DNA from: Candidatus Brocadia sp.
Lineage (GTDB): Bacteria > Planctomycetota > Brocadiia > Brocadiales > Brocadiaceae
NCBI GenBank assembly: GCA_021646415.1
Contig: SOEU01000007.1
Coordinates: 62,001 to 126,000, forward strand
DNA: 64,000 nucleotides
Direction of reading: 5' to 3'
The stretch's first letter is position 1. Every line of letters begins with the position of its first letter. A model generated the notes under the pieces. That model saw nothing but the letters and a program-made list of their open reading frames with translations, searched no databases and was not told the DNA's origin. Below, one piece after another: positions 1 through 64,000 of the stretch. The translations under genes and the position numbers were made by a program.

Positions 1-670
1 CTTCTGCATTGGATACAGAATTTCTTGCCTTTGACGATTCTACTTCTGCCCTAATGACATTCGTAATAGCCACTTCACCCGCCTCAAATCTGAGTTTCTC
101 ACTCTTATAAATACTGCTCGCAATTTTTTCTGTTTCCCTGGCTATAGCTAACCCTTCCTGATCTCCTATAACCTTACAAAACGCCTTCTTTGTGTCGGCG
201 ATGACATTCAATAAAACGGCATCGCGTTCGAACTCGTTTTTTTCTTTTGATTTTTCACTGATCTTGATTCCCAGTCCCCTCTTACCACCCGTGATGATGG
301 GCTGAGTTACGGCAACCAGGTTTTGGCTTTGATTCAGCCCAATCTCAGTAGTAGGCATTTGGTCTGCCAAAAGTTCTAAGACAGGATTCGGGTACAATTT
401 TGACTGCCTTAATGCCCCAGCGGCTACATCTACCTGATCCCTTGTCGATTGCAATTGTGGATTTCTTTCAACAGCGCCATGAATAGCTTCTGCAAGCGAA
501 ATCATTTTATTCACCGATTGAGTATTTTTATCCTCAGCTTTAATCGGGAATTCGCTTCCAATGGCTATTCTCCAAAAATATGGTAAATCAATCAGTAGGC
601 AAGCTATAACAATTAAAGAAATAAATCCGTATCTTTGAAGACGGTGATTAAAAGTAACATGCGTATACAT
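1..670 (-). CDS. Outer membrane efflux factor, TolC/CzcC type (5' part only)
   Basis: The open frame runs off the left edge, so about 223 N-terminal residues are visible. The start is the ATG at 670, preceded by AGAAAGG about 7 bases upstream. After a hydrophobic leader the protein shows the outer membrane efflux pattern, with a segment beginning ISLAEAIHGAVERNPQLQ and later YPNPVLELLADQ. These outer membrane channels dock to periplasmic adaptors and RND pumps of the CzcCBA/CusCBA type and carry metals or other toxic compounds out of the cell. The neighbouring Cys/His-rich small protein suggests a metal-efflux locus continuing to the left. The family is clear; the substrate is inferred. Confidence 0.8.
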   Translation of the reverse strand, partial: MYTHVTFNHRLQRYGFISLIVIACLLIDLPYFWRIAIGSEFPIKAEDKNTQSVNKMISLAEAIHGAVERNPQLQSTRDQVDVAAGALRQSKLYPNPVLELLADQMPTTEIGLNQSQNLVAVTQPIITGGKRGLGIKISEKSKEKNEFERDAVLLNVIADTKKAFCKVIGDQEGLAIARETEKIASSIYKSEKLRFEAGEVAITNVIRAEVESSKARNSVSNAE

Positions 671-954
671 ATCATAACCTTTCTCGATAAACCAAGTATT
701 GTGTAATGTTCACCACGGATTTGCACGGGATTGCACCGAGAGCAGAGTTTGCTCTGAAGCGAGTAGAAGGCTGCCCCCATTACACAGGCTTTGTCGTGAG
801 TCTTCGGCGTAGGCGTTCGGACAAGTTCACGCCGGAGTCTCAGACGAATGACGAAAGCCGTAGCTACCCAATTGCATCTATTTCAGGGGTATTCCCTATC
901 TTTTCTGTAGTGAACTACTACGGTATTGTGAGATGTTGATACTTACAGAATGGA

Positions 955-1314
955 TTACGCGACTAAACGCGGTGGATGATAAATGATAGTATGGAAAATG
1001 CTTTTGAAATGATTAAAATGAAGGGATTGAAACCAACTGGATGGACTATTGAGAAATAACGAGGTGTTTTGTAATAATCCCATGGCTAAATTGTGGGTAC
1101 ACAGGAGACAACAATGCGGACAATGGTGATCATCCATTGAAAAGGGAGATTGAGCATCATTATGGGATAAAATAACTGATTCCTTTTCTGCACAATGCAA
1201 CAAATCGTTTTCTCCACACCCCAGTAAGAAACAATCGCCTGGTAATATACATATGAGAAACCATATCACCAAAATACTTTGAAGGCTTTTTTTAAAGAAG
1301 ATAGTTTTACGCAT
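955..1314 (-). CDS. Small Cys/His-rich exported or membrane protein, putative metal binder
   Basis: A 119-residue protein with a positively charged N-terminus and a hydrophobic stretch at about 10-32 (signal peptide or membrane anchor). A dense metal-ligand cluster, DDHHCPHCCLLCTH, lies near residues 61-74. Small proteins with such clusters often head czc/cus-like efflux operons, and this one lies directly upstream of the TolC-type gene on the same strand with a gap of about 285 bases. I do not recognise a named family. The start has no clear ribosome binding site, so the N-terminus is uncertain. A metal-sensing or metal-buffering role is inferred from composition and neighbour. Confidence 0.6.
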   Translation of the reverse strand: MRKTIFFKKSLQSILVIWFLICILPGDCFLLGCGENDLLHCAEKESVILSHNDAQSPFSMDDHHCPHCCLLCTHNLAMGLLQNTSLFLNSPSSWFQSLHFNHFKSIFHTIIYHPPRLVA

Positions 1315-1360
1315 GCTTAGTGAATGAAGCGACTGTTATTTATAATGAAGTTTCTTTTCA

Positions 1361-1375
1361 TCATAATAATTATCA
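1361..1375. promoter_or_regulatory. Putative Fur box
   Basis: TCATAATAATTATCA matches the 7-1-7 Fur consensus TGATAATnATTATCA at 13 of 14 defined positions. It lies between the divergent starts at 1314 (minus) and 1477 (plus), so iron-dependent control of either side is possible. The match is seen directly; binding is inferred. Confidence 0.55.
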
Positions 1376-1476
1376 ATTTACTATAAAAGCAAGCAGAAAA
1401 TTATTTTTGATTTACTCTCCATAAGTCAGCAGGTATACTGGGTGCGTAAATTCTGTTTCATTAAGGAGAAAAAAAA

Positions 1477-3384
1477 ATGTACACCTCGATTAAAAGTCGG
1501 CTCATTTTTTTACTCATTGCATTTACATTGCTGCCGTTCGTTTTGTTGCGAATTATTGCATATCCAAGGGTACAGACCGATCTTCAGGAAGTGCTTATAC
1601 GAAACCTTGATGGTATTGGACATAAACAGGCTGAATTAGTGACGAATTGGATGGATGAGAGAATAAAGAATGTTGGCGTAATTGCAGAGAATCCGTTTAT
1701 GATCAAATGCGCAGAGATTACCAAAGAAGACACAGATTATCCCGATATCGTTCATTACTTGGAGGTCGTGAGGAAAAAGCATGGTTACAAGGGTATTTTG
1801 ATAAGTAATAAGAAAGGATTGGTAACAGTTGCAACAGCAGAAGAAGGTGTGGGAAACGATATTTCACAAATGGACTTCTTCAAACGGGCGGTTCAAGGAT
1901 ATACATTTGTATCGGGTATTATTCCATCTGAAGTCCCGTTAACAAATGAATTTGGGGAAAAAGAAGCGGGCATGCCGACCATGTTTGTTTCAACGCCATT
2001 AAGAGACAGGTATGGGGTTGTAGCCGGTGTCGTTGCCATCCGGGTAGATGTGAAGGCACTGAACGGCCTGATGTTGAGCCTAAAATTGGGAAAGACCGGT
2101 GAAACGTATCTGGTGAACAAAGACGGATATATGATAACGGAGTCAAGGTTTGCTCAGGATTTAAAAGATATGGGGCTGATAAAAAAAAGGTGTGCCCTGG
2201 AATTAAGGTTGGTCAGCCGGGAAACTGGCGAATTAACCCATGGTGTGAAACAGTGTGTCACCGGTAATAATGGGTTTGATGCAAAAGGCTACAAAGATTA
2301 CCGGGGAATAGCGGTATTGGGTGCATGGCGCTGGTTACCTGAGTTTAATTGGGGTGTCATAGCAGAAATCGACAGGGAAGAAGGTTATGGAGCAGCGTAC
2401 AATCTCAATTATATTGTAAGTTCAGTGTTGATAATAATTGCATTTCCTATAGTAATCATAGCGTATTTTATTGGCAAAAAGGCTTCGATACCTATCATTA
2501 AACTGACCGAAGTTACCGAAAAAATTGCATCAGGAGATTTAACACAACGGGTAGACATCCCGAGGAAAGATGAGATTGGGATATTAGCAAAATCCTTTAA
2601 CACGATGACAACGTGTCTGGAAGAGAAGACAAAGGCTTTAGCGAACTCTGAAAAGCGGTATAGAGAGTTGTTTAACTCCGTGAAGGAAGGAGTATATCAA
2701 TCCGAGCCGACTGAGGACGGGATATTTATTAGCATAAACAAGGCAGGCACTGAAATACTTGGCTACAAGTCCCCGGAAGAGGTAATAGGGATGAAGGTAA
2801 AGGATATCTATGTGAATCCCGAAGACCGCAGGAAGGTTGTTGAAATACTTGCCAAAAAAGGAATATGGAAGAGTTTTACATCGTTATGCAAGAGAAAAAA
2901 TGGAGAACTGTTTTACATGGAACGGACATCCAATCTGGTAACTGATGAAAACGGAAACCCCATTCGTATTGATGGAATATTTAGAGACATCACCGAACGG
3001 AAAAGATTAGAGATGGAGCTACAGGAATCAGAACTCCATCACCGGCAGTTGCTGAAATCACTAAAAGAAGGAATCTATCAATGTGAACCAGCCGAAGAGG
3101 GGGTATTTACCTGGATCAATCAGGCAGGTGCAGAAATGCTTGGTTACAGTTCACCCGAAGAAGTGATCGGAACACGGGTAAAGGATACTTATGTAAATCC
3201 TGATGATCGAAGAGAATCACTTGAGACGTTAAAAAAGAAAGGGGTATGGCGAGATTTTATTTCTTATTGCAAGAAAAAAAATGGAGAACGCTTCCTTTCG
3301 GAAAGTACATGTAATCTTGTGTGCGACGACAACGGTAAACCGATCAAGGTCCTTTGTGTATTCAGGGATATAACGGGAAAATAA
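1477..3384 (+). CDS. Membrane sensor: Cache-HAMP-PAS-PAS, no output domain
   Basis: A 635-residue protein starting at an ATG with AAGGAG eight bases upstream. The order is a TM helix at about 8-28, a large periplasmic dCache-like domain to about 300 (with YKGILISNKKG and TMFVSTPLRDRYGVVAG), a second TM helix near 310-330, a HAMP segment (ASGDLTQRVDIPRKDEIG), then two very similar PAS domains with PAC ends (GIFRDITERK and CVFRDITGK). The protein stops immediately after the second PAS domain, with no histidine kinase, GGDEF, chemoreceptor or phosphatase domain. It may signal through a partner; a kinase-like gene follows 160 bases downstream. The two PAS domains look like an internal duplication. 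Confidence 0.8.
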   Translation: MYTSIKSRLIFLLIAFTLLPFVLLRIIAYPRVQTDLQEVLIRNLDGIGHKQAELVTNWMDERIKNVGVIAENPFMIKCAEITKEDTDYPDIVHYLEVVRKKHGYKGILISNKKGLVTVATAEEGVGNDISQMDFFKRAVQGYTFVSGIIPSEVPLTNEFGEKEAGMPTMFVSTPLRDRYGVVAGVVAIRVDVKALNGLMLSLKLGKTGETYLVNKDGYMITESRFAQDLKDMGLIKKRCALELRLVSRETGELTHGVKQCVTGNNGFDAKGYKDYRGIAVLGAWRWLPEFNWGVIAEIDREEGYGAAYNLNYIVSSVLIIIAFPIVIIAYFIGKKASIPIIKLTEVTEKIASGDLTQRVDIPRKDEIGILAKSFNTMTTCLEEKTKALANSEKRYRELFNSVKEGVYQSEPTEDGIFISINKAGTEILGYKSPEEVIGMKVKDIYVNPEDRRKVVEILAKKGIWKSFTSLCKRKNGELFYMERTSNLVTDENGNPIRIDGIFRDITERKRLEMELQESELHHRQLLKSLKEGIYQCEPAEEGVFTWINQAGAEMLGYSSPEEVIGTRVKDTYVNPDDRRESLETLKKKGVWRDFISYCKKKNGERFLSESTCNLVCDDNGKPIKVLCVFRDITGK

Positions 3385-3407
3385 TTTTATTAATACTTGG
3401 TGGAAGA

Positions 3408-3452
3408 CCTCCCCTGATCCCCACCTTGCGAAGGAGGGGAATGAGGGTGGTT
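3408..3452. repeat. GGAGGGG-type palindromic repeat copy
   Basis: CTCCCCTGATCCCC followed by CCTTGCGAAGGAGGGG forms a hairpin. It is one of many related copies in the window (near 14071, 19184, 32886 and inside the AddA-like gene). It sits directly after the sensor stop codon. Confidence 0.75.
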
Positions 3453-3488
3453 ATAAATTTATATATGGGAATTTCAATAGTAAAGGGT

Positions 3489-3516
3489 GGCACGGACAAA
3501 CTTGTTTGTCCGTGCC
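3489..3516. repeat. Perfect 13-bp inverted repeat
   Basis: GGCACGGACAAAC, a two-base loop and GTTTGTCCGTGCC. A related imperfect copy lies near 59137. There is no following U tract, so it is more likely a dispersed palindrome than a classical terminator. It ends just before the ribosome binding site of the kinase gene. Confidence 0.8.
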
Positions 3517-3543
3517 TAACCTGCACCGATGAGGAAGTCAAAC

Positions 3544-4350
3544 ATGTATTCTATCGACAAATATTCTTTCAAGGAATTCAAGATTGCGCCGGGACATCGG
3601 GCAAATTATGCCATCCTCTGCAACCCTGAATTCAAAGAGAACCAGTGGGGCATGAAATACTCCCCTGCCAATAATTATACCAGAGAATACAAGATACTTC
3701 CCCTCTTTTCACACCCCCAGATCCCCCTCCGGTATGCAGAAGGAAATGCCGTCATGTACAAGGATGAAAAATCCGTGCTTGTTCAAAATTATCTTATTAT
3801 GACACACTTCGAGGGAGAAGATGTCGTTGAATATTACAAGAAAAGAGGTTTGCCGGATCAACACGAAATTGAACACACAATTCACTATTTTTCCAGCGCC
3901 ACATTACCATTGCAACACATGCATTCCAAAGGATACATTCATTCAGATATCAAACCCGGCCACCTCATTTTAAACCCCACCACGGGTGCAATGGCACTGA
4001 TAGACCTCGAATGCACAATTAAAACCGGAGAAATTATCTGCGGTATGAGCAAGGAATATGCCTCACCAGAACAAAAACAGATGATTCGATTATTACGCAA
4101 CGGAGAGGACGAAAAGTCCGTACTAAAAAAAGTCCGGATGAACGCCGTCTCTGACCTCTATTCCGTCGGCTTGATCTTGTATCAGGTAACGACGGGGAAA
4201 CTATGGCAAGAGGCAAATATCATCCCACAAGAAATCAATAATGCCATCCCGGATAAATTGAACAGGGTCATCCTGGGACTCCTTGAGGAAAACCCCAGTA
4301 ATCGCATCCAGTCCGCTGAAGCATTAAAGGCGGAACTGGAGGAAGTGTAG
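3544..4350 (+). CDS. Atypical eukaryotic-like Ser/Thr protein kinase
   Basis: A 268-residue soluble protein. The ATG at 3544 is chosen over the in-frame ATG at 3529 because GAGGAAG lies six bases upstream of it and overlaps the earlier ATG. Kinase landmarks are a candidate ATP-binding Lys38 (WGMKYSP), Glu48, the catalytic loop YIHSDIKPGH at 131-140, DLE at 154-156 in place of DFG, and SPEQ at 174-177 in place of APE. No clear glycine-rich loop is visible, and the Mg-binding Asn of HRDxKPxN is His140, so activity may be weak or altered. It follows a PAS sensor that lacks an output domain, which suggests but does not prove a partnership. Confidence 0.75.
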   Translation: MYSIDKYSFKEFKIAPGHRANYAILCNPEFKENQWGMKYSPANNYTREYKILPLFSHPQIPLRYAEGNAVMYKDEKSVLVQNYLIMTHFEGEDVVEYYKKRGLPDQHEIEHTIHYFSSATLPLQHMHSKGYIHSDIKPGHLILNPTTGAMALIDLECTIKTGEIICGMSKEYASPEQKQMIRLLRNGEDEKSVLKKVRMNAVSDLYSVGLILYQVTTGKLWQEANIIPQEINNAIPDKLNRVILGLLEENPSNRIQSAEALKAELEEV

Positions 4351-4508
4351 TTATTATAAAACAGTCAAGAAACCTTAAGACCGAAGGAATACATAGGAAT
4401 AACCCTCTTTTGTGACGATTCTCCCCTCAATTATAATTTTACAGTGACGTTAGTTTTATATCGGTGTTAAGTAAAACTTTTTATACTCTCATACTATAAT
4501 ATTACTAT

Positions 4509-5273
4509 ATGGAAACATGGCAAATTCCTCTTATCTTTACCGTTGGCGTCATAGCCGGCTTTATCAATACCCTTGCAGGTGGTGGTTCGCTCCTTTCTCT
4601 GCCAATACTTATTTTTCTTGGTCTGCCAACGGCTGTGGCTAATGGAACCAACCGTTTGGCCATTACAGTTCAAAGCATATTTGCAGTCACTGGTTTTAAA
4701 AGGAAGGGTGTTTCGAATTTTAAATTAAGTCTTCTCTTGTCAGTACCTACACTTGTGGGAGCCATTGTTGGCGCTCAGACCGCTGTACATGTATCCGATC
4801 TTTTGTTTAAAAGAATACTGGCCATTATAATGTTATTCGTTCTTGGAATTATCTTGTGGAATCCGATCCGAAGGCGTTATGGCACCATCCAGTATAATGG
4901 AGGTGTGATCAATGCAAGCAGGAACCGTCGCATAGTGCTGATGATTACTTTCTTTTTTATTGGGATCTACGGTGGGTTTATTCAGGCAGGCATTGGCTTC
5001 ATGATCATCGCAGTCCTAACCATGATGTGTGGTTTAAACCTTGTGGAGACCAATAGCCACAAGGTGTTTATCGTCGGTATCAATGCATTCTTCGCGTTGC
5101 TTGTGTTTGTGTTTCATAATAAAATACATTGGCCGATTGGTCTGGCTTTAGCTGCCGGTAACGGCCTCGGTGGCTGGATCGGCAGCCATCTGTCAGTTAC
5201 CAGGGGTGAACGGTTTATCAGGCTCATGCTTACTATTTGTGTCATCGCAATGGCAGCAAGGCTTTTGGTCTAG
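4509..5273 (+). CDS. TauE/SafE family sulfite/organosulfur exporter
   Basis: A 254-residue polytopic membrane protein. It opens with a hydrophobic helix and the family hallmark AGFINTLAGGGSLLSLP, then GTNRLAI, with a second repeat-half motif GGFIQAGIGFMII near residue 157. About eight membrane helices are apparent. Members export sulfite, sulfonates or related anions. The length matches the family (about 250). No strong ribosome binding site is visible. It stands between the kinase and an aldo/keto reductase on the same strand; the substrate cannot be deduced. Confidence 0.85.
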   Translation: METWQIPLIFTVGVIAGFINTLAGGGSLLSLPILIFLGLPTAVANGTNRLAITVQSIFAVTGFKRKGVSNFKLSLLLSVPTLVGAIVGAQTAVHVSDLLFKRILAIIMLFVLGIILWNPIRRRYGTIQYNGGVINASRNRRIVLMITFFFIGIYGGFIQAGIGFMIIAVLTMMCGLNLVETNSHKVFIVGINAFFALLVFVFHNKIHWPIGLALAAGNGLGGWIGSHLSVTRGERFIRLMLTICVIAMAARLLV

Positions 5274-5327
5274 ATAGAAAGCAGAAGCAAAAAAATAACA
5301 AACAAAACCCGAAAGGATTTATTATTT

Positions 5328-6386
5328 ATGCCACGGTCTGGTATTTCACACGACAACATGACTCTTCATGCCTCCACTATAGGTATTGGTACTTATCTGG
5401 GCAAAATAGATGATAAGACGGATGCACTATACCTTGACGCAATTATCGAAGCGGTTGAACAAGGGTGTAATGTCATCGACACCGCGATAAATTACAGGGA
5501 AATGAAGAGCGAACGGGTTGTCGGCCGGGCTGTGCGAAGGCTGATGGAAAAACATCCGGAAATTCGAGAAAAACTTATTGTAGCAACCAAAGGCGGCTTT
5601 ATTCCGTGGGACATTGAATCCGGGGAAAAACCTTCGGAAGTTTTTCAGAATCGCTTCTTAAAGAAAGGTATTCTCAATGAGAAAGACATTGTTGAGGGAT
5701 GCCATTCTCTAAAGCCTGAATTTATTCGTGAATGTGTTTTGATGAGTCTGGAAAATCTGGGACTGGAATACATCGACATATATTATATCCATAATCCTGA
5801 AATACAACTCTCGGAATTGTCAGCCAACGAATTTTATCAGCGGCTTTCTAGGGCATTCGGGGTTTTGGAGGGGTTTGTACGGGATGGACGTATCCGCATG
5901 TATGGCACAGCGACCTGGGATGGGTACCGTTTAGATGCTTATGACCCGAACAGACTCTCTCTCCATCGCGTGATTCAGGCGGCTGAAGCAGTCACGGGAG
6001 GGTTACAGCATCACTTCCGGATTATTCAACTACCCATAAATATTTATATGCCGGAGGCTGCAATACTGGAGAATCAGGAACTTCACGGCAAATGGGTTAC
6101 CCTCCTTGACGTTGCCAAAGAGATGGGGCTTTTTGTCATGTCCAGTGCAACCCTATTACAAACACAAGCGCTGAAGAACAGCAAGCTATTCTCATTTCTG
6201 GCGCTCGATAATCTTGGCAATAGTACGGCTCGTCGTGCAATCCAGCTTGTTCGTTCATTGCGTGGCGTAACAACCTCACTGGTAGGTATGAAGACCGTTA
6301 AACATGTACAGGAAAATCTTCAGTTGCTGAAAGTACCAAAATTAGATCCGGACGAAGCCAAGCGAATAATCGGTGAATTACTTTAG
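5328..6386 (+). CDS. Aldo/keto reductase
   Basis: A 352-residue cytosolic protein with the AKR catalytic tetrad visible: Asp51 and Tyr56 in NVIDTAINYREMKSE, Lys88 in VATKGGF and His155 in YYIHNPE. The TIM-barrel reductases of this family reduce carbonyls with NAD(P)H. It has an insertion around residues 95-125 (PSEVFQNRFLKKGI) relative to short AKRs. The start at 5328 is preceded by GAAAGGA at long spacing; an internal ATG at 5358 is possible. The substrate is unknown and no neighbour narrows it. Confidence 0.85.
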   Translation: MPRSGISHDNMTLHASTIGIGTYLGKIDDKTDALYLDAIIEAVEQGCNVIDTAINYREMKSERVVGRAVRRLMEKHPEIREKLIVATKGGFIPWDIESGEKPSEVFQNRFLKKGILNEKDIVEGCHSLKPEFIRECVLMSLENLGLEYIDIYYIHNPEIQLSELSANEFYQRLSRAFGVLEGFVRDGRIRMYGTATWDGYRLDAYDPNRLSLHRVIQAAEAVTGGLQHHFRIIQLPINIYMPEAAILENQELHGKWVTLLDVAKEMGLFVMSSATLLQTQALKNSKLFSFLALDNLGNSTARRAIQLVRSLRGVTTSLVGMKTVKHVQENLQLLKVPKLDPDEAKRIIGELL

Positions 6387-6423
6387 GTGAAGAATATTTC
6401 TTTATGCGAAACCCAATAGTTCA

Positions 6424-7716
6424 TTAGTCATTGGATGGGACTTTCAGGTCCAGATATGCAGAGAACAATGCCTCCCGGTCGTTCCGTTTTTTTACCGCAT
6501 CGAGGATAGTCCGCATACTCCTTTCTATCTTTCCGGAATATACGGCATTACCATTTATCGATACATGCAAGGGTTTTTCCATGTCTACAAGTTCTTCTTC
6601 CAAATACAGGCGCAGGGCGTTGACCCCGCGAGTAGTCAGAGAAACCTCATTGTCCTTTCTTATATCCGCCTCAATGGTTGCCGTCTCAGATAATCCTTCA
6701 GACTTCATCAGATGTCCAAAAACATCCTTGTAAACCCCTGAAACCTGTCCCACCAATTGGGAAAATTCTGTTATCTCAACCCAGTAGGAAACGGGATATT
6801 TTGGAGAATCCGTGGAATATTTCACACTCTTCGGGTAGAGTGATCTTTTATGAGAATGGAACCAGGCAAGAATCTGGTCTGTTTCATTCACAGGAAACTG
6901 ATGCTTCAGCTCAGGCAATTCTTTATAAACAACGTTATAGCCAAGCCTTTCCAGCCTCGAATTCGCGTCCCTTGCGGCCTCTACCGGGATGACGGTATCC
7001 CTGTCTCCATGTATGATAAAGACAGGCACTTGTATCAAGTTTACCAGCAGGGAAGGTAGCGGGCATTCACCGGCAACAGGATTTATAGCCGCAAAGAGTG
7101 AAGGATAACGAATGGCGAGATACCACACACCATGGCCACCACTTGAAAACCCTGTCAGATAGACTCTATTTGTGTCAACATGGTAATCCTGTTTAACCTT
7201 TTTGAGTACTGAAAGTACAAATCTTTCTGGCTCTTCCTTCCACCACAGCCCGGAACCATATGTAGGAGCCACGAAGATAAATTCATCCTTGCGAGCAGAT
7301 GACTTTAACCATGCCATTACCTGCCCGTAACCACTGCCACCCACTCCGTGCAATGCCAGTACAACAGGCCAGGATCTGTCAGGCACGTAAGTAGGTGGTA
7401 TATAGGCGAAGTATTCCCCCTTCTTTTCACCAACAGGTGCCAGTTCCCTATGTATACCCGACTGCTGAGACGTGTAGTTCTCCGGGATACGAATCCATTC
7501 TCTAACCTCATCAAAACTTGCCCCTAAATCCTCCAGTTTCTTAAGTATCTCCTCCCTTTCACCTGCACTGGTGCTTCCCAGGTATCTGCTTACCAATAAT
7601 TGACCATCTGATTTTCTATCCTGTCCAAAGCAGATTGGCAAAGAAACAATCAGGACAAGAAATATAGTAATAAACGGATATCTGCGCATGATAAATAATT
7701 TTTCAGACGATTCCAT
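6424..7716 (-). CDS. Secreted alpha/beta-hydrolase (esterase/peptidase-like)
   Basis: A 430-residue protein. The start at 7716 is supported by AAGGG seven bases upstream. A signal sequence follows (RRYPFITIFLVLIVSLPICFG). The central domain is an alpha/beta hydrolase like PHB-depolymerase or dienelactone-hydrolase-type esterases. It has LALHGVGGSGYG, a nucleophile Ser in GFSSGGHG, an acid in HGDRDTVIPV and a His in LKHQFPV. A C-terminal region of about 130 residues is not recognised. It probably acts outside the cytoplasm on esters. It lies just downstream of a truncated DUF433 gene. Confidence 0.75.
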   Translation of the reverse strand: MESSEKLFIMRRYPFITIFLVLIVSLPICFGQDRKSDGQLLVSRYLGSTSAGEREEILKKLEDLGASFDEVREWIRIPENYTSQQSGIHRELAPVGEKKGEYFAYIPPTYVPDRSWPVVLALHGVGGSGYGQVMAWLKSSARKDEFIFVAPTYGSGLWWKEEPERFVLSVLKKVKQDYHVDTNRVYLTGFSSGGHGVWYLAIRYPSLFAAINPVAGECPLPSLLVNLIQVPVFIIHGDRDTVIPVEAARDANSRLERLGYNVVYKELPELKHQFPVNETDQILAWFHSHKRSLYPKSVKYSTDSPKYPVSYWVEITEFSQLVGQVSGVYKDVFGHLMKSEGLSETATIEADIRKDNEVSLTTRGVNALRLYLEEELVDMEKPLHVSINGNAVYSGKIERSMRTILDAVKKRNDREALFSAYLDLKVPSND

Positions 7717-7727
7717 GACGAGACCCT

Positions 7728-7907
7728 TTATAAACTCCCCTCATCATTTACGATTGGATAAACTACCTCATCCCTTAATGAATCAGCAGCAAATGACATG
7801 GCTGCTTGAATGGCGTCGCGGGTAAGACGGGGATGGGCGTCAAGAATTTGTTCGATAGTTTCACCAGCGACAAGTTCAGTAGGATGGGTCAAGCGGAGCA
7901 GACCCAT
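7728..7907 (-). pseudogene. Truncated DUF433 (antitoxin-like) protein remnant
   Basis: A 59-residue reading frame containing AGETIEQILDAHPRLTRD and IQAAMSFAADSLRDE, the C-terminal half of DUF433 proteins, which normally continue N-terminally with a DPxxxxGKPxIxGTR segment. That half is absent. The frame begins immediately after the stop codon of the RAYT pseudogene, so the junction marks an insertion or deletion. DUF433 proteins are typically antitoxins or DNA-binding partners of PIN-like toxins. No toxin partner is present. Confidence 0.6.
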
Positions 7908-7914
7908 TATAAAT

Positions 7915-8451
7915 TTATTCCAAATTCATTCCGTTGCATGTATTGGGTTCGATACTTCCCCAGTCTGATTGATACCATCCCTTTTCAACACAATGCTTAA
8001 AGGAACTGTACGGCCATTGAATCGGTATTTCTGCAAAACCGTGTTTCACCGGATTATAATGGATATAATCCATGTGCTTGCGCCAATCCTGTTCATTCCT
8101 TATGAGATGTTCCCAATATCGCCTTTGCCAAACACCTCTTTCTTTTTTGGTTTGCCTTGCTTGATTCAAAATTTCTTCGATACCTGAACAAGATCGGCTA
8201 AAGTAATGTTTAATCAATCTCCATCATGTTGCGAAATCACTATCATCCTCAGGTAACCGCCAGATGCAATGTAAATGATCTGGTAACACCACGATTCCAT
8301 CAATTATAAAAGGACGATTACGTTTAATGTGGGAAAAGGCCGTTCGTAAACGGGAAATGTTATCGGGTATTGTGAAAATTGGCTTTCTGTCATGAGTAAT
8401 CACCGTGAAAAAGTAACAACCTCCAGGATACTATGCTCGGCGATATACCAT
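7915..8451 (-). pseudogene. REP-associated tyrosine transposase (RAYT), two nonsense mutations
   Basis: Reading one frame from the ATG at 8451 to the stop at 7915 gives a 178-codon RAYT-like (IS200/Y1) sequence: YRRA, stop, YPGG, then FFTVITHDRKPIF, VVLPDHLHCIWRLPEDDSDF, AT, stop, WRLIKHYFSR, and HMDYIHYNPVKHGF. The histidine-hydrophobe-histidine motif is HLH. The two interruptions are TAG where the family has an aromatic residue and TGA where it has Arg (CGA to TGA). There is no frameshift. RAYTs mobilise REP palindromes, and REP-like hairpins lie just upstream. The gene is dead by point mutation. Confidence 0.85.
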
Positions 8452-8465
8452 TCGATTTATTCACC

Positions 8466-8585
8466 GTAGGTTGGGTGAAGCCTGTACAGAGCTTGTCGAA
8501 GGTACGTAGCATACCCAACACATCTTAAAATAGAAATGGGTATTTATTATTGATGGGTTCACTTCGTTTAACCCATCCTACATAC
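8466..8585. repeat. REP-like hairpins beside the RAYT pseudogene
   Basis: Two hairpin-forming units, GTTGGGT...ACCCAAC (8470-8519) and GATGGGTT...AACCCATC (8552-8577), occupy the space between the RAYT pseudogene and the dGTPase gene. A third, GTTGGGTT...AACCCAAC, is at 10001-10027 on the other side of the dGTPase gene. Their position beside a RAYT fits REP elements mobilised by such transposases. Confidence 0.6.
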
Positions 8586-8612
8586 TTTACAGTCATATTA
8601 TCCAATTTCAAT

Positions 8613-9971
8613 TCATTTTAATTTTCTATAAACTTTTATAGCATATGAATCAGACATACCAGCAACATAATCTATAATATTCAAAATATCATTATATAAA
8701 TTTTCATTTTTTGTACTCTTGAATTGTTCAGGTAACAGCTCGTTAATTTTTTGCCAATGAAACGATTTACGTGAAAGCCTTTCATTTTTCTTAGAATCTC
8801 CACTTCCTATAAAATAATGAAGTAAACCACCAAGCACTTCAAAGCCTGTAGCCTCCAATTCTAAAACTGAGGCAGATTCATAAACCTTTTTTCTAACTTC
8901 GTCTGCAATTTTGCTTATTGTATCTTTTTTGTATTTTGAATCTTCAATCAAAGCCTTATCAAAATCCCCACGTAATATACCTTTCTCGTTTTTTTTGAAT
9001 ATATCTGCAACATCATAAATCATATTAAAGATTGCCTTGCCTCTTAAATAACCTAAACGCTCATTATCACTAGATAATTCTTTATAAAATCTATCTTGTA
9101 GATCAAGGCCTGATATTTCATTCAACAATTCTTCAGCTTTTTCAAAATCAATGCAACCTGCTCTCACACCATCTTCAAAATCAATTAATCTATAGCAAAT
9201 ATCATCAGCGGCTTCAGTTAAAAAAGCTAGTGGATGCCTGCACCACGTATAATCGTCCTTATTTTCACTTAAAGAGCGTAAGCCTAATTCATCTGCTATG
9301 TTTTTAAAAATTTCACGATCGGCATAAAAGAAACCATATTTCTTTTGACTTACCCGAGCAGTATTTATGTTATTTATTTTCGATTCTCTTGTATACTTTG
9401 TAAAAGCTGCAAGTGCTGTTAAAGTTAAATCAAAACCTCGATAATGCTTTTTTGTGATTGTATGAAATCCAAGGGCATTCCCTTCGACATCAACGAAATC
9501 ATTCCATAGCTTATCTACATCGCCATTCTTATCATTTAGCTCAGCTTTTATATGCGAGCCAGTAGTTCTAAAAAAATCCGACATAGCTTTTTCTTCAGCA
9601 TGTCCGAAAGGTGGATTTCCAATATCATGAGCCAGACAAGCAGATGAGACGATCGCACCAAAATCATGTTCATTAATGTCTTTCAAGTTATAATTATTGA
9701 TTATATATTTACCTACGATTCTACCCAATGACCTTCCTACACTTGAAGTTTCTAAACTATGAGTAAGTCTCGTGTGAATAAAATCATACTTTGGCAAAGG
9801 GATAGTCTGGGTTTTATCCTGCAGTCTTCGAAAAGGATATGAGAATGAAATTCTATCAAAATCTCTTTCAAACTCACTTCTTGGGTCATTTGTTCCCTTT
9901 TTTGGACCCTCACCGCTATGTATTCTTTTTTTTGAAATTAATTGTTGCCAGTCCATATATAGAGCATACAA
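8613..9971 (-). CDS. dgt: Deoxyguanosinetriphosphate triphosphohydrolase (dGTPase, HD domain)
   Basis: A 452-residue HD-superfamily phosphohydrolase. Signatures are SFSYPFRRLQDKTQ, metal ligands in IHTRLTHSLETS and CLAHDIGNPPFGHAEE, and a later Asp in DICYRLIDFEDG. The enzyme splits dNTPs, typically dGTP, into the nucleoside and triphosphate; it is involved in nucleotide pool control and sometimes phage defence. The start could be the ATG at 9971 or the one at 9956 (MDWQQL); neither has a good ribosome binding site. It is intact and sits alone between repeats and debris. Its AT-rich composition contrasts with the GC-richer helicase fragment next to it. Confidence 0.9.
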   Translation of the reverse strand: MYALYMDWQQLISKKRIHSGEGPKKGTNDPRSEFERDFDRISFSYPFRRLQDKTQTIPLPKYDFIHTRLTHSLETSSVGRSLGRIVGKYIINNYNLKDINEHDFGAIVSSACLAHDIGNPPFGHAEEKAMSDFFRTTGSHIKAELNDKNGDVDKLWNDFVDVEGNALGFHTITKKHYRGFDLTLTALAAFTKYTRESKINNINTARVSQKKYGFFYADREIFKNIADELGLRSLSENKDDYTWCRHPLAFLTEAADDICYRLIDFEDGVRAGCIDFEKAEELLNEISGLDLQDRFYKELSSDNERLGYLRGKAIFNMIYDVADIFKKNEKGILRGDFDKALIEDSKYKKDTISKIADEVRKKVYESASVLELEATGFEVLGGLLHYFIGSGDSKKNERLSRKSFHWQKINELLPEQFKSTKNENLYNDILNIIDYVAGMSDSYAIKVYRKLK

Positions 9972-10000
9972 AAAAGTTTTTCAAACAACTAACTTCGTAG

Positions 10001-10027
10001 GTTGGGTTGAGTAAAGAGAAACCCAAC
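10001..10027. repeat. REP-like hairpin
   Basis: GTTGGGTT, an 11-base loop and AACCCAAC. Same sequence family as the hairpins at 8466-8585. It lies 30 bases upstream of the dGTPase gene. Confidence 0.6.
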
Positions 10028-10068
10028 AACTGAGACTATTCATGCCAAACTTTTAAAAATAAATCTTA

Positions 10069-10195
10069 GGGTGGATGTCACAAGGAGGTATGGCGCTCCT
10101 GCGAACAGGATTCTGAGAGGCTCTATGGCCTATGTCCTGACGCCCCAGGATTTCTCAACCTCGTTCCTGGTATTCGGGCCGGTGATCATCCACCC
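10069..10195. ncRNA. Candidate structured RNA or cloverleaf-like inverted-repeat element
   Basis: A closing stem of 13 pairs (GGGTGGATG-TCAC with GTGA-T-CATCCACCC, one bulged base) encloses three consecutive hairpins: AGGAG/CTCCT at 10083-10100, CAGGA/TCCTG at 10106-10139 and CCAGGA/TCCTGG at 10145-10170. It has no coding potential I recognise. It lies about 100 bases upstream of the dGTPase gene and 130 bases past the end of the helicase fragment. The strand cannot be assigned. It could be a riboswitch-like leader, an independent RNA or a small MITE. Confidence 0.4.
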
Positions 10196-10328
10196 AGGAA
10201 ATACTATACCCCACGTCTTACAAAGGTCAAGGATATTTTTGTTTTAAAAGAACCCACGAATAACGCTAAAGTACACGAAAGTGATTTCGTATGTTTCGCA
10301 TATTTCGTGGGTAACTGAAATATTCTAA

Positions 10329-11726
10329 TTATTGGAATTGAACCTGGTTTTTTATATTTTCTGCAATGGCCTTTCCGATGGTTGGTATCTTTACAAGATC
10401 CTCAACTGCCGCGCCTTTAATATCCTCCAACGTCTTGTATCCCGCATGATAGAGATGCCTTGCCCTCACCATTCCTATGCCTCTAAGGGACACGAGCTGA
10501 AGGAGTTCTTCCTTAATACCGTAGAAGACCCTCACCCTCAAAAAGGATAGCAGCTTTTCGGCTTCCTTCAGGCCAAAGACCTTACTTATCTCACCCGCCG
10601 AATAAAGAAGCCAATCGGAGAGTTCCACCAGCGTGCGGATATCACCAGGTCCTACTCCAAAATGGCCAACAATCGTGTCTTCCGGTACCTCAGCTATCCA
10701 TTCCATCAAGAGAGAGGCCGTCTTTATCTCCGAAAGGATCTCATCTGATGGATATTTCTCGTCTTTAGGGATTAAAAGCCCATCTGCATGGGCATGATAC
10801 ACATCAAACATCTCTTCGTAATCTTTTTTCCTTAATCTAATCGTCATCATGTCCGGTGTGTGGGCTATCATATGGAAGAGCACAAAAGTCTCCTTCTCTC
10901 CTGGCTGACGTAAGGCGTCTCTTATGATTACTCCTGTCAGAGGGTCTATGTAAAGGTCTGAGACGCGGCGGCCAAACCGCGTGGCAATAAGACCCCTTTT
11001 CTCAGAGACCATCTCCTCGTCTTTGAGGAAGCCAACAATCTTGTTTGTTATGGATGCAAGGGAGCCAGTGCCCCTCTGATGGCCAAAAAATGTATTCCGG
11101 AGGAAATCCATTAGTTCCCGCTTGTTTCTGGCAATAACGACGGCTTCTCCATATGGATCAAACCCCGGTCTTCCTGCCCTTCCTGACATCTGCTTTATCT
11201 CCATAATGGGTATGGGTTGCATTCCGAAGCCGGATTCGTATCTCCACCAATCCCTGATAATAACCCTCCTCGATGGAAGATTTAGTCCCATCGCCAGAGT
11301 CGTGGTGGCAGTCACGATCTTTATCGTATTGGCCCTGAAGGCATCTTCCACGATCTTCCTTTGCGCCATGATAATACCTGCATGATGGAAAGCAATACCA
11401 TGGCTCACACATTCGGCGAGTTTCCTGCAGAGGCGGGTCGGTTCCGGGGATACTCCTATGATTTGTTCTGAAAGTGTCTTCAGAGATGCTCTTTCCCGTT
11501 CATTTATGAATTTTGCAACATCTGATGCAACCTTATGTGCAACAGACTCTGTTGATTTCCTTGTATTTGCAAAAATGAGGGCTTGTCCGCCATCCTTTAT
11601 GGTCTCAAGGCTGAGGTTTGCGACATCCAGTGCATTTTGCCTTTTTACCTGAGTTATACTGCCGTCACGAAAGGTTATGGCATCGTTGAGACGAAAATTT
11701 AGAAATCTCTGAATATCAATTATTCT
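10329..11726 (-). pseudogene. Ski2/Hel308-like helicase, N-terminal RecA domain missing
   Basis: The frame opens just after a TGA near 11727 and shows the second RecA domain and C-terminal parts of a Hel308/Ski2-type DNA helicase: QALIFANTRKSTES (motif IV region), TATTTLAMGLNLPSRR (motif V), QMSGRAGRPGFDPYGE (motif VI), a winged-helix region and a terminal helix-hairpin-helix (LRGIGMVRARHLY, IPTIGKAIAENI). Walker A, DEAD-box and other domain-1 motifs are absent. The break lies about 10 bases from the stop codon of arsM on the same strand, so the arsenic island boundary seems to have removed the 5' half. An internal GTG at 11408 could begin a shorter product. Probably non-functional. Confidence 0.85.
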
Positions 11727-11736
11727 TCATTCTATT

Positions 11737-12888
11737 TCAACAGCAAGTCCCTGGTTTGCAACCAGGGGAATAGCCTTCATTTGTCATGCTGTATCCCTCA
11801 CCTTTTGTTTCTCGTGGAGATCTGACAAGCATTTCCTTTGTGCATGGAAAGGGTTGTGCCTTTTCTTCCGGGACTTCCTTCTGGGGGCTTATGAAATCAA
11901 AGTGATTTGCATATGGCTCGCGGCACAAAATATTGAATGTCTTTCTGCAAACAGATACACGCATCCCGCGACGATACCGGTGGCCGTCATCATCGGTAAT
12001 TTCCTGAAACGGCCCTTTATACACAACCGCCTCTTTATGGTCCCAGCATGGCCCTTCTTTTCCCTTGTATGCTAGTACCGTGATGCTTCGGAACTCGATG
12101 CCTCGAACCGTTCGCCACGGCCTTTCATCGCGTTTGGCAATGGTAATTCCATAAAATCCGGCATCCTCAAATGCCTTCAGGAATTCGTACTCCTGAAGTG
12201 CACCCGAGATACATCCACTCCACAGTTCTGGATCCTGCTGAAGCTCCAATGGCACTGGTTCGTCTGATACAATGTCACTGATGGCGGCACGTCCGCCCCG
12301 CTTAAGTACCCGATAAATCTCTTGGAAAAGCATGGTTTTGTCGTTGTGGTTCACCAGATTTAAGACACAATTACTGATCACAACGTCAACTGCTTCATCC
12401 GGGATCATGGGAGATATTTCACTGATCTGTTTTATATATGACTCCAACAGAGCAAGGTCAGATTCATTTTTTACAGGATGTCTTTTCAACCATTCATCAA
12501 GCATATCTCTATCGATACGCAAATCCTGTATCTTTCCCTTGCGAAACTCGACGTTGGCATATCCCAGGCGTTTCGAGACCTCACTATTTGCCTTGCGGGC
12601 AAGCGCAAGCATCTCATCGTTCATGTCAATCCCAATTACCCGCCCGGATGGACCAACCACCTGACTTGCAATGAAACAGATTTTTCCACCGCCTGAGCCC
12701 AAATCGAGGACTATTTCTCCCTCGCGTACATATTGTGAAGGATCACCACAGCCATAATCTCGTTCTAACACTTCCTGGGGAATGACTTCCAGATACTTTG
12801 AATTATACACAACAGGGCAACAAAGAGATTCTTCCCTTTGTGATGCAGCGGTACTATAACGATTTAAAACCGCTCGTTCTATCATCAT
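11737..12888 (-). CDS. arsM: Arsenite S-adenosylmethionine methyltransferase
   Basis: A 383-residue class I SAM methyltransferase. The SAM site is VLDLGSGGGK (about 60-69), then GIDMNDEML, followed by SNCVLNLV and LKRGGRAAISDIVSDEP. Candidate As(III)-binding cysteines include Cys23/Cys24 (SLCCPVV), Cys47 (YGCGDP) and the Cys in ISNCVLN. The C-terminal extension ends CKPGTCC. The reaction is stepwise methylation of arsenite. It lies upstream-to-downstream with arsS on the same strand, 120 bases apart, matching the arsM-arsS pairing known from arsenosugar biosynthesis. It is intact, and a degenerate second copy of its 3' part is at 20285-20437. Confidence 0.88.
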   Translation of the reverse strand: MMIERAVLNRYSTAASQREESLCCPVVYNSKYLEVIPQEVLERDYGCGDPSQYVREGEIVLDLGSGGGKICFIASQVVGPSGRVIGIDMNDEMLALARKANSEVSKRLGYANVEFRKGKIQDLRIDRDMLDEWLKRHPVKNESDLALLESYIKQISEISPMIPDEAVDVVISNCVLNLVNHNDKTMLFQEIYRVLKRGGRAAISDIVSDEPVPLELQQDPELWSGCISGALQEYEFLKAFEDAGFYGITIAKRDERPWRTVRGIEFRSITVLAYKGKEGPCWDHKEAVVYKGPFQEITDDDGHRYRRGMRVSVCRKTFNILCREPYANHFDFISPQKEVPEEKAQPFPCTKEMLVRSPRETKGEGYSMTNEGYSPGCKPGTCC

Positions 12889-13010
12889 AACTCCGTACCT
12901 CTTTCATAAATTATAGAAATTCAACCGGTGGGTTTGCTACGCCCTTCGATTCGCTCAGGGCAAGCTCTAAAGGTTGCGGCTACCATGAGCGTATCGTACA
13001 TTTTATGTCT

Positions 13011-13985
13011 TTATACCATTAATAGTGACCCTCCGCAACTGCTTCCGGCTTCTGCAGTACAACCAAAGCAGTGTACACCTGTTGTAATTATACCGTCATT
13101 GAATTCATCGAAAGATTCAATATCCCATATTGTCCTGCGACGACCCCCGATCGGGATTTCGAGCATTTGATTAAAATCGCAGTCATAAAGCTGACCGTCC
13201 CAACCAACAGAAATGAGCGTCCTGCACATCAAACTGTCTACTGTCTGCGGATTAAATGCGTTAACAAGAAGTTCCCTGTAGTATTCAACCTGTCCCGTAC
13301 GTTCAAGGTATTTCTCCCATCGTCTGATTGGCATGTTTGTCATTGTATACAGGCGATTGAAGACAATTCCAAATTGCTCACTCAGTTCTTTCTTATACTG
13401 CTTTTCTAATTTCTCCTGAGACGGTGGAAGAAAGGCATCGCCAGGATTATAGACTAAATCTAATCTCAATCCGTTTCCTTCATGCCCATAGCCCAGGGAG
13501 TTAAGCCTCCGCAGTGCGTCGATGCTCTTATCAAATACACCACTGCCACGCTGTTTATCCACGTTTTCCCTGGAATAGCAGGGTAAAGAAGCGATCACTT
13601 CAACGCAATTATCTTTAAAGAATTCTGCCAAATCTTCCTGGCCATTGACAAATAGTACGGTGAGATTGCATCGATCCATAATACGACGCCCCAGAGAACG
13701 GAACAGTTTAACCAGAGAACGGAATGCCGGATTAAGCTCAGGCGCACCGCCAGTAAAATCCACAAGCTCAATTGACGGTGTATTGGCAAGGAGGTTTAAT
13801 ATCTTATCTGCTGTTTCTGCCGACATTATTTCGGTTCTTTCCGGGCCGGCATCCACATGACAATGAATGCATGCCTGGTTACATAATTTCCCAACGTTTA
13901 TCTGGAGCGTTTTAGGCGTAGTACGCCTTAGATGGAAGCCGTATTGCCTTAATTTGTCTTTAAAGTTGATCTTTGAATCCCGCAC
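13011..13985 (-). CDS. arsS: Radical SAM protein ArsS (arsenosugar biosynthesis)
   Basis: A 324-residue radical SAM protein. The [4Fe-4S] motif CNQACIHC gives Cys35, Cys39 and Cys42. It is followed by DFTGGAPELNPAFRSL, LPCYSRENVDKQRGSGVFD and the Cys-rich C-terminus HCFGCTAEAGSSCGG, typical of the ArsS/DUF3641 family. ArsS transfers the 5'-deoxyadenosyl group to dimethylated arsenic made by ArsM. It is intact, adjacent to arsM, and partly duplicated as a remnant at 21831-22022. Confidence 0.9.
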   Translation of the reverse strand: MRDSKINFKDKLRQYGFHLRRTTPKTLQINVGKLCNQACIHCHVDAGPERTEIMSAETADKILNLLANTPSIELVDFTGGAPELNPAFRSLVKLFRSLGRRIMDRCNLTVLFVNGQEDLAEFFKDNCVEVIASLPCYSRENVDKQRGSGVFDKSIDALRRLNSLGYGHEGNGLRLDLVYNPGDAFLPPSQEKLEKQYKKELSEQFGIVFNRLYTMTNMPIRRWEKYLERTGQVEYYRELLVNAFNPQTVDSLMCRTLISVGWDGQLYDCDFNQMLEIPIGGRRRTIWDIESFDEFNDGIITTGVHCFGCTAEAGSSCGGSLLMV

Positions 13986-14070
13986 CGTGTTTAAACCCTC
14001 AATTGCCTTCTTCTTTTATAACTATTCAGCGAAAATATTTTGTATCAGATTTAGAGCAAGGAAGATTTTA

Positions 14071-14110
14071 TCCCACCTCCCCTAATCCCCTCCTTGCGAA
14101 GGAGGGGTAG
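14071..14110. repeat. GGAGGGG-type palindromic repeat copy
   Basis: CCACCTCCCCTAATCCCC followed by TCCTTGCGAAGGAGGGG. It lies in the spacer between arsS and the TlpA-like gene and is nearly identical to the copy at 3408. Confidence 0.75.
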
Positions 14111-14168
14111 TCAATCTTGTCCTCGTATGCTTTAACCAGTGCCTTTGATTGCGACTATCCGCACGTTG

Positions 14169-14657
14169 TTACTTTTTCAACAGTTTGCCGAGTTCGCTAT
14201 CCAAATCTTCTTCTGACAAATACCCAAGATGCTTGTTCACCACTTTGCCGTCTTTCCCATAGACAATGGTGGTCGGATATGCTCGCAAGTCATACGCTTG
14301 ACTGATATCGCCTCCATCAAGATAAATTGGATAATTGACGCCCAATGCTTTTATAAATGGTGGAACCACCTCTTGTCCGTTTTCATCGAAGGAAACGCCA
14401 ATGATCTCCAACCCCTTGTCCTTATATTTTTTGTAAAGATTGACAAAACCGGGTATCTCTTTCCTGCACGGTGGACACCATGTTGCCCACAGGTTAAGAA
14501 CCACCACCTTGCCTTTATTGCTTTCAAGCAAGGTATTTAATTCCGCAAGGGTTATCTTTTTGACGGCATCTCCTGCATAAGAAATCGTTGAAATACTGGA
14601 TAAAATAATAACAAACAAAAAAATAAAACATTTGTATTTAAACATTTTTTTATTCAT
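14169..14657 (-). CDS. TlpA-like thiol-disulfide oxidoreductase, exported
   Basis: A 162-residue protein with a signal peptide or anchor (about 1-28, ending SYAGD) and a thioredoxin fold. The active site is WATWCPPCRKE with Cys61 and Cys64, and the cis-Pro region is RAYPTTIVYGKDG. TlpA/ResA-like proteins reduce periplasmic disulfides, often in cytochrome c maturation. Here it sits within the arsenic island upstream of arsS on the same strand, so a redox role in arsenic detoxification is equally possible. It is intact. Confidence 0.88.
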   Translation of the reverse strand: MNKKMFKYKCFIFLFVIILSSISTISYAGDAVKKITLAELNTLLESNKGKVVVLNLWATWCPPCRKEIPGFVNLYKKYKDKGLEIIGVSFDENGQEVVPPFIKALGVNYPIYLDGGDISQAYDLRAYPTTIVYGKDGKVVNKHLGYLSEEDLDSELGKLLKK

Positions 14658-14784
14658 GACTCGTTCCTTTCTGTAAAAAAGATTTACTGCTACTTGTTTT
14701 TGACTAACATTAATTAAAATGAAAATTCCTATACAATCAATTTAAATCTTTAAACGGCTGTCAATTCATCCTCCAAGAAAGAAG

Positions 14785-15608
14785 TTAATTAAGCATGCAT
14801 TTTCCTATTATCCAATAAGTACCGCCACTAAAGATGACGGCAACAGGCAAGGTTGTGATCCATGACAAAAGTATTTCCAGTACCGTACGGGTATTTATAC
14901 GTCCTGTAATTAACCCTATACCGAAGAGAGACCCTACCGATATATGCGTTGTGGATACGGGCATTCCAAGTTTGCTGGCAAATATTACAAAGATGCTCGT
15001 CACGAGATTTGCAGTAAAGCCCTGACCATGATTTAATTTTGTGATTTTATTGCTCATTGTTTCAGCTACTTTTCTAGCATTCAAGAGCCCGCCAATTGCC
15101 ATACCAACAGCGACAGCCATCATACCCCAAAGTATTGATAGCCCTTCAATGAGGAATAAAAGAGCGACAATTTTTGGTGTGTCATTAAGGCCACGGGCGA
15201 AGCCCACTACTCCGGCAGAACAGAAGTGTAAATAATCCAGCAATCTCCGGCTATTCATCCCCAGGAAATACCCTTTATAAGTTTCCTGACAGTTTTCTTC
15301 GGTATCAATTGCAACACTAATAGTACTCCCATATTTTACAGAAAAAACAGGTGCGGGTTGGCATGATGGAGTTACTTTGCCCTGCTTACCGACACAAAGA
15401 CACCAGAAAAGGCGCTTACAAGGCCATGTGCAAAGAATATTGAAGCCATCGAACCTGCAAACGTTGTAAGAGTTGCCCACCAAATTGCATATTTATAATT
15501 CGTGGTCTTGCTCCCGAAGAGTGTGGCGACTCCTTTAAAGTTGTCATTAGCGCCGTTTGAATATGCAAGAAAACAGGTAGCCAGAAAAAGTATTATTAAG
15601 ATTATCAT
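14785..15608 (-). pseudogene. PiT-type inorganic phosphate transporter, frameshifted and internally deleted
   Basis: The N-terminal part (from 15608) carries the PiT signature AYSNGANDNFKGVATLFGS and runs to SAFSG, where the frame is lost and stops at 15372. The other frame then gives the C-terminal half with FARGLNDTPKIVALL, KLGMPVSTTHISVGSLFG and a final membrane helix. Compared with family members of about 400 residues, roughly 150 residues around the break are missing, so this is a deletion plus frameshift. PiT proteins import phosphate and adventitiously arsenate. Its ATG overlaps the end of the preceding gene (TGATG), indicating a former operon. Confidence 0.8.
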
Positions 15609-16147
15609 CAGAAATCTATCTCTACTTTCAGTGAGTCAAGAAATTTGTTAAAGGAGGTGAAGAGTTCCATTACACCGAGTGCCTCAACAATTTCGGAATC
15701 ACTAGCGTCTTCCTTCCTTAACTCTTCAACTTCTTCATCAGTTATCTTATTTGGATCTTTATTCGCCTTTCTGACAAAAGCAATGATCTCTCGTTCCTTC
15801 TTCGTAAACTTCTATTTCTCAATCTCACGCTCAATCATTGCCAGTTCCTGGTCCGTAACCCCGATTGTCCTGAGCGCGGCAATATGGGCCGCTACACAAT
15901 ACGCACAACTATTGTCCTTTGAAACTAAAAGGGCAATAGATTCCTTGATCTTTCGGTTCAGACTCCCTTGCATCATTACCGCCTTTACCTTGCTCCAGTT
16001 GGCCTTCAGGAGCGGAGGGAAATGGACGTAGGTCTTAAATAAATATGGAATCTTGCCAAAAGCACCTTCAATTTCAGTAAAAATCTCATGTACTTCAAAA
16101 TCATGCTTCAGGATTTGTTCTCTCCCTATAACCGAAAGTCTTGGCAT
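15608..16147 (-). pseudogene. Carboxymuconolactone decarboxylase/AhpD-like peroxidase with internal stop
   Basis: From the ATG at 16147 the first 111 codons contain the AhpD-type redox motif SCAYCVAAH (Cys81, Cys84, His88). A TAG at 15812-15814 interrupts the frame. The same frame then continues for 67 more codons (KFTKKEREIIAFVRK, EALGVMELFTSFNKFLD) to a TGA at 15608, where it overlaps the PiT start. Homologues of this family accompany ArsS/ArsM in arsenosugar clusters. The single nonsense mutation would leave a truncated but motif-bearing 111-residue product, so partial function cannot be excluded. Confidence 0.8.
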
Positions 16148-16196
16148 TATTGAGCCTCTCTATAAAATTATATATCCTGGAAAATTTTTCCATTCA

Positions 16197-16499
16197 TTAT
16201 TTCTGCTCATTCAAACCCCAATCGTAATCGAGATATTTTACCGTTACTTTATTATTTCGAATAAATCCTGCATCTTCCGGATTTAAATATCTTGCAACAT
16301 ACTCTTCTATTTTTTCACCATTCCTAACAAAATCCTTATCTTTCTTCAGTCCTTTATAGTCAACCAAACCATCTTTCGAAACATAACGGCCCAAAACACG
16401 ATCAAGCAGAGAGTTTGGGTCGTTATTTCCGGATGCAGATACGGTAATTGCCATACCATGAATCATGGTCAAAACGAACATCGTTATCACGAACTTCAT
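16197..16499 (-). pseudogene. DUF547 protein with large in-frame internal deletion
   Basis: A 100-residue exported protein (signal peptide about 1-22). It joins an N-terminal DUF547 segment, LLDRVLGRYVSKDGLVDYKG, directly to a C-terminal one, KIEEYVARYLNPEDAGF and KYLDYDWGLNEQ. The central conserved part (FWINAYNA, CPPL and neighbours, more than 100 residues in the family) is absent. The frame stays open, so a short chimera could be made, but it lacks the domain core. DUF547 proteins are frequent companions of ArsS and FAD disulfide oxidoreductases. Confidence 0.7.
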
Positions 16500-16633
16500 T
16501 TTGTCCCTCTCTTTTGTAAGCTTTCACCACAGAGATTTACAGAACATCACCAAACGTTGAAGTCTTGAGTATGAGGCTCCTCTTGCCCCTATTTGATCAG
16601 TGTAGTTCCGTGAAAATCCGTGGTCAAGTTAGC

Positions 16634-16724
16634 CCCCCTACCAAAAGGGGAAATAGAGGGTTGTTTTTTTCCCACGCTATTTTACAACCCCCCTGATCCC
16701 CCTTTTCTAAGGGGGATTTTTTTA
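16634..16724. repeat. GC-rich palindromes in a 300-base spacer
   Basis: CCCCCTACCAAAAGGGG at the left and ATCCCCCTTTTCTAAGGGGGAT followed by seven T (16696-16723). The latter resembles a plus-strand terminator, but the adjacent genes are all on the minus strand, so it is more likely a dispersed repeat. Otherwise the 16500-16799 spacer holds no gene I recognise. Confidence 0.6.
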
Positions 16725-16799
16725 CTCCATACCATCCTAAAAACCCGGTTAAATAAAATGAAAATTCCTATACGGTGAAATTATTTGTTGGTATATTAT

Positions 16800-18227
16800 C
16801 TACCCGAATATTCTTATCAGCTTCTTCGTAACCTTGGGAATCCACCCGGAGAATATCTTTTCAGCATAGTATTTATTTGTTACCCTTCTCACTGCCTGAG
16901 CAAGTGTTGGATAGACATGTATGGTATTGGTAATACCTTTCACCCAAAGATGATTCTGCATTGCGAGGACAAATTCATGCACAATTTCTCCTCCCCGCGG
17001 TGCAAGGACATAGGCGCCCAATATCTCACCCTTTTTCGTACAGACGATTTTGATTCTTCCTCTGTCTTCCCCTTCTATGACAGTCCTGTCCAAATCCTTC
17101 TCGTTGTACCGATACATTTTTACATGCTTGTATTTCTGTCTTGCTTCGTCCTCAGTCAATCCTACCCGACCCAGCTCGGGGTCCGTATATGTAACCCACG
17201 GGACTATACGATAATCCGTCTTTCTCTTCAAAAATGGAATCAAGGCATTTGCCACGACAATGCCCGCATGATATCCAGTAACATGGGTAAACAAATATTG
17301 CCCTGTTACATCCCCGCATGCCCATATATTTCTGGCAGTAGTACGCAGAGACCTGTTTACCACAATAGACCTTTTTTCCATCTTAACACCGGCGGCTTCG
17401 AGATTAAGCCCCTCCAAATTAGCAGCACGTCCAATAGCAACCATAAACTCATCGGTTTGAAATGCCTTTTTCTGTCCACTGCACACTGCTACCACTTCAA
17501 TGCCCTTTTGATCTCCATTTTTTTGACATGATCTACATCAACACAAGTATGTATTGTAATCCCCTCTTCCTTAAGAATCGCTTCAAGGGTATCGGAAACC
17601 TCTTTATCCTCACGCGGCAGTATCTGCCCCATCTTTTCCAATACGGTGACCTTGGCCCGAATCTTGTAAATACCTGCGCAAGCTCAAGCCCTATTGGGCC
17701 TGCACCTAATATAATCATTGATTTGGGTAAATAATCCAATTCCAGGGCACTCTCACTGGTTAAATATTGAATGTTTTCGAGACCTTTGACAGGGATAGCA
17801 ACGACCCTTGAACCTGTTGAGGTGACAAATTTTTTACTGGTAATCTTCTTACCATCAAATTCAAAGGTATGAGGGTCAACAAATTTTCCGTCCCCCAAAA
17901 AACCTGCACCCCCATATCTTCTAATCTTTTTGAATCATCGCGCACGCCAACTTTTGATATTACATCCCTCATGTGGTTCATAATATTCTTAAAATCGATG
18001 GAGATATTTGTGTCATTCAGACCAAATTCCCTGGACCTTTTCATAAGCGAAGCTATTTTTGCAGAATGGACCAATGTCTTTGTGGGAACGCACCCATAAT
18101 GAAGGCAATCGCCACCCAGTTTCTTTTTCTCGATAAGCGCAACCCGGGCGCCAAGTTGGGCAACCCCACTTGCAACATTTAGCCCCCCTGCCCCACCACC
18201 AATTACCGCAAGATCAAAATCTCTCAC
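16800..18227 (-). pseudogene. FAD-dependent pyridine nucleotide-disulfide oxidoreductase with three frameshifts
   Basis: Three overlapping frames together encode a mercuric-reductase/dihydrolipoamide-dehydrogenase-like flavoprotein: FAD motif GGGAGGLNVASGVAQLGA, redox disulfide GGDCLHYGCVPTKTL, NAD motif ILGAGPIGLELAQVF, second FAD motif ARNIWACGDVTG, and a dimerisation domain with HVYPTLAQAVRR. The frame breaks fall at a T6-G5 run near 17890, at GGG near 17675 and at an A7 run near 17518-17524 (minus-strand bases). Each can be repaired by one base. All motifs are otherwise conserved, so this is either a young pseudogene or homopolymer miscalls. Confidence 0.85.
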
Positions 18228-18271
18228 ATTCTTCCTCCTTTCGCCCGCCCTTAAGTCCCTCCCATCCAGGG

Positions 18272-18424
18272 TAATGTCATTGAATTAAGCGAGAGAGTGT
18301 TTCTCTTCTGGGCAAAGCCCGAAGGGCTGGCAGGATATAGCCCAGGGCGACAGCCCTGGGATAATGATTTAATAATATTTTTAGCCCTGAAAGGGAGACA
18401 TATTATCTTAATTCAATGACATTG
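18272..18424. mobile_element. MITE-like element flanked by 11-bp direct repeats
   Basis: A 153-bp non-coding element. Its ends are inverted repeats (AATGTCATTGAATTAAG and CTTAATTCAATGACATT, 17 matching bases), and it is bracketed by perfect direct repeats CCCATCCAGGG at 18261-18271 and 18425-18435. The interior holds further palindromes (GGGCAAAGCCC, CCCAGGGCGACAGCCCTGGG). The pattern fits a non-autonomous transposon with an 11-bp target-site duplication. No transposase is present in the window. Confidence 0.7.
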
Positions 18425-18468
18425 CCCATCCAGGGAGGGAAAAATCCCTCTCCCACAAAGGGGAGAGG

Positions 18469-18854
18469 TTAGGTGAGGGGTTTATTTCTGATGAATTTCT
18501 CTATTTTTAATTTCTTATAAATAGTTGGAACCCCATCTAACTTATAGAAAACCAGCGGAACTTTTATGTTGTTAATTTTAGATACTGATGCACCTACTAA
18601 TTGTACATTTTCTTTAAAGCCAGGGAGGGTCAAACTCAAACCAGTTTGTCTTTGAAAATATTCCACAATTGCTCCGATATTCTGTATGTGTATATTTTCT
18701 TGAATACCAGGCAGGGTTACCTTTACACCGGTTCTATTTTTATACCGCATGCATGGCACACATTCAGGTGTGAAAGGACCTCTATATTCTTTTCCACATC
18801 GGGTTCGCCATCAAGAGAGGCATAAAAATATTTTCTCATGTTATTGCAATTCAT
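18469..18854 (-). pseudogene. Zinc-finger anti-sigma factor, frameshifted
   Basis: From the ATG at 18854 the frame gives a short zinc-binding anti-sigma N-terminus, with YASLDGEPDVEKN and HLNVCHACGIK (HxxxCxxC), then stops. A second frame overlapping at the CxxC motif continues with LPGIQENIHIQNIGA, LTLPGFKENVQLVGA and VPLVFYKLDGVP, the sensor part of such proteins. One frameshift separates the halves. It lies directly behind the sigma factor remnant, the usual arrangement of ECF sigma and ZAS anti-sigma pairs. Confidence 0.65.
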
Positions 18855-18857
18855 TCC

Positions 18858-19130
18858 TTATTCTCTTTCATAGCCTTGTTTTTTTGCATGCATGGTTAAT
18901 TTTTCCTTTAGCATCTTACGCTCTCTATAAATTCTAGACATCACTGTCCCAATGGGGCAATTAAGCATTTCTGAAATCTCTTTGTATGAAAAACCCTCTA
19001 CGATCGGAAGTAAAATCGCCATCCGAAAATCCTCAGGTAATTCTTCCAGTGCTTTTTTCACATCTGCGTCAAGCAATTCATTAAATTCTGTCTCATCTCC
19101 TGTAATTGAGGACGTCGAAAACTTCTTCTT
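18858..19130 (-). pseudogene. ECF sigma factor remnant, region 4 only
   Basis: The frame begins after a TAA at 19131 and contains VKKALEELPEDFRMAILLP and the helix-turn-helix GFSYKEISEMLNCPIGTVMS, characteristic of RpoE-type sigma region 4. Region 2, needed for core and -10 binding, is absent, so it cannot be a working sigma factor. It is followed by its anti-sigma partner on the same strand. Confidence 0.8.
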
Positions 19131-19183
19131 TTATTGACTCATAAGGATTCTATGCGAAGGAAGGACAAGGAAGCCGTTTATTT

Positions 19184-19232
19184 CTACCTCCCCTCTTTCC
19201 CCTCCATCGCAAGGAGGGGATAAATGGGTGGT
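19184..19232. repeat. GGAGGGG-type palindromic repeat copy
   Basis: TACCTCCCCTCTTTCCCC followed by TCCATCGCAAGGAGGGG. It lies between the truncated sigma gene and the riboswitch remnant. Confidence 0.7.
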
Positions 19233-19256
19233 TTATTTAAATGCGACTATGTTGTG

Positions 19257-19529
19257 TCATAATAGTAAAGACAAATAACAATCAAGGTTTATTCCCACAA
19301 AACAAAAAAGCCTTACGGCAAAGATATTCTCATCATCTTCGGCAGTAAGGCTGTCTTTATATTTTCCTGTCTCCGTAGGAAAATATTGTAAAGACCCTAT
19401 TACTTTGCGCTCATCAATCGGTTTTTCTAATGGGATGGGTTCTGTAGGCAGTCCAAACCGAGTCCAATCAAAATCGGAAATAAGTTTCTTTTTGATAAAG
19501 TCCTTTTCAATTTCTGTAAAATCCATCAC
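19257..19529 (-). CDS. Unrecognised short reading frame fused to riboswitch remnant
   Basis: A 90-codon frame starting MMDFTEIEKDF. The first 40 or so codons look like genuine protein (FIKKKLISDFDWTRFG), but from about codon 46 the sequence is also the 3' part of a GEMM-like riboswitch and its terminator hairpin, so the last half is probably not real coding sequence. Most likely the truncated start of an unknown gene joined to a broken leader. I do not recognise a family. Confidence 0.3.
   Translation of the reverse strand: MMDFTEIEKDFIKKKLISDFDWTRFGLPTEPIPLEKPIDERKVIGSLQYFPTETGKYKDSLTAEDDENIFAVRLFCFVGINLDCYLSLLL
19303..19410 (-). ncRNA. Truncated GEMM (c-di-GMP-I) riboswitch remnant with terminator
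   Basis: Read on the minus strand: GCGCAAAG, GGTCTTTA, a long P2-like stem (ATATTTTCC/GGAAAATAT), then AGCCTTACTGCCGAAGATG and a terminator hairpin AGCCTTAC..GTAAGGCT with six T. The 3' two-thirds match the intact element at 24605-24752. The 5' CAAACC-tetraloop hairpin is not present, so ligand binding is unlikely. No downstream gene remains intact. Confidence 0.6.
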
Positions 19530-19655
19530 GTCCGAATCTACCTCGACAAAATAGAATAATAAGCTAAAACATCAGTAAAACTATGTACCTTCCCTGTATG
19601 GGTTCATGTATATTTTTAATTTGAAAGCCTGTTGCATTTAAAAAAATAAAAAGCT

Positions 19656-19960
19656 ATGGAAGCCTTAGAGAGGCTTTACTTACGGATGAATCAGTCCGCC
19701 GCTGAAAAATCCACTGCAATAATATGTGAAGGCAATTTGGCTCCTGGTGATCAAAGGGATATGGCCTTTAAGGGAAAAATAGCGGTGAGTGGAAGAACAA
19801 AGGGTGTCATTGTAAAGACAGAAGTGCAAACAATCCTCGGTCAGATTACAGAAAAGACCAAAGAGATGTTACCGATACCCCTGTTCAGGACAAACCTGAA
19901 CGGTTTGCAAAATTGGCAGGAATTGTTATATCTGGTTATCCGTTTTACCACAACTAAACT
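19656..19960 (+). pseudogene. Cation-transporting P-type ATPase fragment
   Basis: Parts of the actuator domain are readable across frames: SLREALLTDES (LTGES motif, Gly to Asp), then SAAEKSTAIICEGNLAPGDQ, RDMAFKGKIAVSGRTKGV, TILGQITEKTKEM and, after another shift, DTPVQDKPERFAKLAG. No P-type phosphorylation site (DKTGT) or nucleotide-binding domain is present. It is an isolated relic of about 100 codons with at least two frameshifts, on the opposite strand to its neighbours. Confidence 0.7.
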
Positions 19961-20196
19961 TTAGGTCTTAGCTTATTACCACGTAGTACCCGAATATCTT
20001 GATCCCTAACTGGTGTAATGTTCATCGAAGCCCCCATATTCTACTATATAACGGGGCAGTTGTAGTAAACCGGATAACCACATTGTTCTATTTATGAAAA
20101 GCGCAACTGGGAAGGTACTTGATATGTGCACCGGGTCTGCAACTGGTAACAGTTCTAAGAAGAAAGAGATATTCCTTATTACAAAGAGTAAAAAGC

Positions 20197-20229
20197 AACG
20201 AAGCAATCTTAAACAAAGATTGCTTCGTT
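20197..20229. repeat. 14-bp inverted repeat
   Basis: AACGAAGCAATCTT and AAGATTGCTTCGTT around a short loop. Resembles dispersed palindromes; no U tract follows. Confidence 0.65.
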
Positions 20230-20284
20230 ATGCCTCATAATGACGATTGCATGCCAATTCATTTAAATTCAGAGTAAATTTACA

Positions 20285-20437
20285 TATGGCTCACATCCCA
20301 AAACATTAAATGTCTTTCAGCAGACAGAACCACACTCCCCACGATAATAGGGGTGACCATCGTCATCAGTAATCTCTCGGAACCTCCTTTATTACACCAC
20401 GACCCTTTACAATTCCAGCATAATCATTCATTCCCGT
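20285..20437 (-). pseudogene. arsM remnant (second copy, 3' part)
   Basis: The minus strand reads ITDDDGHPYYRGECGSVC, stop, KTFNVL and CEPYVNL. This parallels residues of the intact ArsM at 11737-12888 (EITDDDGHRYRRG, VCRKTFNILCREPYANHF). It has a CGA-to-TGA type stop and small frame changes, and nucleotide identity to 11890-12060 is obvious by eye. It lies just downstream of mscL, so mscL and aqpZ sit between this remnant and the arsS remnant. Confidence 0.8.
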
Positions 20438-20450
20438 TTTTGCCCTCATT

Positions 20451-20903
20451 TTATACTGCTTTCAATTCAGACGTACAGTATGGGCAGCGAGTAGCTTTGA
20501 CCGGAACGTTAGAAATACAGAATGCACATACCTTTGTTGCTGGTGGCGGCACTGCTGGTTTTGGTTGTAATACTTTGTTAATAAGACGGACTAACATAAA
20601 GATGGCAAACGCAACAATAATAAAATCGATTACGGTATTGATAAAAACTCCATAATTAATCGTGGGAGCACCTGCGGCCTGCGCTGCCTCACGGCTGTCA
20701 TATGATATACCTGATAGATTGACAAATAAGTTTCTGAAGTCTACATTCCCCAGAAGCAGTCCAATTGGCGGCATGATAATATCATTAACCAGCGAGGTGA
20801 TGATCTTGCCAAAGGCTGCGCCTATGATAATACCGACTGCCAAATCCAGAACGTTGCCCCGCATGGCAAACGCCTTAAAATCTTTTAATACGTTGTTAAA
20901 CAT
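20451..20903 (-). CDS. mscL: Large-conductance mechanosensitive channel with zinc-ribbon tail
   Basis: A 150-residue MscL. It has the N-terminal amphipathic helix [22 protein letters not shown] forming TM1 with its glycine-rich face, then [13 protein letters not shown], a periplasmic loop and TM2 ([16 protein letters not shown]). It opens under hypo-osmotic membrane tension. Unusually, a proline-rich linker leads to CAFCISN and RCPYC, a four-cysteine zinc-ribbon-like tail. It is flanked by aqpZ on the same strand, giving a water/osmolyte pair, and by arsenic gene remnants. Confidence 0.92.
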
Positions 20904-21020
20904 TTTACTTCTCCTTTCTCACTTACGGAATAATTATTATAAAAAAGGAAAGATATACGAGTTAAAAGCCAGGAATTATTTGATATAGTTTAATGATTGA
21001 ATATGCCTTTCATCGAAAAG

Positions 21021-21731
21021 TTAAACCGGACGTGCTTCAGTTTCTCTAAACAACCATCGATAAAGAATGCCGGCCAGAACCGCACCTACAATGGGCATGA
21101 CCCAAAACATCCAAAGTTGCGATAATGCCCATCCACCAACGAACACAGCTGGCCCGGTGCTGCGCGCGGGGTTCACTGATGTATTGGTAACCGGAATACT
21201 GACAAGATGAATCAATGTCAGTGCCAAACCGATAGATATCGGTGCAAACCCCGCTGGTGCACGACGGTCAGTCGAGCCAAGAATTATCGTTAGAAATATA
21301 AAGGTCATAACTACTTCTGTCGCCAATCCTGACAAGAGTGAATAACCACCTGGAGAATGCGCGCCGTAACCGTTCGATGCCAGACCACTGTTGAGATGAA
21401 AACTCGGGTTACCGCTTGCAATCAAATAGAGAACCGCGGCGCCTGCTATGCCTCCGAGTACCTGCGCAATGATATACGCATACAGTTCCGATGCCTTAAA
21501 ACGACCTCCTGCCCATAAGCCAATTGAAACAGCAGGATTAAGGTGACAACCCGAAATAGATCCAATGGTATAGGCCATCGTGAGCACCGTTAGACCAAAA
21601 GCAAAGGCAACACCCAGCAGACCAATCCCTACATGAGGAAACGACGCAGCGAGAACAGCACTACCACATCCACCAAAAACCAACCAGCCAGTACCAATAA
21701 ACTCTGCTACGGCACGACGAAATAATGTCAT
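21021..21731 (-). CDS. aqpZ: Aquaporin Z-type channel
   Basis: A 236-residue, six-helix MIP family channel. Both half-helix motifs are present: HLNPAVSIG and [10 protein letters not shown]. Flanking sequences ([37 protein letters not shown]) are AqpZ-like rather than glycerol-facilitator-like. Known AqpZ proteins conduct water; some MIP channels in ars operons (AqpS, GlpF) pass arsenite. Here it lies between arsM and arsS remnants with mscL 118 bases downstream. A role in arsenite passage is possible only by context, since the selectivity-filter type suggests water. Confidence 0.92.
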
Positions 21732-21830
21732 ATACCCCCCCTTTCTTTCTAATTTAATCGGATTACCAAAGACTCATTATCCACCTGAGACTCCACAGGT
21801 CTGGGTCCTGATTGTCCCCGCAATTCTTTC

Positions 21831-22022
21831 TTATACTGAATTTTCTAATTTCTCTTGAGACGGTGTAAGAAAGGAATCGTCAGGATTATAGACTAAATCC
21901 GATCTCAATCCGCTTCCTTCATACCCGTAGCCCAGGGAATTAAGCCTCCGCAGTGCGTCGATGCTCTTATCAAATACACCACTGCCACGCTGCCTATCCA
22001 CGTTTTCCCTGGAATAGCAATG
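21831..22022 (-). pseudogene. arsS remnant (second copy, internal part)
   Basis: Codons for CYSRENVDRQRGSGVFD, SIDALRRLNSLGYGYEGSG and LVYNPDDSFLTPSQEKLE match the middle of the intact ArsS at 13011-13985 almost residue for residue. Both ends are missing, including the radical SAM cysteines. The sequence upstream of the match (22023-22109) starts a different frame, MNAQKEARLTAVQHAMVE, so the junction is chimeric. Confidence 0.88.
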
Positions 22023-22136
22023 AAAATACAACTTTATGCTTCTCCCATATCTCAACCATTGCATGCTGAACGGCTGTAAGGCGTGCCTCTTTTTGCGCGT
22101 TCATCCTTTACTCATTCTTGAATATAATAATTTTCT

Positions 22137-23210
22137 TTAATGAACATTTTTTATTGCCAAATCCTTGAAAAAGAATTTAACCTTCATATTGGCAAAGGGT
22201 TTCCCATCGACTTCCCCATATGGATATATGAAAAAGTTTAAGGGTTCAGCGTTTTGAGGTGGGTTTAAAACAATGTCACGTCCAATGGTAAACTGCACTC
22301 GATTTTCGTCATGTGCACCGAAGAAATATTCTCTCCTTGCCGGATCCTTATAAGCTTCTGAAACATCTACAGGGACCCAGCCGTATCCTTTCAGATAAAA
22401 TTCCGCCCAGCAATGATAGCCACCAATTTCGTCTTGACCACTCTTTGCCGGGAGAGAAAATCCGATTGCGAATTTTGCTGGAATACCAACAGCACGGCAA
22501 AATCCGATAAATACGGCATGAAAATCGGTGCAATTCCCACGCTTCACATCGCACGCATAGCAAATATCGCCGCGTCCCCAGCCAGTCCCGCTCTTATCGT
22601 AAGTAAGATTGGCAATAGTGTAATCATAGATCACGCGCGCCTTCTCTAAATCAGAAATTTTGCCTTGAGTGACTCCCTCAGCAAGTTTTTTTATACGGTC
22701 ATCGATAGGCACAAGCCTATCCGGCTGAAGCCACTGTTGCAGCATCGAATCGAAATCATTTCGGACTCGAATGTGCACCTGATCAAAATCTCTCCGAATG
22801 TATTCATAGCGCTTTACCCGAAATTTCATCTCGACCTCTATTGAGCGATTCTCCGGATTTATCACAGAAAAGTGCAGGATGGAATTACCGTACTTAGGGT
22901 CCTTGTAAATCTTTGAAGGATAGGGTGCCGAAATCAATAATGGAGTAATTTTTTGATTCGCATCACTCTTTGGATATGGCATCCAGATTGATACTTTTTT
23001 AGCACCTCCAGGAATATCATTGATCTCTGCAATATAGGTAAATTCGAATGTTCTCACCCTTGGAGCATTTGCAGCCTCTGACATCCTTAAGAAAAATGTG
23101 CAAAAAATTGCAAGATAAGCAACGGCGCAGGCTATTCCGGGCTTCATATGATGTTTTCTTAAGAATTTCTGTAGATAACCGGTAGAGCGAAAAAACTCTT
23201 CGCTCTCCAT
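22137..23210 (-). CDS. Exported transglutaminase-like protein
   Basis: A 357-residue protein (or about 336 if it starts at the in-frame ATG at 23147, which directly precedes a signal-like segment, ACAVAYLAIFCTFFL). The transglutaminase-like core shows the catalytic triad in context: RGNCTDFHAVFIGFCRAVGIP (Cys), GYHCWAEFYLKG (His) and WVPVDVSEA (Asp). The N-terminal beta-rich part has TYIAEINDIPGGAKKV, typical of bacterial exported members. Such proteins are thought to cleave or crosslink peptides in the envelope. It stands alone between repeats and the arsS remnant. Confidence 0.85.
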   Translation of the reverse strand: MESEEFFRSTGYLQKFLRKHHMKPGIACAVAYLAIFCTFFLRMSEAANAPRVRTFEFTYIAEINDIPGGAKKVSIWMPYPKSDANQKITPLLISAPYPSKIYKDPKYGNSILHFSVINPENRSIEVEMKFRVKRYEYIRRDFDQVHIRVRNDFDSMLQQWLQPDRLVPIDDRIKKLAEGVTQGKISDLEKARVIYDYTIANLTYDKSGTGWGRGDICYACDVKRGNCTDFHAVFIGFCRAVGIPAKFAIGFSLPAKSGQDEIGGYHCWAEFYLKGYGWVPVDVSEAYKDPARREYFFGAHDENRVQFTIGRDIVLNPPQNAEPLNFFIYPYGEVDGKPFANMKVKFFFKDLAIKNVH

Positions 23211-23668
23211 ATTGATTTTTGCATAGTCTTTACCGGCCTGGGCTATATCTCATTGTGGTAAAAATCTCTACCCATTAATTCAATAACAATACCCATCAAG
23301 GGAGGGAAAGTTCCATCGGCCCTTGTGGGAAGAGGTTCTTTTTGGTTGCGGCTACGCCGCGCTATGGACATCATGAAAGATAAGGGCTGAGGAGGATCAA
23401 AACCACACATTTCAATTTTTCTCTTCACGCCCTTCTTGTTTCACATCAAAATGAACTTATAACCACCCCTCTCTCCCCTCCTTCACAGGGCAATGACATT
23501 GCCTTGAAAGGAGGGGACCCCCATCGTAAGTCTTCGGTGTGAGTCAGACGAATGCTCAGTCGAAAGATGAAGAAGTGGTCTCCACAGTTTATTTGTCATA
23601 TTGGCTATGACCACAAAACCTGTATAAATAAAATGAAATCCAACACACCCCGGTCTAACTCCCATTTA
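23211..23668. other. Gene-free spacer with repeat fragments
   Basis: No credible gene. It contains short GC-rich repeat pieces (ACCCCTCTCTCCCCTCC, AAAGGAGGGGACC) and AGTCTTCGG..CAGACGAATG fragments similar to those near 795-855. Nothing else is supported. Confidence 0.5.
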
Positions 23669-24205
23669 TTAAGGGTATCCAGGATGCTCCCTCTTCGTAG
23701 GTTTGGGATATTCCTTTTCAATTAGGATAGCCTTCTTCTCCCAGAGGTCTTTCTTTTTATTATAGTCCCAGGTATAATTCTCTTTGCCGTTCACCTTGTG
23801 GACGGAAATGCTCGTTTTATCAACCCTCAAATTACCCTTGTTTGTACCCTGTACAAAGAAGTCCAGGTCATACCTGTTACCGTCTTTCCCTTTGAAGTCG
23901 GCGCAGACAAAATATTCATCGGTTTTTGTCGGAGAGAGCTTATCCTTATGCACCTTGTCAAGCATCAATTCTAAATATTTTCCTGTGTTCTTATCGAGAT
24001 ACTTGAAAACACCTTCTTTGGAATTTTTTCGAACGTATTCCTCGGCAAATTTTGCCACATCCTCTTTGGTTATCCGTGGTTTTTCTTCCACCATTTGTTC
24101 TGGATGCTCTCTACCGAATAGAGTAGATGAAGTGCCAAATCCTAACATTATCGTTAAGACCACTATTGCAATCGAACCTTTTCTTAATATCATGGATAAA
24201 TTCAT
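23669..24205 (-). CDS. Exported protein of unknown function
   Basis: A 178-residue protein. The ATG at 24205 is chosen because AAAGGAG lies eight bases upstream; the frame is open further but without a signal. A signal peptide (about 1-31, IAIVVLTIMLGFGTSSTLFG) is followed by REHPEQMVEEKP. A charged domain follows with YVRKNSKEGVFKYLDKNTGK, DEYFVCADFKGKDG and LRVDKTSISVHKVNGKEN, a beta-rich pattern. No family is recognised. The stretch REHPEQ resembles DHPEQK in the small exported protein encoded upstream. It may be controlled by the c-di-GMP riboswitch about 400 bases upstream. Confidence 0.7.
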   Translation of the reverse strand: MNLSMILRKGSIAIVVLTIMLGFGTSSTLFGREHPEQMVEEKPRITKEDVAKFAEEYVRKNSKEGVFKYLDKNTGKYLELMLDKVHKDKLSPTKTDEYFVCADFKGKDGNRYDLDFFVQGTNKGNLRVDKTSISVHKVNGKENYTWDYNKKKDLWEKKAILIEKEYPKPTKREHPGYP

Positions 24206-24401
24206 GATTGAATCTCCTTTATCAAAAGGTGAACGAATCCGTAGTGGCAGTTGAATCCTGAAAGAATAACTGCCAGTTGCCATATAATTTCACCGGCAAC
24301 AGAGATACAAAAAAAGCATCAATTCCTGTTTTGTACCACCTCCATTCCTGAAATATTGCTTTGGAAAAAGCCACAGATGTGCAGACTCAGAACGTTTTCA
24401 G

Positions 24402-24432
24402 TTAGTACCGCCAGCTATACTGGCGGTACTAA
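24402..24432. terminator. 13-bp palindrome overlapping the end of a small gene
   Basis: TTAGTACCGCCAG, a five-base loop and CTGGCGGTACTAA. It starts at the TAG of the small gene on the minus strand. No T run follows, so it may stabilise an RNA end or attenuate rather than terminate fully. Confidence 0.45.
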
Positions 24433-24584
24433 TTTTCTTTCGCGTGCACCTTTTGCTCAGGATGGTCTGCGGATGCTATATGTAAAGTGTTTGTTTCCAA
24501 AGGAATTAATGCGATTCCGACATATATCATCAATACGGCCACCACACGGGGTAATCTTTTCTCCAGTATTCTGGATAAGCACAC
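24429..24584 (-). CDS. Small exported peptide behind the c-di-GMP riboswitch
   Basis: A 51-residue frame starting with GTG at 24584; GGGAGA lies seven bases upstream. It has a basic N-terminus, a hydrophobic core (VVAVLMIYVGIALIPLE) and the short tail DHPEQKVHAKEN, so it resembles a signal peptide plus a 12-residue mature part. The tail resembles the mature N-terminus of the 178-residue protein downstream (REHPEQMVEEKP), so it may be a truncated paralogue or a real small peptide. It begins 20 bases after the riboswitch terminator. Confidence 0.5.
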   Translation of the reverse strand: MCLSRILEKRLPRVVAVLMIYVGIALIPLETNTLHIASADHPEQKVHAKEN

Positions 24585-24604
24585 TGTTAGTTCTCCCTTA
24601 ACGA

Positions 24605-24752
24605 AAACAAAAAAGCCTTACTGCAAAGATATTCATTCAAACATCTTCGGCAGTAAGGCTATCTTTTTATAAAGCAGTTTAAACTATTTAAACTGTTTAA
24701 CAAGACCTTTACTTTGCGTCCCCTGATTGCCCAGGGTTTGCCTTTATCGTAA
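24605..24752 (-). promoter_or_regulatory. Cyclic-di-GMP-I (GEMM) riboswitch with intrinsic terminator
   Basis: On the minus strand the element reads GGCAAACC, a hairpin CCTGG-GCAA-TCAGG with a GCAA tetraloop, GGGACGCAAAG, GGTCTTG, a second variable stem (CAGTTTAAA..TTTAAACTG) and AGCCTTACTGCCGAAG. These match GEMM-I landmarks (CAAACC, GNRA-capped stem, GGGACGCAAAG, receptor-side AGC..TGCCG). The 3' strand AGCCTTACTGC also pairs with GCAGTAAGGCT (24614-24660), followed by six T, so aptamer and terminator are mutually exclusive. The base equivalent to Vc2 G20 appears to be G, favouring c-di-GMP over cGAMP. It would control the small peptide and perhaps the 178-residue exported protein. Confidence 0.85.
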
Positions 24753-24787
24753 TGTTTTTTTATTTATAAAATTTTACTTATATAACA

Positions 24788-24817
24788 TCTATAGTATTTT
24801 TATGTACTTAATTTCAA
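24788..24817 (-). promoter_or_regulatory. Promoter of the riboswitch transcript
   Basis: Minus strand -35 TTGAAA (24812-24817), an 18-base spacer and -10 TATAGA (24788-24793). The expected transcription start falls about 30 bases before the aptamer. Confidence 0.55.
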
Positions 24818-24876
24818 GGAAAAAATAAAATATTTACTAGTCGTGAAACTGGTAAAACTCGCACTGGCAAAGTAGT

Positions 24877-24905
24877 TTGACACCTCTAGTATATTATGAT
24901 ATTAT
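24877..24905 (+). promoter_or_regulatory. Sigma-70-type promoter of hemC
   Basis: -35 TTGACA (24877-24882), a 17-base spacer and -10 TATTAT (24900-24905). It lies about 70 bases upstream of the hemC start and is divergent from the riboswitch promoter. Confidence 0.7.
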
Positions 24906-24974
24906 CAAAAAGTATATTCTATTGTTAAGAGATTTACAATTACTTTAATAATTCAAAAATGGAGAGGATTTACA

Positions 24975-25931
24975 TTGGTTAAGGAAAAACAGGTTATCGT
25001 GGGTTCCAGGGGCAGCAAACTTGCGCTCATCCAAACAAATTGGGTTATATCAGAGCTCAAAAGGTTAAATCCTGGATTTGAATTTCAGATCGAAAAAATT
25101 TCGACAAAGGGTGACAAGATTACCGATGCCCCTTTATCGCGTTTAGGGGGAATTGGTTTATTTACCAAGGAACTGGAGACGGCGCTAATGAAGGGAAAGA
25201 TTGATATTGCTGTTCACAGCGCTAAAGACGTACCCACAGAGTTGCACGAAGGGTTAACGATCGGCGCCACACCCAAACGCGAAGACCCCCATGATGCCCT
25301 TATCACTAATAATAATGCCAATTTAGAAAAGCTGCCTGATAATGCGCGTATTGGTACAAGCAGCCTCCGCAGAAAGGCACAATTGCTTGCTTTTCGGCCC
25401 GATTTCAAAATTTTAGACCTGCGCGGCAATTTGGATACCCGACTCAAAAAACTCGAAACGGACGATCTGGATGCCATAGTAGTTGCCTATGCCGGATTAC
25501 GAAGATTGGGTTACACCGGCCCGATCAGCCAAATTATTCCATTTGACATTATGCTTCCGGCAGTGGGACAAGGTTCGCTCTGTATCGAAATTCGTAACAA
25601 TGATGCCCGAATTCATAAAATTGTTTCTAGCATAGATGACACACAGACCAGGGTTGCAGTTGAAGCAGAACGGGCTCTCCTGGCAAGACTTCAAGGTGGT
25701 TGCCAGGTGCCCATTGGAGCATATGCACAGACACAAAGTAACGAAGTGTGTCTGGAAGCGATCATCTGCACCGTTGACGGCGACCATGCCATACGGGATA
25801 ACCACAGTGGCCCTATCAGTCAAGCAGCAAAAATTGGAGATGAACTTGCCCAAAGGATGCTGGAAAACGGTGGGAAGAGGATTCTTAATGAGATTCGTCA
25901 GGAATTTCAAGGACGCATTGACCACATTTAA
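24975..25931 (+). CDS. hemC: Porphobilinogen deaminase (hydroxymethylbilane synthase)
   Basis: A 318-residue cytosolic enzyme. The start is TTG at 24975 with GGAGAGG seven bases upstream. It polymerises four porphobilinogens to hydroxymethylbilane in heme synthesis. It shows GSRGSKLALIQTNWV, the catalytic-Asp segment AVHSAKDVPTE, IGTSSLRRKAQLL, DLRGNLDTRL, and the dipyrromethane-cofactor Cys in LQGGCQVPIGAYA (near residue 240). Length is normal. It is a single gene with its own promoter and a strong terminator after it. The demand for heme is evident from the cytochromes encoded next door on the opposite strand. Confidence 0.96.
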   Translation: MVKEKQVIVGSRGSKLALIQTNWVISELKRLNPGFEFQIEKISTKGDKITDAPLSRLGGIGLFTKELETALMKGKIDIAVHSAKDVPTELHEGLTIGATPKREDPHDALITNNNANLEKLPDNARIGTSSLRRKAQLLAFRPDFKILDLRGNLDTRLKKLETDDLDAIVVAYAGLRRLGYTGPISQIIPFDIMLPAVGQGSLCIEIRNNDARIHKIVSSIDDTQTRVAVEAERALLARLQGGCQVPIGAYAQTQSNEVCLEAIICTVDGDHAIRDNHSGPISQAAKIGDELAQRMLENGGKRILNEIRQEFQGRIDHI

Positions 25932-26003
25932 AATTTTTGTATTATTTCCTTAAATCAAAGCAAACAAACCATCACCCCAAAAGCTTATTCTTACGATGCC
26001 GTA

Positions 26004-26048
26004 AAACAAGAAAGCCCATGACATTATTCATCATGGGCTTTCTTGTTT
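26004..26048. terminator. Bidirectional intrinsic terminator
   Basis: A perfect 18-bp stem, AAACAAGAAAGCCCATGA and its complement, with a nine-base loop. The A/T ends of the stem give a T-rich tail in either direction. It separates convergent hemC and the HAO-like gene. Confidence 0.85.
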
Positions 26049-26082
26049 AAATCCAGCTTAATTCTTTAAAAGCTTAAATCCA

Positions 26083-27693
26083 CTATTTTGTTAAAGAAAC
26101 TTTCTCTATACGTCCTTCCCTGCGCAACCTGGCTGCTTCTGATTGGATCTTGGTAAACTCCATCATCATTGGAGCCTGACCCCACCACCAGGAAACATCC
26201 TGCTGGGCATGGGCGGTTCCTTTGTAACCCTGGAGTTTATACCAGAACCATAATCTGTTGTACATATTCTCAATATTAGACGGATTATCTTGCTGTTGCA
26301 AGAACATGCCATAAACACCCAGGATAGGTCCCACAACAGGGAATTTGCCCTTCAAGGTCTTGAATGCATTATAAATCGGTTCACCAAGGAATGCCGGACT
26401 AAGCTCCTTCTCTATCCCGTCACTTAACGGGTACGGATCCCTGTCTGCGGCGCTGGGATGGAGGTAACCATCTGCAATCAAGTCCTCAACAACCTTCTGT
26501 GCCTGATCTGCCAGTTTGTGTGCCTGGAACATAAATTCATCCAGTGATTTCAAATAGGTGTCGGCAAATCGATCACTATGGCACTTCGCACAAACCTCTA
26601 GCCAATACGACCTCTTGGCAATATTCTCTTCCGAGTAGATATCAATCTTATCGGCAATAATCTTGATTCCATAAGGATAATCCTTCAATGAAGAGGTATA
26701 TTCAAGATTCTTTGGAGGTACTGTACCCATACGCCATATACCCTTCATGACCGGATTGTGGATAAACCTGCCGTGCTTTTCGTACATGTGGCAAAATTGG
26801 CACGTTGGGGTGCGATAGTCCTTGCCCGGCCTTACCTCGGATAATGGCCTTGTGAAATCAAAATGCTCTTCCTCCTGGTGGTAAATCACACCATGCTTCG
26901 ATTCGCCGTATGATTCCGCATCGGGGTGATCGGGTCCCATGTGACAGGTAATACAGGCCTCCGGTTGTCTTCCTTCTGCAGCGCTGAATTTATGTCTGGT
27001 ATGACATACATCACATTTTTCAGCACCTGAATGGCATAAATCACAGCCATGCTGTCCGTATAGGTAACCCCTCCGCGCAGCCTCTGCATACCAGGGTACT
27101 ATGGTATTTGCCTCCCACGACTGGATATGGTTGGGACGACCCATTTCTCTCTCTCGTAAAAAATCATCAAACTGAGGTCTATGGCACTCACCGCATACCT
27201 CTCCGGTTGGCATCCTGATCTGTTTCTTTTTTGTATCGGCATGGCAATCGAAACAGTGAACTTCGTCTAAAATCCTGCCCGTGCGCTTCTCGATTTCAGC
27301 AGTCTTGCTCGAAAGATAAGCGCTGCTCTTTGGATTTTTATGCCCCGAACTCCTCCAGTCTCGCACAACGCCAGGGGTTGCTTCTTCATGGCATGTTACG
27401 CACAAATCTCTTCGTTCTTTTTCAATAAAGATCGAGTGATCAAGGTTTTTCATGGGTTCGTAGTGTCTGTTGGGCTGCCAGTACATATCAAGCATCTGTG
27501 GCTTGTAATAGTCTTTAAACGGCCCCGCTCCCTCACTAAGCCCAACGTTATCTTTATAAACCGCCCTGTACCAATCAGGCGTTCCCTCATACAGATCTGG
27601 TGGTGTTTCCTTCTTGGGTGGCGGTTCGGCGGCCCACGCCACAGAAGTAAACAGCATCGCAGATAAACACAAGCCTATTCCTAATTTTTTCAT
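26083..27693 (-). CDS. Octaheme hydroxylamine-oxidoreductase-like cytochrome c (HAO family)
   Basis: A 536-residue exported protein. The ATG at 27693 is chosen because GGAGGTG precedes it; an upstream in-frame ATG overlaps that site. The signal peptide ends near AWAA. Eight CxxCH sites are present, at Cys98, 147, 167, 217, 227, 247, 298 and 368, the exact HAO count and spacing, followed by an alpha-helical C-terminus without a membrane anchor. Family members in anammox bacteria oxidise hydroxylamine or hydrazine or reduce nitrite, depending on whether a Tyr crosslinks the catalytic heme. The relevant C-terminal segment (about 475-505) is rich in Tyr/Trp, but I cannot assign the crosslink residue by eye. 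It is last in a three-gene operon after a diheme cytochrome and a cupredoxin-like protein. Confidence 0.9.
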   Translation of the reverse strand: MKKLGIGLCLSAMLFTSVAWAAEPPPKKETPPDLYEGTPDWYRAVYKDNVGLSEGAGPFKDYYKPQMLDMYWQPNRHYEPMKNLDHSIFIEKERRDLCVTCHEEATPGVVRDWRSSGHKNPKSSAYLSSKTAEIEKRTGRILDEVHCFDCHADTKKKQIRMPTGEVCGECHRPQFDDFLREREMGRPNHIQSWEANTIVPWYAEAARRGYLYGQHGCDLCHSGAEKCDVCHTRHKFSAAEGRQPEACITCHMGPDHPDAESYGESKHGVIYHQEEEHFDFTRPLSEVRPGKDYRTPTCQFCHMYEKHGRFIHNPVMKGIWRMGTVPPKNLEYTSSLKDYPYGIKIIADKIDIYSEENIAKRSYWLEVCAKCHSDRFADTYLKSLDEFMFQAHKLADQAQKVVEDLIADGYLHPSAADRDPYPLSDGIEKELSPAFLGEPIYNAFKTLKGKFPVVGPILGVYGMFLQQQDNPSNIENMYNRLWFWYKLQGYKGTAHAQQDVSWWWGQAPMMMEFTKIQSEAARLRREGRIEKVSLTK

Positions 27694-27730
27694 TTCATTC
27701 ACCTCCATAGGTATTAGAACATATTAGATG

Positions 27731-28519
27731 CTATTTATGGGTATTCTCTTCTGGCTTAATAAGTGACATTACATAGTACGTCAAACACCACCTCTCTTCG
27801 TCGGTGAGCTCTTTTGCAAACGATGGCATGGGAGTGCCATTCAATCCCGTGGTAAACCTGAGGTAAACATCCTGGGGTGTATTACCTCCCTTAAACTTCC
27901 CCGTGGTAAAATCAAAGGGTTTTATAGGAAAGCCAAAATCATCTTCCTGTTCAGCAGCACTGGGACCATCTCCACGGCCTTCAATACCATGGCACTTCCA
28001 GCATTCCAGTTTTTCTTCGTAAATTTTTTTGCCCGCTGCAATGCATTTTTCTGTCGGTCTGACCATCAAACCAACCTCTACGGGCGGATCAGGTTTCCTG
28101 AATTCAAACGCCTCAGAAAAACTCTTCAGGACGGGAATTACCGATAGTCGTTGCTCTTCCGTTAAAATGTCCCAGGGAATCATCGTGGAATTCGGAACAC
28201 CAAAGGAAATGGTCCTATAAATATCTTCATCCGTAGGAAGTGAACCACTCGGAGTCGTTCTAAATTTATAGGCACCTCTCGTAAAATCACGTGGCTTGGG
28301 AAGCATCGACCTTGCAAGTGGTCCATTGCCATTTCCCTCCTCCCCGTGACAGGGACTACAATATTTTTTATAGGTATCCTTACCCAACTCCGTAACCTCT
28401 GTTGGTACTTTCAATTCGGCATTAGCATTTATTGGCGCCATTCCCAACATTATGGTTATACTCGCTACCGCCGTTGCACTCCATAAGCCAACCCTATTCA
28501 ATAAGACCTTAGGTTTCAT
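27731..28519 (-). CDS. Exported diheme cytochrome c
   Basis: A 262-residue protein. The ATG at 28519 is chosen because GGAGG precedes it. The signal peptide ends near NANA. Two class I-like domains follow, each with one heme: CSPCHGEEGNGNGP (Cys54-His58) and CWKCHGIEGRGDGP (Cys173-His177). Candidate axial Met are in STMIPW and GTPMPSF. Such diheme proteins carry electrons in the periplasm or anammoxosome. It sits 37 bases upstream of the HAO-like gene and is likely its electron-transfer partner. Confidence 0.9.
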   Translation of the reverse strand: MKPKVLLNRVGLWSATAVASITIMLGMAPINANAELKVPTEVTELGKDTYKKYCSPCHGEEGNGNGPLARSMLPKPRDFTRGAYKFRTTPSGSLPTDEDIYRTISFGVPNSTMIPWDILTEEQRLSVIPVLKSFSEAFEFRKPDPPVEVGLMVRPTEKCIAAGKKIYEEKLECWKCHGIEGRGDGPSAAEQEDDFGFPIKPFDFTTGKFKGGNTPQDVYLRFTTGLNGTPMPSFAKELTDEERWCLTYYVMSLIKPEENTHK

Positions 28520-28597
28520 ATTCAGCCTTCCTCCTTTCCGATTGCAGTTATACAAACTCAACTATTTTGTCTAGCCAGTACACATTTTTGCTTTTTT

Positions 28598-29335
28598 CTA
28601 ATTCTGCGAATAAACAAATTCTATGGTAGTAATTTCATTAGGGCGAACCGTTACCTCCTTTTCTAAGTTTCCTAACTCTTCATGCCATACCTGGAATTTA
28701 TACGTTCCCGGCGGGATATCACAAATTTCAAAATATCCGTTTCTGTCTGTCATATCAAAATAGGGATTATCAAGGACAACAATCCATGCATACGTATTTT
28801 TGTGAAGATCACATGTCAGCTTAATAATTTCGGGATAGTCAAATTTTGTTGATATTCTTTGTTTGTAAGTAGTGCCAAGGTTAAATGGCTGATTCTTCAC
28901 TGACCGGGTGTGAACATTATGCATCACCTCATCGCCATTTAAGATGTCAATCGTGGTTCCTGTCAAAATCGCGAGTACGCGTGGGATGAAAATATTATTC
29001 TGCTGGTCTATTATCGGACGGATTGCAGGTATTACCTTTTTTTTACCGTGTGTGATATTGGCAAGAGAAACAACAGCGTTTTTAAGTCCATTATTGATCT
29101 TACTGAAGACAATTTTTTCAGTTGCAGTTTTCGGCGCCTCTGATAATTCCCAATCGCGATAGAGATTTAATTCCATCGTAGCCAAATCACCCATGTATTT
29201 AACATTGCCAATAACAGTACCACCGTCTGCAACCTCTATCTCAGTGTAACCATTCTTCGCCGATACATCCGTTGAAGATAAGAAATTCAAACCGATGAAC
29301 ACAAACAGGACGCTAAGCAAGAATAACTGTTTCAT
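28598..29335 (-). CDS. Exported cupredoxin-like protein with carboxypeptidase-regulatory-like tail
   Basis: A 245-residue protein with a signal peptide (about 1-26). A beta-rich domain carries cupredoxin-type ligands: His in GDEVMHNVHTRS and Cys/His in LTCDLHKNTYAW. It is followed by a Ig-like/carboxypeptidase-regulatory segment (MTDRNGYFEICDIPPGTYKFQVWHEE). Relatives usually have CxxHxxM; here the Met position is Thr, so the copper site, if any, is altered. It is the first gene of the operon with the diheme cytochrome and the HAO-like protein. Confidence 0.75.
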   Translation of the reverse strand: MKQLFLLSVLFVFIGLNFLSSTDVSAKNGYTEIEVADGGTVIGNVKYMGDLATMELNLYRDWELSEAPKTATEKIVFSKINNGLKNAVVSLANITHGKKKVIPAIRPIIDQQNNIFIPRVLAILTGTTIDILNGDEVMHNVHTRSVKNQPFNLGTTYKQRISTKFDYPEIIKLTCDLHKNTYAWIVVLDNPYFDMTDRNGYFEICDIPPGTYKFQVWHEELGNLEKEVTVRPNEITTIEFVYSQN

Positions 29336-29589
29336 AAAAATTTAATATGGTTTTTAGGCAAAATAATAATGACCACAGACAAATGACAAAAACCGTTCCT
29401 ACATGTTGTAAAAATAGAAAAAAAACAAAATATCTTCTAAGTAGTAAATTTCAGTTATACTTAAATATTTATACGTTCAAGCACTTTTCAGAGATATTAT
29501 TCTTTCCATGATTTCACAAATGAAATGATGCTTTCACAATATAATATTGTTTGCCAAAACATAAGCTCCGTACTCACGAAGAGATATGT

Positions 29590-31737
29590 TTATTGATTCA
29601 GAGATCGTTCTAATGGATTATCAGTTACGGAAAATGTCCCCTTATCAACATTCTTCCCATCAGCAAAGACAAGATAACTGTACTTTCCATAATGAGGGAT
29701 CTTATATCCTACGCTTTTGATTGCATCAGAAGTTAGCCCTAGAAACAAGGCAATACCCTTTTTTACGTTCTTAACGTTTTTAGAAGTCACAAGAAGGCAA
29801 TTCCCTTTATTGTAAACTACATTATTTACCCCAAATGATCCTGCTTCAAGGGAGAAATTTCTGGGTAAATTTTCGACAAACATCTTCGTGAGTCTATTCT
29901 CTGTCAGTCCCCCCAGAATAAACAGGCTTTTTTGACTTAATTCCGTTTCTGTAACCTCCGTGTCTGCCTTTACGGTCGTTTTTTTATCTGTCAGGGATTC
30001 TGCAAGCTTTTTATACGCCTCCTGTGAAGAACTTTCACCACCTGTCGGCAATATAATAACCTTATCATCACTCCCCAATACCAAATCTATCGTAGGGGGA
30101 ATTTCTTCTGTGTGTAGACGTCGGAAGATATCACATTGAGGATCTATGACAATATGTTTGGGTTGAGATTTTGTTCGGATGGAAATGAGGTTAGACCGTT
30201 CTTTTATTTCAGCAATGGTATGAAAATTCCCTTCATCCAGTTCCATTTGAACAGGCACGAAGAGATGATATGGTTTTCCTTTTTGGATAATCTCCATCGT
30301 GACCAACCAACCATCATCTATCTTCTCTATCCCTGTTTTGCCTAATTCGAGAAAGGGCGCACCTTCCCGACTAATCCACTGTTCAAAGAACCAGGATAAA
30401 TCCATCTTGCCGGTATCTTCAAACACACACTGGATATCTTTCCAACTTGCTTGCTGCCAGATCTTTTCTTTGTAAAACCTTCTGAGCGATTGGTAAAACA
30501 ACTCATCCCCAACCATCCGTCTGAGCATGTGGAATACCATCGCCGTCTTTCCATACCCAATGGCACGGGTTGCCTGATCCCTCCTGCCTATAAATTTTTT
30601 TAAAGGAAAATCGTTCTCTTCTGTTACGTAATTGGTGTATTTTCTGCAAATGTCCCTGCGATACTCATCGGCCGATGCACTCTCCTTGAGTTCTTTATAA
30701 TAATAGTCAGCCATGTAGGTTGTTAAACCTTCGCACCAGTTCCCCTGAGATTCATCCACGAAGACCGAATTCCCCCACCAGTTATGTAAAATTTCGTGCC
30801 CCAGAGAAGTGTCTACGATAAATGGCATTTTTACCACGGTATTTCCCAGCAGGGTAAACGAAGGCATGCCATATCCCGTCTGAAAGAAATTTTCCACAAT
30901 GGCAAATTTCCTGTACGGATAGTCCCCCAGGAGTTCTTGATACATATCCAGATAGCGTTTTGTAGCATTTATATACGTCTCTACCAGATCTTGCTCTTCA
31001 GGGAAAAAATAGGCGTAAATATCGATACCCTTATGATTGATACTTGTTACTCTGTATTTTCCGGCCACAAGGTCACATCCCTCTGACACATTCCTTTCTT
31101 CCCACGTGGTATGTGTCTTGCCATCAATTGATTTCCTGCTTACCAGCATACCCTGCGTTACGGCCTCATATCCTTCAGGCGTAATAACAGTCACCCGAAA
31201 AGCCGCAAGAGAACCAGGGATATCCGGATACCACGTGCATGCAGGGCTCATGTAAACCCCCGCCTCGTCAATAATGCCGGTCGTCGCGCCAACGTCCTCC
31301 AATTCTAACGAGGCTGGCTTTCCAAAAAGATACCCTTCGTAAGCAATATCCAGAACCACGCCGCCCGCCTGCCTCAAATCCGCGGGTATTGTAATTTCCA
31401 GGCACTGTACATTCCCGGAAACACCACTTTGGATAAGATTGCCGATATCTAAACCCCTGGTTCGTACCTTAAAATCTAATTTTCTGTCCGAAGAACCAAC
31501 GGACAGGATCTGGAATGTCCCGTTGATAAGGCATGAAACCTTTTCCATATTCGCACCTTGCACCCGCATATGATCGACGACCTTTAGCTTGTGTTCTTTC
31601 AAAAGCAATTCAATTTCTATATTATGGTTTACTACTCTATTTTCACGAATCTCATTAGCATATAAATTAGAAATCGTAGCAATTAATAAAATACACGGAA
31701 AAGCTAAAATACATCTAATTTTCACCGTAGTTAACAT
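29590..31737 (-). CDS. Exported M1-family aminopeptidase-like metalloprotease
   Basis: A 715-residue protein. The ATG at 31737 is chosen because AAAGGAG precedes it. It has a signal peptide (about 1-28), an N-terminal beta domain and the gluzincin site HEILHNWWGNSVFVDES with the downstream Glu of NWCEGLTTYMADYY (HExxH-x18-E near residue 312), as in M1 aminopeptidases. The substrate-recognition GxMEN motif is replaced by YGMPSF, so exopeptidase specificity may differ. The last about 180 residues form an additional domain (GSDDKVIILPTGGE, KSLFILGGLTENRL). It is transcribed toward the HAO operon with a 255-base gap, probably a separate unit. Confidence 0.85.
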   Translation of the reverse strand: MLTTVKIRCILAFPCILLIATISNLYANEIRENRVVNHNIEIELLLKEHKLKVVDHMRVQGANMEKVSCLINGTFQILSVGSSDRKLDFKVRTRGLDIGNLIQSGVSGNVQCLEITIPADLRQAGGVVLDIAYEGYLFGKPASLELEDVGATTGIIDEAGVYMSPACTWYPDIPGSLAAFRVTVITPEGYEAVTQGMLVSRKSIDGKTHTTWEERNVSEGCDLVAGKYRVTSINHKGIDIYAYFFPEEQDLVETYINATKRYLDMYQELLGDYPYRKFAIVENFFQTGYGMPSFTLLGNTVVKMPFIVDTSLGHEILHNWWGNSVFVDESQGNWCEGLTTYMADYYYKELKESASADEYRRDICRKYTNYVTEENDFPLKKFIGRRDQATRAIGYGKTAMVFHMLRRMVGDELFYQSLRRFYKEKIWQQASWKDIQCVFEDTGKMDLSWFFEQWISREGAPFLELGKTGIEKIDDGWLVTMEIIQKGKPYHLFVPVQMELDEGNFHTIAEIKERSNLISIRTKSQPKHIVIDPQCDIFRRLHTEEIPPTIDLVLGSDDKVIILPTGGESSSQEAYKKLAESLTDKKTTVKADTEVTETELSQKSLFILGGLTENRLTKMFVENLPRNFSLEAGSFGVNNVVYNKGNCLLVTSKNVKNVKKGIALFLGLTSDAIKSVGYKIPHYGKYSYLVFADGKNVDKGTFSVTDNPLERSLNQ

Positions 31738-31885
31738 ATCCCACTCCTTTAAAGACTTTTTGAACACTCATTATATTTTTTTGCATTGATTTTAATATTC
31801 GTTCATGTTATTAAATTACCAGTTTCTGTGAAAGCAAAAAATACTACGGTGTAAAAACTTTTCTCCATTTTCATGAAAACGTGTT

Positions 31886-32219
31886 TTAGGAATTTTTTAC
31901 CACTCTAATTCTCCCCTTGAGAAGGTAAGAAAATAAAGGAATCAAGCGATAGCCATTCATCCTGGGGCATACGTCAGCAGCCACTAAAGCTACCCGCTTA
32001 TTTCCAACAACGAAAGGGACGAAAGGCTATAAGAAAATGGATTAGAGCTGCTACTTTGCTCCATAAGTCAGGAAATAGCCCCTGTCCTTGAAAAGAAGTA
32101 AAAGGTCTTGCCAATGATGAGTCTAATCCGCCTGGATTAATAACTCCATGCACGCCACCTGTTCCATCAGCAATCATTTCATGAATGACGAGCATTTCCT
32201 CTAAAGATACCCAGTTCAC
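31886..32219 (-). pseudogene. Doc/Fic-type toxin, frameshifted before the active site
   Basis: From the ATG at 32219 the frame reads SLEEMLVIHEMIADG, GVHGVINPGGLDSSLARP and a helix AALIHFLIAF typical of death-on-curing toxins. One extra base then shifts the frame. In the next frame the Fic motif continues as PFVVGNKRVALVAADV and RMNGYRL to a stop at 31886. The conserved motif His is also lost (Arg codon). So the AMP/phosphate-transfer site is destroyed twice. The start overlaps the antitoxin stop by four bases. Confidence 0.85.
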
Positions 32220-32440
32220 TTTGCAAGTCCTTTTAGTGTTTTGCGATGTTCTTCAATGGATATTTTGGTGAGTTTCTCAATGCGTGCCAGACGCTCTTTA
32301 TCCAGCGGAGGAGGTATCAAAAGAATATCTCCGCCCACTTCAATCACTTCGTAACTATCCCACTGAGAACTTTCTTTAAAAGAGTCGGGCATTGTTATTG
32401 ATTGATCTTTTTCCCTTTTTGCTATTCCGAGATATTTCAT
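32216..32440 (-). CDS. Antitoxin of a Doc-type toxin-antitoxin pair
   Basis: A 74-residue small protein, MKYLGIAKREKDQSITMPDS at the start, a beta-rich N-terminal DNA-binding type, then SYEVIEVGGDILLIPPP and a charged helical C-terminus (KERLARIEKLTKISIEEHRK) that would wrap the toxin. The gene is intact and overlaps the dead doc gene by four bases (ATGA), the standard translational coupling of such operons. It may persist as an orphan antitoxin. Confidence 0.75.
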   Translation of the reverse strand: MKYLGIAKREKDQSITMPDSFKESSQWDSYEVIEVGGDILLIPPPLDKERLARIEKLTKISIEEHRKTLKGLAK

Positions 32441-33045
32441 GGCTCATACCTCCCTTGAAATTAAGGTTTTCGTGCACAAAAAACTCCATCCCATATGTTA
32501 GTGAAGCACTTATCCTAACCATGGGCGAACTGACCCCTCTGTGATTTTACGTGAGCTTTTTTAATCCTTTTATTTGCAGCCTCACTGCAATGTGTTATTG
32601 TTTTTCTTCCTTGCTTTTTATCATGCCAATCTCTTTCATGGCCTGCCTTATATGTTTCTCTCTGACAATAATTAGTTTGTCCTCTTTCTTCTCGTAATCC
32701 CTATAACATCTAAGGATAGGCATCACCCGCCAAAAATTGAGAATTCGTGGTGGGTTCAGTATGAAAGATTTGATCGAAATGGTTTTGACAAAATCCTACG
32801 TTAAATATTCGGGTGTCTACCGCTTTGGAACCGTGGAATTGATTATGGCGGAAAATGCCCTGCCCTACCTGACTTCTTAATAGAGTAAAGAACCCACCCC
32901 TAACCCCTCCAAGGAGGGGAATTGAAAAAGTCCCCTCCTTGGAGGGGATTAGGGATGGGTACAATAGGTAAGACTATTTTTACTTTTTAATATATCGCTG
33001 ATACTTTTTCAAAAAGCTAAATTGTTACAAAAGATTTTTAAGGTA
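32441..33045. other. Spacer with repeats and a possible 42-codon frame
   Basis: No confirmed gene. On the minus strand 32595-32723 encodes a 42-residue frame (MPILRCYRDYEKKEDKLIIV and IRQAMKEIGMIKSKEEK) that may be the tail of a lost gene, because coding-like sequence extends upstream to a TAG. A GGAGGGG repeat pair at 32886-32961 fills the rest. Confidence 0.35.
32886..32961. repeat. Double GGAGGGG palindrome in mirrored arrangement
   Basis: ACCCCTCCAAGGAGGGG and CCCCTCCTTGGAGGGG, separated by a short A-rich loop and themselves flanked by ACCCACCCCTAA and TTAGGGATGGGT. The whole can fold into one long stem or two small ones. It lies downstream of the AddA-like gene. Confidence 0.8.
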
Positions 33046-36000
33046 TCAAAGAGCTACGGCCTTGCCTAACCTGAGAAAAATAAGTTTGAATTCTGGATTA
33101 ACTATTTTCAGACAGCGCTTGACGGCCTCAATATAGACCTCTTTTTGGTGCCGGTATCTTTCTGCTCTTACGGGCAGATCGGTTATCGTTACATGATCTG
33201 TCTTATAATCGGCGATGATGATACGGTCACCTATCTTATAAAGGATATCAATGATACCCCTCATGATCTGACCATCCCAGTTGAGCAATATGGGCACCTC
33301 CCGCCCGAGAATTTGTGCACCCTGTAACTCATTATATGCCTCTGAACTGATAAAGCCTGAAAGTATCTTTACTACCTCTGCTTTTATAAATTCCACATCC
33401 TGAAATTGTATTGTATCGAAGGGTATTTCCTGATGTTTTATAACCACCCCTTTATCCCCTCCTTCAGAAGGAGGGGATAAAGGGGTGGTAGAATTAGAAG
33501 CCTTCCTCGTTCCTCCTTCGTAAGGAGGGGAAATACTTTCCCCTTGATCAGCAAGGTCTTTTCTTTGAAATTGGGCAGATAATTCTACCGTGCCTCTTTC
33601 AAAGGTAACGGCCCATTTTACGGCTGACTCGACTGACCTATGAAGTTCTTGAGAAGTTCCGTGAAAATCCCACCCCTCCAATACGCGGTGGCAGATGGAA
33701 CCGATCAATGCGGCGTAATTTGGATGTGATTGTTCTGTATCAGGTTTGATACTTTTGGATTTTACAACCTCCCCTCTACCCCCTCCTTCTGAAGGAGGGG
33801 AAAAAGGGGAGGTAGAATTAGAAGCCTTCCTCGTTCCTCTTTTGCAAGGAGGGGATAAAGGATAGTTTTCCGATCGATGTTTTTCAAATTCATCTGGATG
33901 AAGAGGAGGCATCCCTTCAATTCTATCCGGTACTACAGGCATGTCTTTTTTCATTGCTTCTTCAAGCGCTATCGTCGTTGGAGAGACAAAGAGGGGTTTC
34001 CTCTTTGCATCAGCCATTGCAGCCTCTCTTTTTTTCCACAGTTCGACAAAGGCCGTCCAGTCGACATCCAAGGTCTTCTCTTTCGGGGGCTTTTGGGGAC
34101 GATGTGTCCCATCAAATATGAAATGTTCTACAAAGACCTCTGCATTTCCTAAAGGAAATTTTCCCTGGGAAGCGCCCCTCACCCTGACCCTCTCCCGCAA
34201 GGGGAGAGGGGATTTTTCTGCACCTGGTTTATCTTTCTCACTTGTTTTATTCCTCTCATCTATCTTATTTTCCTCGCATGTCTTATTCTCCTCCCCTGAT
34301 GTCGAGTCTCCGCTATTTCCCCTCCCTTGCCTGTCCAGAGCGAAGTCGAAGGAATGGGAGGGGTTAGGGGAGGGTGAGACCTTTTCATCTTTCTTTGTGT
34401 AATCAGGGTTCGTGAATCTTTCATCGCCAAACTCGATGCCTGTGGCATCCCTCACTGATTGTGTAATCAGTCCCATGTAAGATTTATCGTCGTCCTTCCA
34501 TGAACCCGTAAGGATCAATCGTTCCTTTGCCCTGGTCATGGCTACATAGAGAACACGCTTTTCTTCTTCCCACGAACGTTTGTTCAATTTCTTTTCGATC
34601 ACAATACTTTGAAGATTTCTTACCCGTTGATCCCCCTTACCGATCACAATGCCTGTTGTGGACGTAGACCAATCAAATACCGCAGAGTCCAATTCCTCTT
34701 TGTCGTTCCTTACTTCACCATGCAGGTTGCCCAGGATGACAACGGGAAATTCCAGTCCCTTCGATTTATGGATAGTCAGGATTTTCACAACATCCAGTGT
34801 CTCATCAGAAAGAGGACTCTCCCCTTCTTCCCTGGCCTCTTTTATACGTACCTTGATGCGGTCTATGAAATTTTTGAGCGAAATACCCTCAGACTCCTCC
34901 ATGTCGCAAGCCATCTGGTAAAGTTTCCGGAGATTGGCCAACTTCTGTTCACCATGCCAGGCACAGGCTGTAATCTCGGCAATATAAGTATTGTCCATAA
35001 TTTCAGCAATGAGTTGTGAAACGGGAAGTATGCCTGCACGTGCATGGGTTTTTCTTAAAAAACTATAGAAGGGTTCTATAATTTTCTTTAAATCCGTGGA
35101 TAGGTTTTTTACCCCCCCCTCCCCCCCTTCGCAAGGGGGGGATTTAGGAGGGGTATTTTTATACTTTGTTGTGAGCTCATGGACCATGGGGGCTTCACTT
35201 GAAATGTCATTGCGGTAATCTAATAAATGGTTTATTCGAAGTTCATATATCTCAAGGTCTGTTAAGCCTACAATAGGAGAACGCAGTACGCCCACCAGGG
35301 CAATCGTATCATGAGGATTCTCTATGGCACGCAGGAGGTTCATGAAATCGAGGATTTCCTGGGTGGTATAGAAGTATTTTTCACCTTCCACAATATAAGG
35401 GATACCGTACCTTTTGAGGGCATCAACGTAAGGTCTCACCTGGGTAAATGCCCGTAAAAGCAAGGCCACATCCCTGTACGTAAGCTTACGAATCCCGTTT
35501 TCAGCCAATTTATCTTCAATGACCTCTTCATTCACGTGCTTTGTTATCCATCTAGCAATCCACTCTGCCTCTGCCTCCCTTGCCTCACCCGCCTTGAGTT
35601 CTTTCCCTTCCTTATCAGAGACCAGTACAACCTCAACTTTTTGGGAGGGATGTTTTTTGAGGCGATTGGCATGGATAGGGATATAACAGGGCTGCAGGCC
35701 TGGCTGTTCAACCATGATCCTCCCGTCAAATAGCTGATTTACAACCTCGATGATACCGGAATGGCTCCTGAAATTTTCCCGTAATTTTAAAGTCTCATCC
35801 TGTCCGCACACCTGTTGTACCACCTGTTCATAAGCCTCTATGTCCGCCCGGCGGAAGGCATAGATGGACTGCTTTGGATCACCCACAATAAAGAGCTTTC
35901 CCGGCTCAAGGGTTACCTTTCTGGCATCTTTGCTATAACGTCCCAATGCCTCAGAGAGGAAGAGGACGATCTCATACTGGACGGGATCTGTGTCCTGGAA

Positions 36001-37311
36001 CTCATCCACAAGTATCGTTCTAAACTCGTTCTTGAGTTTCTCACGAATATAACGATACACTTTATTTTGCAGTAAATCCCTCGTAAGGGTGAGTAGCCCG
36101 TCAAAAGAGACGTACCCCTGGGATAGATACGTTTGCCGAAAGGCCTTTGCAAGTGGGAGGATGAGGTCTATCGTGGCTGCAATAAAGTCATCATCAACAG
36201 TCTTTAATTTTTTTACCAGGGCATGGCACTCTTTTACCAGTTCTCGTGCGGTTTCGAATCCTTCATCTGTCCAGCCGGTCTTTGCCTTGGAAGCTTCTCT
36301 ATCGAGATCATATTCTAATTTATTTACATAACTGAGACCCTGTTTTTTTATTGCATCGAGAATCATCGATAGTTCATGTAATTGTGAGAGAAGGTTGTTA
36401 TTGGGCTTTTCACAACCGGCAACAATCTCATTGATTTTATTAAATACTGGATCTATCAAGAATTGAATATTCGGTGGATGTAATAATGACGCACCCCCTC
36501 CCCCCAGCCCCCTCCGGCCAGGGGTGGGGAGTATGTGTGGTGCTTGATTGTCAGAATCCCTCCCCCTTGCCTGTCCTGAGCGAAGCCGAAGGGATGGGGG
36601 AGGGTTAGGGTGGGGGTGCTCTATTACAGATTTACTACCCACTTCAACCGTAAGAGAATTCAAGGGAATAGTAAATCCTGATAACCGTTTGGCCAAATTT
36701 TTGAGCGACTCAAGGTCTAATCTCCTGAGCACACTTTTCCAGATATCTGCGTTAGGTGAAGTAAGGGTAAGCTCTGTATTCAGCCACTTTGTCCATTCTT
36801 TATCAAAGAGTTCATCAAAGACATCCCCTTCATCCACGGTAAATCCAGGAACCACTCCGGATTCGATGGGATACAGACGCAAAACATAGGCGGCAAAACT
36901 GTGAATAGTCCCGATAATGGCCTTATCCATATCCTCAAGGGATTTTCTTGCACGGCGTTCGATCTCGCCGTATGTCGTCTGGTAAGTGTCACGAATGTGC
37001 ACAAGGAACTTTTCTACTTTTCTTTTCTCTTCTTCTGAAGCGTTCCCATTGATGACGGCTACAATCTTTTCTAATTCCCCCATCAGTCTAACCTTCATAT
37101 CGCCAGCGGCCTTCTCCGTAAAGGTCATGGCCACAATTTGGAGGATGGGACTTTTTTCTTTTTGAAATCTTTTGTGGCCCAGCAACAGATGCAGCATTCG
37201 ATTTACCAGAAGTGTGGTCTTACCCGTTCCTGCACCTGCCGTCACAACAATGTTTCTATCGAGTTCAGATACTGCAAGTTCCCTTATTTCGTTATCGATG
37301 GGCTTTGACAT
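33046..37311 (-). CDS. AddA/RecB-like UvrD helicase with C-terminal nuclease, carrying in-frame repeat insertions
   Basis: A 1421-residue SF1A helicase-nuclease. Walker A is AGAGTGKTTLL (about 24-34), motif Ia is AMTFTEKAAGDM, motif II is ILVDEFQDTDPVQ, then GDPKQSIYAFRRAD, LTIHKSKGLEFPVV and YVAMTRAKERLIL. A PD-(D/E)xK nuclease ends the protein (GSICHRVLEGW, GIIDILYK, IIADYKTDHVT). It processes double-strand ends for recombination with an AddB partner, which is not in this window. Six GC-rich palindromic repeats interrupt it in frame near residues 230-275, 719-735, 978-1000, 1032-1046, 1150-1183 and 1257-1293, giving low-complexity peptides such as SPPSEGG and NPPPSLRLRSGQAR between domains. 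The frame remains open. Confidence 0.9.
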   Translation of the reverse strand: MSKPIDNEIRELAVSELDRNIVVTAGAGTGKTTLLVNRMLHLLLGHKRFQKEKSPILQIVAMTFTEKAAGDMKVRLMGELEKIVAVINGNASEEEKRKVEKFLVHIRDTYQTTYGEIERRARKSLEDMDKAIIGTIHSFAAYVLRLYPIESGVVPGFTVDEGDVFDELFDKEWTKWLNTELTLTSPNADIWKSVLRRLDLESLKNLAKRLSGFTIPLNSLTVEVGSKSVIEHPHPNPPPSLRLRSGQARGRDSDNQAPHILPTPGRRGLGGGGASLLHPPNIQFLIDPVFNKINEIVAGCEKPNNNLLSQLHELSMILDAIKKQGLSYVNKLEYDLDREASKAKTGWTDEGFETARELVKECHALVKKLKTVDDDFIAATIDLILPLAKAFRQTYLSQGYVSFDGLLTLTRDLLQNKVYRYIREKLKNEFRTILVDEFQDTDPVQYEIVLFLSEALGRYSKDARKVTLEPGKLFIVGDPKQSIYAFRRADIEAYEQVVQQVCGQDETLKLRENFRSHSGIIEVVNQLFDGRIMVEQPGLQPCYIPIHANRLKKHPSQKVEVVLVSDKEGKELKAGEAREAEAEWIARWITKHVNEEVIEDKLAENGIRKLTYRDVALLLRAFTQVRPYVDALKRYGIPYIVEGEKYFYTTQEILDFMNLLRAIENPHDTIALVGVLRSPIVGLTDLEIYELRINHLLDYRNDISSEAPMVHELTTKYKNTPPKSPPCEGGEGGVKNLSTDLKKIIEPFYSFLRKTHARAGILPVSQLIAEIMDNTYIAEITACAWHGEQKLANLRKLYQMACDMEESEGISLKNFIDRIKVRIKEAREEGESPLSDETLDVVKILTIHKSKGLEFPVVILGNLHGEVRNDKEELDSAVFDWSTSTTGIVIGKGDQRVRNLQSIVIEKKLNKRSWEEEKRVLYVAMTRAKERLILTGSWKDDDKSYMGLITQSVRDATGIEFGDERFTNPDYTKKDEKVSPSPNPSHSFDFALDRQGRGNSGDSTSGEENKTCEENKIDERNKTSEKDKPGAEKSPLPLRERVRVRGASQGKFPLGNAEVFVEHFIFDGTHRPQKPPKEKTLDVDWTAFVELWKKREAAMADAKRKPLFVSPTTIALEEAMKKDMPVVPDRIEGMPPLHPDEFEKHRSENYPLSPPCKRGTRKASNSTSPFSPPSEGGGRGEVVKSKSIKPDTEQSHPNYAALIGSICHRVLEGWDFHGTSQELHRSVESAVKWAVTFERGTVELSAQFQRKDLADQGESISPPYEGGTRKASNSTTPLSPPSEGGDKGVVIKHQEIPFDTIQFQDVEFIKAEVVKILSGFISSEAYNELQGAQILGREVPILLNWDGQIMRGIIDILYKIGDRIIIADYKTDHVTITDLPVRAERYRHQKEVYIEAVKRCLKIVNPEFKLIFLRLGKAVAL
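33431..33541. repeat. In-frame GGAGGGG palindromes in the AddA-like gene (copy pair 1)
   Basis: Two palindromes: CCCCTCCTTCAGAAGGAGGGG and CCTCCTTCGTAAGGAGGGG. Together with linker they encode SPPYEGG, TRKASNSTTPL and SPPSEGGDKG in the protein. Confidence 0.85.
33762..33862. repeat. In-frame GGAGGGG palindromes in the AddA-like gene (copy pair 2)
   Basis: Nearly the same pair as at 33431-33541, including the linker GTAGAATTAGAAGCCTTCC, encoding SPPCKRGTRKASNST and FSPPSEGGGRG. The two pairs look like a tandem duplication or two insertions of one composite element. Confidence 0.85.
34174..34215. repeat. In-frame GAGAGGG palindrome in the AddA-like gene
   Basis: CCCTCACCCTGACCCTCTCC and GGGGAGAGGGG; encodes SPLPLRERVRVRG. 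This sequence type differs from the GGAGGGG copies. Confidence 0.75.
34312..34379. repeat. In-frame GC-rich repeat in the AddA-like gene
   Basis: CCCCTCCCTTGCCTGTCC, AGAGCGAAGTCGAAGG and GGGAGGGGTTAGGGGAGGG; encodes SPNPSHSFDFALDRQGRG. A related copy is at 36489-36623 in the same gene. Confidence 0.75.
35108..35155. repeat. In-frame GC-rich palindrome in the AddA-like gene
   Basis: CCCCCTTCGCAAGGGGGG with flanking C/G runs; encodes PPKSPPCEGGEGG between helicase subdomains. Confidence 0.75.
36489..36623. repeat. In-frame GC-rich composite repeat in the AddA-like gene
   Basis: Contains CCCCCTCCGGCCAGGGGTGGGG and CTTGCCTGTCCTGAGCG with inverse GGGGGAGGGTTAGGG; encodes HPNPPPSLRLRSGQARGRD and LPTPGRRGLGGGG. 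It is the largest of the inserts (about 44 codons). Confidence 0.75.
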
Positions 37312-37555
37312 GATTAATTGAACGCTTTAACTGGTGTTAAGGAAATTCAAACTTTCTTTTTGAGGTTCGGTGAAGTACAAGGAACAGCGAACACACCCCT
37401 TTAATCCCCGCTTTTTAGAGGGGAAATGCAATTATAAAAATTGTGTTGACTGATCAGTTGCTATTTAAACGTGGAAGGAAAAAGCTGGCAAAGTTTGTTT
37501 ATTAAAGTTAATTTTGGCAGGATTACATAATGAATCTGTGTCTTTTTAATGTGTT

Positions 37556-37693
37556 TTACCCGGATTTTATATTTGATGACGGTGTCTTGTCACCTTTTCT
37601 GCCAAAAATAACGCACATCAAAATAAAACCCAATAGAATGGTACCAAATAAGATATATGCAGTAATCAATAACTTTCCATATAACCCACCCAT
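37556..37693 (-). CDS. Small single-span membrane protein at the end of the Bat operon
   Basis: A 45-residue protein with a strong ribosome binding site (GGAGG, ATG at 37693). MGGLYGKLL leads into a hydrophobic helix of about 22 residues (ITAYILFGTILLGFILMCVIF), then GRKGDKTPSSN. It begins ten bases after the batE stop on the same strand, so it is probably translated with the Bat genes. No family is recognised; it is easily missed because of its size. Confidence 0.65.
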   Translation of the reverse strand: MGGLYGKLLITAYILFGTILLGFILMCVIFGRKGDKTPSSNIKSG

Positions 37694-37702
37694 TTCAACC
37701 TC

Positions 37703-38590
37703 CTAAATCACATCTACGTTCTTTTTTTGCAACCATCCCCTTCTCACATCTTTGCTCGCATTTTCCTCAGTACTTGATTTCAAACCAGTATCTTGTTTTA
37801 CACCTACTTTTAGATACACCCGGTACCAACCATCTTTTTCGTCTTCAATCACACATTCCGCACCATTATGTACTTCAAACTTTGGTTCGTACTCTTCCCC
37901 GGGTCCGTATCGTACTTCACACTTTGAGGTAACGATCACTCCACGATTCACGCCCTGTTCTATATAGATTTTGATACCCAGGGATACCACTGCAATAAAC
38001 AGGCCTGCCGAAAAACCTATTATTATTCTTTTAAGCCATTCATATTTACAGACAATGAGAAAAAAAAGCAATGCCATCAGCACTACATATAATGCCACCG
38101 CCACAATAGATAGTTCGTTCTGGTTTAGCAGAAAAAACCAAAAGAATATCCTTCGAATCGCAACGGGGACTCCATTTGATAATTCTTTATCTTCGATAGA
38201 TCCCTTTATCAGTCTCAGGTTTGTATCCACGTCTGCATTTCTTGGTATAAGCTGCTCGGCCCTTCGATAGTTTAAGATTGCCTTCCCTAATTCTCCCTGG
38301 CGATAATAGGTATTTCCCAGATTATAATATATTTGGCCGTTTTTGAAGCCGCGAGCCAGGATTGCCTCATATTGTAATGTCGCCTCTTTTAACTTCTGTT
38401 CGGCCTCTTGTATATTTTTTGATGCAACAAACTTTGCTGCCAGCTGATATTTTTCATTCGCGTCGGTGAATAATTTTATAGCATCATCACTTGAAATTTC
38501 GGATTTCATTAATCCGCAATGTGCATTCTGTATTCCACAATCCAAAAAAGGAAGTATAAACAAAAATAGAACCCATAAACATATTTTCAT
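37703..38590 (-). CDS. batE: BatE-like TPR and SH3 membrane protein
   Basis: A 295-residue protein. A signal or anchor helix lies at 1-20. TPR motifs follow (FVASKNIQEAEQKLKEA, GQIYYNLGNTYYRQGELGKA). Two membrane helices lie near 155-175 and 190-210, and a C-terminal SH3b-like domain has CEVRYGPGEEYEPKFEV and WYRVYL. Its start overlaps the batD stop by one base. In Bacteroides-type aerotolerance operons BatE is a periplasmic TPR protein of the Bat complex. Placed last before the small membrane protein. Confidence 0.8.
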   Translation of the reverse strand: MKICLWVLFLFILPFLDCGIQNAHCGLMKSEISSDDAIKLFTDANEKYQLAAKFVASKNIQEAEQKLKEATLQYEAILARGFKNGQIYYNLGNTYYRQGELGKAILNYRRAEQLIPRNADVDTNLRLIKGSIEDKELSNGVPVAIRRIFFWFFLLNQNELSIVAVALYVVLMALLFFLIVCKYEWLKRIIIGFSAGLFIAVVSLGIKIYIEQGVNRGVIVTSKCEVRYGPGEEYEPKFEVHNGAECVIEDEKDGWYRVYLKVGVKQDTGLKSSTEENASKDVRRGWLQKKNVDVI

Positions 38591-40455
38591 TATAATTGTC
38601 TCTCCAGTTTTGTGATGAGTTGTTCAGCGAGCTTTAAAGAATGCTCCATCTCATCCAGTGACCCTCCATCTCTTGAAAAACGCCGATGATCAAAATCAGT
38701 TATGCAACGGGAAATTTCTTCTATGGTATCGTCTCCAACTCCTCGTTGTTTTAACAAGATACCTACTTTATCCTCCGTAGCGCTTGCCGTTGAAATATTT
38801 AATTTATCCGCCAGGTAATCGGATATTGACTTGGAAAGATATGAATAAAACTCCGTTGGAAGATTCTGGTGAAGTATTGATTGCGCCCCTTCCAATCTTT
38901 TTTTTGCTGCTGCATGTGCCCGTTTATTTCTTGCATAGCCGATATCTGTTTGCAATCGTTCTTTATTCTTCGTTATAAAAAAAGAGGCTATGACGGTAAT
39001 TGCCGGAATAGAAAGGCACGCTATAATAAACGGATTTTTATAGATAGGGTTTCCCTGATTTTGTAACGAGGATAGGTTTGCCATGATAGGTAAAATATCT
39101 TGTGTTAATATTTGGACTTGTTGTTTTACAGGCTGTACTCTATCATGAGAAAGCGTCAATTGAATGGGTACTTCCTGCTCTCCTTTTTCGACAACAATGG
39201 GAATAGGTTCTTTAGTAATTGTTTTATACTGTCCTGCACGTGGATCAAAAAAACTGAACGCTATTGCCGGCGTAAATTTCAGATCTGTCTTTTGGGGTTC
39301 TATGACTTTGCTAAACACCTTTCGTCCCCGAATTAATTCTTCCCGATTGGTAATTTGCGTGGTGAATTCGGCTGGATACAGCTTAAAATCGTTTTCGTTG
39401 TTCAGGACCAATACAGGTTCATTAATTGTTTGAATGTTCCCTTCCCCGTATACTGATACGGATAGGGTGATTGGGTCACCAACCTTTACCTGTTGTGCTC
39501 TTGTTGAGACTTCCATATGATAAGTACCTACGGCACCTTTAAAGTCCTTAGGTTTACCCTGTTCCGGCAATGATTTGACCTTTAAGGCGATTGACCCCGT
39601 TGTCCTTTCAATAGGATGTCTCTTCTGTTCCCTTCCAAAGAAGTCATCAAAAAAAGCGTCACCAAAAAAACTATCAGGCGGAGTATTCCTCCGGTCTCTC
39701 CGCTGTTGAATGATCAAATTACATTTTAATTTAGCAGGCGATATGGTGAGTTCTCCGGATACCATCGGGAAAAGCGCCGTACGTAGTTCTAAAACATTGT
39801 ATATGATCCCATCCCGGATTTCTTCGTATTGTCTTTGGTCACCGAGCTTTTCTTCCATAAAATTTTTTGTGCCTGGCGCTACATAATCTATATCGGTGAT
39901 CGGTAATCCCTTTTGGAAATAGAGTTTAAATGATAGCACAACCTGTTCATATATATACGCCTCAATCTTATCAGTACTCAGCTCCACAAAGACGAGTTTA
40001 TCAATGTCCGGAGCCTGTGAACCAGATGAACGGGGAGTATCAACCACTTCCACCTTTATTGGTTGAGAAGAATAAACCTTTCCCTTGTATTCCACTGCAG
40101 AGGGCCCTATTGTGAACTTACCTTTTGCCGCAGGCTGCAGCACATAGGTATAGCCTTTGCTTACTGAAACATCACCATTAACAATTTTTGTTTGTGCAGA
40201 TATTTGCGGGCCATACAGCAAGGTAAACCCGTCAATACTTGGGAATGAAGGGGGTAAGGTGTCCTGAGTACCGTGGATGGTCAATGTTAACTCTAGTTGA
40301 TCGTTTAATGTTATGACATTTTGGTCCACGGTTGCTGTTAACAGAATATCCTGTGCAATTGTCTTTCCAATGCAGCCAAAGATTACAATGAAAGAAATTA
40401 CAATACTAAAATATTTGCAATATACCCTCATCTCTTTAAATGATTTATATCTCAT
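38590..40455 (-). CDS. batD: BatD (oxygen-tolerance family) membrane protein
   Basis: A 621-residue protein. A signal peptide (about 13-33) is followed by repeated Ig-like beta domains (ILLTATVDQNVITLNDQLEL, IYEQVVLSFKLYFQKGLPIT, VGDPITLSVSVYGEGN). A single membrane helix near 472-492 (IIACLSIPAITVIASFFIT) precedes a cytoplasmic helical domain. This is the BatD architecture, thought to bind the vWA proteins BatA/B in the periplasm. It lies between batC and batE on one strand. Confidence 0.85.
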   Translation of the reverse strand: MRYKSFKEMRVYCKYFSIVISFIVIFGCIGKTIAQDILLTATVDQNVITLNDQLELTLTIHGTQDTLPPSFPSIDGFTLLYGPQISAQTKIVNGDVSVSKGYTYVLQPAAKGKFTIGPSAVEYKGKVYSSQPIKVEVVDTPRSSGSQAPDIDKLVFVELSTDKIEAYIYEQVVLSFKLYFQKGLPITDIDYVAPGTKNFMEEKLGDQRQYEEIRDGIIYNVLELRTALFPMVSGELTISPAKLKCNLIIQQRRDRRNTPPDSFFGDAFFDDFFGREQKRHPIERTTGSIALKVKSLPEQGKPKDFKGAVGTYHMEVSTRAQQVKVGDPITLSVSVYGEGNIQTINEPVLVLNNENDFKLYPAEFTTQITNREELIRGRKVFSKVIEPQKTDLKFTPAIAFSFFDPRAGQYKTITKEPIPIVVEKGEQEVPIQLTLSHDRVQPVKQQVQILTQDILPIMANLSSLQNQGNPIYKNPFIIACLSIPAITVIASFFITKNKERLQTDIGYARNKRAHAAAKKRLEGAQSILHQNLPTEFYSYLSKSISDYLADKLNISTASATEDKVGILLKQRGVGDDTIEEISRCITDFDHRRFSRDGGSLDEMEHSLKLAEQLITKLERQL

Positions 40456-40489
40456 TTCTTACTTTTTAACCTCGACCTTCCAAAAACAA

Positions 40490-41362
40490 TCACCAATCCT
40501 TTTCGACAGATTTATGTTGCAAACGCTGTGTGTCCCTTTTCATAAGCCTCGTTTCTTTTTCATTATTATTCAATGCCTCCAGAAGCCGCTCCGCTTCCTC
40601 TTTTGTCATTTGTTTTTGATTTTGAGGTTGCGGCTGTTGTTGCTCTGAATGTTGTTCTTTTTGTTTGTCCTTATCAGATTGACCCTGGTTATCCTCTTTT
40701 TTGTTCTTATTTTCTTCCGGCGTACTTTCTGGACTGGGCTCCTGTTTATCTTTCTGTGATTCCTGGTTTTCTTCATCCTCGCTCTTATTGTCATCTGATT
40801 GTTGTTTATCGTTTTTATCCTCTTCTTCTTCCTGCTGCTGGTCTTTTTGATCCTGACCCTGCTGCTTTTGTTCATTTTCCTGCATCTTTCGCTCAACGTA
40901 CTCATAGTTATATTTGGCATCGTTTTTCAGTGTATCGAGTTCACTACCAACCTTGTGTTCAATTTCATCGATAAAATCCACAGTTTTCTTATAACACTCC
41001 AGAGCCTCTTTCATCTGACCCTGCCTGTACAGGGTATTACCCATATTAAAACTCGATTTTGCCTTCATTTCGATATCCCCGGATCTTATTACTTTCTCAA
41101 ACAGTTGAGCTGCTTCAGGGTATTTACTTCTCTTGTATTGAGCGTTGGCTATGTTAAAGTCTAATTGGAATGCGTTGGGTGAATTCACCTGTGCATTTAC
41201 GTATTTATCCAATGCCTCGTCATACTTACTATCATTATAAAGTCTATTTCCCTCCCTTACCCGGTCAGCAAGAGGGTCTATCCATCCCAGAGATACCCAT
41301 CCAAATAGTACCACTACGAAAAAAAACAGTTTGAAATGCTTCATTTTATTTGGAGAATTCAC
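40490..41362 (-). CDS. batC: BatC-like TPR protein with acidic/Gln-rich tail
   Basis: A 290-residue protein. A short N-terminal hydrophobic segment (FKLFFFVVVLFGWVSLGW) is followed by TPRs (RLYNDSKYDEALDKYVNA, SSFNMGNTLYRQGQMKEA). A long tail of Gln, Lys, Glu and Asp follows (QEEEEDKNDKQQSDDNK), presumably unstructured. Its ATG overlaps the batB stop codon (ATGA), indicating coupled translation. BatC and BatE are the TPR partners of the vWA proteins. Confidence 0.82.
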   Translation of the reverse strand: MNSPNKMKHFKLFFFVVVLFGWVSLGWIDPLADRVREGNRLYNDSKYDEALDKYVNAQVNSPNAFQLDFNIANAQYKRSKYPEAAQLFEKVIRSGDIEMKAKSSFNMGNTLYRQGQMKEALECYKKTVDFIDEIEHKVGSELDTLKNDAKYNYEYVERKMQENEQKQQGQDQKDQQQEEEEDKNDKQQSDDNKSEDEENQESQKDKQEPSPESTPEENKNKKEDNQGQSDKDKQKEQHSEQQQPQPQNQKQMTKEEAERLLEALNNNEKETRLMKRDTQRLQHKSVEKDW

Positions 41363-42366
41363 AGAATTGCCTTTTTTCGGTCTGACAAAAAACTCTCTAA
41401 AGTAATAAGCACTATCGCAATAAAAAGAGGAATCTGATAGCGATTCACATATCTTTTCACACGCTGCGTTTTGTAGACGGACTCTTCTATCTTCGCAATA
41501 CTATCCTTGTAAATCTTTTCTAAACCCCATTTTGTACCGTAAGCAGGAGTATATAGCCCGTCCGTCTCCAATGCAATTTTATTTAACGTAATTTCGTCTA
41601 ATCTTGATTTAACAACCTGCCCTTGTCTATCTTTTAGTAATCTTTCCTGACCACTCTCATCCTTCATCCTGATGTAGGAACCATCCTTCTTCCCTACACC
41701 TACTGTATAGATAACGATACCCTGCTCTTTGGCCTTTGCGGCTGCTTTTAATGGATCATCTTCGTGATTCTCACCATCGGTAATCAATATGATAGCCTTG
41801 CGGTTTTTTGAATTTGCTTCAAAGGTTGAAATCCCTTTCCTTATTGCCTCTGCCAGGGCAGTACCTCCAAGTGGAATGATATTCGTATTAATGTCATTCA
41901 AGAAAAGGCGAAAGGCACCGTAGTCAGATGTCAACGGACAGTACGTAAATGCCGAACCTGCAAATGCGACAAGACCAATACGGTCTCCTTCCAACACATT
42001 GAGTAAATCTTCTACCTCCCTTTTTGCCACTTCTAACCGATTGGGTTTTACATCGTTAGCCAACATACTCCGTGAGGTATCCACGGCAATCACGATGTCA
42101 ATTCCCTTCTTCTCAACTTCTTCCCAATGGTAACCCCACTTGGGCTCTACAAGGGTAAATATCAGGAAAAGTATGCCAATAATCATTAAACCGGCCTTGA
42201 GCCATTGTCTCTTCCGACTAACGAAAAGACCAACTTTTTGTAGTAATTCTCTATTTGCAAACGTGTTCAGGTCATTCATCTTCTTTCTGAAGACGAGGAC
42301 GTACCCGAAAATTAATATTGGAATAACAGGAAGTAAATAAAGGTAATTAAGATTTCCGTATTTCAT
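41359..42366 (-). CDS. batB: BatB vWA-domain membrane protein
   Basis: A 335-residue protein. N-terminal membrane helices (about 9-25 and 58-75) flank a von Willebrand A domain with an intact MIDAS: IVIAVDTSRSMLAND, GSAFTYCPLTSDYGAF, PLGGTALAEAI and ILITDGENHEDD. One C-terminal helix (IPLFIAIVLITLESFL) completes the topology with the vWA domain facing one side. It is paralogous to batA 66 bases upstream. Function is in the MoxR-Bat envelope-stress complex. Confidence 0.87.
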   Translation of the reverse strand: MKYGNLNYLYLLPVIPILIFGYVLVFRKKMNDLNTFANRELLQKVGLFVSRKRQWLKAGLMIIGILFLIFTLVEPKWGYHWEEVEKKGIDIVIAVDTSRSMLANDVKPNRLEVAKREVEDLLNVLEGDRIGLVAFAGSAFTYCPLTSDYGAFRLFLNDINTNIIPLGGTALAEAIRKGISTFEANSKNRKAIILITDGENHEDDPLKAAAKAKEQGIVIYTVGVGKKDGSYIRMKDESGQERLLKDRQGQVVKSRLDEITLNKIALETDGLYTPAYGTKWGLEKIYKDSIAKIEESVYKTQRVKRYVNRYQIPLFIAIVLITLESFLSDRKKAIL

Positions 42367-42432
42367 CTTTGTACTATAATTTTATTGAGATGTATCAAAA
42401 AACCAGACTGTTACAAGGAATCTGTGTCCTTA

Positions 42433-43428
42433 TTAGGGTATTTTCCTGAATTTTGTTTTCGTTAAACCTAATTCAAATAATAACAACCCAAAGGCTGGCA
42501 ATAAAAAATAATGAAACAATTCATGGTATTCTGCGTACTGAGTTACCTCAGTTTCTGTTTTTTCAAGTTTATCTATCTGACTATAGATCTCTTTCAGCGA
42601 TTCGGTATCTGTTGCCCGGTAATATCTTCCGTCTGTAATCTTTGCAATTTCTCTGAGTGCGTCATCATCAATATCAACCTTCATTTGTTTCATTACCGTA
42701 TTCCCAAACAGGTCTACTGCGGGGAACGGGGCCAGGCCTTTCGTACCGGCACCTATCGTATAGATCTTGATCCCAAAGGTCCTGGCTATTTCTGCTGCCG
42801 TAAAGGGGTCTATCTCGCCAGCATTATTTCTTCCGTCTGTCAGAAGGATAATAACCTTGCTCTTCGCTTTGCCGCTTTTGAGCCGATCCACAGACGAACC
42901 AATGGCAGAGCCTATAGCTGTACCATCTTCAACCATTCCAATCTCCGCCTTTTCCAGAAGCTGTAATAGCATACCGTAATCTAGTGTCATTGGGCACTGC
43001 GTATATGCCCGTCCGGCAAAAACAACAAGACCAATGCGATCATTTGTACGTTTCTGGATAAAATCTTTCACTACCCGCTTAATGACGTAAAGCCGGTTGT
43101 GTCTTCTGCCCCCAATTTCAAAGTCCTCTGCCAGCATACTCCCTGAAACATCCACCGCAAGGACAATATCTATCCCTTCGGTCGTTACCTTTGTTTGTTC
43201 ATCTCCGTACTGAGGCCGTGCCAGTGCAATTACCAGGAGCACGATAGCAGCAGACCGAAAGATAATTACTATATATCTGTACCGTTGCCAGAATGAGGGT
43301 TTTAATTTTTTCAATGTATCGAGCGAGGAGAAGAGCACATGATTTGTCCCCCTGCGACGAAAATACAAATATATTACGGGTGGAATAACAACAAGTAATA
43401 ATAGTAATAACGGGTCGTGAAAGATCAT
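42433..43428 (-). CDS. batA: BatA vWA-domain membrane protein
   Basis: A 331-residue protein with N-terminal helices (PLLLLLLVVIPPVIYLYF at 6-23, then one near 55-70). Its vWA domain has a complete MIDAS: IVLAVDVSGSMLAED, GRAYTQCPMTLDYG, VEDGTAIGSAIGS and ILLTDGRNNAGEI. A final helix lies near 305-325. The length and arrangement are those of BatA. It is followed by batB and preceded by two less-conserved proteins and the DUF58/MoxR pair. Confidence 0.87.
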   Translation of the reverse strand: MIFHDPLLLLLLVVIPPVIYLYFRRRGTNHVLFSSLDTLKKLKPSFWQRYRYIVIIFRSAAIVLLVIALARPQYGDEQTKVTTEGIDIVLAVDVSGSMLAEDFEIGGRRHNRLYVIKRVVKDFIQKRTNDRIGLVVFAGRAYTQCPMTLDYGMLLQLLEKAEIGMVEDGTAIGSAIGSSVDRLKSGKAKSKVIILLTDGRNNAGEIDPFTAAEIARTFGIKIYTIGAGTKGLAPFPAVDLFGNTVMKQMKVDIDDDALREIAKITDGRYYRATDTESLKEIYSQIDKLEKTETEVTQYAEYHELFHYFLLPAFGLLLFELGLTKTKFRKIP

Positions 43429-43536
43429 TGCAGCCTTTGTCTTAATCCGGACAAGTCAAAACCAAACTAGTTTCATAAATTCTCAATTTCAAATCACAAA
43501 TAAATTTTCAATTGATCACGATTGAAAAATAAAGCG

Positions 43537-44058
43537 CTATGGGTTTGATACAGATGACAGATGTATCTGCCCCCCCTTTGCAATAGTATTCCAAATATCT
43601 GTTTCAGGGATCTCTTTCTCTATCAAAACATCCACCACAGCCTGGAGTACAGCGTTGTTTGTTTTGAGGAGTTCTTCTACCCCTGTTATAGAGGAAAAAT
43701 ATCTATTAAGATTCGTTTCTGCCTGTTTATATATGTGTGCTCCTGCAAGTTCTTTTTTGCTGCCCATATCTAACTCATATTCCACAAAAATACCTTTATC
43801 TACGTAACTGAGCTTTACGCTTACAATAGCAGTTTCTATGTCCAAAAAGTAAATTTTATGTTTCCTGGAAAGAATTTCTTTGATCTCCGGAGTATCATAA
43901 ATACCCCACAACGTTTGCACATTTTGTTTCAGTCTCGCAAGCTCTTCATCAGAAACCTTACGTATTTGCGCTCTTGAAGGCCTTGTTACCGTCTTACTTC
44001 CTAAACCTTTTTCATGACTTAAATATTCTTCCAAAAATTTTTCAGGCGCTTTTACCAT
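43537..44058 (-). CDS. Unrecognised protein inside the MoxR-Bat operon
   Basis: A 173-residue, apparently soluble protein (SHEKGLGSKTVTRPSRAQIR at the N-terminus, then LKQNVQTLWGIYDTPEIKE and IHLSSVSNP at the end). No signal peptide, no membrane helix and no motif I can name. It lies between the DUF4381/BatD-like gene and batA on the same strand with gaps of about 110-130 bases. A role accessory to the Bat complex is suggested only by position. Confidence 0.55.
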   Translation of the reverse strand: MVKAPEKFLEEYLSHEKGLGSKTVTRPSRAQIRKVSDEELARLKQNVQTLWGIYDTPEIKEILSRKHKIYFLDIETAIVSVKLSYVDKGIFVEYELDMGSKKELAGAHIYKQAETNLNRYFSSITGVEELLKTNNAVLQAVVDVLIEKEIPETDIWNTIAKGGQIHLSSVSNP

Positions 44059-44185
44059 TTTTTTACCCTTTTAATAAAGGTTTACAATAAACATGATGAT
44101 GAAAAATTCCCAATAACACTTATGAAAAGAGCAAACATCTTAAGATTCCCTGCAACAAATTTTACTTCTACTGAAATTCCAGCAT

Positions 44186-45205
44186 TTAATGAGCAATCAC
44201 CTCCTTTTCTTCGAAACGTTCTCTCGTTTCATCGATAAATCGTTTTGCTGCATCGTAGATTTCTTGAATTTCCGACCCGGATGGCCCATACCTTGCATAT
44301 TTCACCATATCACAGCGTTCAAGGAATTCCCGGATCAATCGTTTGTGGACATCGTCTAATTTATTTGTATGCGCCATCTCGTCAAGAAATTCCTCGGTCG
44401 TCCGCTCCGGTGCCAACAAATCAAACTTTTTTTCAATATAATGCCGCACAATGTCTGTCAGGCGATAATAATATTCCCTGATCAGCCCTTTCGTTATCAG
44501 ATCCTCTTTTAATAAATTTTCCAGTAATTCATAGGCAACCTCATGTGGGGATCTTCTTATAAATTCTTGTTCCTTTTTTGTGTAACCCTTTTTGCGTTTC
44601 CTGATTAACCAGTAAATAACAGCTGATAACGAAAGCGCTGCAAACCCGGCAAATATCCATATAACCAACCGCTTGAAATTTGTGGGCACATCCACGGGGG
44701 GAAAGATATCCTTTATATCAGTTGCAGTTTCTCCTTCTTTTAACACTCCCTTGATATCAATAATTACTTCGTTTGTGACGACTTCACCTGCACCTTGATT
44801 ATCCTTGTATTTTATTTTCAACGATGGGATCTTTTGTTGTCCGATTTCGTACGAACTCAGCACGTAGTTTTGTTCGGCAGTAAAGTACCCGTCTTTTTCC
44901 CGTTTGGCTCCTGCGATGTCTCCCGCTTCTTTTATGGTAAATACGCCAAGTTGTTGATTAATTTTAGGAAATTCTATCGTGAGGTTATCCCGATATTTCA
45001 CACGAATCCCAAATCTTATCTTATCGCCAATCGTTACCTCGTTTCTATCTGTATATGCGGTTGCCTCTATTGAGGCCACACCTCCCGTATCCTGTGTTTC
45101 TATGGCAAGAGTAGTACCCTTTAATGACATCAGTGTATAGGTAACAAACGCGAAAATCAATAGTGTGTTCAGGAGCAGATTATGCCTTTTTATAACCATT
45201 TCCAA
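44186..45205 (-). CDS. BatD/DUF4381-like membrane protein
   Basis: A 339-residue protein. A signal helix (about 11-28) is followed by an Ig-like domain (ASIEATAYTDRNEVTIGDKI, LSSYEIGQQKIPSLKIKY), a membrane helix near 181-203 (LVIWIFAGFAALSLSAVIYW) and a cytoplasmic helical part (SPHEVAYELLENLLKED, DIVRHYIEKKFDLLAPERTT). This beta-domain/TM/helical layout matches proteins placed between DUF58 and BatA in MoxR operons. Confidence 0.65.
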   Translation of the reverse strand: MEMVIKRHNLLLNTLLIFAFVTYTLMSLKGTTLAIETQDTGGVASIEATAYTDRNEVTIGDKIRFGIRVKYRDNLTIEFPKINQQLGVFTIKEAGDIAGAKREKDGYFTAEQNYVLSSYEIGQQKIPSLKIKYKDNQGAGEVVTNEVIIDIKGVLKEGETATDIKDIFPPVDVPTNFKRLVIWIFAGFAALSLSAVIYWLIRKRKKGYTKKEQEFIRRSPHEVAYELLENLLKEDLITKGLIREYYYRLTDIVRHYIEKKFDLLAPERTTEEFLDEMAHTNKLDDVHKRLIREFLERCDMVKYARYGPSGSEIQEIYDAAKRFIDETRERFEEKEVIAH

Positions 45206-45326
45206 CCAAACCTTAAGAATCCAAAGCCGAAAATAAATTTATGTTTACGATTCACTATTTTAAATCCCAAACCGTACATAGTAAATCTGAAATGATATTT
45301 TCTTGCAGAATAATCCATCAATGTAA

Positions 45327-46202
45327 TTAATATCTCTTTTCCCTCACCCTGAAAAAACGGACAACCGGCTCTACATAATTTTTGCCGGTGCTGATTACAA
45401 TTTCGTCAACACCCATCGACCGGAACAACTTTGACCTTTCCTGTTTTTGTTTGGCGTTTAAAGCACTGAATTCTTTTCTGGCACGGGGGTTTGACGTATC
45501 CAATAAAAGTATCTCACCTGACTCTGCATCTTTTAATTCGATAAAACCCACGTTTGGTAATTCTTGTTCTCTGGGATCTACAACCGTAATTGCAATCACG
45601 TCGTGCTTCTTGTTTGCAATGCGTAATGCATGTACATAATCATGTGCTATAAAATCAGATACAATAAAAGAAATCGTACGGCGGGAGGATATCTTGTTCA
45701 TGTACTCCAGCGCAACGGAAATATTTGTCCCTTTCCCGGCAGGTTCTGAGCACAGGAGTTCCCTGATGACCCGCAGTACATGTTTCGTTCCTTTTTTGGG
45801 GGGGATAAATTTTTCAATTTTATCCGAAAACATGATCACGCCTACCTTGTCATTATTCTTTATGGCTGAAAATGCCAGAAGTGCACAGATTTCTGTGGCA
45901 ATTTCATTTTTTAACTGCTTGATTGATCCAAAGTTTCCGGAGGCGCTTACATCTACAAGAAGCATCACCGTTAACTCTCGTTCTTCTACAAAACGTTTAA
46001 TAAAGGGACGACCCATACGTGCCGTTACATTCCAGTCAATCGTTCGAATTTCATCTCCTGGCTGATATTCTCGCACCTCTTCGAATTCCATACCCCTCCC
46101 TTTAAAAACGCTGTGATACTCACCAATAAACGACTCATTGACAAGACGACGGGTATGAATCTCTATCTGCTGAATTTTTTTCATTATATCTTTTGAGATC
46201 AT
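45327..46202 (-). CDS. DUF58 (vWA-like) protein of the MoxR operon
   Basis: A 291-residue cytosolic protein with the DUF58 signature YQPGDEIRTIDWNVTARMGR near residue 48-67, followed by a degenerate vWA fold (MLLVDVSASGNFGS, GVIMFSDKIEKFIPPKKG, IVSDFIAHDYV). DUF58 proteins always accompany MoxR ATPases and are thought to be their client adaptors. It is located directly after moxR (79-base gap). Confidence 0.9.
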   Translation of the reverse strand: MISKDIMKKIQQIEIHTRRLVNESFIGEYHSVFKGRGMEFEEVREYQPGDEIRTIDWNVTARMGRPFIKRFVEERELTVMLLVDVSASGNFGSIKQLKNEIATEICALLAFSAIKNNDKVGVIMFSDKIEKFIPPKKGTKHVLRVIRELLCSEPAGKGTNISVALEYMNKISSRRTISFIVSDFIAHDYVHALRIANKKHDVIAITVVDPREQELPNVGFIELKDAESGEILLLDTSNPRARKEFSALNAKQKQERSKLFRSMGVDEIVISTGKNYVEPVVRFFRVREKRY

Positions 46203-46281
46203 AAATATATCTCTATCGTGTCATTTGGTTCAGACCAAAAACAGCTTAAAACGATTAATCGGCTTTGTCTGAAGGTCTTTA

Positions 46282-47271
46282 TTATGGCACTTCTACCGTA
46301 TCAAATATTTTTTGTACAATATCTTCAGCGCTTATCTCCTCTGCCTCTGCCTCGTAGGTTATAATTATCCTGTGGCGAAGCACATCCATACCTATGGATT
46401 TCACGTCCTGAGGAGTCACAAAGCCCCTTCCCTTTAGAAAGGCATGCGCCTTGGCGGCTAGCGTAAGATAAATTGTTGCGCGTGGAGATGCACCGTATTC
46501 TATGAATTCATCCAATGGAAGGTTATACGCCTTCGGGTCCCTCGATGCGAATACGATATCAATAATGTAGTCCTTGATTTTATCATCGAGATAAATCTCG
46601 TCTACCAGGGAACGCAAACGCAGGATATCCGCAGGAGATATCACCGGATTTACACAAAAATCCTTTTTTGTTAATGCCATGCGCTCCATAATCTCACGTT
46701 CATCCTTCTTATCAGGATACGTAATGTTTAATTTTAACATAAAACGGTCTACCTGTGCCTCGGGTAATGGATACGTGCCCTCATGCTCAATGGGATTTTG
46801 TGTAGCCAATACAAGAAACGGATCTTCCAGTGGAAATGTCTGATCCCCAATGGTAACCTGTCTGTCCTGCATTGCTTCCAGAAGTGCGCTCTGTACCTTT
46901 GCAGGTGCACGGTTAATCTCATCAGCAAGGACGATATTGGTAAAGATAGGCCCTTTGCGTATCGTAAAATCACTATTTTTAGGATTATAAATAAGGGTAC
47001 CGATGAGATCGGCAGGAAGTAAATCGGGCGTAAATTGTATCCGTTGAAAGCTGGCCTGCATTGTTTTGGCAAGCGTCATGACCGACATTGTTTTTGCTAA
47101 TCCAGGTACACCTTCTAATAATACGTGCCCATTGGAAAGGATACCTATCAAAAGTCTTTCCATCAGGTATTTCTGTCCCACAATTACCTTGCCAACTTCA
47201 TACATCAGGGTATTCACAAAATCGCTTTCCTGTTTTACCCTTTCTGTAATCTTTTTAACGTCCGAATCCAT
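46282..47271 (-). CDS. moxR: MoxR-family AAA+ ATPase
   Basis: A 329-residue AAA+ protein. Walker A is EGVPGLAKTMSVM (about 54-66), Walker B is LADEINRAPAKVQSALLEAM and sensor 1 is VLATQNPIEHEGTYPLPEAQ. Sensor 2 follows at SPRATIYLTLAAKAHA. MoxR proteins act as chaperones for assembly of vWA-protein complexes. It is the first gene of an operon of ten genes on the minus strand (moxR to the small membrane protein at 37556). Confidence 0.93.
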   Translation of the reverse strand: MDSDVKKITERVKQESDFVNTLMYEVGKVIVGQKYLMERLLIGILSNGHVLLEGVPGLAKTMSVMTLAKTMQASFQRIQFTPDLLPADLIGTLIYNPKNSDFTIRKGPIFTNIVLADEINRAPAKVQSALLEAMQDRQVTIGDQTFPLEDPFLVLATQNPIEHEGTYPLPEAQVDRFMLKLNITYPDKKDEREIMERMALTKKDFCVNPVISPADILRLRSLVDEIYLDDKIKDYIIDIVFASRDPKAYNLPLDEFIEYGASPRATIYLTLAAKAHAFLKGRGFVTPQDVKSIGMDVLRHRIIITYEAEAEEISAEDIVQKIFDTVEVP

Positions 47272-47706
47272 CTATCCCTCCGCCACAAATTGTTGATTAT
47301 TAAATAAAAAATCAAGATATAATGTAACTAAAACAGATGATACCAGCAAATTTGTTCCTTCTTACAAACACACCCATTATAGATTCTGCGGGCCGGCAAC
47401 AGGAAGAACGAATATTATACCAAATTTATCTGATTTAAAACAGGTATTTCAAATCCATTCTCAAAAGGAAAGTGCTTGACACATTACTGAATAGATGCTA
47501 CGATTAAAATTTAAAATCGCCTTTTAGAATAAGCTTAAGTGGATAATATACGCATAGATATTTATAAATATTCTATTTTTAAACAATTTATTGCCGCTAA
47601 AATTTCCCGCAAAACCATGCGAAATTCTACATGAGGTTTTGCTCCGCTGGTTTACAGAAAATCGTGAATAAGATTATTTTGGGAATAAGCACATAGCAAA
47701 TAAACG
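47272..47706. other. Divergent intergenic region between moxR and mobB
   Basis: About 435 AT-rich bases without a credible gene. It must contain the minus-strand promoter of the moxR operon, which I cannot point to, and the plus-strand promoter listed separately. Confidence 0.5.
47476..47504 (+). promoter_or_regulatory. Sigma-70-like promoter upstream of mobB
   Basis: -35 TTGACA (47476-47481), a 17-base spacer and -10 TACGAT (47499-47504). It lies about 200 bases upstream of the coding start, implying a long leader. Confidence 0.45.
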
Positions 47707-48207
47707 TTGCAAAAAAATATACCAGTAGTTTCGATCATTGGCAAACAGAATATAGGTAAAACTACACTCATCGAGCTTATTATACCTTTGTTAAAGCGAA
47801 AGGGGTATAGGGTAGGCACGATAAAGTATAATATTCCTTCATTTGAAATTGATTATGAAGGAAAGGATACTTTCAGACACTATCAGGCCGGGGCTGATGT
47901 CGTTTCCATATCTTCGTCCCAAAAGCTGGCAACAATAAAAAGGGTAGACAGAAGGTTCCCATCAATAAAAGATATTATAGAAACGAATCATCAAGACGTT
48001 GATATAGTACTTGTTGAAGGCTATAAGAGTTGGCGGTATCCTTATATTGAAATCCAAAATAACCATCAGCAAGTGAAATCAGCAAACAAAAAATATAAAA
48101 ATCATCTGAAAATTACAATCACTGTTAAGGCAGATTCGCATACACCGTTTTTTTATAAAGATGACTTGAATAACATCATAAATTTTATAGAATCAAAGAT
48201 GAGGTGA
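47707..48207 (+). CDS. mobB: Molybdopterin-guanine dinucleotide biosynthesis adaptor MobB
   Basis: A 166-residue P-loop GTPase: IIGKQNIGKTTLIELIIP at about 10-27, then VGTIKYN, AGADVVSISSSQKL and VDIVLVEGYKSWRYP, all MobB landmarks. It assists MobA in making the bis-MGD cofactor of nitrate reductase- and formate dehydrogenase-type enzymes. The only possible start is TTG at 47707 without a visible ribosome binding site; the P-loop position shows that little can be missing. It precedes a small cytochrome c on the same strand. Confidence 0.88.
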   Translation: MQKNIPVVSIIGKQNIGKTTLIELIIPLLKRKGYRVGTIKYNIPSFEIDYEGKDTFRHYQAGADVVSISSSQKLATIKRVDRRFPSIKDIIETNHQDVDIVLVEGYKSWRYPYIEIQNNHQQVKSANKKYKNHLKITITVKADSHTPFFYKDDLNNIINFIESKMR

Positions 48208-48319
48208 TTCCAACGGGAGGTGATGAGTATTTCAGCAAAATATCATGTGATTTGTCCCAGGACAAACATGTTTCGTAATGTTTTGTAAATAGGTGTACAT
48301 TTTTTAGGAGGATATTTCA

Positions 48320-48667
48320 TTGAAAAAGATTTTTGGTTATTGCACAATTTCTGTGGCAACGATTTTTGGTGTGTATCTTAGCTTTCCCACGTTCACGGTA
48401 AATGCCGGAGATATTAAAAAGATTTATAAGGATACCTGTGAACTATGCCACGGTGCCGACGGGAAAGGGAGTGAAGCTGGAAAACAATTCGGTGTACCAG
48501 ACTTCACGAATTCAGATTATCAGAAATCAAGAACTGATGCAGATATGAAAAAATCTATGACCGAAGGCACAAAGAACCCAAATTACGTGAAACTATCGGA
48601 TCTGGGAGTTGATGCTGCTGATCTTGAGCCGCTCGTCCAGTTAGTTCGGGAATTTGGCGGTAAATAA
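48320..48667 (+). CDS. Small monoheme cytochrome c
   Basis: A 115-residue exported protein. The start is TTG at 48320, with AGGAGG eight bases upstream. The signal peptide ends near VNAGD. One heme site is CELCHGADGKGSEAG (Cys40, Cys43, His44), with a candidate axial Met in DMKKSMTEG near residue 77. The size is that of a class I c-type carrier. It is ended by a strong terminator 40 bases downstream. It probably shuttles electrons between periplasmic or anammoxosomal redox enzymes. Confidence 0.9.
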   Translation: MKKIFGYCTISVATIFGVYLSFPTFTVNAGDIKKIYKDTCELCHGADGKGSEAGKQFGVPDFTNSDYQKSRTDADMKKSMTEGTKNPNYVKLSDLGVDAADLEPLVQLVREFGGK

Positions 48668-48707
48668 TTCAATGTGTAAATAGTTTTCATAGATCTTGCA
48701 AAATCAT

Positions 48708-48745
48708 AAGGGTAGGACATGACAATGTCCTACCCTTTCTTTTTG
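48708..48745 (+). terminator. Intrinsic terminator after the cytochrome c gene
   Basis: A perfect 13-bp stem, AAGGGTAGGACAT and ATGTCCTACCCTT, with a GACA loop (48721-48724), followed by TCTTTTTG. Confidence 0.9.
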
Positions 48746-48762
48746 TAATAAAAATATGAGTT

Positions 48763-49803
48763 ATGAATAATGAACTTGTTAAAATCGATGGTTCATTTGG
48801 CGAAGGGGGTGGACAGATCCTGCGTACTGCCCTGTCGTTATCGGCTATTACAAAAAGGCCCTTTGAGATATTCAACATCCGGGCTAACAGGAAAATACCC
48901 GGACTCAGCCATCAGCACCTTCAGGCGGTAAACGCAACATCCCAGATTTGTAATGCCGAAGTCGTTGGAAATCAGCTGCGTTCCACTGATCTCAAATTCT
49001 ATCCCGGAGAGGTAAAAGCTGGTACGTATCGTCTTGATATTGGAACGGCAGGCTCTGTTTCGCTCGTTTTACAAACCATATTTTATCCACTCAGTCTGGC
49101 GAATAAGCCTTCTTCAATCACCATTATGGGCGGCACACATGTCAGTCACAGTCCTTGTATAGATTACCTTATGCAACAGTGGCTATACTTTCTCAAAAAA
49201 ATCGGTTTTGATGCAGAAATACAAACACTGAGATCCGGATATTACCCTCGCGGCGGCGGTGAGGTTTTCGTAAAAATAAATCCGGCACGTCCCCAGCATC
49301 CAATACGGATTGATGTCAGAGGGAAGCTTATCCAGGTAATGGGAATATCTGCCGTAAGCAATCTGGATGTAAATATTGCCCACCGGCAGCAAACGCAAGC
49401 AAAGAAGAACTTTTTGGAACGAAATATACCACACGAAATATCTGTGGTAGAAACGCCTGCCATTGGGAAGGGAACAATGTTACTCCTGGTGGGGAAATTT
49501 GAACATAGCCAGTGTTGTTATTTTAGTTTAGGCGCTATTGGTAAACGTGCAGAAACTGTTTCCGATGAGGCATGTAATGAATTTTTCTCTTTCCTTGAAA
49601 CCAGAGGCGTCATTGATGAATACCTCGCAGACCAGCTCATCCTCCCCCTTGCCCTTACAAAAAGGACATCACAATTTATTACACCCAGGATTACGCAACA
49701 TTTACTCACGAACATTGAAATTGTAAAATTGTTTTTACCTGTAACTGTCAACATCTCCGGAAACCTAAACGAGGAGGGGACTATTGGAATAAGTTGTTTG
49801 TAA
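48763..49803 (+). CDS. rtcA: RNA 3'-terminal phosphate cyclase
   Basis: A 346-residue enzyme. N-terminal IDGSFGEGGGQILRTALSLS is the RtcA signature; further motifs are HQHLQAVNATSQI, IGTAGSVSLVLQTI and PRGGGEVFVKI. The nucleophilic His lies in TPRITQHLLTNIEIV near the C-terminus. It converts RNA 3'-phosphates to 2',3'-cyclic ends with ATP through a covalent His-AMP. It is usually paired with RtcB, which is not nearby. It is separated from the cytochrome by a terminator, so it has its own promoter. Confidence 0.95.
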   Translation: MNNELVKIDGSFGEGGGQILRTALSLSAITKRPFEIFNIRANRKIPGLSHQHLQAVNATSQICNAEVVGNQLRSTDLKFYPGEVKAGTYRLDIGTAGSVSLVLQTIFYPLSLANKPSSITIMGGTHVSHSPCIDYLMQQWLYFLKKIGFDAEIQTLRSGYYPRGGGEVFVKINPARPQHPIRIDVRGKLIQVMGISAVSNLDVNIAHRQQTQAKKNFLERNIPHEISVVETPAIGKGTMLLLVGKFEHSQCCYFSLGAIGKRAETVSDEACNEFFSFLETRGVIDEYLADQLILPLALTKRTSQFITPRITQHLLTNIEIVKLFLPVTVNISGNLNEEGTIGISCL

Positions 49804-49952
49804 TGAACGTTCGTCCAATGGTCAGACGATTCTTGCTAAAGAAAATCGATTTTGCTATACTTCCACCGCATATACTGTGTTAAATAGGAAACTCGCTTAA
49901 AGTAAGAAGACCTGCCTTACCTCGTGACTATTCAATTTTCTTTTTAGAGAAA

Positions 49953-50693
49953 ATGGGGGATGCCTTGATCCTTAAAATAGAAAATCTCATGAAAAAGTTT
50001 GACCAGACAAAGGGCATTTCTGGTCTCTCGTTTTCTGTAGGGAGTGGTGAGATTGTTGGACTTCTGGGACCGAACGGAGCCGGCAAGACGACCACTATTC
50101 ATATAATTCTCGGTGTCCTTGAATCTGATGCTGGATTTATCTCTATTTTAGGAAAAGACCTGAAACAGCAGAGAAAAAGTATCATGAAAGAAGTCAGTTT
50201 TTCCGCTGGATATGCCCAATTACCAGGGAATCTTACGGTCTGGCAAAACCTTTATGTATTTGGACTTCTTTATGGAGTAAAAAAGCTTAAGAATAAGATT
50301 GCTTTTCTCCTTAAAGAGTTTCATTTAGAAAAACTTGCTCATACAAAATCAGGCGTTCTTTCCGCTGGAGAACAGACGCGCCTGCACCTTGCAAAAGCAC
50401 TAATTAATTCCCCGCAGCTTCTCCTCCTTGACGAACCGACCGCCTCACTTGATCCAAATACGGCTCAAACAATCCGGCAAATAATTAAGGATCATGTTTT
50501 ATCAAGCGGTGCAGGAGTGCTCTGGACTTCACATAATATGCATGAAGTAGAAGCCGTGTGCGACCGGGTCCTTTTTCTTTCACACGGAAAAATTTTGCTT
50601 GAAGGCAATCCTAGAAAACTGCCCGTTGAATACAAAAAGAAAAACCTTGAAGAACTTTTTATTGCAATCGCAAACGAACCGAGTTTCTTTTGA
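49953..50693 (+). CDS. ABC-2-type exporter ATP-binding protein
   Basis: A 246-residue ABC ATPase: Walker A GLLGPNGAGKTTTIHII, Q-loop-side SAGYAQLPGNLTV, signature LSAGEQTRLHLAKALI and Walker B LLLLDEPTASLDP with H-loop SHNMHEVE. It pairs with the adjacent permease 20 bases downstream. Such systems export antibiotics, lipids or polysaccharides; the substrate is unknown. The ribosome binding site is weak (AGAG four bases before the ATG). Confidence 0.92.
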   Translation: MGDALILKIENLMKKFDQTKGISGLSFSVGSGEIVGLLGPNGAGKTTTIHIILGVLESDAGFISILGKDLKQQRKSIMKEVSFSAGYAQLPGNLTVWQNLYVFGLLYGVKKLKNKIAFLLKEFHLEKLAHTKSGVLSAGEQTRLHLAKALINSPQLLLLDEPTASLDPNTAQTIRQIIKDHVLSSGAGVLWTSHNMHEVEAVCDRVLFLSHGKILLEGNPRKLPVEYKKKNLEELFIAIANEPSFF

Positions 50694-50713
50694 GAGGTTA
50701 ACCCATATAGTTT

Positions 50714-51514
50714 ATGGATTTCAGAAGAGTTTATGCGATCTTTTTAAGGCAGATATTTCTTATCAGGAACAATAAGACCAGGCTTGTTAATATTTTCATG
50801 TGGATTAGCATCGATACTATCCTGTGGGGATTTATTACTAATTATTTGGATAGCATGGGTCATTCTGGATTTAGTTTTAGTACCACCGTTTTAGGAGCGG
50901 TAGTTTTGTGGAATTTTCTTATTCGTATACAGCAAGGTTTGATGCTATCATTTTTCGAAGATATGTGGTCATGTAACCTGCTCAATCTTTTTGCTTCGCC
51001 ACTACGTATTCGTGAATACCTGTCTGGTTTAGTAATTTCAAGTCTGGCCACGAGCATCGCGGGCTTGAGTGTAATGCTTTTTATTGCATGGGGGATGTTT
51101 CTCTATAATATTTTTCAATTTGGTGTTTTGCTCGTACCGTTTCTTGGAATTATGCTTGTATTTGGCTTTGCACTCGGAATTTTCACTACAGCATTGGTAT
51201 TACGATTTGGCCCTCCGGCCGAGTGGATCGCATGGATAATTCCGTTTGTTTTAGACCCATTTACCGGGATATTTTATCCTATTTCTGCTCTTCCCAAAAT
51301 TCTCCAACCAATCTCAGCGATTCTTCCACCCTCTTACGTATTTGAAGGAATGAGAGGCGCTCTACTTTCTGGTAAGTTTTCAGTTTCGCATCTCATTGCC
51401 GGTATAAGTATCGCATTTGTATACTTAATTATTTCATGCCTGTTTTTCCTCTATATCTACCGCATTGTCCTGCGAAAAGGGCTTATTGCACGGCTAACAG
51501 CAGAAAATCTATAA
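50714..51514 (+). CDS. ABC-2-type exporter permease
   Basis: A 266-residue membrane protein with about six helices. N-terminal FLRQIFLIRNNKTRLVNIFM is characteristic of ABC-2 permeases. Later PFVLDPFTGIFYPISALPKI and LPPSYVFEGMRGALLSG give the family's second-half signature. It forms the exporter with the ATPase encoded immediately upstream. No further partner is visible. Confidence 0.88.
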   Translation: MDFRRVYAIFLRQIFLIRNNKTRLVNIFMWISIDTILWGFITNYLDSMGHSGFSFSTTVLGAVVLWNFLIRIQQGLMLSFFEDMWSCNLLNLFASPLRIREYLSGLVISSLATSIAGLSVMLFIAWGMFLYNIFQFGVLLVPFLGIMLVFGFALGIFTTALVLRFGPPAEWIAWIIPFVLDPFTGIFYPISALPKILQPISAILPPSYVFEGMRGALLSGKFSVSHLIAGISIAFVYLIISCLFFLYIYRIVLRKGLIARLTAENL

Positions 51515-51524
51515 AAGTAACGAT

Positions 51525-52637
51525 TTATAGTTCCATACTTGTCTCTACACCAATTTCATCGGTATAAGTATAAGGCGGATAAGAATTCTCACTATCATTC
51601 TTACCCCTCTCACCCCTCTTACCATTCTTATCGGTCCTAATACTCGCACCCTCCCAATCGGCTTCCGGAACATTACCCGATACAAGTCCTGATGCTGTTA
51701 CTCTAATCGAGGTACCAGATCCATCGACATCGAGCTTGACCTTCCATGTAACGGTAACGCTCTCTCCGGCCTGAAGATGCCCAATATCGGTTCTGGACGA
51801 ACCTTCCAGTAAGTACATGTTTGTGGGTAAAATAATCTCTGCAAAGGTATCAAAGGCATAACATTCTGAGCAATCGAACGGTTGGGGACAGGGATAAGTA
51901 ATTTCTGCTGTTACTTCGAGTACGGAACCAGCGGTTGTTTCACCGGTGGTGTGAATGGTAACCGTCCATGGCATCATTACTGCTCCCCAATAAGGGCGTG
52001 AAGTTCCGTATCCGGTATAGTTCCATGCGTCTTCAAAGTCAGTCATGCTCCATGTGATAGTCCCATCAAGATTTGTCACTCTATTTAGGTCCCTACCCCA
52101 TGGATCCAGAAAGTAAACTTCTCCCTCCTCTTCATCATACCCCACAATCACCCGGTAATGCGCTGTATCATCATCTGGTGCATATTTCATGAATAAAACA
52201 ACCGGAATATCTTGAGCAATGAGTTCTTTAAGGCCTGACCACCAGAGAGTAACTGAAGAATAAGCAAAAGAGGCATAACCCAAGGGTCTTTCTGGATAAC
52301 CCGATTGAGGAGCATGATAGGGAAAGAATCTCCCCTGGGCACTGCTCAGATGACTGAAAAAACCTGCACGGACCATATCCCACGTATAAGTACCTATTGA
52401 AGAGGAGCGGGCAACATCTGCGATGGCCTTTTGATCGATATCCTCGCCCCAAAAATCGTATAATATCTCAAGGGCACCAGAACCGCAGGAGAGACCTGTT
52501 ATTTGCTTGTGATACGGCACATCAGGAATAAGATGCACTTTTGGTAAAGACGTCGTTTTCTCTGTACCATTCGCCAGATTATCAAAGCGAAAGATCATCA
52601 AAATCAATAATACAATGAACCTGTTTTTGCTTCGCAT
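51525..52637 (-). CDS. Exported C39-like papain-fold protein
   Basis: A 370-residue protein. The ATG at 52637 is chosen because GGGGGTGAAAGAT precedes it. It has a signal helix (about 5-20) and then a C39-like cysteine peptidase fold: DVPYHKQITGLSCGSGALEI (Cys and helix), DDDTAHYRVIVGYDEEEGEV (His) and YFLDPWGRDL (Asp). The C-terminal 150 residues look like an Ig-like domain (PWTVTIHTTGETTAGSVLEV). It may cleave leader peptides or wall peptides. It is convergent with the ABC exporter genes, 10 bases from their end; a functional link is possible. Confidence 0.8.
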   Translation of the reverse strand: MRSKNRFIVLLILMIFRFDNLANGTEKTTSLPKVHLIPDVPYHKQITGLSCGSGALEILYDFWGEDIDQKAIADVARSSSIGTYTWDMVRAGFFSHLSSAQGRFFPYHAPQSGYPERPLGYASFAYSSVTLWWSGLKELIAQDIPVVLFMKYAPDDDTAHYRVIVGYDEEEGEVYFLDPWGRDLNRVTNLDGTITWSMTDFEDAWNYTGYGTSRPYWGAVMMPWTVTIHTTGETTAGSVLEVTAEITYPCPQPFDCSECYAFDTFAEIILPTNMYLLEGSSRTDIGHLQAGESVTVTWKVKLDVDGSGTSIRVTASGLVSGNVPEADWEGASIRTDKNGKRGERGKNDSENSYPPYTYTDEIGVETSMEL

Positions 52638-52744
52638 ATCTTTCACCCCCATTCAATAATATTTTTGTGAGAGGATCATACCTAGAATGCTACAGCAATT
52701 ATTTCGAAATAGAAAAATTCGAATTGATTTTCTTCCTTTTTATG

Positions 52745-54913
52745 TTAATTTTCGCTCGATAATGGAATAAACTCTCGTGTAATGTTACTTTTCGTATTTG
52801 ATAGATGCGTATTTTTCTGCCTCAATAAGTTTGTAATTTCTTCAGCCTTCATAGGACTGTATAACAGGTAGCCCTGTATATAATCACACTGATACAACCG
52901 CAACAATTCCAACTGCCTTTGCGTTTCCACCCCCTCTGCAATTACCTTTATTTTAAGGGAGTGCGCCATGTCTATGATAGCTTTGACAATTGCTGAAGCA
53001 TCTGTATTAATGGCAATATCTAAAATTAAAGACCGATCAATTTTTAATGTACTGAACGGAAGATTTTTCAGGTTATGTATTGAAGAAAAACCGATGCCAA
53101 AATCATCCATCATGAGCTGTATTTTCATATCATTCAATTCTTTAAATATTTCGAGGACTAGCTCTTTGCTTTCCATGACCGTACTTTCGGTAATTTCCAA
53201 TTTAAAGACATCGGCCGACAACCCGGTGTTTTTAATTGTTGTCCTGACCAGTTCCGGTAATTCCTTGTGTCGAAGTTGTAAGGCTGATACGTTAACACTA
53301 ATAATTATATTTGAAAATCCCATGTCATGCCACACCTTGTTTTGAGCACACGCATTTTGTATTACCCAATGACCGATTTTATCGATCATTCTGGTTTCCT
53401 CTGCCAGCGGGATGAACTCATCAGGCAGAATTAAACCACGTTGAGGATGCTGCCAGCGAATGAGTGATTCCAAACCAACAATCTCATCACGTGTTGATGA
53501 CACAATGGGTTGATAATAAATTACTAATTCTGAGTGTTCAATAGCACGCCAGAGATCGGCTTCTAACTGTAAATAATTCATTGCCTTGGCATGCATTTCC
53601 GTATTAAATATCACATACCGTGCTTTACCATGCATCTTTGCCCGGTACATTGTTATATCAGCGTCCCTCAGGATATCCTCCGGGCGATTATAAAATTCGC
53701 CTTTTAAGACAATTCCAATACTTGCCGAGGCAACTATTCTATGGCCATCAAGAATGAAAGGCTCCTTCAAGGCTTCCAGGATTCTTTCTGCCACAAATTT
53801 TGCGTTAAAATTGTCATCTATATTATCAAGAAGAATTGCAAATTCATCTCCTCCAAAACGAGCAACGGTATCTGACTTCCGCAAGCACTCTTCCAGTTTT
53901 TTCGCGATTAAGATCAGTAATTTATCACCCACAAGATGACCGAGGCTGTCATTTACAACCTTGAAACGGTCAAGATCAAGAAATAATACCGAAAATAAAC
54001 AGTTTTTATCTCTTTTTGCATGCTCAATTAATCGCTCCAAACGCTCCATAAAAAGATTCCTGTTGGGCAGGTTCGTCAACGGATCGTGAAATGCAGTGTG
54101 TCTCAGTTGATCACGATATACTCGTAAACGTTCGATCATATGGTTGAAAGCACACGCAAAATCTGAAATTTCATCATTCGTGTAAACGGTAATATGCTGT
54201 TCGAATATTCCTTCAGAAATTTTTTTTGTTGCTAAATTCAACTTCTTGAGAGGGGCGGTAATTTTTTTTGTAAGAAATAAAGTGAAAATAACCCCTACGA
54301 AGACAAAGAGAGAGGTAAAAACTAATGCAGACATCTGGAATTGGTTTATTCTTTTATGAAGATTTTCAAGGGACAATCCAAGTTGAATGTATCCTATAAT
54401 CTCCGGATTTGTATTTTTTTGATTGGTTACCAATGTATCTGTTGGTTTTTTGTCGGGAACGATAATCACAGGAGACAGAACGTCAATATACCGTTTTCCA
54501 TCTTCTTTATTGACGAATTCTTTATACAGTATTTTTCCTTGTGAACCGGAATCTATGAAACTCACGGCAGGTGATGGGGGAATTTTTAGCCCACATTTAA
54601 AGCTTTTGTGCATGAGTAGCTTTTTATCTTTATTGAGAAGGCATACATAAGCAACATCTTCATCTACTTCCAGACTCTCAACGATCTGTTTCATAGATTC
54701 TTTATCCCCTGTATAGATGCAATATTCACTTGATTGAGATGCCATGCTGGCAATAACTAAGCCATGTCTTACAAGGTTGTTGTATTTGTAAGAAACTACA
54801 TTGTGTATAAGAAAAAAGCTGATTCCTGCCGAAGTCACCAGGATAATGAGAATGGTTAAAAGATTAAATTTGGTTGCTATGCTAATTCGTCTCTTTGCTT
54901 TTGAGGCAAACAT
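52745..54913 (-). CDS. Membrane diguanylate cyclase/phosphodiesterase (HAMP-GGDEF-EAL)
   Basis: A 722-residue protein. TM1 (about 15-37), a periplasmic sensor, TM2 (about 190-215), HAMP (LNLATKKISEGIFEQHITVY), GGDEF with HDPLTNLPNRNLFMERLERL, allosteric-site RKSD and active site RFGGDEFAILL, and EAL with YYQPIVSSTRDEIVGLESLI, NVSALQLRH, EITESTVME, DDFGIGFSS and EGVET. All catalytic residues needed for both activities appear present. It turns over c-di-GMP in response to a periplasmic signal. Its start lies four bases from the preceding binding-protein gene, so it is one operon with the TonB receptor. Confidence 0.93.
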   Translation of the reverse strand: MFASKAKRRISIATKFNLLTILIILVTSAGISFFLIHNVVSYKYNNLVRHGLVIASMASQSSEYCIYTGDKESMKQIVESLEVDEDVAYVCLLNKDKKLLMHKSFKCGLKIPPSPAVSFIDSGSQGKILYKEFVNKEDGKRYIDVLSPVIIVPDKKPTDTLVTNQKNTNPEIIGYIQLGLSLENLHKRINQFQMSALVFTSLFVFVGVIFTLFLTKKITAPLKKLNLATKKISEGIFEQHITVYTNDEISDFACAFNHMIERLRVYRDQLRHTAFHDPLTNLPNRNLFMERLERLIEHAKRDKNCLFSVLFLDLDRFKVVNDSLGHLVGDKLLILIAKKLEECLRKSDTVARFGGDEFAILLDNIDDNFNAKFVAERILEALKEPFILDGHRIVASASIGIVLKGEFYNRPEDILRDADITMYRAKMHGKARYVIFNTEMHAKAMNYLQLEADLWRAIEHSELVIYYQPIVSSTRDEIVGLESLIRWQHPQRGLILPDEFIPLAEETRMIDKIGHWVIQNACAQNKVWHDMGFSNIIISVNVSALQLRHKELPELVRTTIKNTGLSADVFKLEITESTVMESKELVLEIFKELNDMKIQLMMDDFGIGFSSIHNLKNLPFSTLKIDRSLILDIAINTDASAIVKAIIDMAHSLKIKVIAEGVETQRQLELLRLYQCDYIQGYLLYSPMKAEEITNLLRQKNTHLSNTKSNITREFIPLSSEN

Positions 54914-54916
54914 AAC

Positions 54917-55867
54917 TTATTCCTCAAAAATTTTATATGCATTACGAATCTGTTTTTCCTGAATCTCTATCTTCATATATCTGGCTGTTCTCAGATTCAG
55001 GGTATAAAGTAACTTTCGAGGGAAAGATAGAGGTACAGAATTCACCCCTGCACCCCGTATAATTTCAATAGCCTTCTCTCCACATTGCACCCCTATATCA
55101 TGAAAATCATATTCTAAGGCGTAAAGAGCTCCTGCCTTTACCCAGGTGGAAGAAAGACCACAGAATGGTATACGGTTTCTAAATGAAAAAAGCAGGATTT
55201 GTTTAGCTGTTAGCGAATTAAATACAAGCGGGTCATTTATTCCCCACAAAACATCTGCATTATTTGCTAAGGTTTTGAGTGCATTGGGAATATCTTTTGG
55301 TGTACGAATCTTCACAGGGTAAAGATCGAGCCCCATTTTTCTTGCTATTTCCTCAGCACATCGAATCTTTTTTTGATTTTCCAACGGGTTGTACATGACG
55401 CCGATTTTTCTTGCCTCCGGGAGGAAACTCTTTAACCAATAATACTGTGTTTCTATCGGAAAGTCGAGTATTACCCCGGTGGCGTTACGTGCATGCTTTA
55501 TCGTACCTTCGTCGAGAATAAGGGTAGCAACAATTGGTACGTCAATAAATACCTTGAGAGCCTCCTCAGTTGGAGTAGTTCCAATGGTAAATATCAAACT
55601 AGGTTTATTTTTTTTGATTTTCTGAAAGATTTTTGATATCAGCACATTCTCACCTTCCATCTCATAGATATCACATTTCGCCTGTATTTTTTGTCCCATA
55701 ATATAATTTTGAAAACCTTCGAACACGTCTGTATAAGGTGATTCATTGCGACTAACAATCACGGCCATTTGCAACACATCCGCTGGGATTTTATGAATAG
55801 TTATACAGAAGGCGAATATTATAATTATAGCTGCTTTGAGAATAGTAGGAATTTTGCATCCGTGCAT
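54917..55867 (-). CDS. ABC-type substrate-binding protein, exported
   Basis: A 316-residue protein with a signal segment (about 11-27) and the ABC_sub_bind/periplasmic binding fold: FIDVPIVATLILDEG, YWLKSFLPEARKIGVMYNPLEN, LDLYPVKIRTPKDIPNAL and ADVLWGINDPLVFN. No permease or ATPase is encoded beside it. It sits between a TonB receptor and a GGDEF-EAL protein, so a sensing rather than transport role is likely. Confidence 0.85.
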   Translation of the reverse strand: MHGCKIPTILKAAIIIIFAFCITIHKIPADVLQMAVIVSRNESPYTDVFEGFQNYIMGQKIQAKCDIYEMEGENVLISKIFQKIKKNKPSLIFTIGTTPTEEALKVFIDVPIVATLILDEGTIKHARNATGVILDFPIETQYYWLKSFLPEARKIGVMYNPLENQKKIRCAEEIARKMGLDLYPVKIRTPKDIPNALKTLANNADVLWGINDPLVFNSLTAKQILLFSFRNRIPFCGLSSTWVKAGALYALEYDFHDIGVQCGEKAIEIIRGAGVNSVPLSFPRKLLYTLNLRTARYMKIEIQEKQIRNAYKIFEE

Positions 55868-55887
55868 GTTGAATGTTCTCTGGCAAA

Positions 55888-57960
55888 TTAAAATGCATAC
55901 GTAACCTTAATTCGAAATGTCCTGCCGTCCTGTTCGATGGTATCCTGCACGTGTTCTTCTCCACCGGGATCTTCGTATTCCTTGTTAAATAAGTTAAAAA
56001 CGCCTCCTGAAACTTCCAATGTTTTAAAAATATTACGACTGTACAGTGTTACGTTAGTGATAAAAAAGTCTTCCGCAAATCTGCGAGAAAGTGTTTCTCT
56101 TTTGCTCGTATACTGTTCTTCTCCGCTTAAAAAAAGTTTTCTCTTTATCAGCGGAATAATCATATTGAGCTTGGCCAAATGTTTAGGAGAATTTACCAGA
56201 ATTTCCCCGGTCTTATCGTCCTCGGTTTCCTGGATGGTATAACTGATCCTTCCCTCAAAACCACTTTCCCATTTTGCTTCCAATTCAGATTCAATACCTT
56301 TTGCACGAACCTTATCGATATTATCAAACACGAGGAGACCGTCTCCAGGGTCAGTTTTTAAGGCAATGAGATCGTCAATTGAATTATAAAAACCAACAAT
56401 TGTCCCACGAAGGTGCTTTCCAAAGTACTGTTCGTAAATGATTTCATAGGTATCGATGGTCTCAGGGTCAAGATGGGGACTGTGCTTCTGCGAAGTGTCA
56501 TCATGGTAGTAAAGTTCGTAGGCATTTGGCGCGCGGAATGCCCGGCCATATGCAAACTTAAACGTTGTCTTCTCATAGGGGTTGTAAATCAACGCAGCAC
56601 GGGGACTGACGGCGCTTCCAAAGGTATAAAAATAATCAAAACGGGCACCGGCATTTAAAGTCAAATAGTCTGTAATGGCATATTCATCCTGTAGATAAGC
56701 TGCCCAATACTGCGTGTCACGTTTGTCATCGAGAATTTCACGTCTAATTCCGGGAAATGTACCCACTCTTATATGATTAAAGGCATGCTGGTCCTGCTGT
56801 ATGCTATACCGATAATCCAACCCGAACGTGCTTTTGTGCTTTTCGAGAAGGATTTTGGTCAATTGCACCTCTCCTTGCAACCATTGGCTATCAACATCAT
56901 CAGTAGTTTTTATTGATCCGGGTAATTCATTTGAAAAATAATCGTCATTATAATCGTAAAAATTGTAGTTGAGCCTGGCCAGAAAATTTAATTGGTCATC
57001 AAATATGCGTTCGTACTTCAGATCCGCCCAGCCCCGCTCGTCAGCAGCAAAAAAACGCTCATTAAATCTTGTATCAAATGGAGCAGTTGGAACAACTTTT
57101 TCCCTTTGGTGATAATTTAACTGCAAAGTTAAATCATGGAAGAAAAAGCTACTAAAAAGATTTTTAAATCGGTCATTATCAAGGTCTTCTGCAATACCGT
57201 TGTTGTTTTTAGGATTGTCGAATTCTTTGAAGAACAATCGGTCGTCCCCTTCACTGCTATAGTAAGAACCAGAAAATAACATCTCCAGACCATTCTGAAA
57301 TTTATCACCGTAACTCACACGGGTCTTATATGTCTCAAAACGGCCTGCCGCTCCTGAAGTCTCAATACCCTTGAAATCTCTGCCCCGCCTGGTAATTACA
57401 TTGATAACTGCAAAAAATGCATTTGTGCCGTACAGGGAAGAACCCGGCCCACGGATGATCTCTATACGTTCAATGAGATCGATATCGATGGGAAAATCCG
57501 TGCCTATAGGCGCCTGTTCATAGATAGCGTCATTAATTCGGTGTCCATCGATAAGGAGCAGGATACGGGTATTGTAATCTCCGGGCAGTCCAAAACCCCT
57601 TACCCCAAGGTAATGATAGTTTCTATCATAGGTAACATGGAATCCTCGTACACTCCGTAAAATCTCAGCAAAATTTAGATAACCATATTTTTTGATCTCA
57701 TCCGCCGTTATAATAGTGACTGAAGAAGGCGCTTCTGTCAACTTTTGCTCATATTTGGCGGCACTATACACTGAAGGAATCTCTTGAAAAAGAATCATCT
57801 CTTCGCTTACAGGTGCCGATTCTAAGGATAGTTCCGATTCTGCCAGACACTGATAGGGTAAAAAACAAAGAATGAAGAGAGTGATGATGAAAAATCTCTG
57901 GAATTTCCCATTTCCTTTAGAAAAGAAAATAGTTTTCTTTCTGCTGTAAGGAGGTAACAT
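55888..57960 (-). CDS. TonB-dependent outer membrane receptor
   Basis: A 690-residue protein. A signal peptide (FFIITLFILCFLPYQCLAES) is followed by a plug domain (KLTEAPSSVTIITADEIKKY, GVRGFGLPGDYNTRILLLID, IERIEIIRGPGSSLYGTNAF) and a barrel with many aromatic-flanked strands ending in the terminal Phe (RIKVTYAF). It imports a scarce ligand across the outer membrane using TonB. The ligand is not evident. It is the first gene of a three-gene operon. Confidence 0.92.
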   Translation of the reverse strand: MLPPYSRKKTIFFSKGNGKFQRFFIITLFILCFLPYQCLAESELSLESAPVSEEMILFQEIPSVYSAAKYEQKLTEAPSSVTIITADEIKKYGYLNFAEILRSVRGFHVTYDRNYHYLGVRGFGLPGDYNTRILLLIDGHRINDAIYEQAPIGTDFPIDIDLIERIEIIRGPGSSLYGTNAFFAVINVITRRGRDFKGIETSGAAGRFETYKTRVSYGDKFQNGLEMLFSGSYYSSEGDDRLFFKEFDNPKNNNGIAEDLDNDRFKNLFSSFFFHDLTLQLNYHQREKVVPTAPFDTRFNERFFAADERGWADLKYERIFDDQLNFLARLNYNFYDYNDDYFSNELPGSIKTTDDVDSQWLQGEVQLTKILLEKHKSTFGLDYRYSIQQDQHAFNHIRVGTFPGIRREILDDKRDTQYWAAYLQDEYAITDYLTLNAGARFDYFYTFGSAVSPRAALIYNPYEKTTFKFAYGRAFRAPNAYELYYHDDTSQKHSPHLDPETIDTYEIIYEQYFGKHLRGTIVGFYNSIDDLIALKTDPGDGLLVFDNIDKVRAKGIESELEAKWESGFEGRISYTIQETEDDKTGEILVNSPKHLAKLNMIIPLIKRKLFLSGEEQYTSKRETLSRRFAEDFFITNVTLYSRNIFKTLEVSGGVFNLFNKEYEDPGGEEHVQDTIEQDGRTFRIKVTYAF

Positions 57961-58388
57961 GTTCAGTTATACATGTTATAATGGTGTATAAAGATTTTAA
58001 AGATTAGGGTGAATGGTTTTCATCGATATAATTTATGATACTTATGTGTCCAACTTTAATTATTTCAGTTTTTATTGGCCGAATTACATTTTTGTACGTA
58101 AACATAATTGAACATTATCCGATAGTACAATTCAAGCAAAATATCAGATTATTCGCAAAAACGATCAAATATGTACATCAATTACCCAAAGTTGTCTAAG
58201 CCATTTTTCTCAAGTTAGTTTTGACAAGCGAGAAAAATTTGTTTGTAATTATGAGTAGTTTCTTATTATGCTTTTATTCAAAACTATAGGTAGTGTTTCG
58301 AATCCACTCCTCACATCTCGGGCGTTTTCATATATAAAGACTTCGCCAGCTTTTGTATTCGAATGAATTTTTTTAAGGAGCTTACGTT
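57961..58388. other. Divergent intergenic region
   Basis: About 430 AT-rich bases between the TonB receptor (minus) and an exported lectin-like protein (plus). I see no gene, no cobalamin or other riboswitch landmark and no clear promoter. There is a loose inverted repeat (TTTTTCTC, GAGAAAAA) near 58205-58240. Confidence 0.45.
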
Positions 58389-59078
58389 ATGAAAAAATTA
58401 TTTGTGATGTTGGTCGTTTGTCTGTCGAATTCATTAATTTCTGGTTATACCCATGCACAGCAGGGGCAAAAAATTACAGCTTCAGAAATCCTTGGTGAAA
58501 GGAAGGAATGTTACTTTGATGATGATAAAGCAGATGTGATACCCATTGGGTTTCAAAGTGCTCTTACGGGAAAGGGAGAACCAGGACGTTGGGTAGCCAA
58601 GAAGATTGAACATGCCCCCTCAGCCGATAATGTGGTTGTACAAACCAAATTGGATGACACGGATTATCGTTTTCCACTCCTGATACTCGACGGGGTGTCG
58701 TATAAAGATTTTATGGCGTTTGTAAAATTGAGGGCTATCAGTGGGAAGGCCGATCAGGCCGGCGGGCTGGTCTTCAGATATAAAGACAATAATAACCATT
58801 ACGTGCTCAGGGCCAATGCCTTAGAAAATAATGTACGGTTATATACAGTAATTAATGGGAGTCGAAGGCAGATCGCAGGTAAAAACATAAAGGTGCCGTC
58901 GAACGAATGGCACTTATTAAAAGTTATTTGTAAGTCAGACAAGATTCAATGTTTTTTTAATAATACAAAGGTGTTTGAGGTGTCGGATGATACCTTCGAC
59001 AGCGGGAGTATAGGACTCTGGACAAAATCGGATTCCTACACATATTTTGACGATCTGGTGATGCAGGAAATGAAATAA
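58389..59078 (+). CDS. Exported concanavalin-A-like (LamG/DUF1080-type) protein
   Basis: A 229-residue protein with AAGGAG eight bases before the ATG and a signal peptide (about 1-24, ending THAQQ). The rest is one jelly-roll domain: FMAFVKLRAISGKADQAGGL, VFRYKDNNNHYVLRANALEN and WHLLKVICKSDKIQCFFNNT, with GSIGLWTKSDSYTYFDDL at the end, as in lectin/glucanase-like carbohydrate-binding domains. A glycan-binding function is inferred; no catalytic residues are evident. Confidence 0.75.
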   Translation: MKKLFVMLVVCLSNSLISGYTHAQQGQKITASEILGERKECYFDDDKADVIPIGFQSALTGKGEPGRWVAKKIEHAPSADNVVVQTKLDDTDYRFPLLILDGVSYKDFMAFVKLRAISGKADQAGGLVFRYKDNNNHYVLRANALENNVRLYTVINGSRRQIAGKNIKVPSNEWHLLKVICKSDKIQCFFNNTKVFEVSDDTFDSGSIGLWTKSDSYTYFDDLVMQEMK

Positions 59079-59136
59079 TGCGCTGTATAGAGACGTCCGA
59101 CTGGGCGGTCTCTACTGGTAAATTGCTTGAGACTAA

Positions 59137-59215
59137 AGCACGGACAAACAAGCTTGTCCATGCCCCCCTAGTTTAAGGGGGATTTCCTCAAGTCCCCCTT
59201 AAACTAGGGGGATTC
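59137..59215. repeat. Palindrome cluster with 19-bp arms
   Basis: CCCCCTAGTTTAAGGGGGA (59164-59182) and its complement (59193-59211) form a perfect 19-bp inverted repeat. It is preceded by GCACGGACAA..TTGTCCATGC, related to the palindrome at 3489. It lies between two exported-protein genes. Confidence 0.85.
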
Positions 59216-59330
59216 AGGGGGTTGTCGACCGCTATGTTTCCAGCTTTTGAAATTCCTTAAACGTTTAAATTAGCGCTTATGGCAACAAAGGCAGGTAATA
59301 TATTTATACGTTACAGCGCCACATTATAAC

Positions 59331-59936
59331 ATGTGGAAAAGTCCGGTACTATTGGCGTTATTTATTTTATCAGAACTTTTTGTACCTGCTGAAGTCTTTG
59401 CACTAAGACCCTTTGTCACAACGGATGCGGACGTGGCCGAACCAAATGCAATCGAAATAGAATTAGGGATATTTGGACTGCATGAACAAAAACATCCAGG
59501 CCCTGATGAAATAACACCGGAGATACCAAGCATTCGTTTCAATTATGGACTACCATGGGATAGTGAGATTGTACTAGAGACTGTAGGTGAACTCATTGAT
59601 AACGAATATACGGGTACGCTGGGCATAAAGGAGAAGCAATTTGCCAATACGGCAGGTTTTTATAAGAAGGTCTGGTGGTGCGGTAGTGATTGGATACCCA
59701 ACTTTGCTATTGAAACGGGTATTGTATTTCCCACAGAAAAAGATACTTCAGGGTTGGACTTTGAGGGCACTGGCATCTTTTCATGGTATCTCAGAAAACT
59801 TACCTGCCATCTGACACTGGGCGGAGGCACAGAGAAAGAAGCCTTTGAACACAATACACGTGGCCTTTTTATTTACGGTATCATAGTAGATGTACCCATT
59901 CCCCAGTATAAAAAACTCCATCTTGTAACGGAATAG
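59331..59936 (+). CDS. Exported protein, possible outer-membrane barrel, probably C-terminally truncated
   Basis: A 201-residue protein with a signal peptide (about 1-24) and beta-strand-like pattern (NAIEIELGIFGLHEQKHPGP, FNYGLPWDSEIVLETVGEL, FAIETGIVFPTEKDTSG). It resembles transporter-like barrels of the phenol-meta-pathway type, which are longer (about 260). It stops at YKKLHLVTE just before another fragment, so the end may be lost. The start lacks a clear ribosome binding site. Confidence 0.5.
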   Translation: MWKSPVLLALFILSELFVPAEVFALRPFVTTDADVAEPNAIEIELGIFGLHEQKHPGPDEITPEIPSIRFNYGLPWDSEIVLETVGELIDNEYTGTLGIKEKQFANTAGFYKKVWWCGSDWIPNFAIETGIVFPTEKDTSGLDFEGTGIFSWYLRKLTCHLTLGGGTEKEAFEHNTRGLFIYGIIVDVPIPQYKKLHLVTE

Positions 59937-59937
59937 A

Positions 59938-60063
59938 GCGGGGAAAAGGTGCAGATGTATTAACCATTGATGCCATAAAAGGTATGGATGTTAATTATCA
60001 TGACGTTGCAAAGAAGTTAGAAGAGATTGGAGAATTTCTTAAACAATGGGCGGGTTATTAATT
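59938..60063 (+). pseudogene. C-terminal protein fragment of unknown family
   Basis: An open frame of 41 codons without start (GADVLTIDAIKGMDVNYHDV, KKLEEIGEFLKQWAGY) ends at a TAA. It looks like the end of a real protein rather than random sequence and directly abuts the truncated preceding gene. It may be part of the decayed ABC transporter that follows; I cannot name it. Confidence 0.4.
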
Positions 60064-60286
60064 ATTTCTCTCTATTTTCCGTGCCCTGCACCATAATTAC
60101 AGTAATAATATTCTTCTTCTTGAAAAGTGGGTATCTCATTCATCACTCTCACACACTCCTTGCCTTATCCCGCCTGTACTTCACCAGCTTACAGCAGACC
60201 TTGTTGTATTCGTTCCGGAGCATACTGAAAGTATCAAAGACACAGCATCTAATATTTTGCAATCAGAAATAGTACCGTGTTCTCAG

Positions 60287-60490
60287 TTAAGCAACTTCAG
60301 ACAACTCAAGTTTGTAAAGGGTTTTTATCGGAATTTTCTTTGCAGCATCCAGTATCTCTATCGCAACGATCTCATTTCTCGCTGAGGTGTGTAGAATGAC
60401 CCCTTCTGCTATTTCTATAGCACCATCCGGTTTTTTCGAAGACATCTGAATGTATGCGGCATCAACCTCTTTATCATATTTGACTTTCAT
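60287..60490 (-). CDS. DUF2283 protein
   Basis: A 67-residue protein with GGAGGTGAACC directly before the ATG. MKVKYDKEVDAAYIQMSSKK and GVILHTSARNEIVAIEILDA are the DUF2283 signature. Such proteins commonly follow DUF4258 genes in toxin-antitoxin-like pairs, which is the arrangement here. Cytosolic; precise function unknown. Confidence 0.85.
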   Translation of the reverse strand: MKVKYDKEVDAAYIQMSSKKPDGAIEIAEGVILHTSARNEIVAIEILDAAKKIPIKTLYKLELSEVA

Positions 60491-60493
60491 GGT

Positions 60494-60622
60494 TCACCTC
60501 CAATGCTTCTTTTTATTTTCCTCATTATCAATGAAATCAGGCTCTTCTATGGTCTCTATTATATCTTTTTCAGATATTTTGTATAGCATTAGATTGTTTT
60601 TAGCATGCCTTGATAGTTTCAT
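60494..60622 (-). CDS. Short DUF4258 protein, probably truncated
   Basis: A 42-residue frame, MKLSRHAKNNLMLYKISEKD, then IIETIEEPDFIDNEENKKKH. It matches the first half of DUF4258 proteins (about 70-80 residues); the second, beta-rich half is absent. The stop overlaps the ribosome binding site of the DUF2283 gene. As the putative toxin partner it is probably inactive. Confidence 0.6.
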   Translation of the reverse strand: MKLSRHAKNNLMLYKISEKDIIETIEEPDFIDNEENKKKHWR

Positions 60623-60838
60623 CTTAAACGCTTCTTGCCTTATCCAGCTGTTCTTTACCAACTTGCAAAAAAGCTATCTCGGCCTTAACTTGAGATTTTT
60701 ATATTTTCATTATAGCTTTTTGTCTCAATTTATCATATACAATAACCACTCTCAATCCTATTTTCCTAAAATTCTATCATAATCGTCCGTAAATTTAAGG
60801 TTGTCTCTTATTCATATTCGGGATAATATTTATTGCAT

Positions 60839-60940
60839 ATGCAGAAGAAATTGAAATTGGGATTTTTCTTTGCACTCTTTCTCTTTATCACCTTTCTACC
60901 CGTTGTGTGGATGTTCGGAAGCTCTCTCTATGAGGAATGA
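60839..60940 (+). pseudogene. ABC transporter permease remnant (N-terminus)
   Basis: A 33-residue frame, MQKKLKLGFFFALFLFITFL, then PVVWMFGSSLYEE, the start of a permease of an iron/thiamine/spermidine-type importer. It stops at a TGA and is followed by an ATPase fragment. Confidence 0.5.
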
Positions 60941-60974
60941 AAAATATCGTTTATTTATTACCGGGATATTTTTT

Positions 60975-61290
60975 TGACTGGTATTTCAAGACCTTGCCCT
61001 CTGGCCACACATGACGGTATATTAAAATATTGAATTTGGATTAAAGGCACTGGGTTTTATCAAGGCTGAAAGAAAGAAAAAAATTGAGGCTGTTCTGGAT
61101 AAGGTTAACATGCAAAAATATGCCGGAGAATATCCCGGCAAACTTTCGGGAGGGCAGCAGCAGTTGATTGCCATCGCGCGGGCAATCGTCACCGAACCAA
61201 AGCTACTCCTTATCGAATATCGATATAAAATTACGTGAGGATATCAGACAAGAAATCAGGCGTATCCAGCAAGAGACACAGATTACACAA
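60975..61290 (+). pseudogene. ABC importer ATPase remnant
   Basis: Across frames: VFQDLALWPHMTVY, then IEFGLKALGFIKAERKKKIE, signature LSGGQQQLIAIARAIVTEPK, LLLI, and IDIKLREDIRQEIRRIQQE. The Walker B/D-loop LLLMDEPLSNLD is deleted between LLLI and IDIKLR, and a TAA breaks the Q-loop side. The N-terminal Walker A is missing. The pieces fit a PotA/FbpC-like importer ATPase. Confidence 0.8.
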
Positions 61291-61406
61291 GTATCGTGTT
61301 TCAACTTCCGGTGGAGAAATTAAATTGCAAGTTGGGGAGATTTATAAGGCAGGGCAATCTGTCAGATTCTCTATTAAAAGAATGGATCTTTTGTTTCGAT
61401 GAAGTA

Positions 61407-62039
61407 TTAAAAAAACGGATTATATTGTTTCTCTTTGCCTATGGTAGTAAATGTTCCATGTCCCGGATAAACGATTACATGGTCTTTTAAGGTAAACAGA
61501 CGAGTTCGTATTGAACTTATTATCTTATCATAAGAACCACCATAAAGATCTGTTCTTCCAATCGAACCAGCAAAGAGCGTATCTCCAACAAATACTGCAT
61601 CGTTGATGAGAAAACATACACTGCCAGGAGAGTGACCGGGAGTATATATGACTCGTAACACTTCATCCCCAATAAGCATTTCTTCATTATCAAGAAGCGG
61701 TCTGTCTACCTTTGGTTTCGGAATTGAGGGTAATCCGAATGCATCCGTTTGATCATTCAGATAATTCAGAAGTGGAATATCTTCCTTATGAAGCAGGAAC
61801 TTTGCACCAGTCAAATCTTGTAAAGGCCGCACTCCGCCCACGTGATCGAAATGGGCGTGTGTATTTATAATGAGACGTAAGGTGAGATCATGTTTTTTTA
61901 ATATATTCAGGATTTCTTCATGGTCACCTCCTGCATCAATAACTATTGCTTCGTTGTCTTTTTGGGAACCAATAATATAACAGTTCACTGCCAGGGGACC
62001 AACTGTTAGCGTCTCAAAGATTATGTTGGGCAATTTCAT
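61407..62039 (-). CDS. Metallo-beta-lactamase-fold hydrolase (glyoxalase II-like)
   Basis: A 210-residue protein with the MBL metal motif INTHAHFDHVGG, then IYTPGHSPGSVCFLI (His), FVGDTLFAGSIGRTDL (Asp) and VYPGHGTFTTIGKE (His). This is the short single-domain hydroxyacylglutathione-hydrolase-like type found widely. Its start overlaps the stop of a zinc-ribbon protein upstream by four bases, so the two are co-translated. Confidence 0.92.
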   Translation of the reverse strand: MKLPNIIFETLTVGPLAVNCYIIGSQKDNEAIVIDAGGDHEEILNILKKHDLTLRLIINTHAHFDHVGGVRPLQDLTGAKFLLHKEDIPLLNYLNDQTDAFGLPSIPKPKVDRPLLDNEEMLIGDEVLRVIYTPGHSPGSVCFLINDAVFVGDTLFAGSIGRTDLYGGSYDKIISSIRTRLFTLKDHVIVYPGHGTFTTIGKEKQYNPFF

Positions 62040-62287
62040 GAGTTGGCGAATCTGATTTTGCAGTAGTATTGAAGCGCTCTTTTATTAAACGTCTCATTTT
62101 CCGTTGATTTTTTTACGTCTATCGTTTCTCTTGCAAACGTACTGCGACAATTCTTGCAGCACCACAGTTCGTGATTTTCGAATAACCCTTTTTGTTTTTG
62201 CAGGCCAATAAAGATGAAGGTGTCACCATTACAATGCGGACATACAAACTCATCCTGAATGGTATTTTTATTTTCTTTAATAACCAT
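62036..62287 (-). CDS. Small zinc-ribbon protein
   Basis: An 83-residue protein. The ATG at 62287 is preferred over the upstream GTG because GGAAGG lies seven bases before it. Two CxxC knuckles, FVCPHCNGDTF and WCCKNCRSTF, predict a zinc ribbon of the type seen in transcription or translation accessory proteins. The gene ends within the start of the MBL hydrolase gene (ATGA). Confidence 0.75.
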   Translation of the reverse strand: MVIKENKNTIQDEFVCPHCNGDTFIFIGLQKQKGLFENHELWCCKNCRSTFARETIDVKKSTENETFNKRALQYYCKIRFANS

Positions 62288-62476
62288 AATCACACCTTCC
62301 TTCTAAGAATGCGTAGTTATTAAAATTCAAAGTTGCCTTATAATATGTATGATTTTAGAGAAAAGTCAACAATCATTGACCGAAAAAAATGAGAAGTTGC
62401 AAAATATATCTTAACTAAAGATGTTAGAAGAGGTATTGTGTGCGGAGGAAAAAACACACCTGTATTATATACTCAA

Positions 62477-62635
62477 TCAATTATTGTGTATTACATCGCT
62501 GCTCTTATAGGTGTCCCGTCTCTTATTACGACGCGATTTTAAATTTATAGATGCCTTCACCTCACTATAACAATCATCACAGCCATAAGGATGTTCGCGG
62601 CAATGTGAACAATCATTCTTAAAGTGTTTTTTCAT
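62477..62635 (-). CDS. 52-residue Cys-rich protein
   Basis: MKKHFKNDCSHCREHPYGCD then DCYSEVKASINLK, with four cysteines as CxxC-x6-CxxC: a probable metal-binding knuckle. AAGGAG lies about ten bases before the ATG, and the start overlaps the stop of the preceding gene (ATGA). No family is recognised. Confidence 0.6.
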   Translation of the reverse strand: MKKHFKNDCSHCREHPYGCDDCYSEVKASINLKSRRNKRRDTYKSSDVIHNN

Positions 62636-62820
62636 AATGAATTTTCTCCTTCTTGTTTACTATACAATTGTTTCTGTAGGTAATATTCATTTGAATGAGC
62701 GTGTTCCAGAAACAGTTGATAATTCGTATATTTTATCCATATTTCAAATTCCTGAAGTTCTTTATTCAGACCATGGACATAAACGTTAATTTTATGTTTA
62801 GTGACAGTTATATCTTTCAT
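62632..62820 (-). CDS. Unrecognised 62-residue protein
   Basis: MKDITVTKHKINVYVHGLNK then ELQEFEIWIKYTNYQLFLEH. Lys/Tyr-rich, no cysteine or membrane helix. Supported mainly by translational coupling with the Cys-rich gene downstream (ATGA overlap). No ribosome binding site is obvious. Confidence 0.45.
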   Translation of the reverse strand: MKDITVTKHKINVYVHGLNKELQEFEIWIKYTNYQLFLEHAHSNEYYLQKQLYSKQEGENSL

Positions 62821-62975
62821 AACAATAAACAGGAAAAAATTGTTTCTCTCATACCATTTTACTTTAAAAAATATATTTTAATTTGTGACTTTCATCATAA
62901 AGTTTTATACTATTAATTTACTGTTCAGAATAGTGTTATTATCGGCTCTTTACTTTGAAAATTTAGGATATTTTT

Positions 62976-63887
62976 ATGAACTTTATCCCGAAGCAACACC
63001 TGGAAATTGGTAATTACATAAAATACATTGAAGAAATCCTCAACAAGTGCGATAAGGGAATTGAATACTGCAAGATTTGTCCCAATGAGTTCGTATGTTC
63101 AGAACTGGAAAAGGACGATTTCGGTTTACATGGTTCAACCATATCGGACGTATTAACTGCCATCCAATATGCCCTCAGTAAGGTTCCGGGATATCTGAAC
63201 CCAGACAAAAGGAACGAGCTCAAGGAGCATATAAGAAACTACATTAACGAATCCCCTATTCATGAAAGGAGCATTTGGGAAAACAGCATCCTGGATATTT
63301 TACTTGATGACAAGCTTGCTAATTTGGCATATAAACCCAAGGCAAAAACAGGTGAGATCAGGACACTTCTCACATATAACTCCAGGATTAGCTTTTCTAT
63401 TTCCTTGAAATGTTTATCTTGGGAAAATGAACCTTCGTTACGAGATATTACAGTACCTTTGCCTCAGGAAATTTTTTCAAACAGTATTCTGAGTGTGAAC
63501 CATTTTGTCCGGTCTAAACATGTCAGCAATATAATTCTTCCCCCCACAACTCTCATAAAATATGGCATGGAAAGGGATGTAGCTGAGATAGTCCGAAGGT
63601 GTAATTTAAACGAAGCGGGGCTTGCAGCCGCTTTCTGCTACTACGCTTTATTAACAAAGTCCCCTATTCCAGAGAATATTGCCATAACAGGTGGATTGGA
63701 CAGTCACGGAAGAGCACACCATATGGAATCACTGGATGACAAAATAGAAACGGTTTTCAGGGAATTGCATTTTATAGACAAGGTCATCATTCCCAAAGGC
63801 GCTTTCTTGAACATTCCTGTTCCTCATAATATATGTATAACCGAGGTCAACAATCTGAAGCAGGCATTAGATATCGTATTCAAATAA
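62976..63887 (+). CDS. Lon-like (S16 fold) protein probably lacking the catalytic serine
   Basis: A 303-residue protein. The C-terminal part resembles the Lon proteolytic domain: RRCNLNEAGLAAAFCYYALL, IPENIAITGGLDSHGRAHHM, ESLDDKIETVFRE and DKVIIPKGAFLNIPV correspond to the DGPSAG, MTGEI..RG..LPIGG and LKEKLLAA..KTVIIP blocks. The GPSAG nucleophile block reads NEAG, without Ser, while a Lys is kept in ESLDDKI. The N-terminus (YCKICPNEFVC) has a Cys knuckle and no AAA+ ATPase. It may be a non-catalytic binding protein. AGGA precedes the ATG. Confidence 0.7.
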   Translation: MNFIPKQHLEIGNYIKYIEEILNKCDKGIEYCKICPNEFVCSELEKDDFGLHGSTISDVLTAIQYALSKVPGYLNPDKRNELKEHIRNYINESPIHERSIWENSILDILLDDKLANLAYKPKAKTGEIRTLLTYNSRISFSISLKCLSWENEPSLRDITVPLPQEIFSNSILSVNHFVRSKHVSNIILPPTTLIKYGMERDVAEIVRRCNLNEAGLAAAFCYYALLTKSPIPENIAITGGLDSHGRAHHMESLDDKIETVFRELHFIDKVIIPKGAFLNIPVPHNICITEVNNLKQALDIVFK

Positions 63888-63976
63888 CGACGTAACAATT
63901 TACCTTCGAAAACTTTGCCCGAAAATAAAAAGTCATATTTTGAAATTCTTACGAGTTTTGATAAGAAGGAGGGTTC

Positions 63977-64000
63977 ATGAATGATAAAACAGTTTTTTAC
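63977..64000 (+). CDS. Start of a gene cut by the window edge
   Basis: GGAGG five bases before ATG, then MNDKTVFY. Only eight codons are visible, so the product cannot be named. It follows the Lon-like gene on the same strand. Confidence 0.6.

Follow-up and report, generated by a model that had tools for sequence, protein, structure and literature searches.

The minus strand of the window, a stretch of 64,000 nucleotides from a Candidatus Brocadia genome, carries a genuine member of the c-di-GMP-I (GEMM) riboswitch family. Membership as such is ordinary; the scale and the uniformity of the regulon to which this copy belongs are not, and are of more interest. The element is very probably a transcriptional ON-type c-di-GMP-I riboswitch, and one and the same cassette of aptamer and terminator would wire about 45 loci of the genome to a single signal. 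The first-pass annotation had treated the window switch on its own, a view amended here, as it is one of about 45 near-identical cassettes. From the comparisons below we infer the identity of the ligand, the direction of switching and the physiological role of the cassette.

Aptamer and promoter

A covariance-model search of the minus strand with RF01051 returns a significant match from 24752 to 24646 (E = 1.7e-8), which spans all 87 positions of the model and scores 57.0 bits against a gathering cut-off of 35 bits, in agreement with the class proposed by the first-pass annotation. A second model, covering aptamer and terminator (the cassette model) and built from own-genome copies with the window copy among them, gives 150.6 bits to 24608–24752 and places it fifth best of all own-genome copies. 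The 148-nt stretch folds with −51.4 kcal/mol, 6.4 standard deviations below 200 dinucleotide shuffles, none of which is equally stable. Read along the minus strand, the order of elements is TTGAAA, 18 nt, TATAGA, GGCAAACC, the GCAA-capped stem, GGGACGCAAAG, a long second stem, AGCCTTACTGCCGAAG, GCAGTAAGGCT and a run of T's (Table 1); the promoter, the GNRA-capped P2, the second stem, the CCTTACTGCC strand and the 11-bp terminator thus all lie where they had first been read.

Table 1. Features of the riboswitch locus and related elements of the window (gene starts from a custom gene finder)
Feature	Positions	Strand	Details
Promoter TTGAAA-18-TATAGA	24788–24817	−	Read directly; TTGAAA 24817–24812, TATAGA 24793–24788
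c-di-GMP-I (GEMM) aptamer	24646–24752	−	RF01051, 57.0 bits, E = 1.7e-8, positions 1–87
G equivalent to Vc2 G20 (presumed ligand contact)	24741	−	G in 39/39 aligned own-genome copies
P2 stem with GCAA (GNRA) tetraloop cap	24721–24736	−	Two-sided changes in all 6 pairs
P strand AGTAAAGG, 5' side of lower P3	24706–24713	−	Aptamer-state partner is the A strand
A strand AGCCTTACTGC, common to aptamer and terminator	24650–24660	−	24650 is the C92 equivalent; pairs with P or H
H strand GCAGTAAGGCT and T run, intrinsic terminator	24609–24624	−	11-bp A:H helix; minimum-energy fold
Truncated first gene, 51-codon exported ORF, GTG start	24429–24584	−	Intact in relatives
15-bp palindrome, holds stop codon of truncated gene	24400–24434		Perfect; terminator-like on the plus strand
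Second gene, exported protein of 178 aa and paralogue of the first	23669–24205	−	Homologues in 11/24 relatives
Exported transglutaminase-like protein	22137–23210	−	PF01841, 7.6e-28; follows in several relatives' loci
Decayed second cassette	19303–19431	−	Cassette model 76.4 bits, E = 1.8e-16; missed by RF01051
sCache-HAMP-GGDEF-EAL enzyme	52745–54913	−	PF00990 5.2e-47, PF00563 8.6e-72

The conserved positions of the aptamer were examined in 39 copies from the window genome. All six pairs of P2 are changed on both sides, with 99.1% of cells paired, and a GNRA loop caps P2 in 36 of the 37 own aptamers examined. The aptamer core GACGCAAAG is invariant across the 39 copies, and the C92 equivalent is C in every one of them. 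A strong hairpin followed by a T run would also be present in an ordinary intrinsic terminator that resembles GEMM by chance, but the RF01051 match over 87 positions refutes such an origin and, together with the invariant core and the covarying P2, leaves it a negligible probability.

The promoter is weak by consensus and escaped the promoter scan because its second hexamer has no final T. Both hexamers and the 18-nt spacing are kept in two congeners, G005 and the riboswitch-less G001, and this conservation makes the element, read directly on the minus strand, probably the real promoter. A TATAAA closer to the aptamer, 26 nt before the GGCAAA core, offers an alternative, but G005 does not keep it and G001 lacks it.

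Competing helices and ligand

The A strand is shared by two helices. It pairs either with P, in the lower part of P3, or with H (24624–24614), which takes up the C92 equivalent at 24650 as well; since the terminator takes the A strand including C92, aptamer and terminator are mutually exclusive. Both pairings, that of the aptamer and that of the competing terminator put forward in the first reading, are kept across the 39 own-genome copies, with 97.3% of aptamer cells and 98.5% of terminator cells paired (95.9% for the P:A helix, 98.4% for the A:H helix), the two former values lying above every shuffle and slid control. Two-sided changes are found in 9 aptamer pairs (shuffle mean 2.8) and 9 terminator pairs (2.1). 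Within the genome the covariation of P:A is thin because the copies are near-identical and the A strand is almost invariant, and 8 of the 39 have a mismatch at position 42/99. In the Candidatus B. pituitae orthologue of copy R42, a three-way change from TAT to GCG in P, A and H retains both helices.

Of 43 copies folded at full length, 41 form the terminator in the minimum-energy structure and 40 sequester C92. When transcripts are cut before H, the P:A helix is part of the minimum-energy fold in 31 of the 43, window copy included; it is missing from the other 12, and folding without ligand may therefore be loose.

In the mechanism we propose, the polymerase would make the aptamer first. Binding of c-di-GMP would hold P2 and P3 together, keeping the A strand with P and C92 with the ligand, so that H could not capture A, the terminator would not form and the exported-protein genes would be transcribed. 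With ligand absent, H would displace P, lock C92 in the 11-bp terminator and stop the polymerase at the T run. As the same cassette stands at about 45 sites of the genome, one signal should govern an entire suite of genes with surface, matrix, protease, redox and regulatory functions.

The direction of switching is suggested by a characterized relative. In the pilM GEMM-Ib riboswitch of Geobacter metallireducens, an ON switch, the C that pairs with the ligand is sequestered by the terminator (PMC9262584), and in the Brocadia cassette, too, the terminator uses the 3' strand of the aptamer and sequesters that C. The position of C92 within the captured strand, in a layout like that of pilM, leads us to infer that the ligand would turn transcription on. 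An OFF switch, in which ligand favours termination as in C. difficile Cd1, is very improbable: at related-genera loci such as L182 the 3' strand of the terminator repeats the GGGTCTT of the aptamer, a layout that could be OFF, but the terminator here captures the aptamer's own A strand with C92, which is the ON layout of pilM. Loci L182, L186 and L189, which lie in genomes of other genera within the family and order, represent a second GEMM-I subtype with this repeated GGGTCTT, and may be OFF switches, the opposite of the Brocadia cassette.

An A at position 20 marks the cGAMP (GEMM-Ib) class. The window base at 24741, which we take to be the equivalent of Vc2 G20, is G, as the first-pass annotation had read it, and so is its counterpart in each of the 39 own-genome copies; the mark of the cGAMP class is thus missing throughout. 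The same position is G in 55 of 57 copies of a second set, mostly from Candidatus B. pituitae. The genome encodes 12 GGDEF domains and four full EAL domains. Hypr enzymes, which make cGAMP, have Ser in place of the canonical Asp of GGDEF (PMC6456294). That serine occurs in none of the 12 GGDEF domains (11 Asp, 1 Asn), the route to cGAMP that the search covered. G20 and the missing Hypr serine together make c-di-GMP, rather than cGAMP, the likely and best-supported ligand as far as sequence can tell; the preference first read from the G20 position alone is supported independently by the GGDEF domains. Sensing of 3',3'-cGAMP (GEMM-Ib) with an unchanged ON mechanism has a precedent in Geobacter sulfurreducens, where most GEMM-I copies are cGAMP-specific within a similar multi-copy regulon (PMC8835794, PMC6456294), but is improbable in Brocadia in view of the uniform G20, the GGDEF domains devoid of Hypr serine and the intact EAL domains. 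In this respect the cassette probably also differs from pilM, a cGAMP sensor, since its G20, like the missing Hypr enzymes, favours c-di-GMP. The second c-di-GMP class, RF01786, has zero matches in the genome, and zero in the control genomes too, so that the negative carries no weight.

The GGDEF-EAL enzyme that had been noticed in the window is real, with both domains matched on the minus strand; it has an FGGDEF signature, the residue at the Hypr-diagnostic position being Asp, and is a candidate maker or breaker of the riboswitch ligand.

Spread of the cassette and the genes behind it

The window genome contains 45 RF01051 matches in 3.8 Mb, at least 43 of them above the cut-off. The cassette model recovers all 45 of these places and adds at least five decayed remnants, its further weak matches being mostly opposite-strand echoes of the palindromic terminator. 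The genome encodes a hydrazine synthase alpha domain and therefore belongs to an anammox bacterium. RF01051 matches number 20–56 in ten congeners, 1–24 in other genera of the family and 0–10 in other families of the order (lower bounds, part of the candidates having been scored), and at most five in any of the 113 genomes that an even sampling of the phylum draws from outside the family. The exact terminator pattern of the cassette is found in 75 stretches of the genome collection, from Candidatus Brocadia, Candidatus Jettenia, two Candidatus Scalindua bins and other Planctomycetota/Planctomycetia.

The products of the first genes behind the copies include exported SBBP beta-propeller, kelch, Ig-like, DUF11 and CHRD proteins; M4, S8 and M48 peptidases and a caspase-PEGA protein; cytochrome c' and cytochrome P460 proteins; a perchlorate-reductase-like molybdoenzyme together with its iron-sulphur subunit; a protein for polysaccharide synthesis, behind which comes a Wzz-type protein; a UTP-glucose-1-phosphate uridylyltransferase; and two sigma-54 activators and a STAS-PilZ protein. 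The enzyme behind copy R13 was also considered as NxrA or a nitrate reductase, and this was rejected on its match to the perchlorate-reductase-type structure 5e7o (6e-263) versus that to nitrite oxidoreductase 7b04 (3.4e-68). A degenerate copy, R45 (G000 C1:386000–386129, 31.4 bits), lies upstream of a PAS-GAF-GGDEF-EAL protein, where it could provide feedback or could be a copy that binds ligand no more. At 15 loci of the genome, an orthologue stands behind an RF01051 match in Candidatus B. pituitae, and the regulon is therefore partly conserved, with turnover.

Cassettes at orthologous loci of B. pituitae resemble their counterparts hardly more than cassettes at other loci do (median rank 11 of 45), a pattern that copying, gene conversion or strong constraint could each produce. 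A MITE as the spreading vehicle finds no support: inspection of the cassette ends for terminal inverted repeats revealed none, and the one empty site found is missing cassette and gene 1 jointly. The tip of P3 is swapped among a few hairpins in copies R01–R45 (GTTTAAAC palindromes, CCTGC-GCAGG, GAGACGCATTGCAATGCGTCTC and ACAGGGAAGTAG), the rest being constant; that these hairpins are inserted genome-wide repeats is not supported, as most of the listed copies of the GTTTAAAC type and of CCTGC-GCAGG lie inside riboswitches. Two complete cassettes, each with its own terminator, stand in tandem at locus L196 of the window genome (G000 C7:153514–153869) before one exported repeat protein, a natural two-switch gate, and tandem copies of the other subtype are present in B. 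pituitae at 2195100–2195293.

Tentatively, the cassette may have been copied or homogenised to about 45–55 places per Brocadia genome, as a c-di-GMP cis regulon that would control, largely without transcription factors, the surface, matrix and redox programme of anammox aggregation. If true, this would rank with the largest known single-genome regulons of any one riboswitch class.

The genes behind the window's own switch had been called unnamed exported proteins. They are exported, and the description is amended: the two stand in tandem and belong to one family, and here the first of them is truncated. An intact version of about 189 aa lies directly behind the switch, followed by the paralogue, in four relatives (G003, G005, G006 and G007). 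The 15-bp palindrome sits between the two paralogues and is present as a single copy in the 277 kb of genome examined. The exported family of the 178-aa protein matches no Pfam or NCBIfam entry; its predicted structure (mean pLDDT 70) has a confident core of helix and beta-sheet, for which a fold search against the PDB returned no match with E below 0.1. The transglutaminase-like gene is possibly part of the riboswitch-controlled unit.

With its first gene truncated and the palindrome placed after it, the window copy may now have little output. It might even be a relic, its aptamer conserved by descent and controlling no useful product, as the cut to 51 codons before the palindrome, the decayed cassettes in the same genome and the state of G001, where both cassette and gene 1 are lost and that promoter drives gene 2, could be taken to indicate. 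We consider this unlikely, as all ligand-contact and switching positions checked are intact, the cassette model ranks the copy fifth, and gene 2 still lies downstream together with the transglutaminase gene.

Elsewhere in the window, the remnant at 19303–19431 retains the terminator half of a cassette and has lost the half with GGCAAACC and P2; an ORF (19257–19529) runs through it. It adjoins an ECF sigma factor gene, and its insertion into that gene was ruled out because the 5' half of the sigma gene is simply replaced by other DNA. The region 19656–20400, with P-type ATPase-like fragments and the truncated sigma factor gene, has the look of a pseudogene graveyard, and an Acido-Lenti-1 RNA match (RF01687, 53.4 bits against a cut-off of 37) at 18315–18360 on the minus strand adjoins the rearranged region.

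Comparison with known GEMM systems

Like Vibrio cholerae Vc2, the type example of RF01051, the window aptamer matches the model over its full length and has the G20 and C92 equivalents, the GACGCAAAG core and a GNRA-capped P2. The contact between P2 and P3 appears to be of a different kind. GNRA loops have several receptors, CU:AG helices among them. In the Brocadia cassettes, P2 loops of GTGA, GCAA, GCGA or GTAA face a plain GGGTCTT/AAGAC helix of the CU:AG type, and the canonical 11-nt receptor is absent from the own-genome aptamers, whereas in aptamers with a GAAA loop, drawn from further genera in the family or order, P3 has a CTAAR...TATGG receptor in seven of seven cases. The GAAA/11-nt contact thus appears to have been swapped for a GNRA/CU:AG-helix contact in Brocadia.

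Geobacter provides the closest parallel for the arrangement of many GEMM-I copies, including tandem ones, with many exported and redox genes downstream. About 30 GEMM-I copies are present in G. uraniireducens. There are 17 copies in G. sulfurreducens (PMC8835794, PMC6456294), and in G. metallireducens a conserved GEMM sequence occurs at 16 locations (PMC2700814). Unlike these regulons, that of Brocadia comprises at least 43 copies in 3.8 Mb, nearly all with one expression platform down to the terminator strand.

As a molecule, the switch belongs to a known class. In searches of the open literature we found neither a paper on GEMM riboswitches in anammox bacteria nor an earlier description of a wiring of some 45 copies such as the genome sequence indicates. 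Anammox bacteria have few regulators that are accessible to genetic tests. They live in granules and biofilms, and there are no pure cultures (PMC11224092). A regulon legible in the sequence, in which one signal has about 45 marked outputs, would make the control of matrix, adhesion and redox proteins by c-di-GMP testable, and one riboswitch design placed before dozens of genes would offer a natural series for the spread, decay and tuning of riboswitches.
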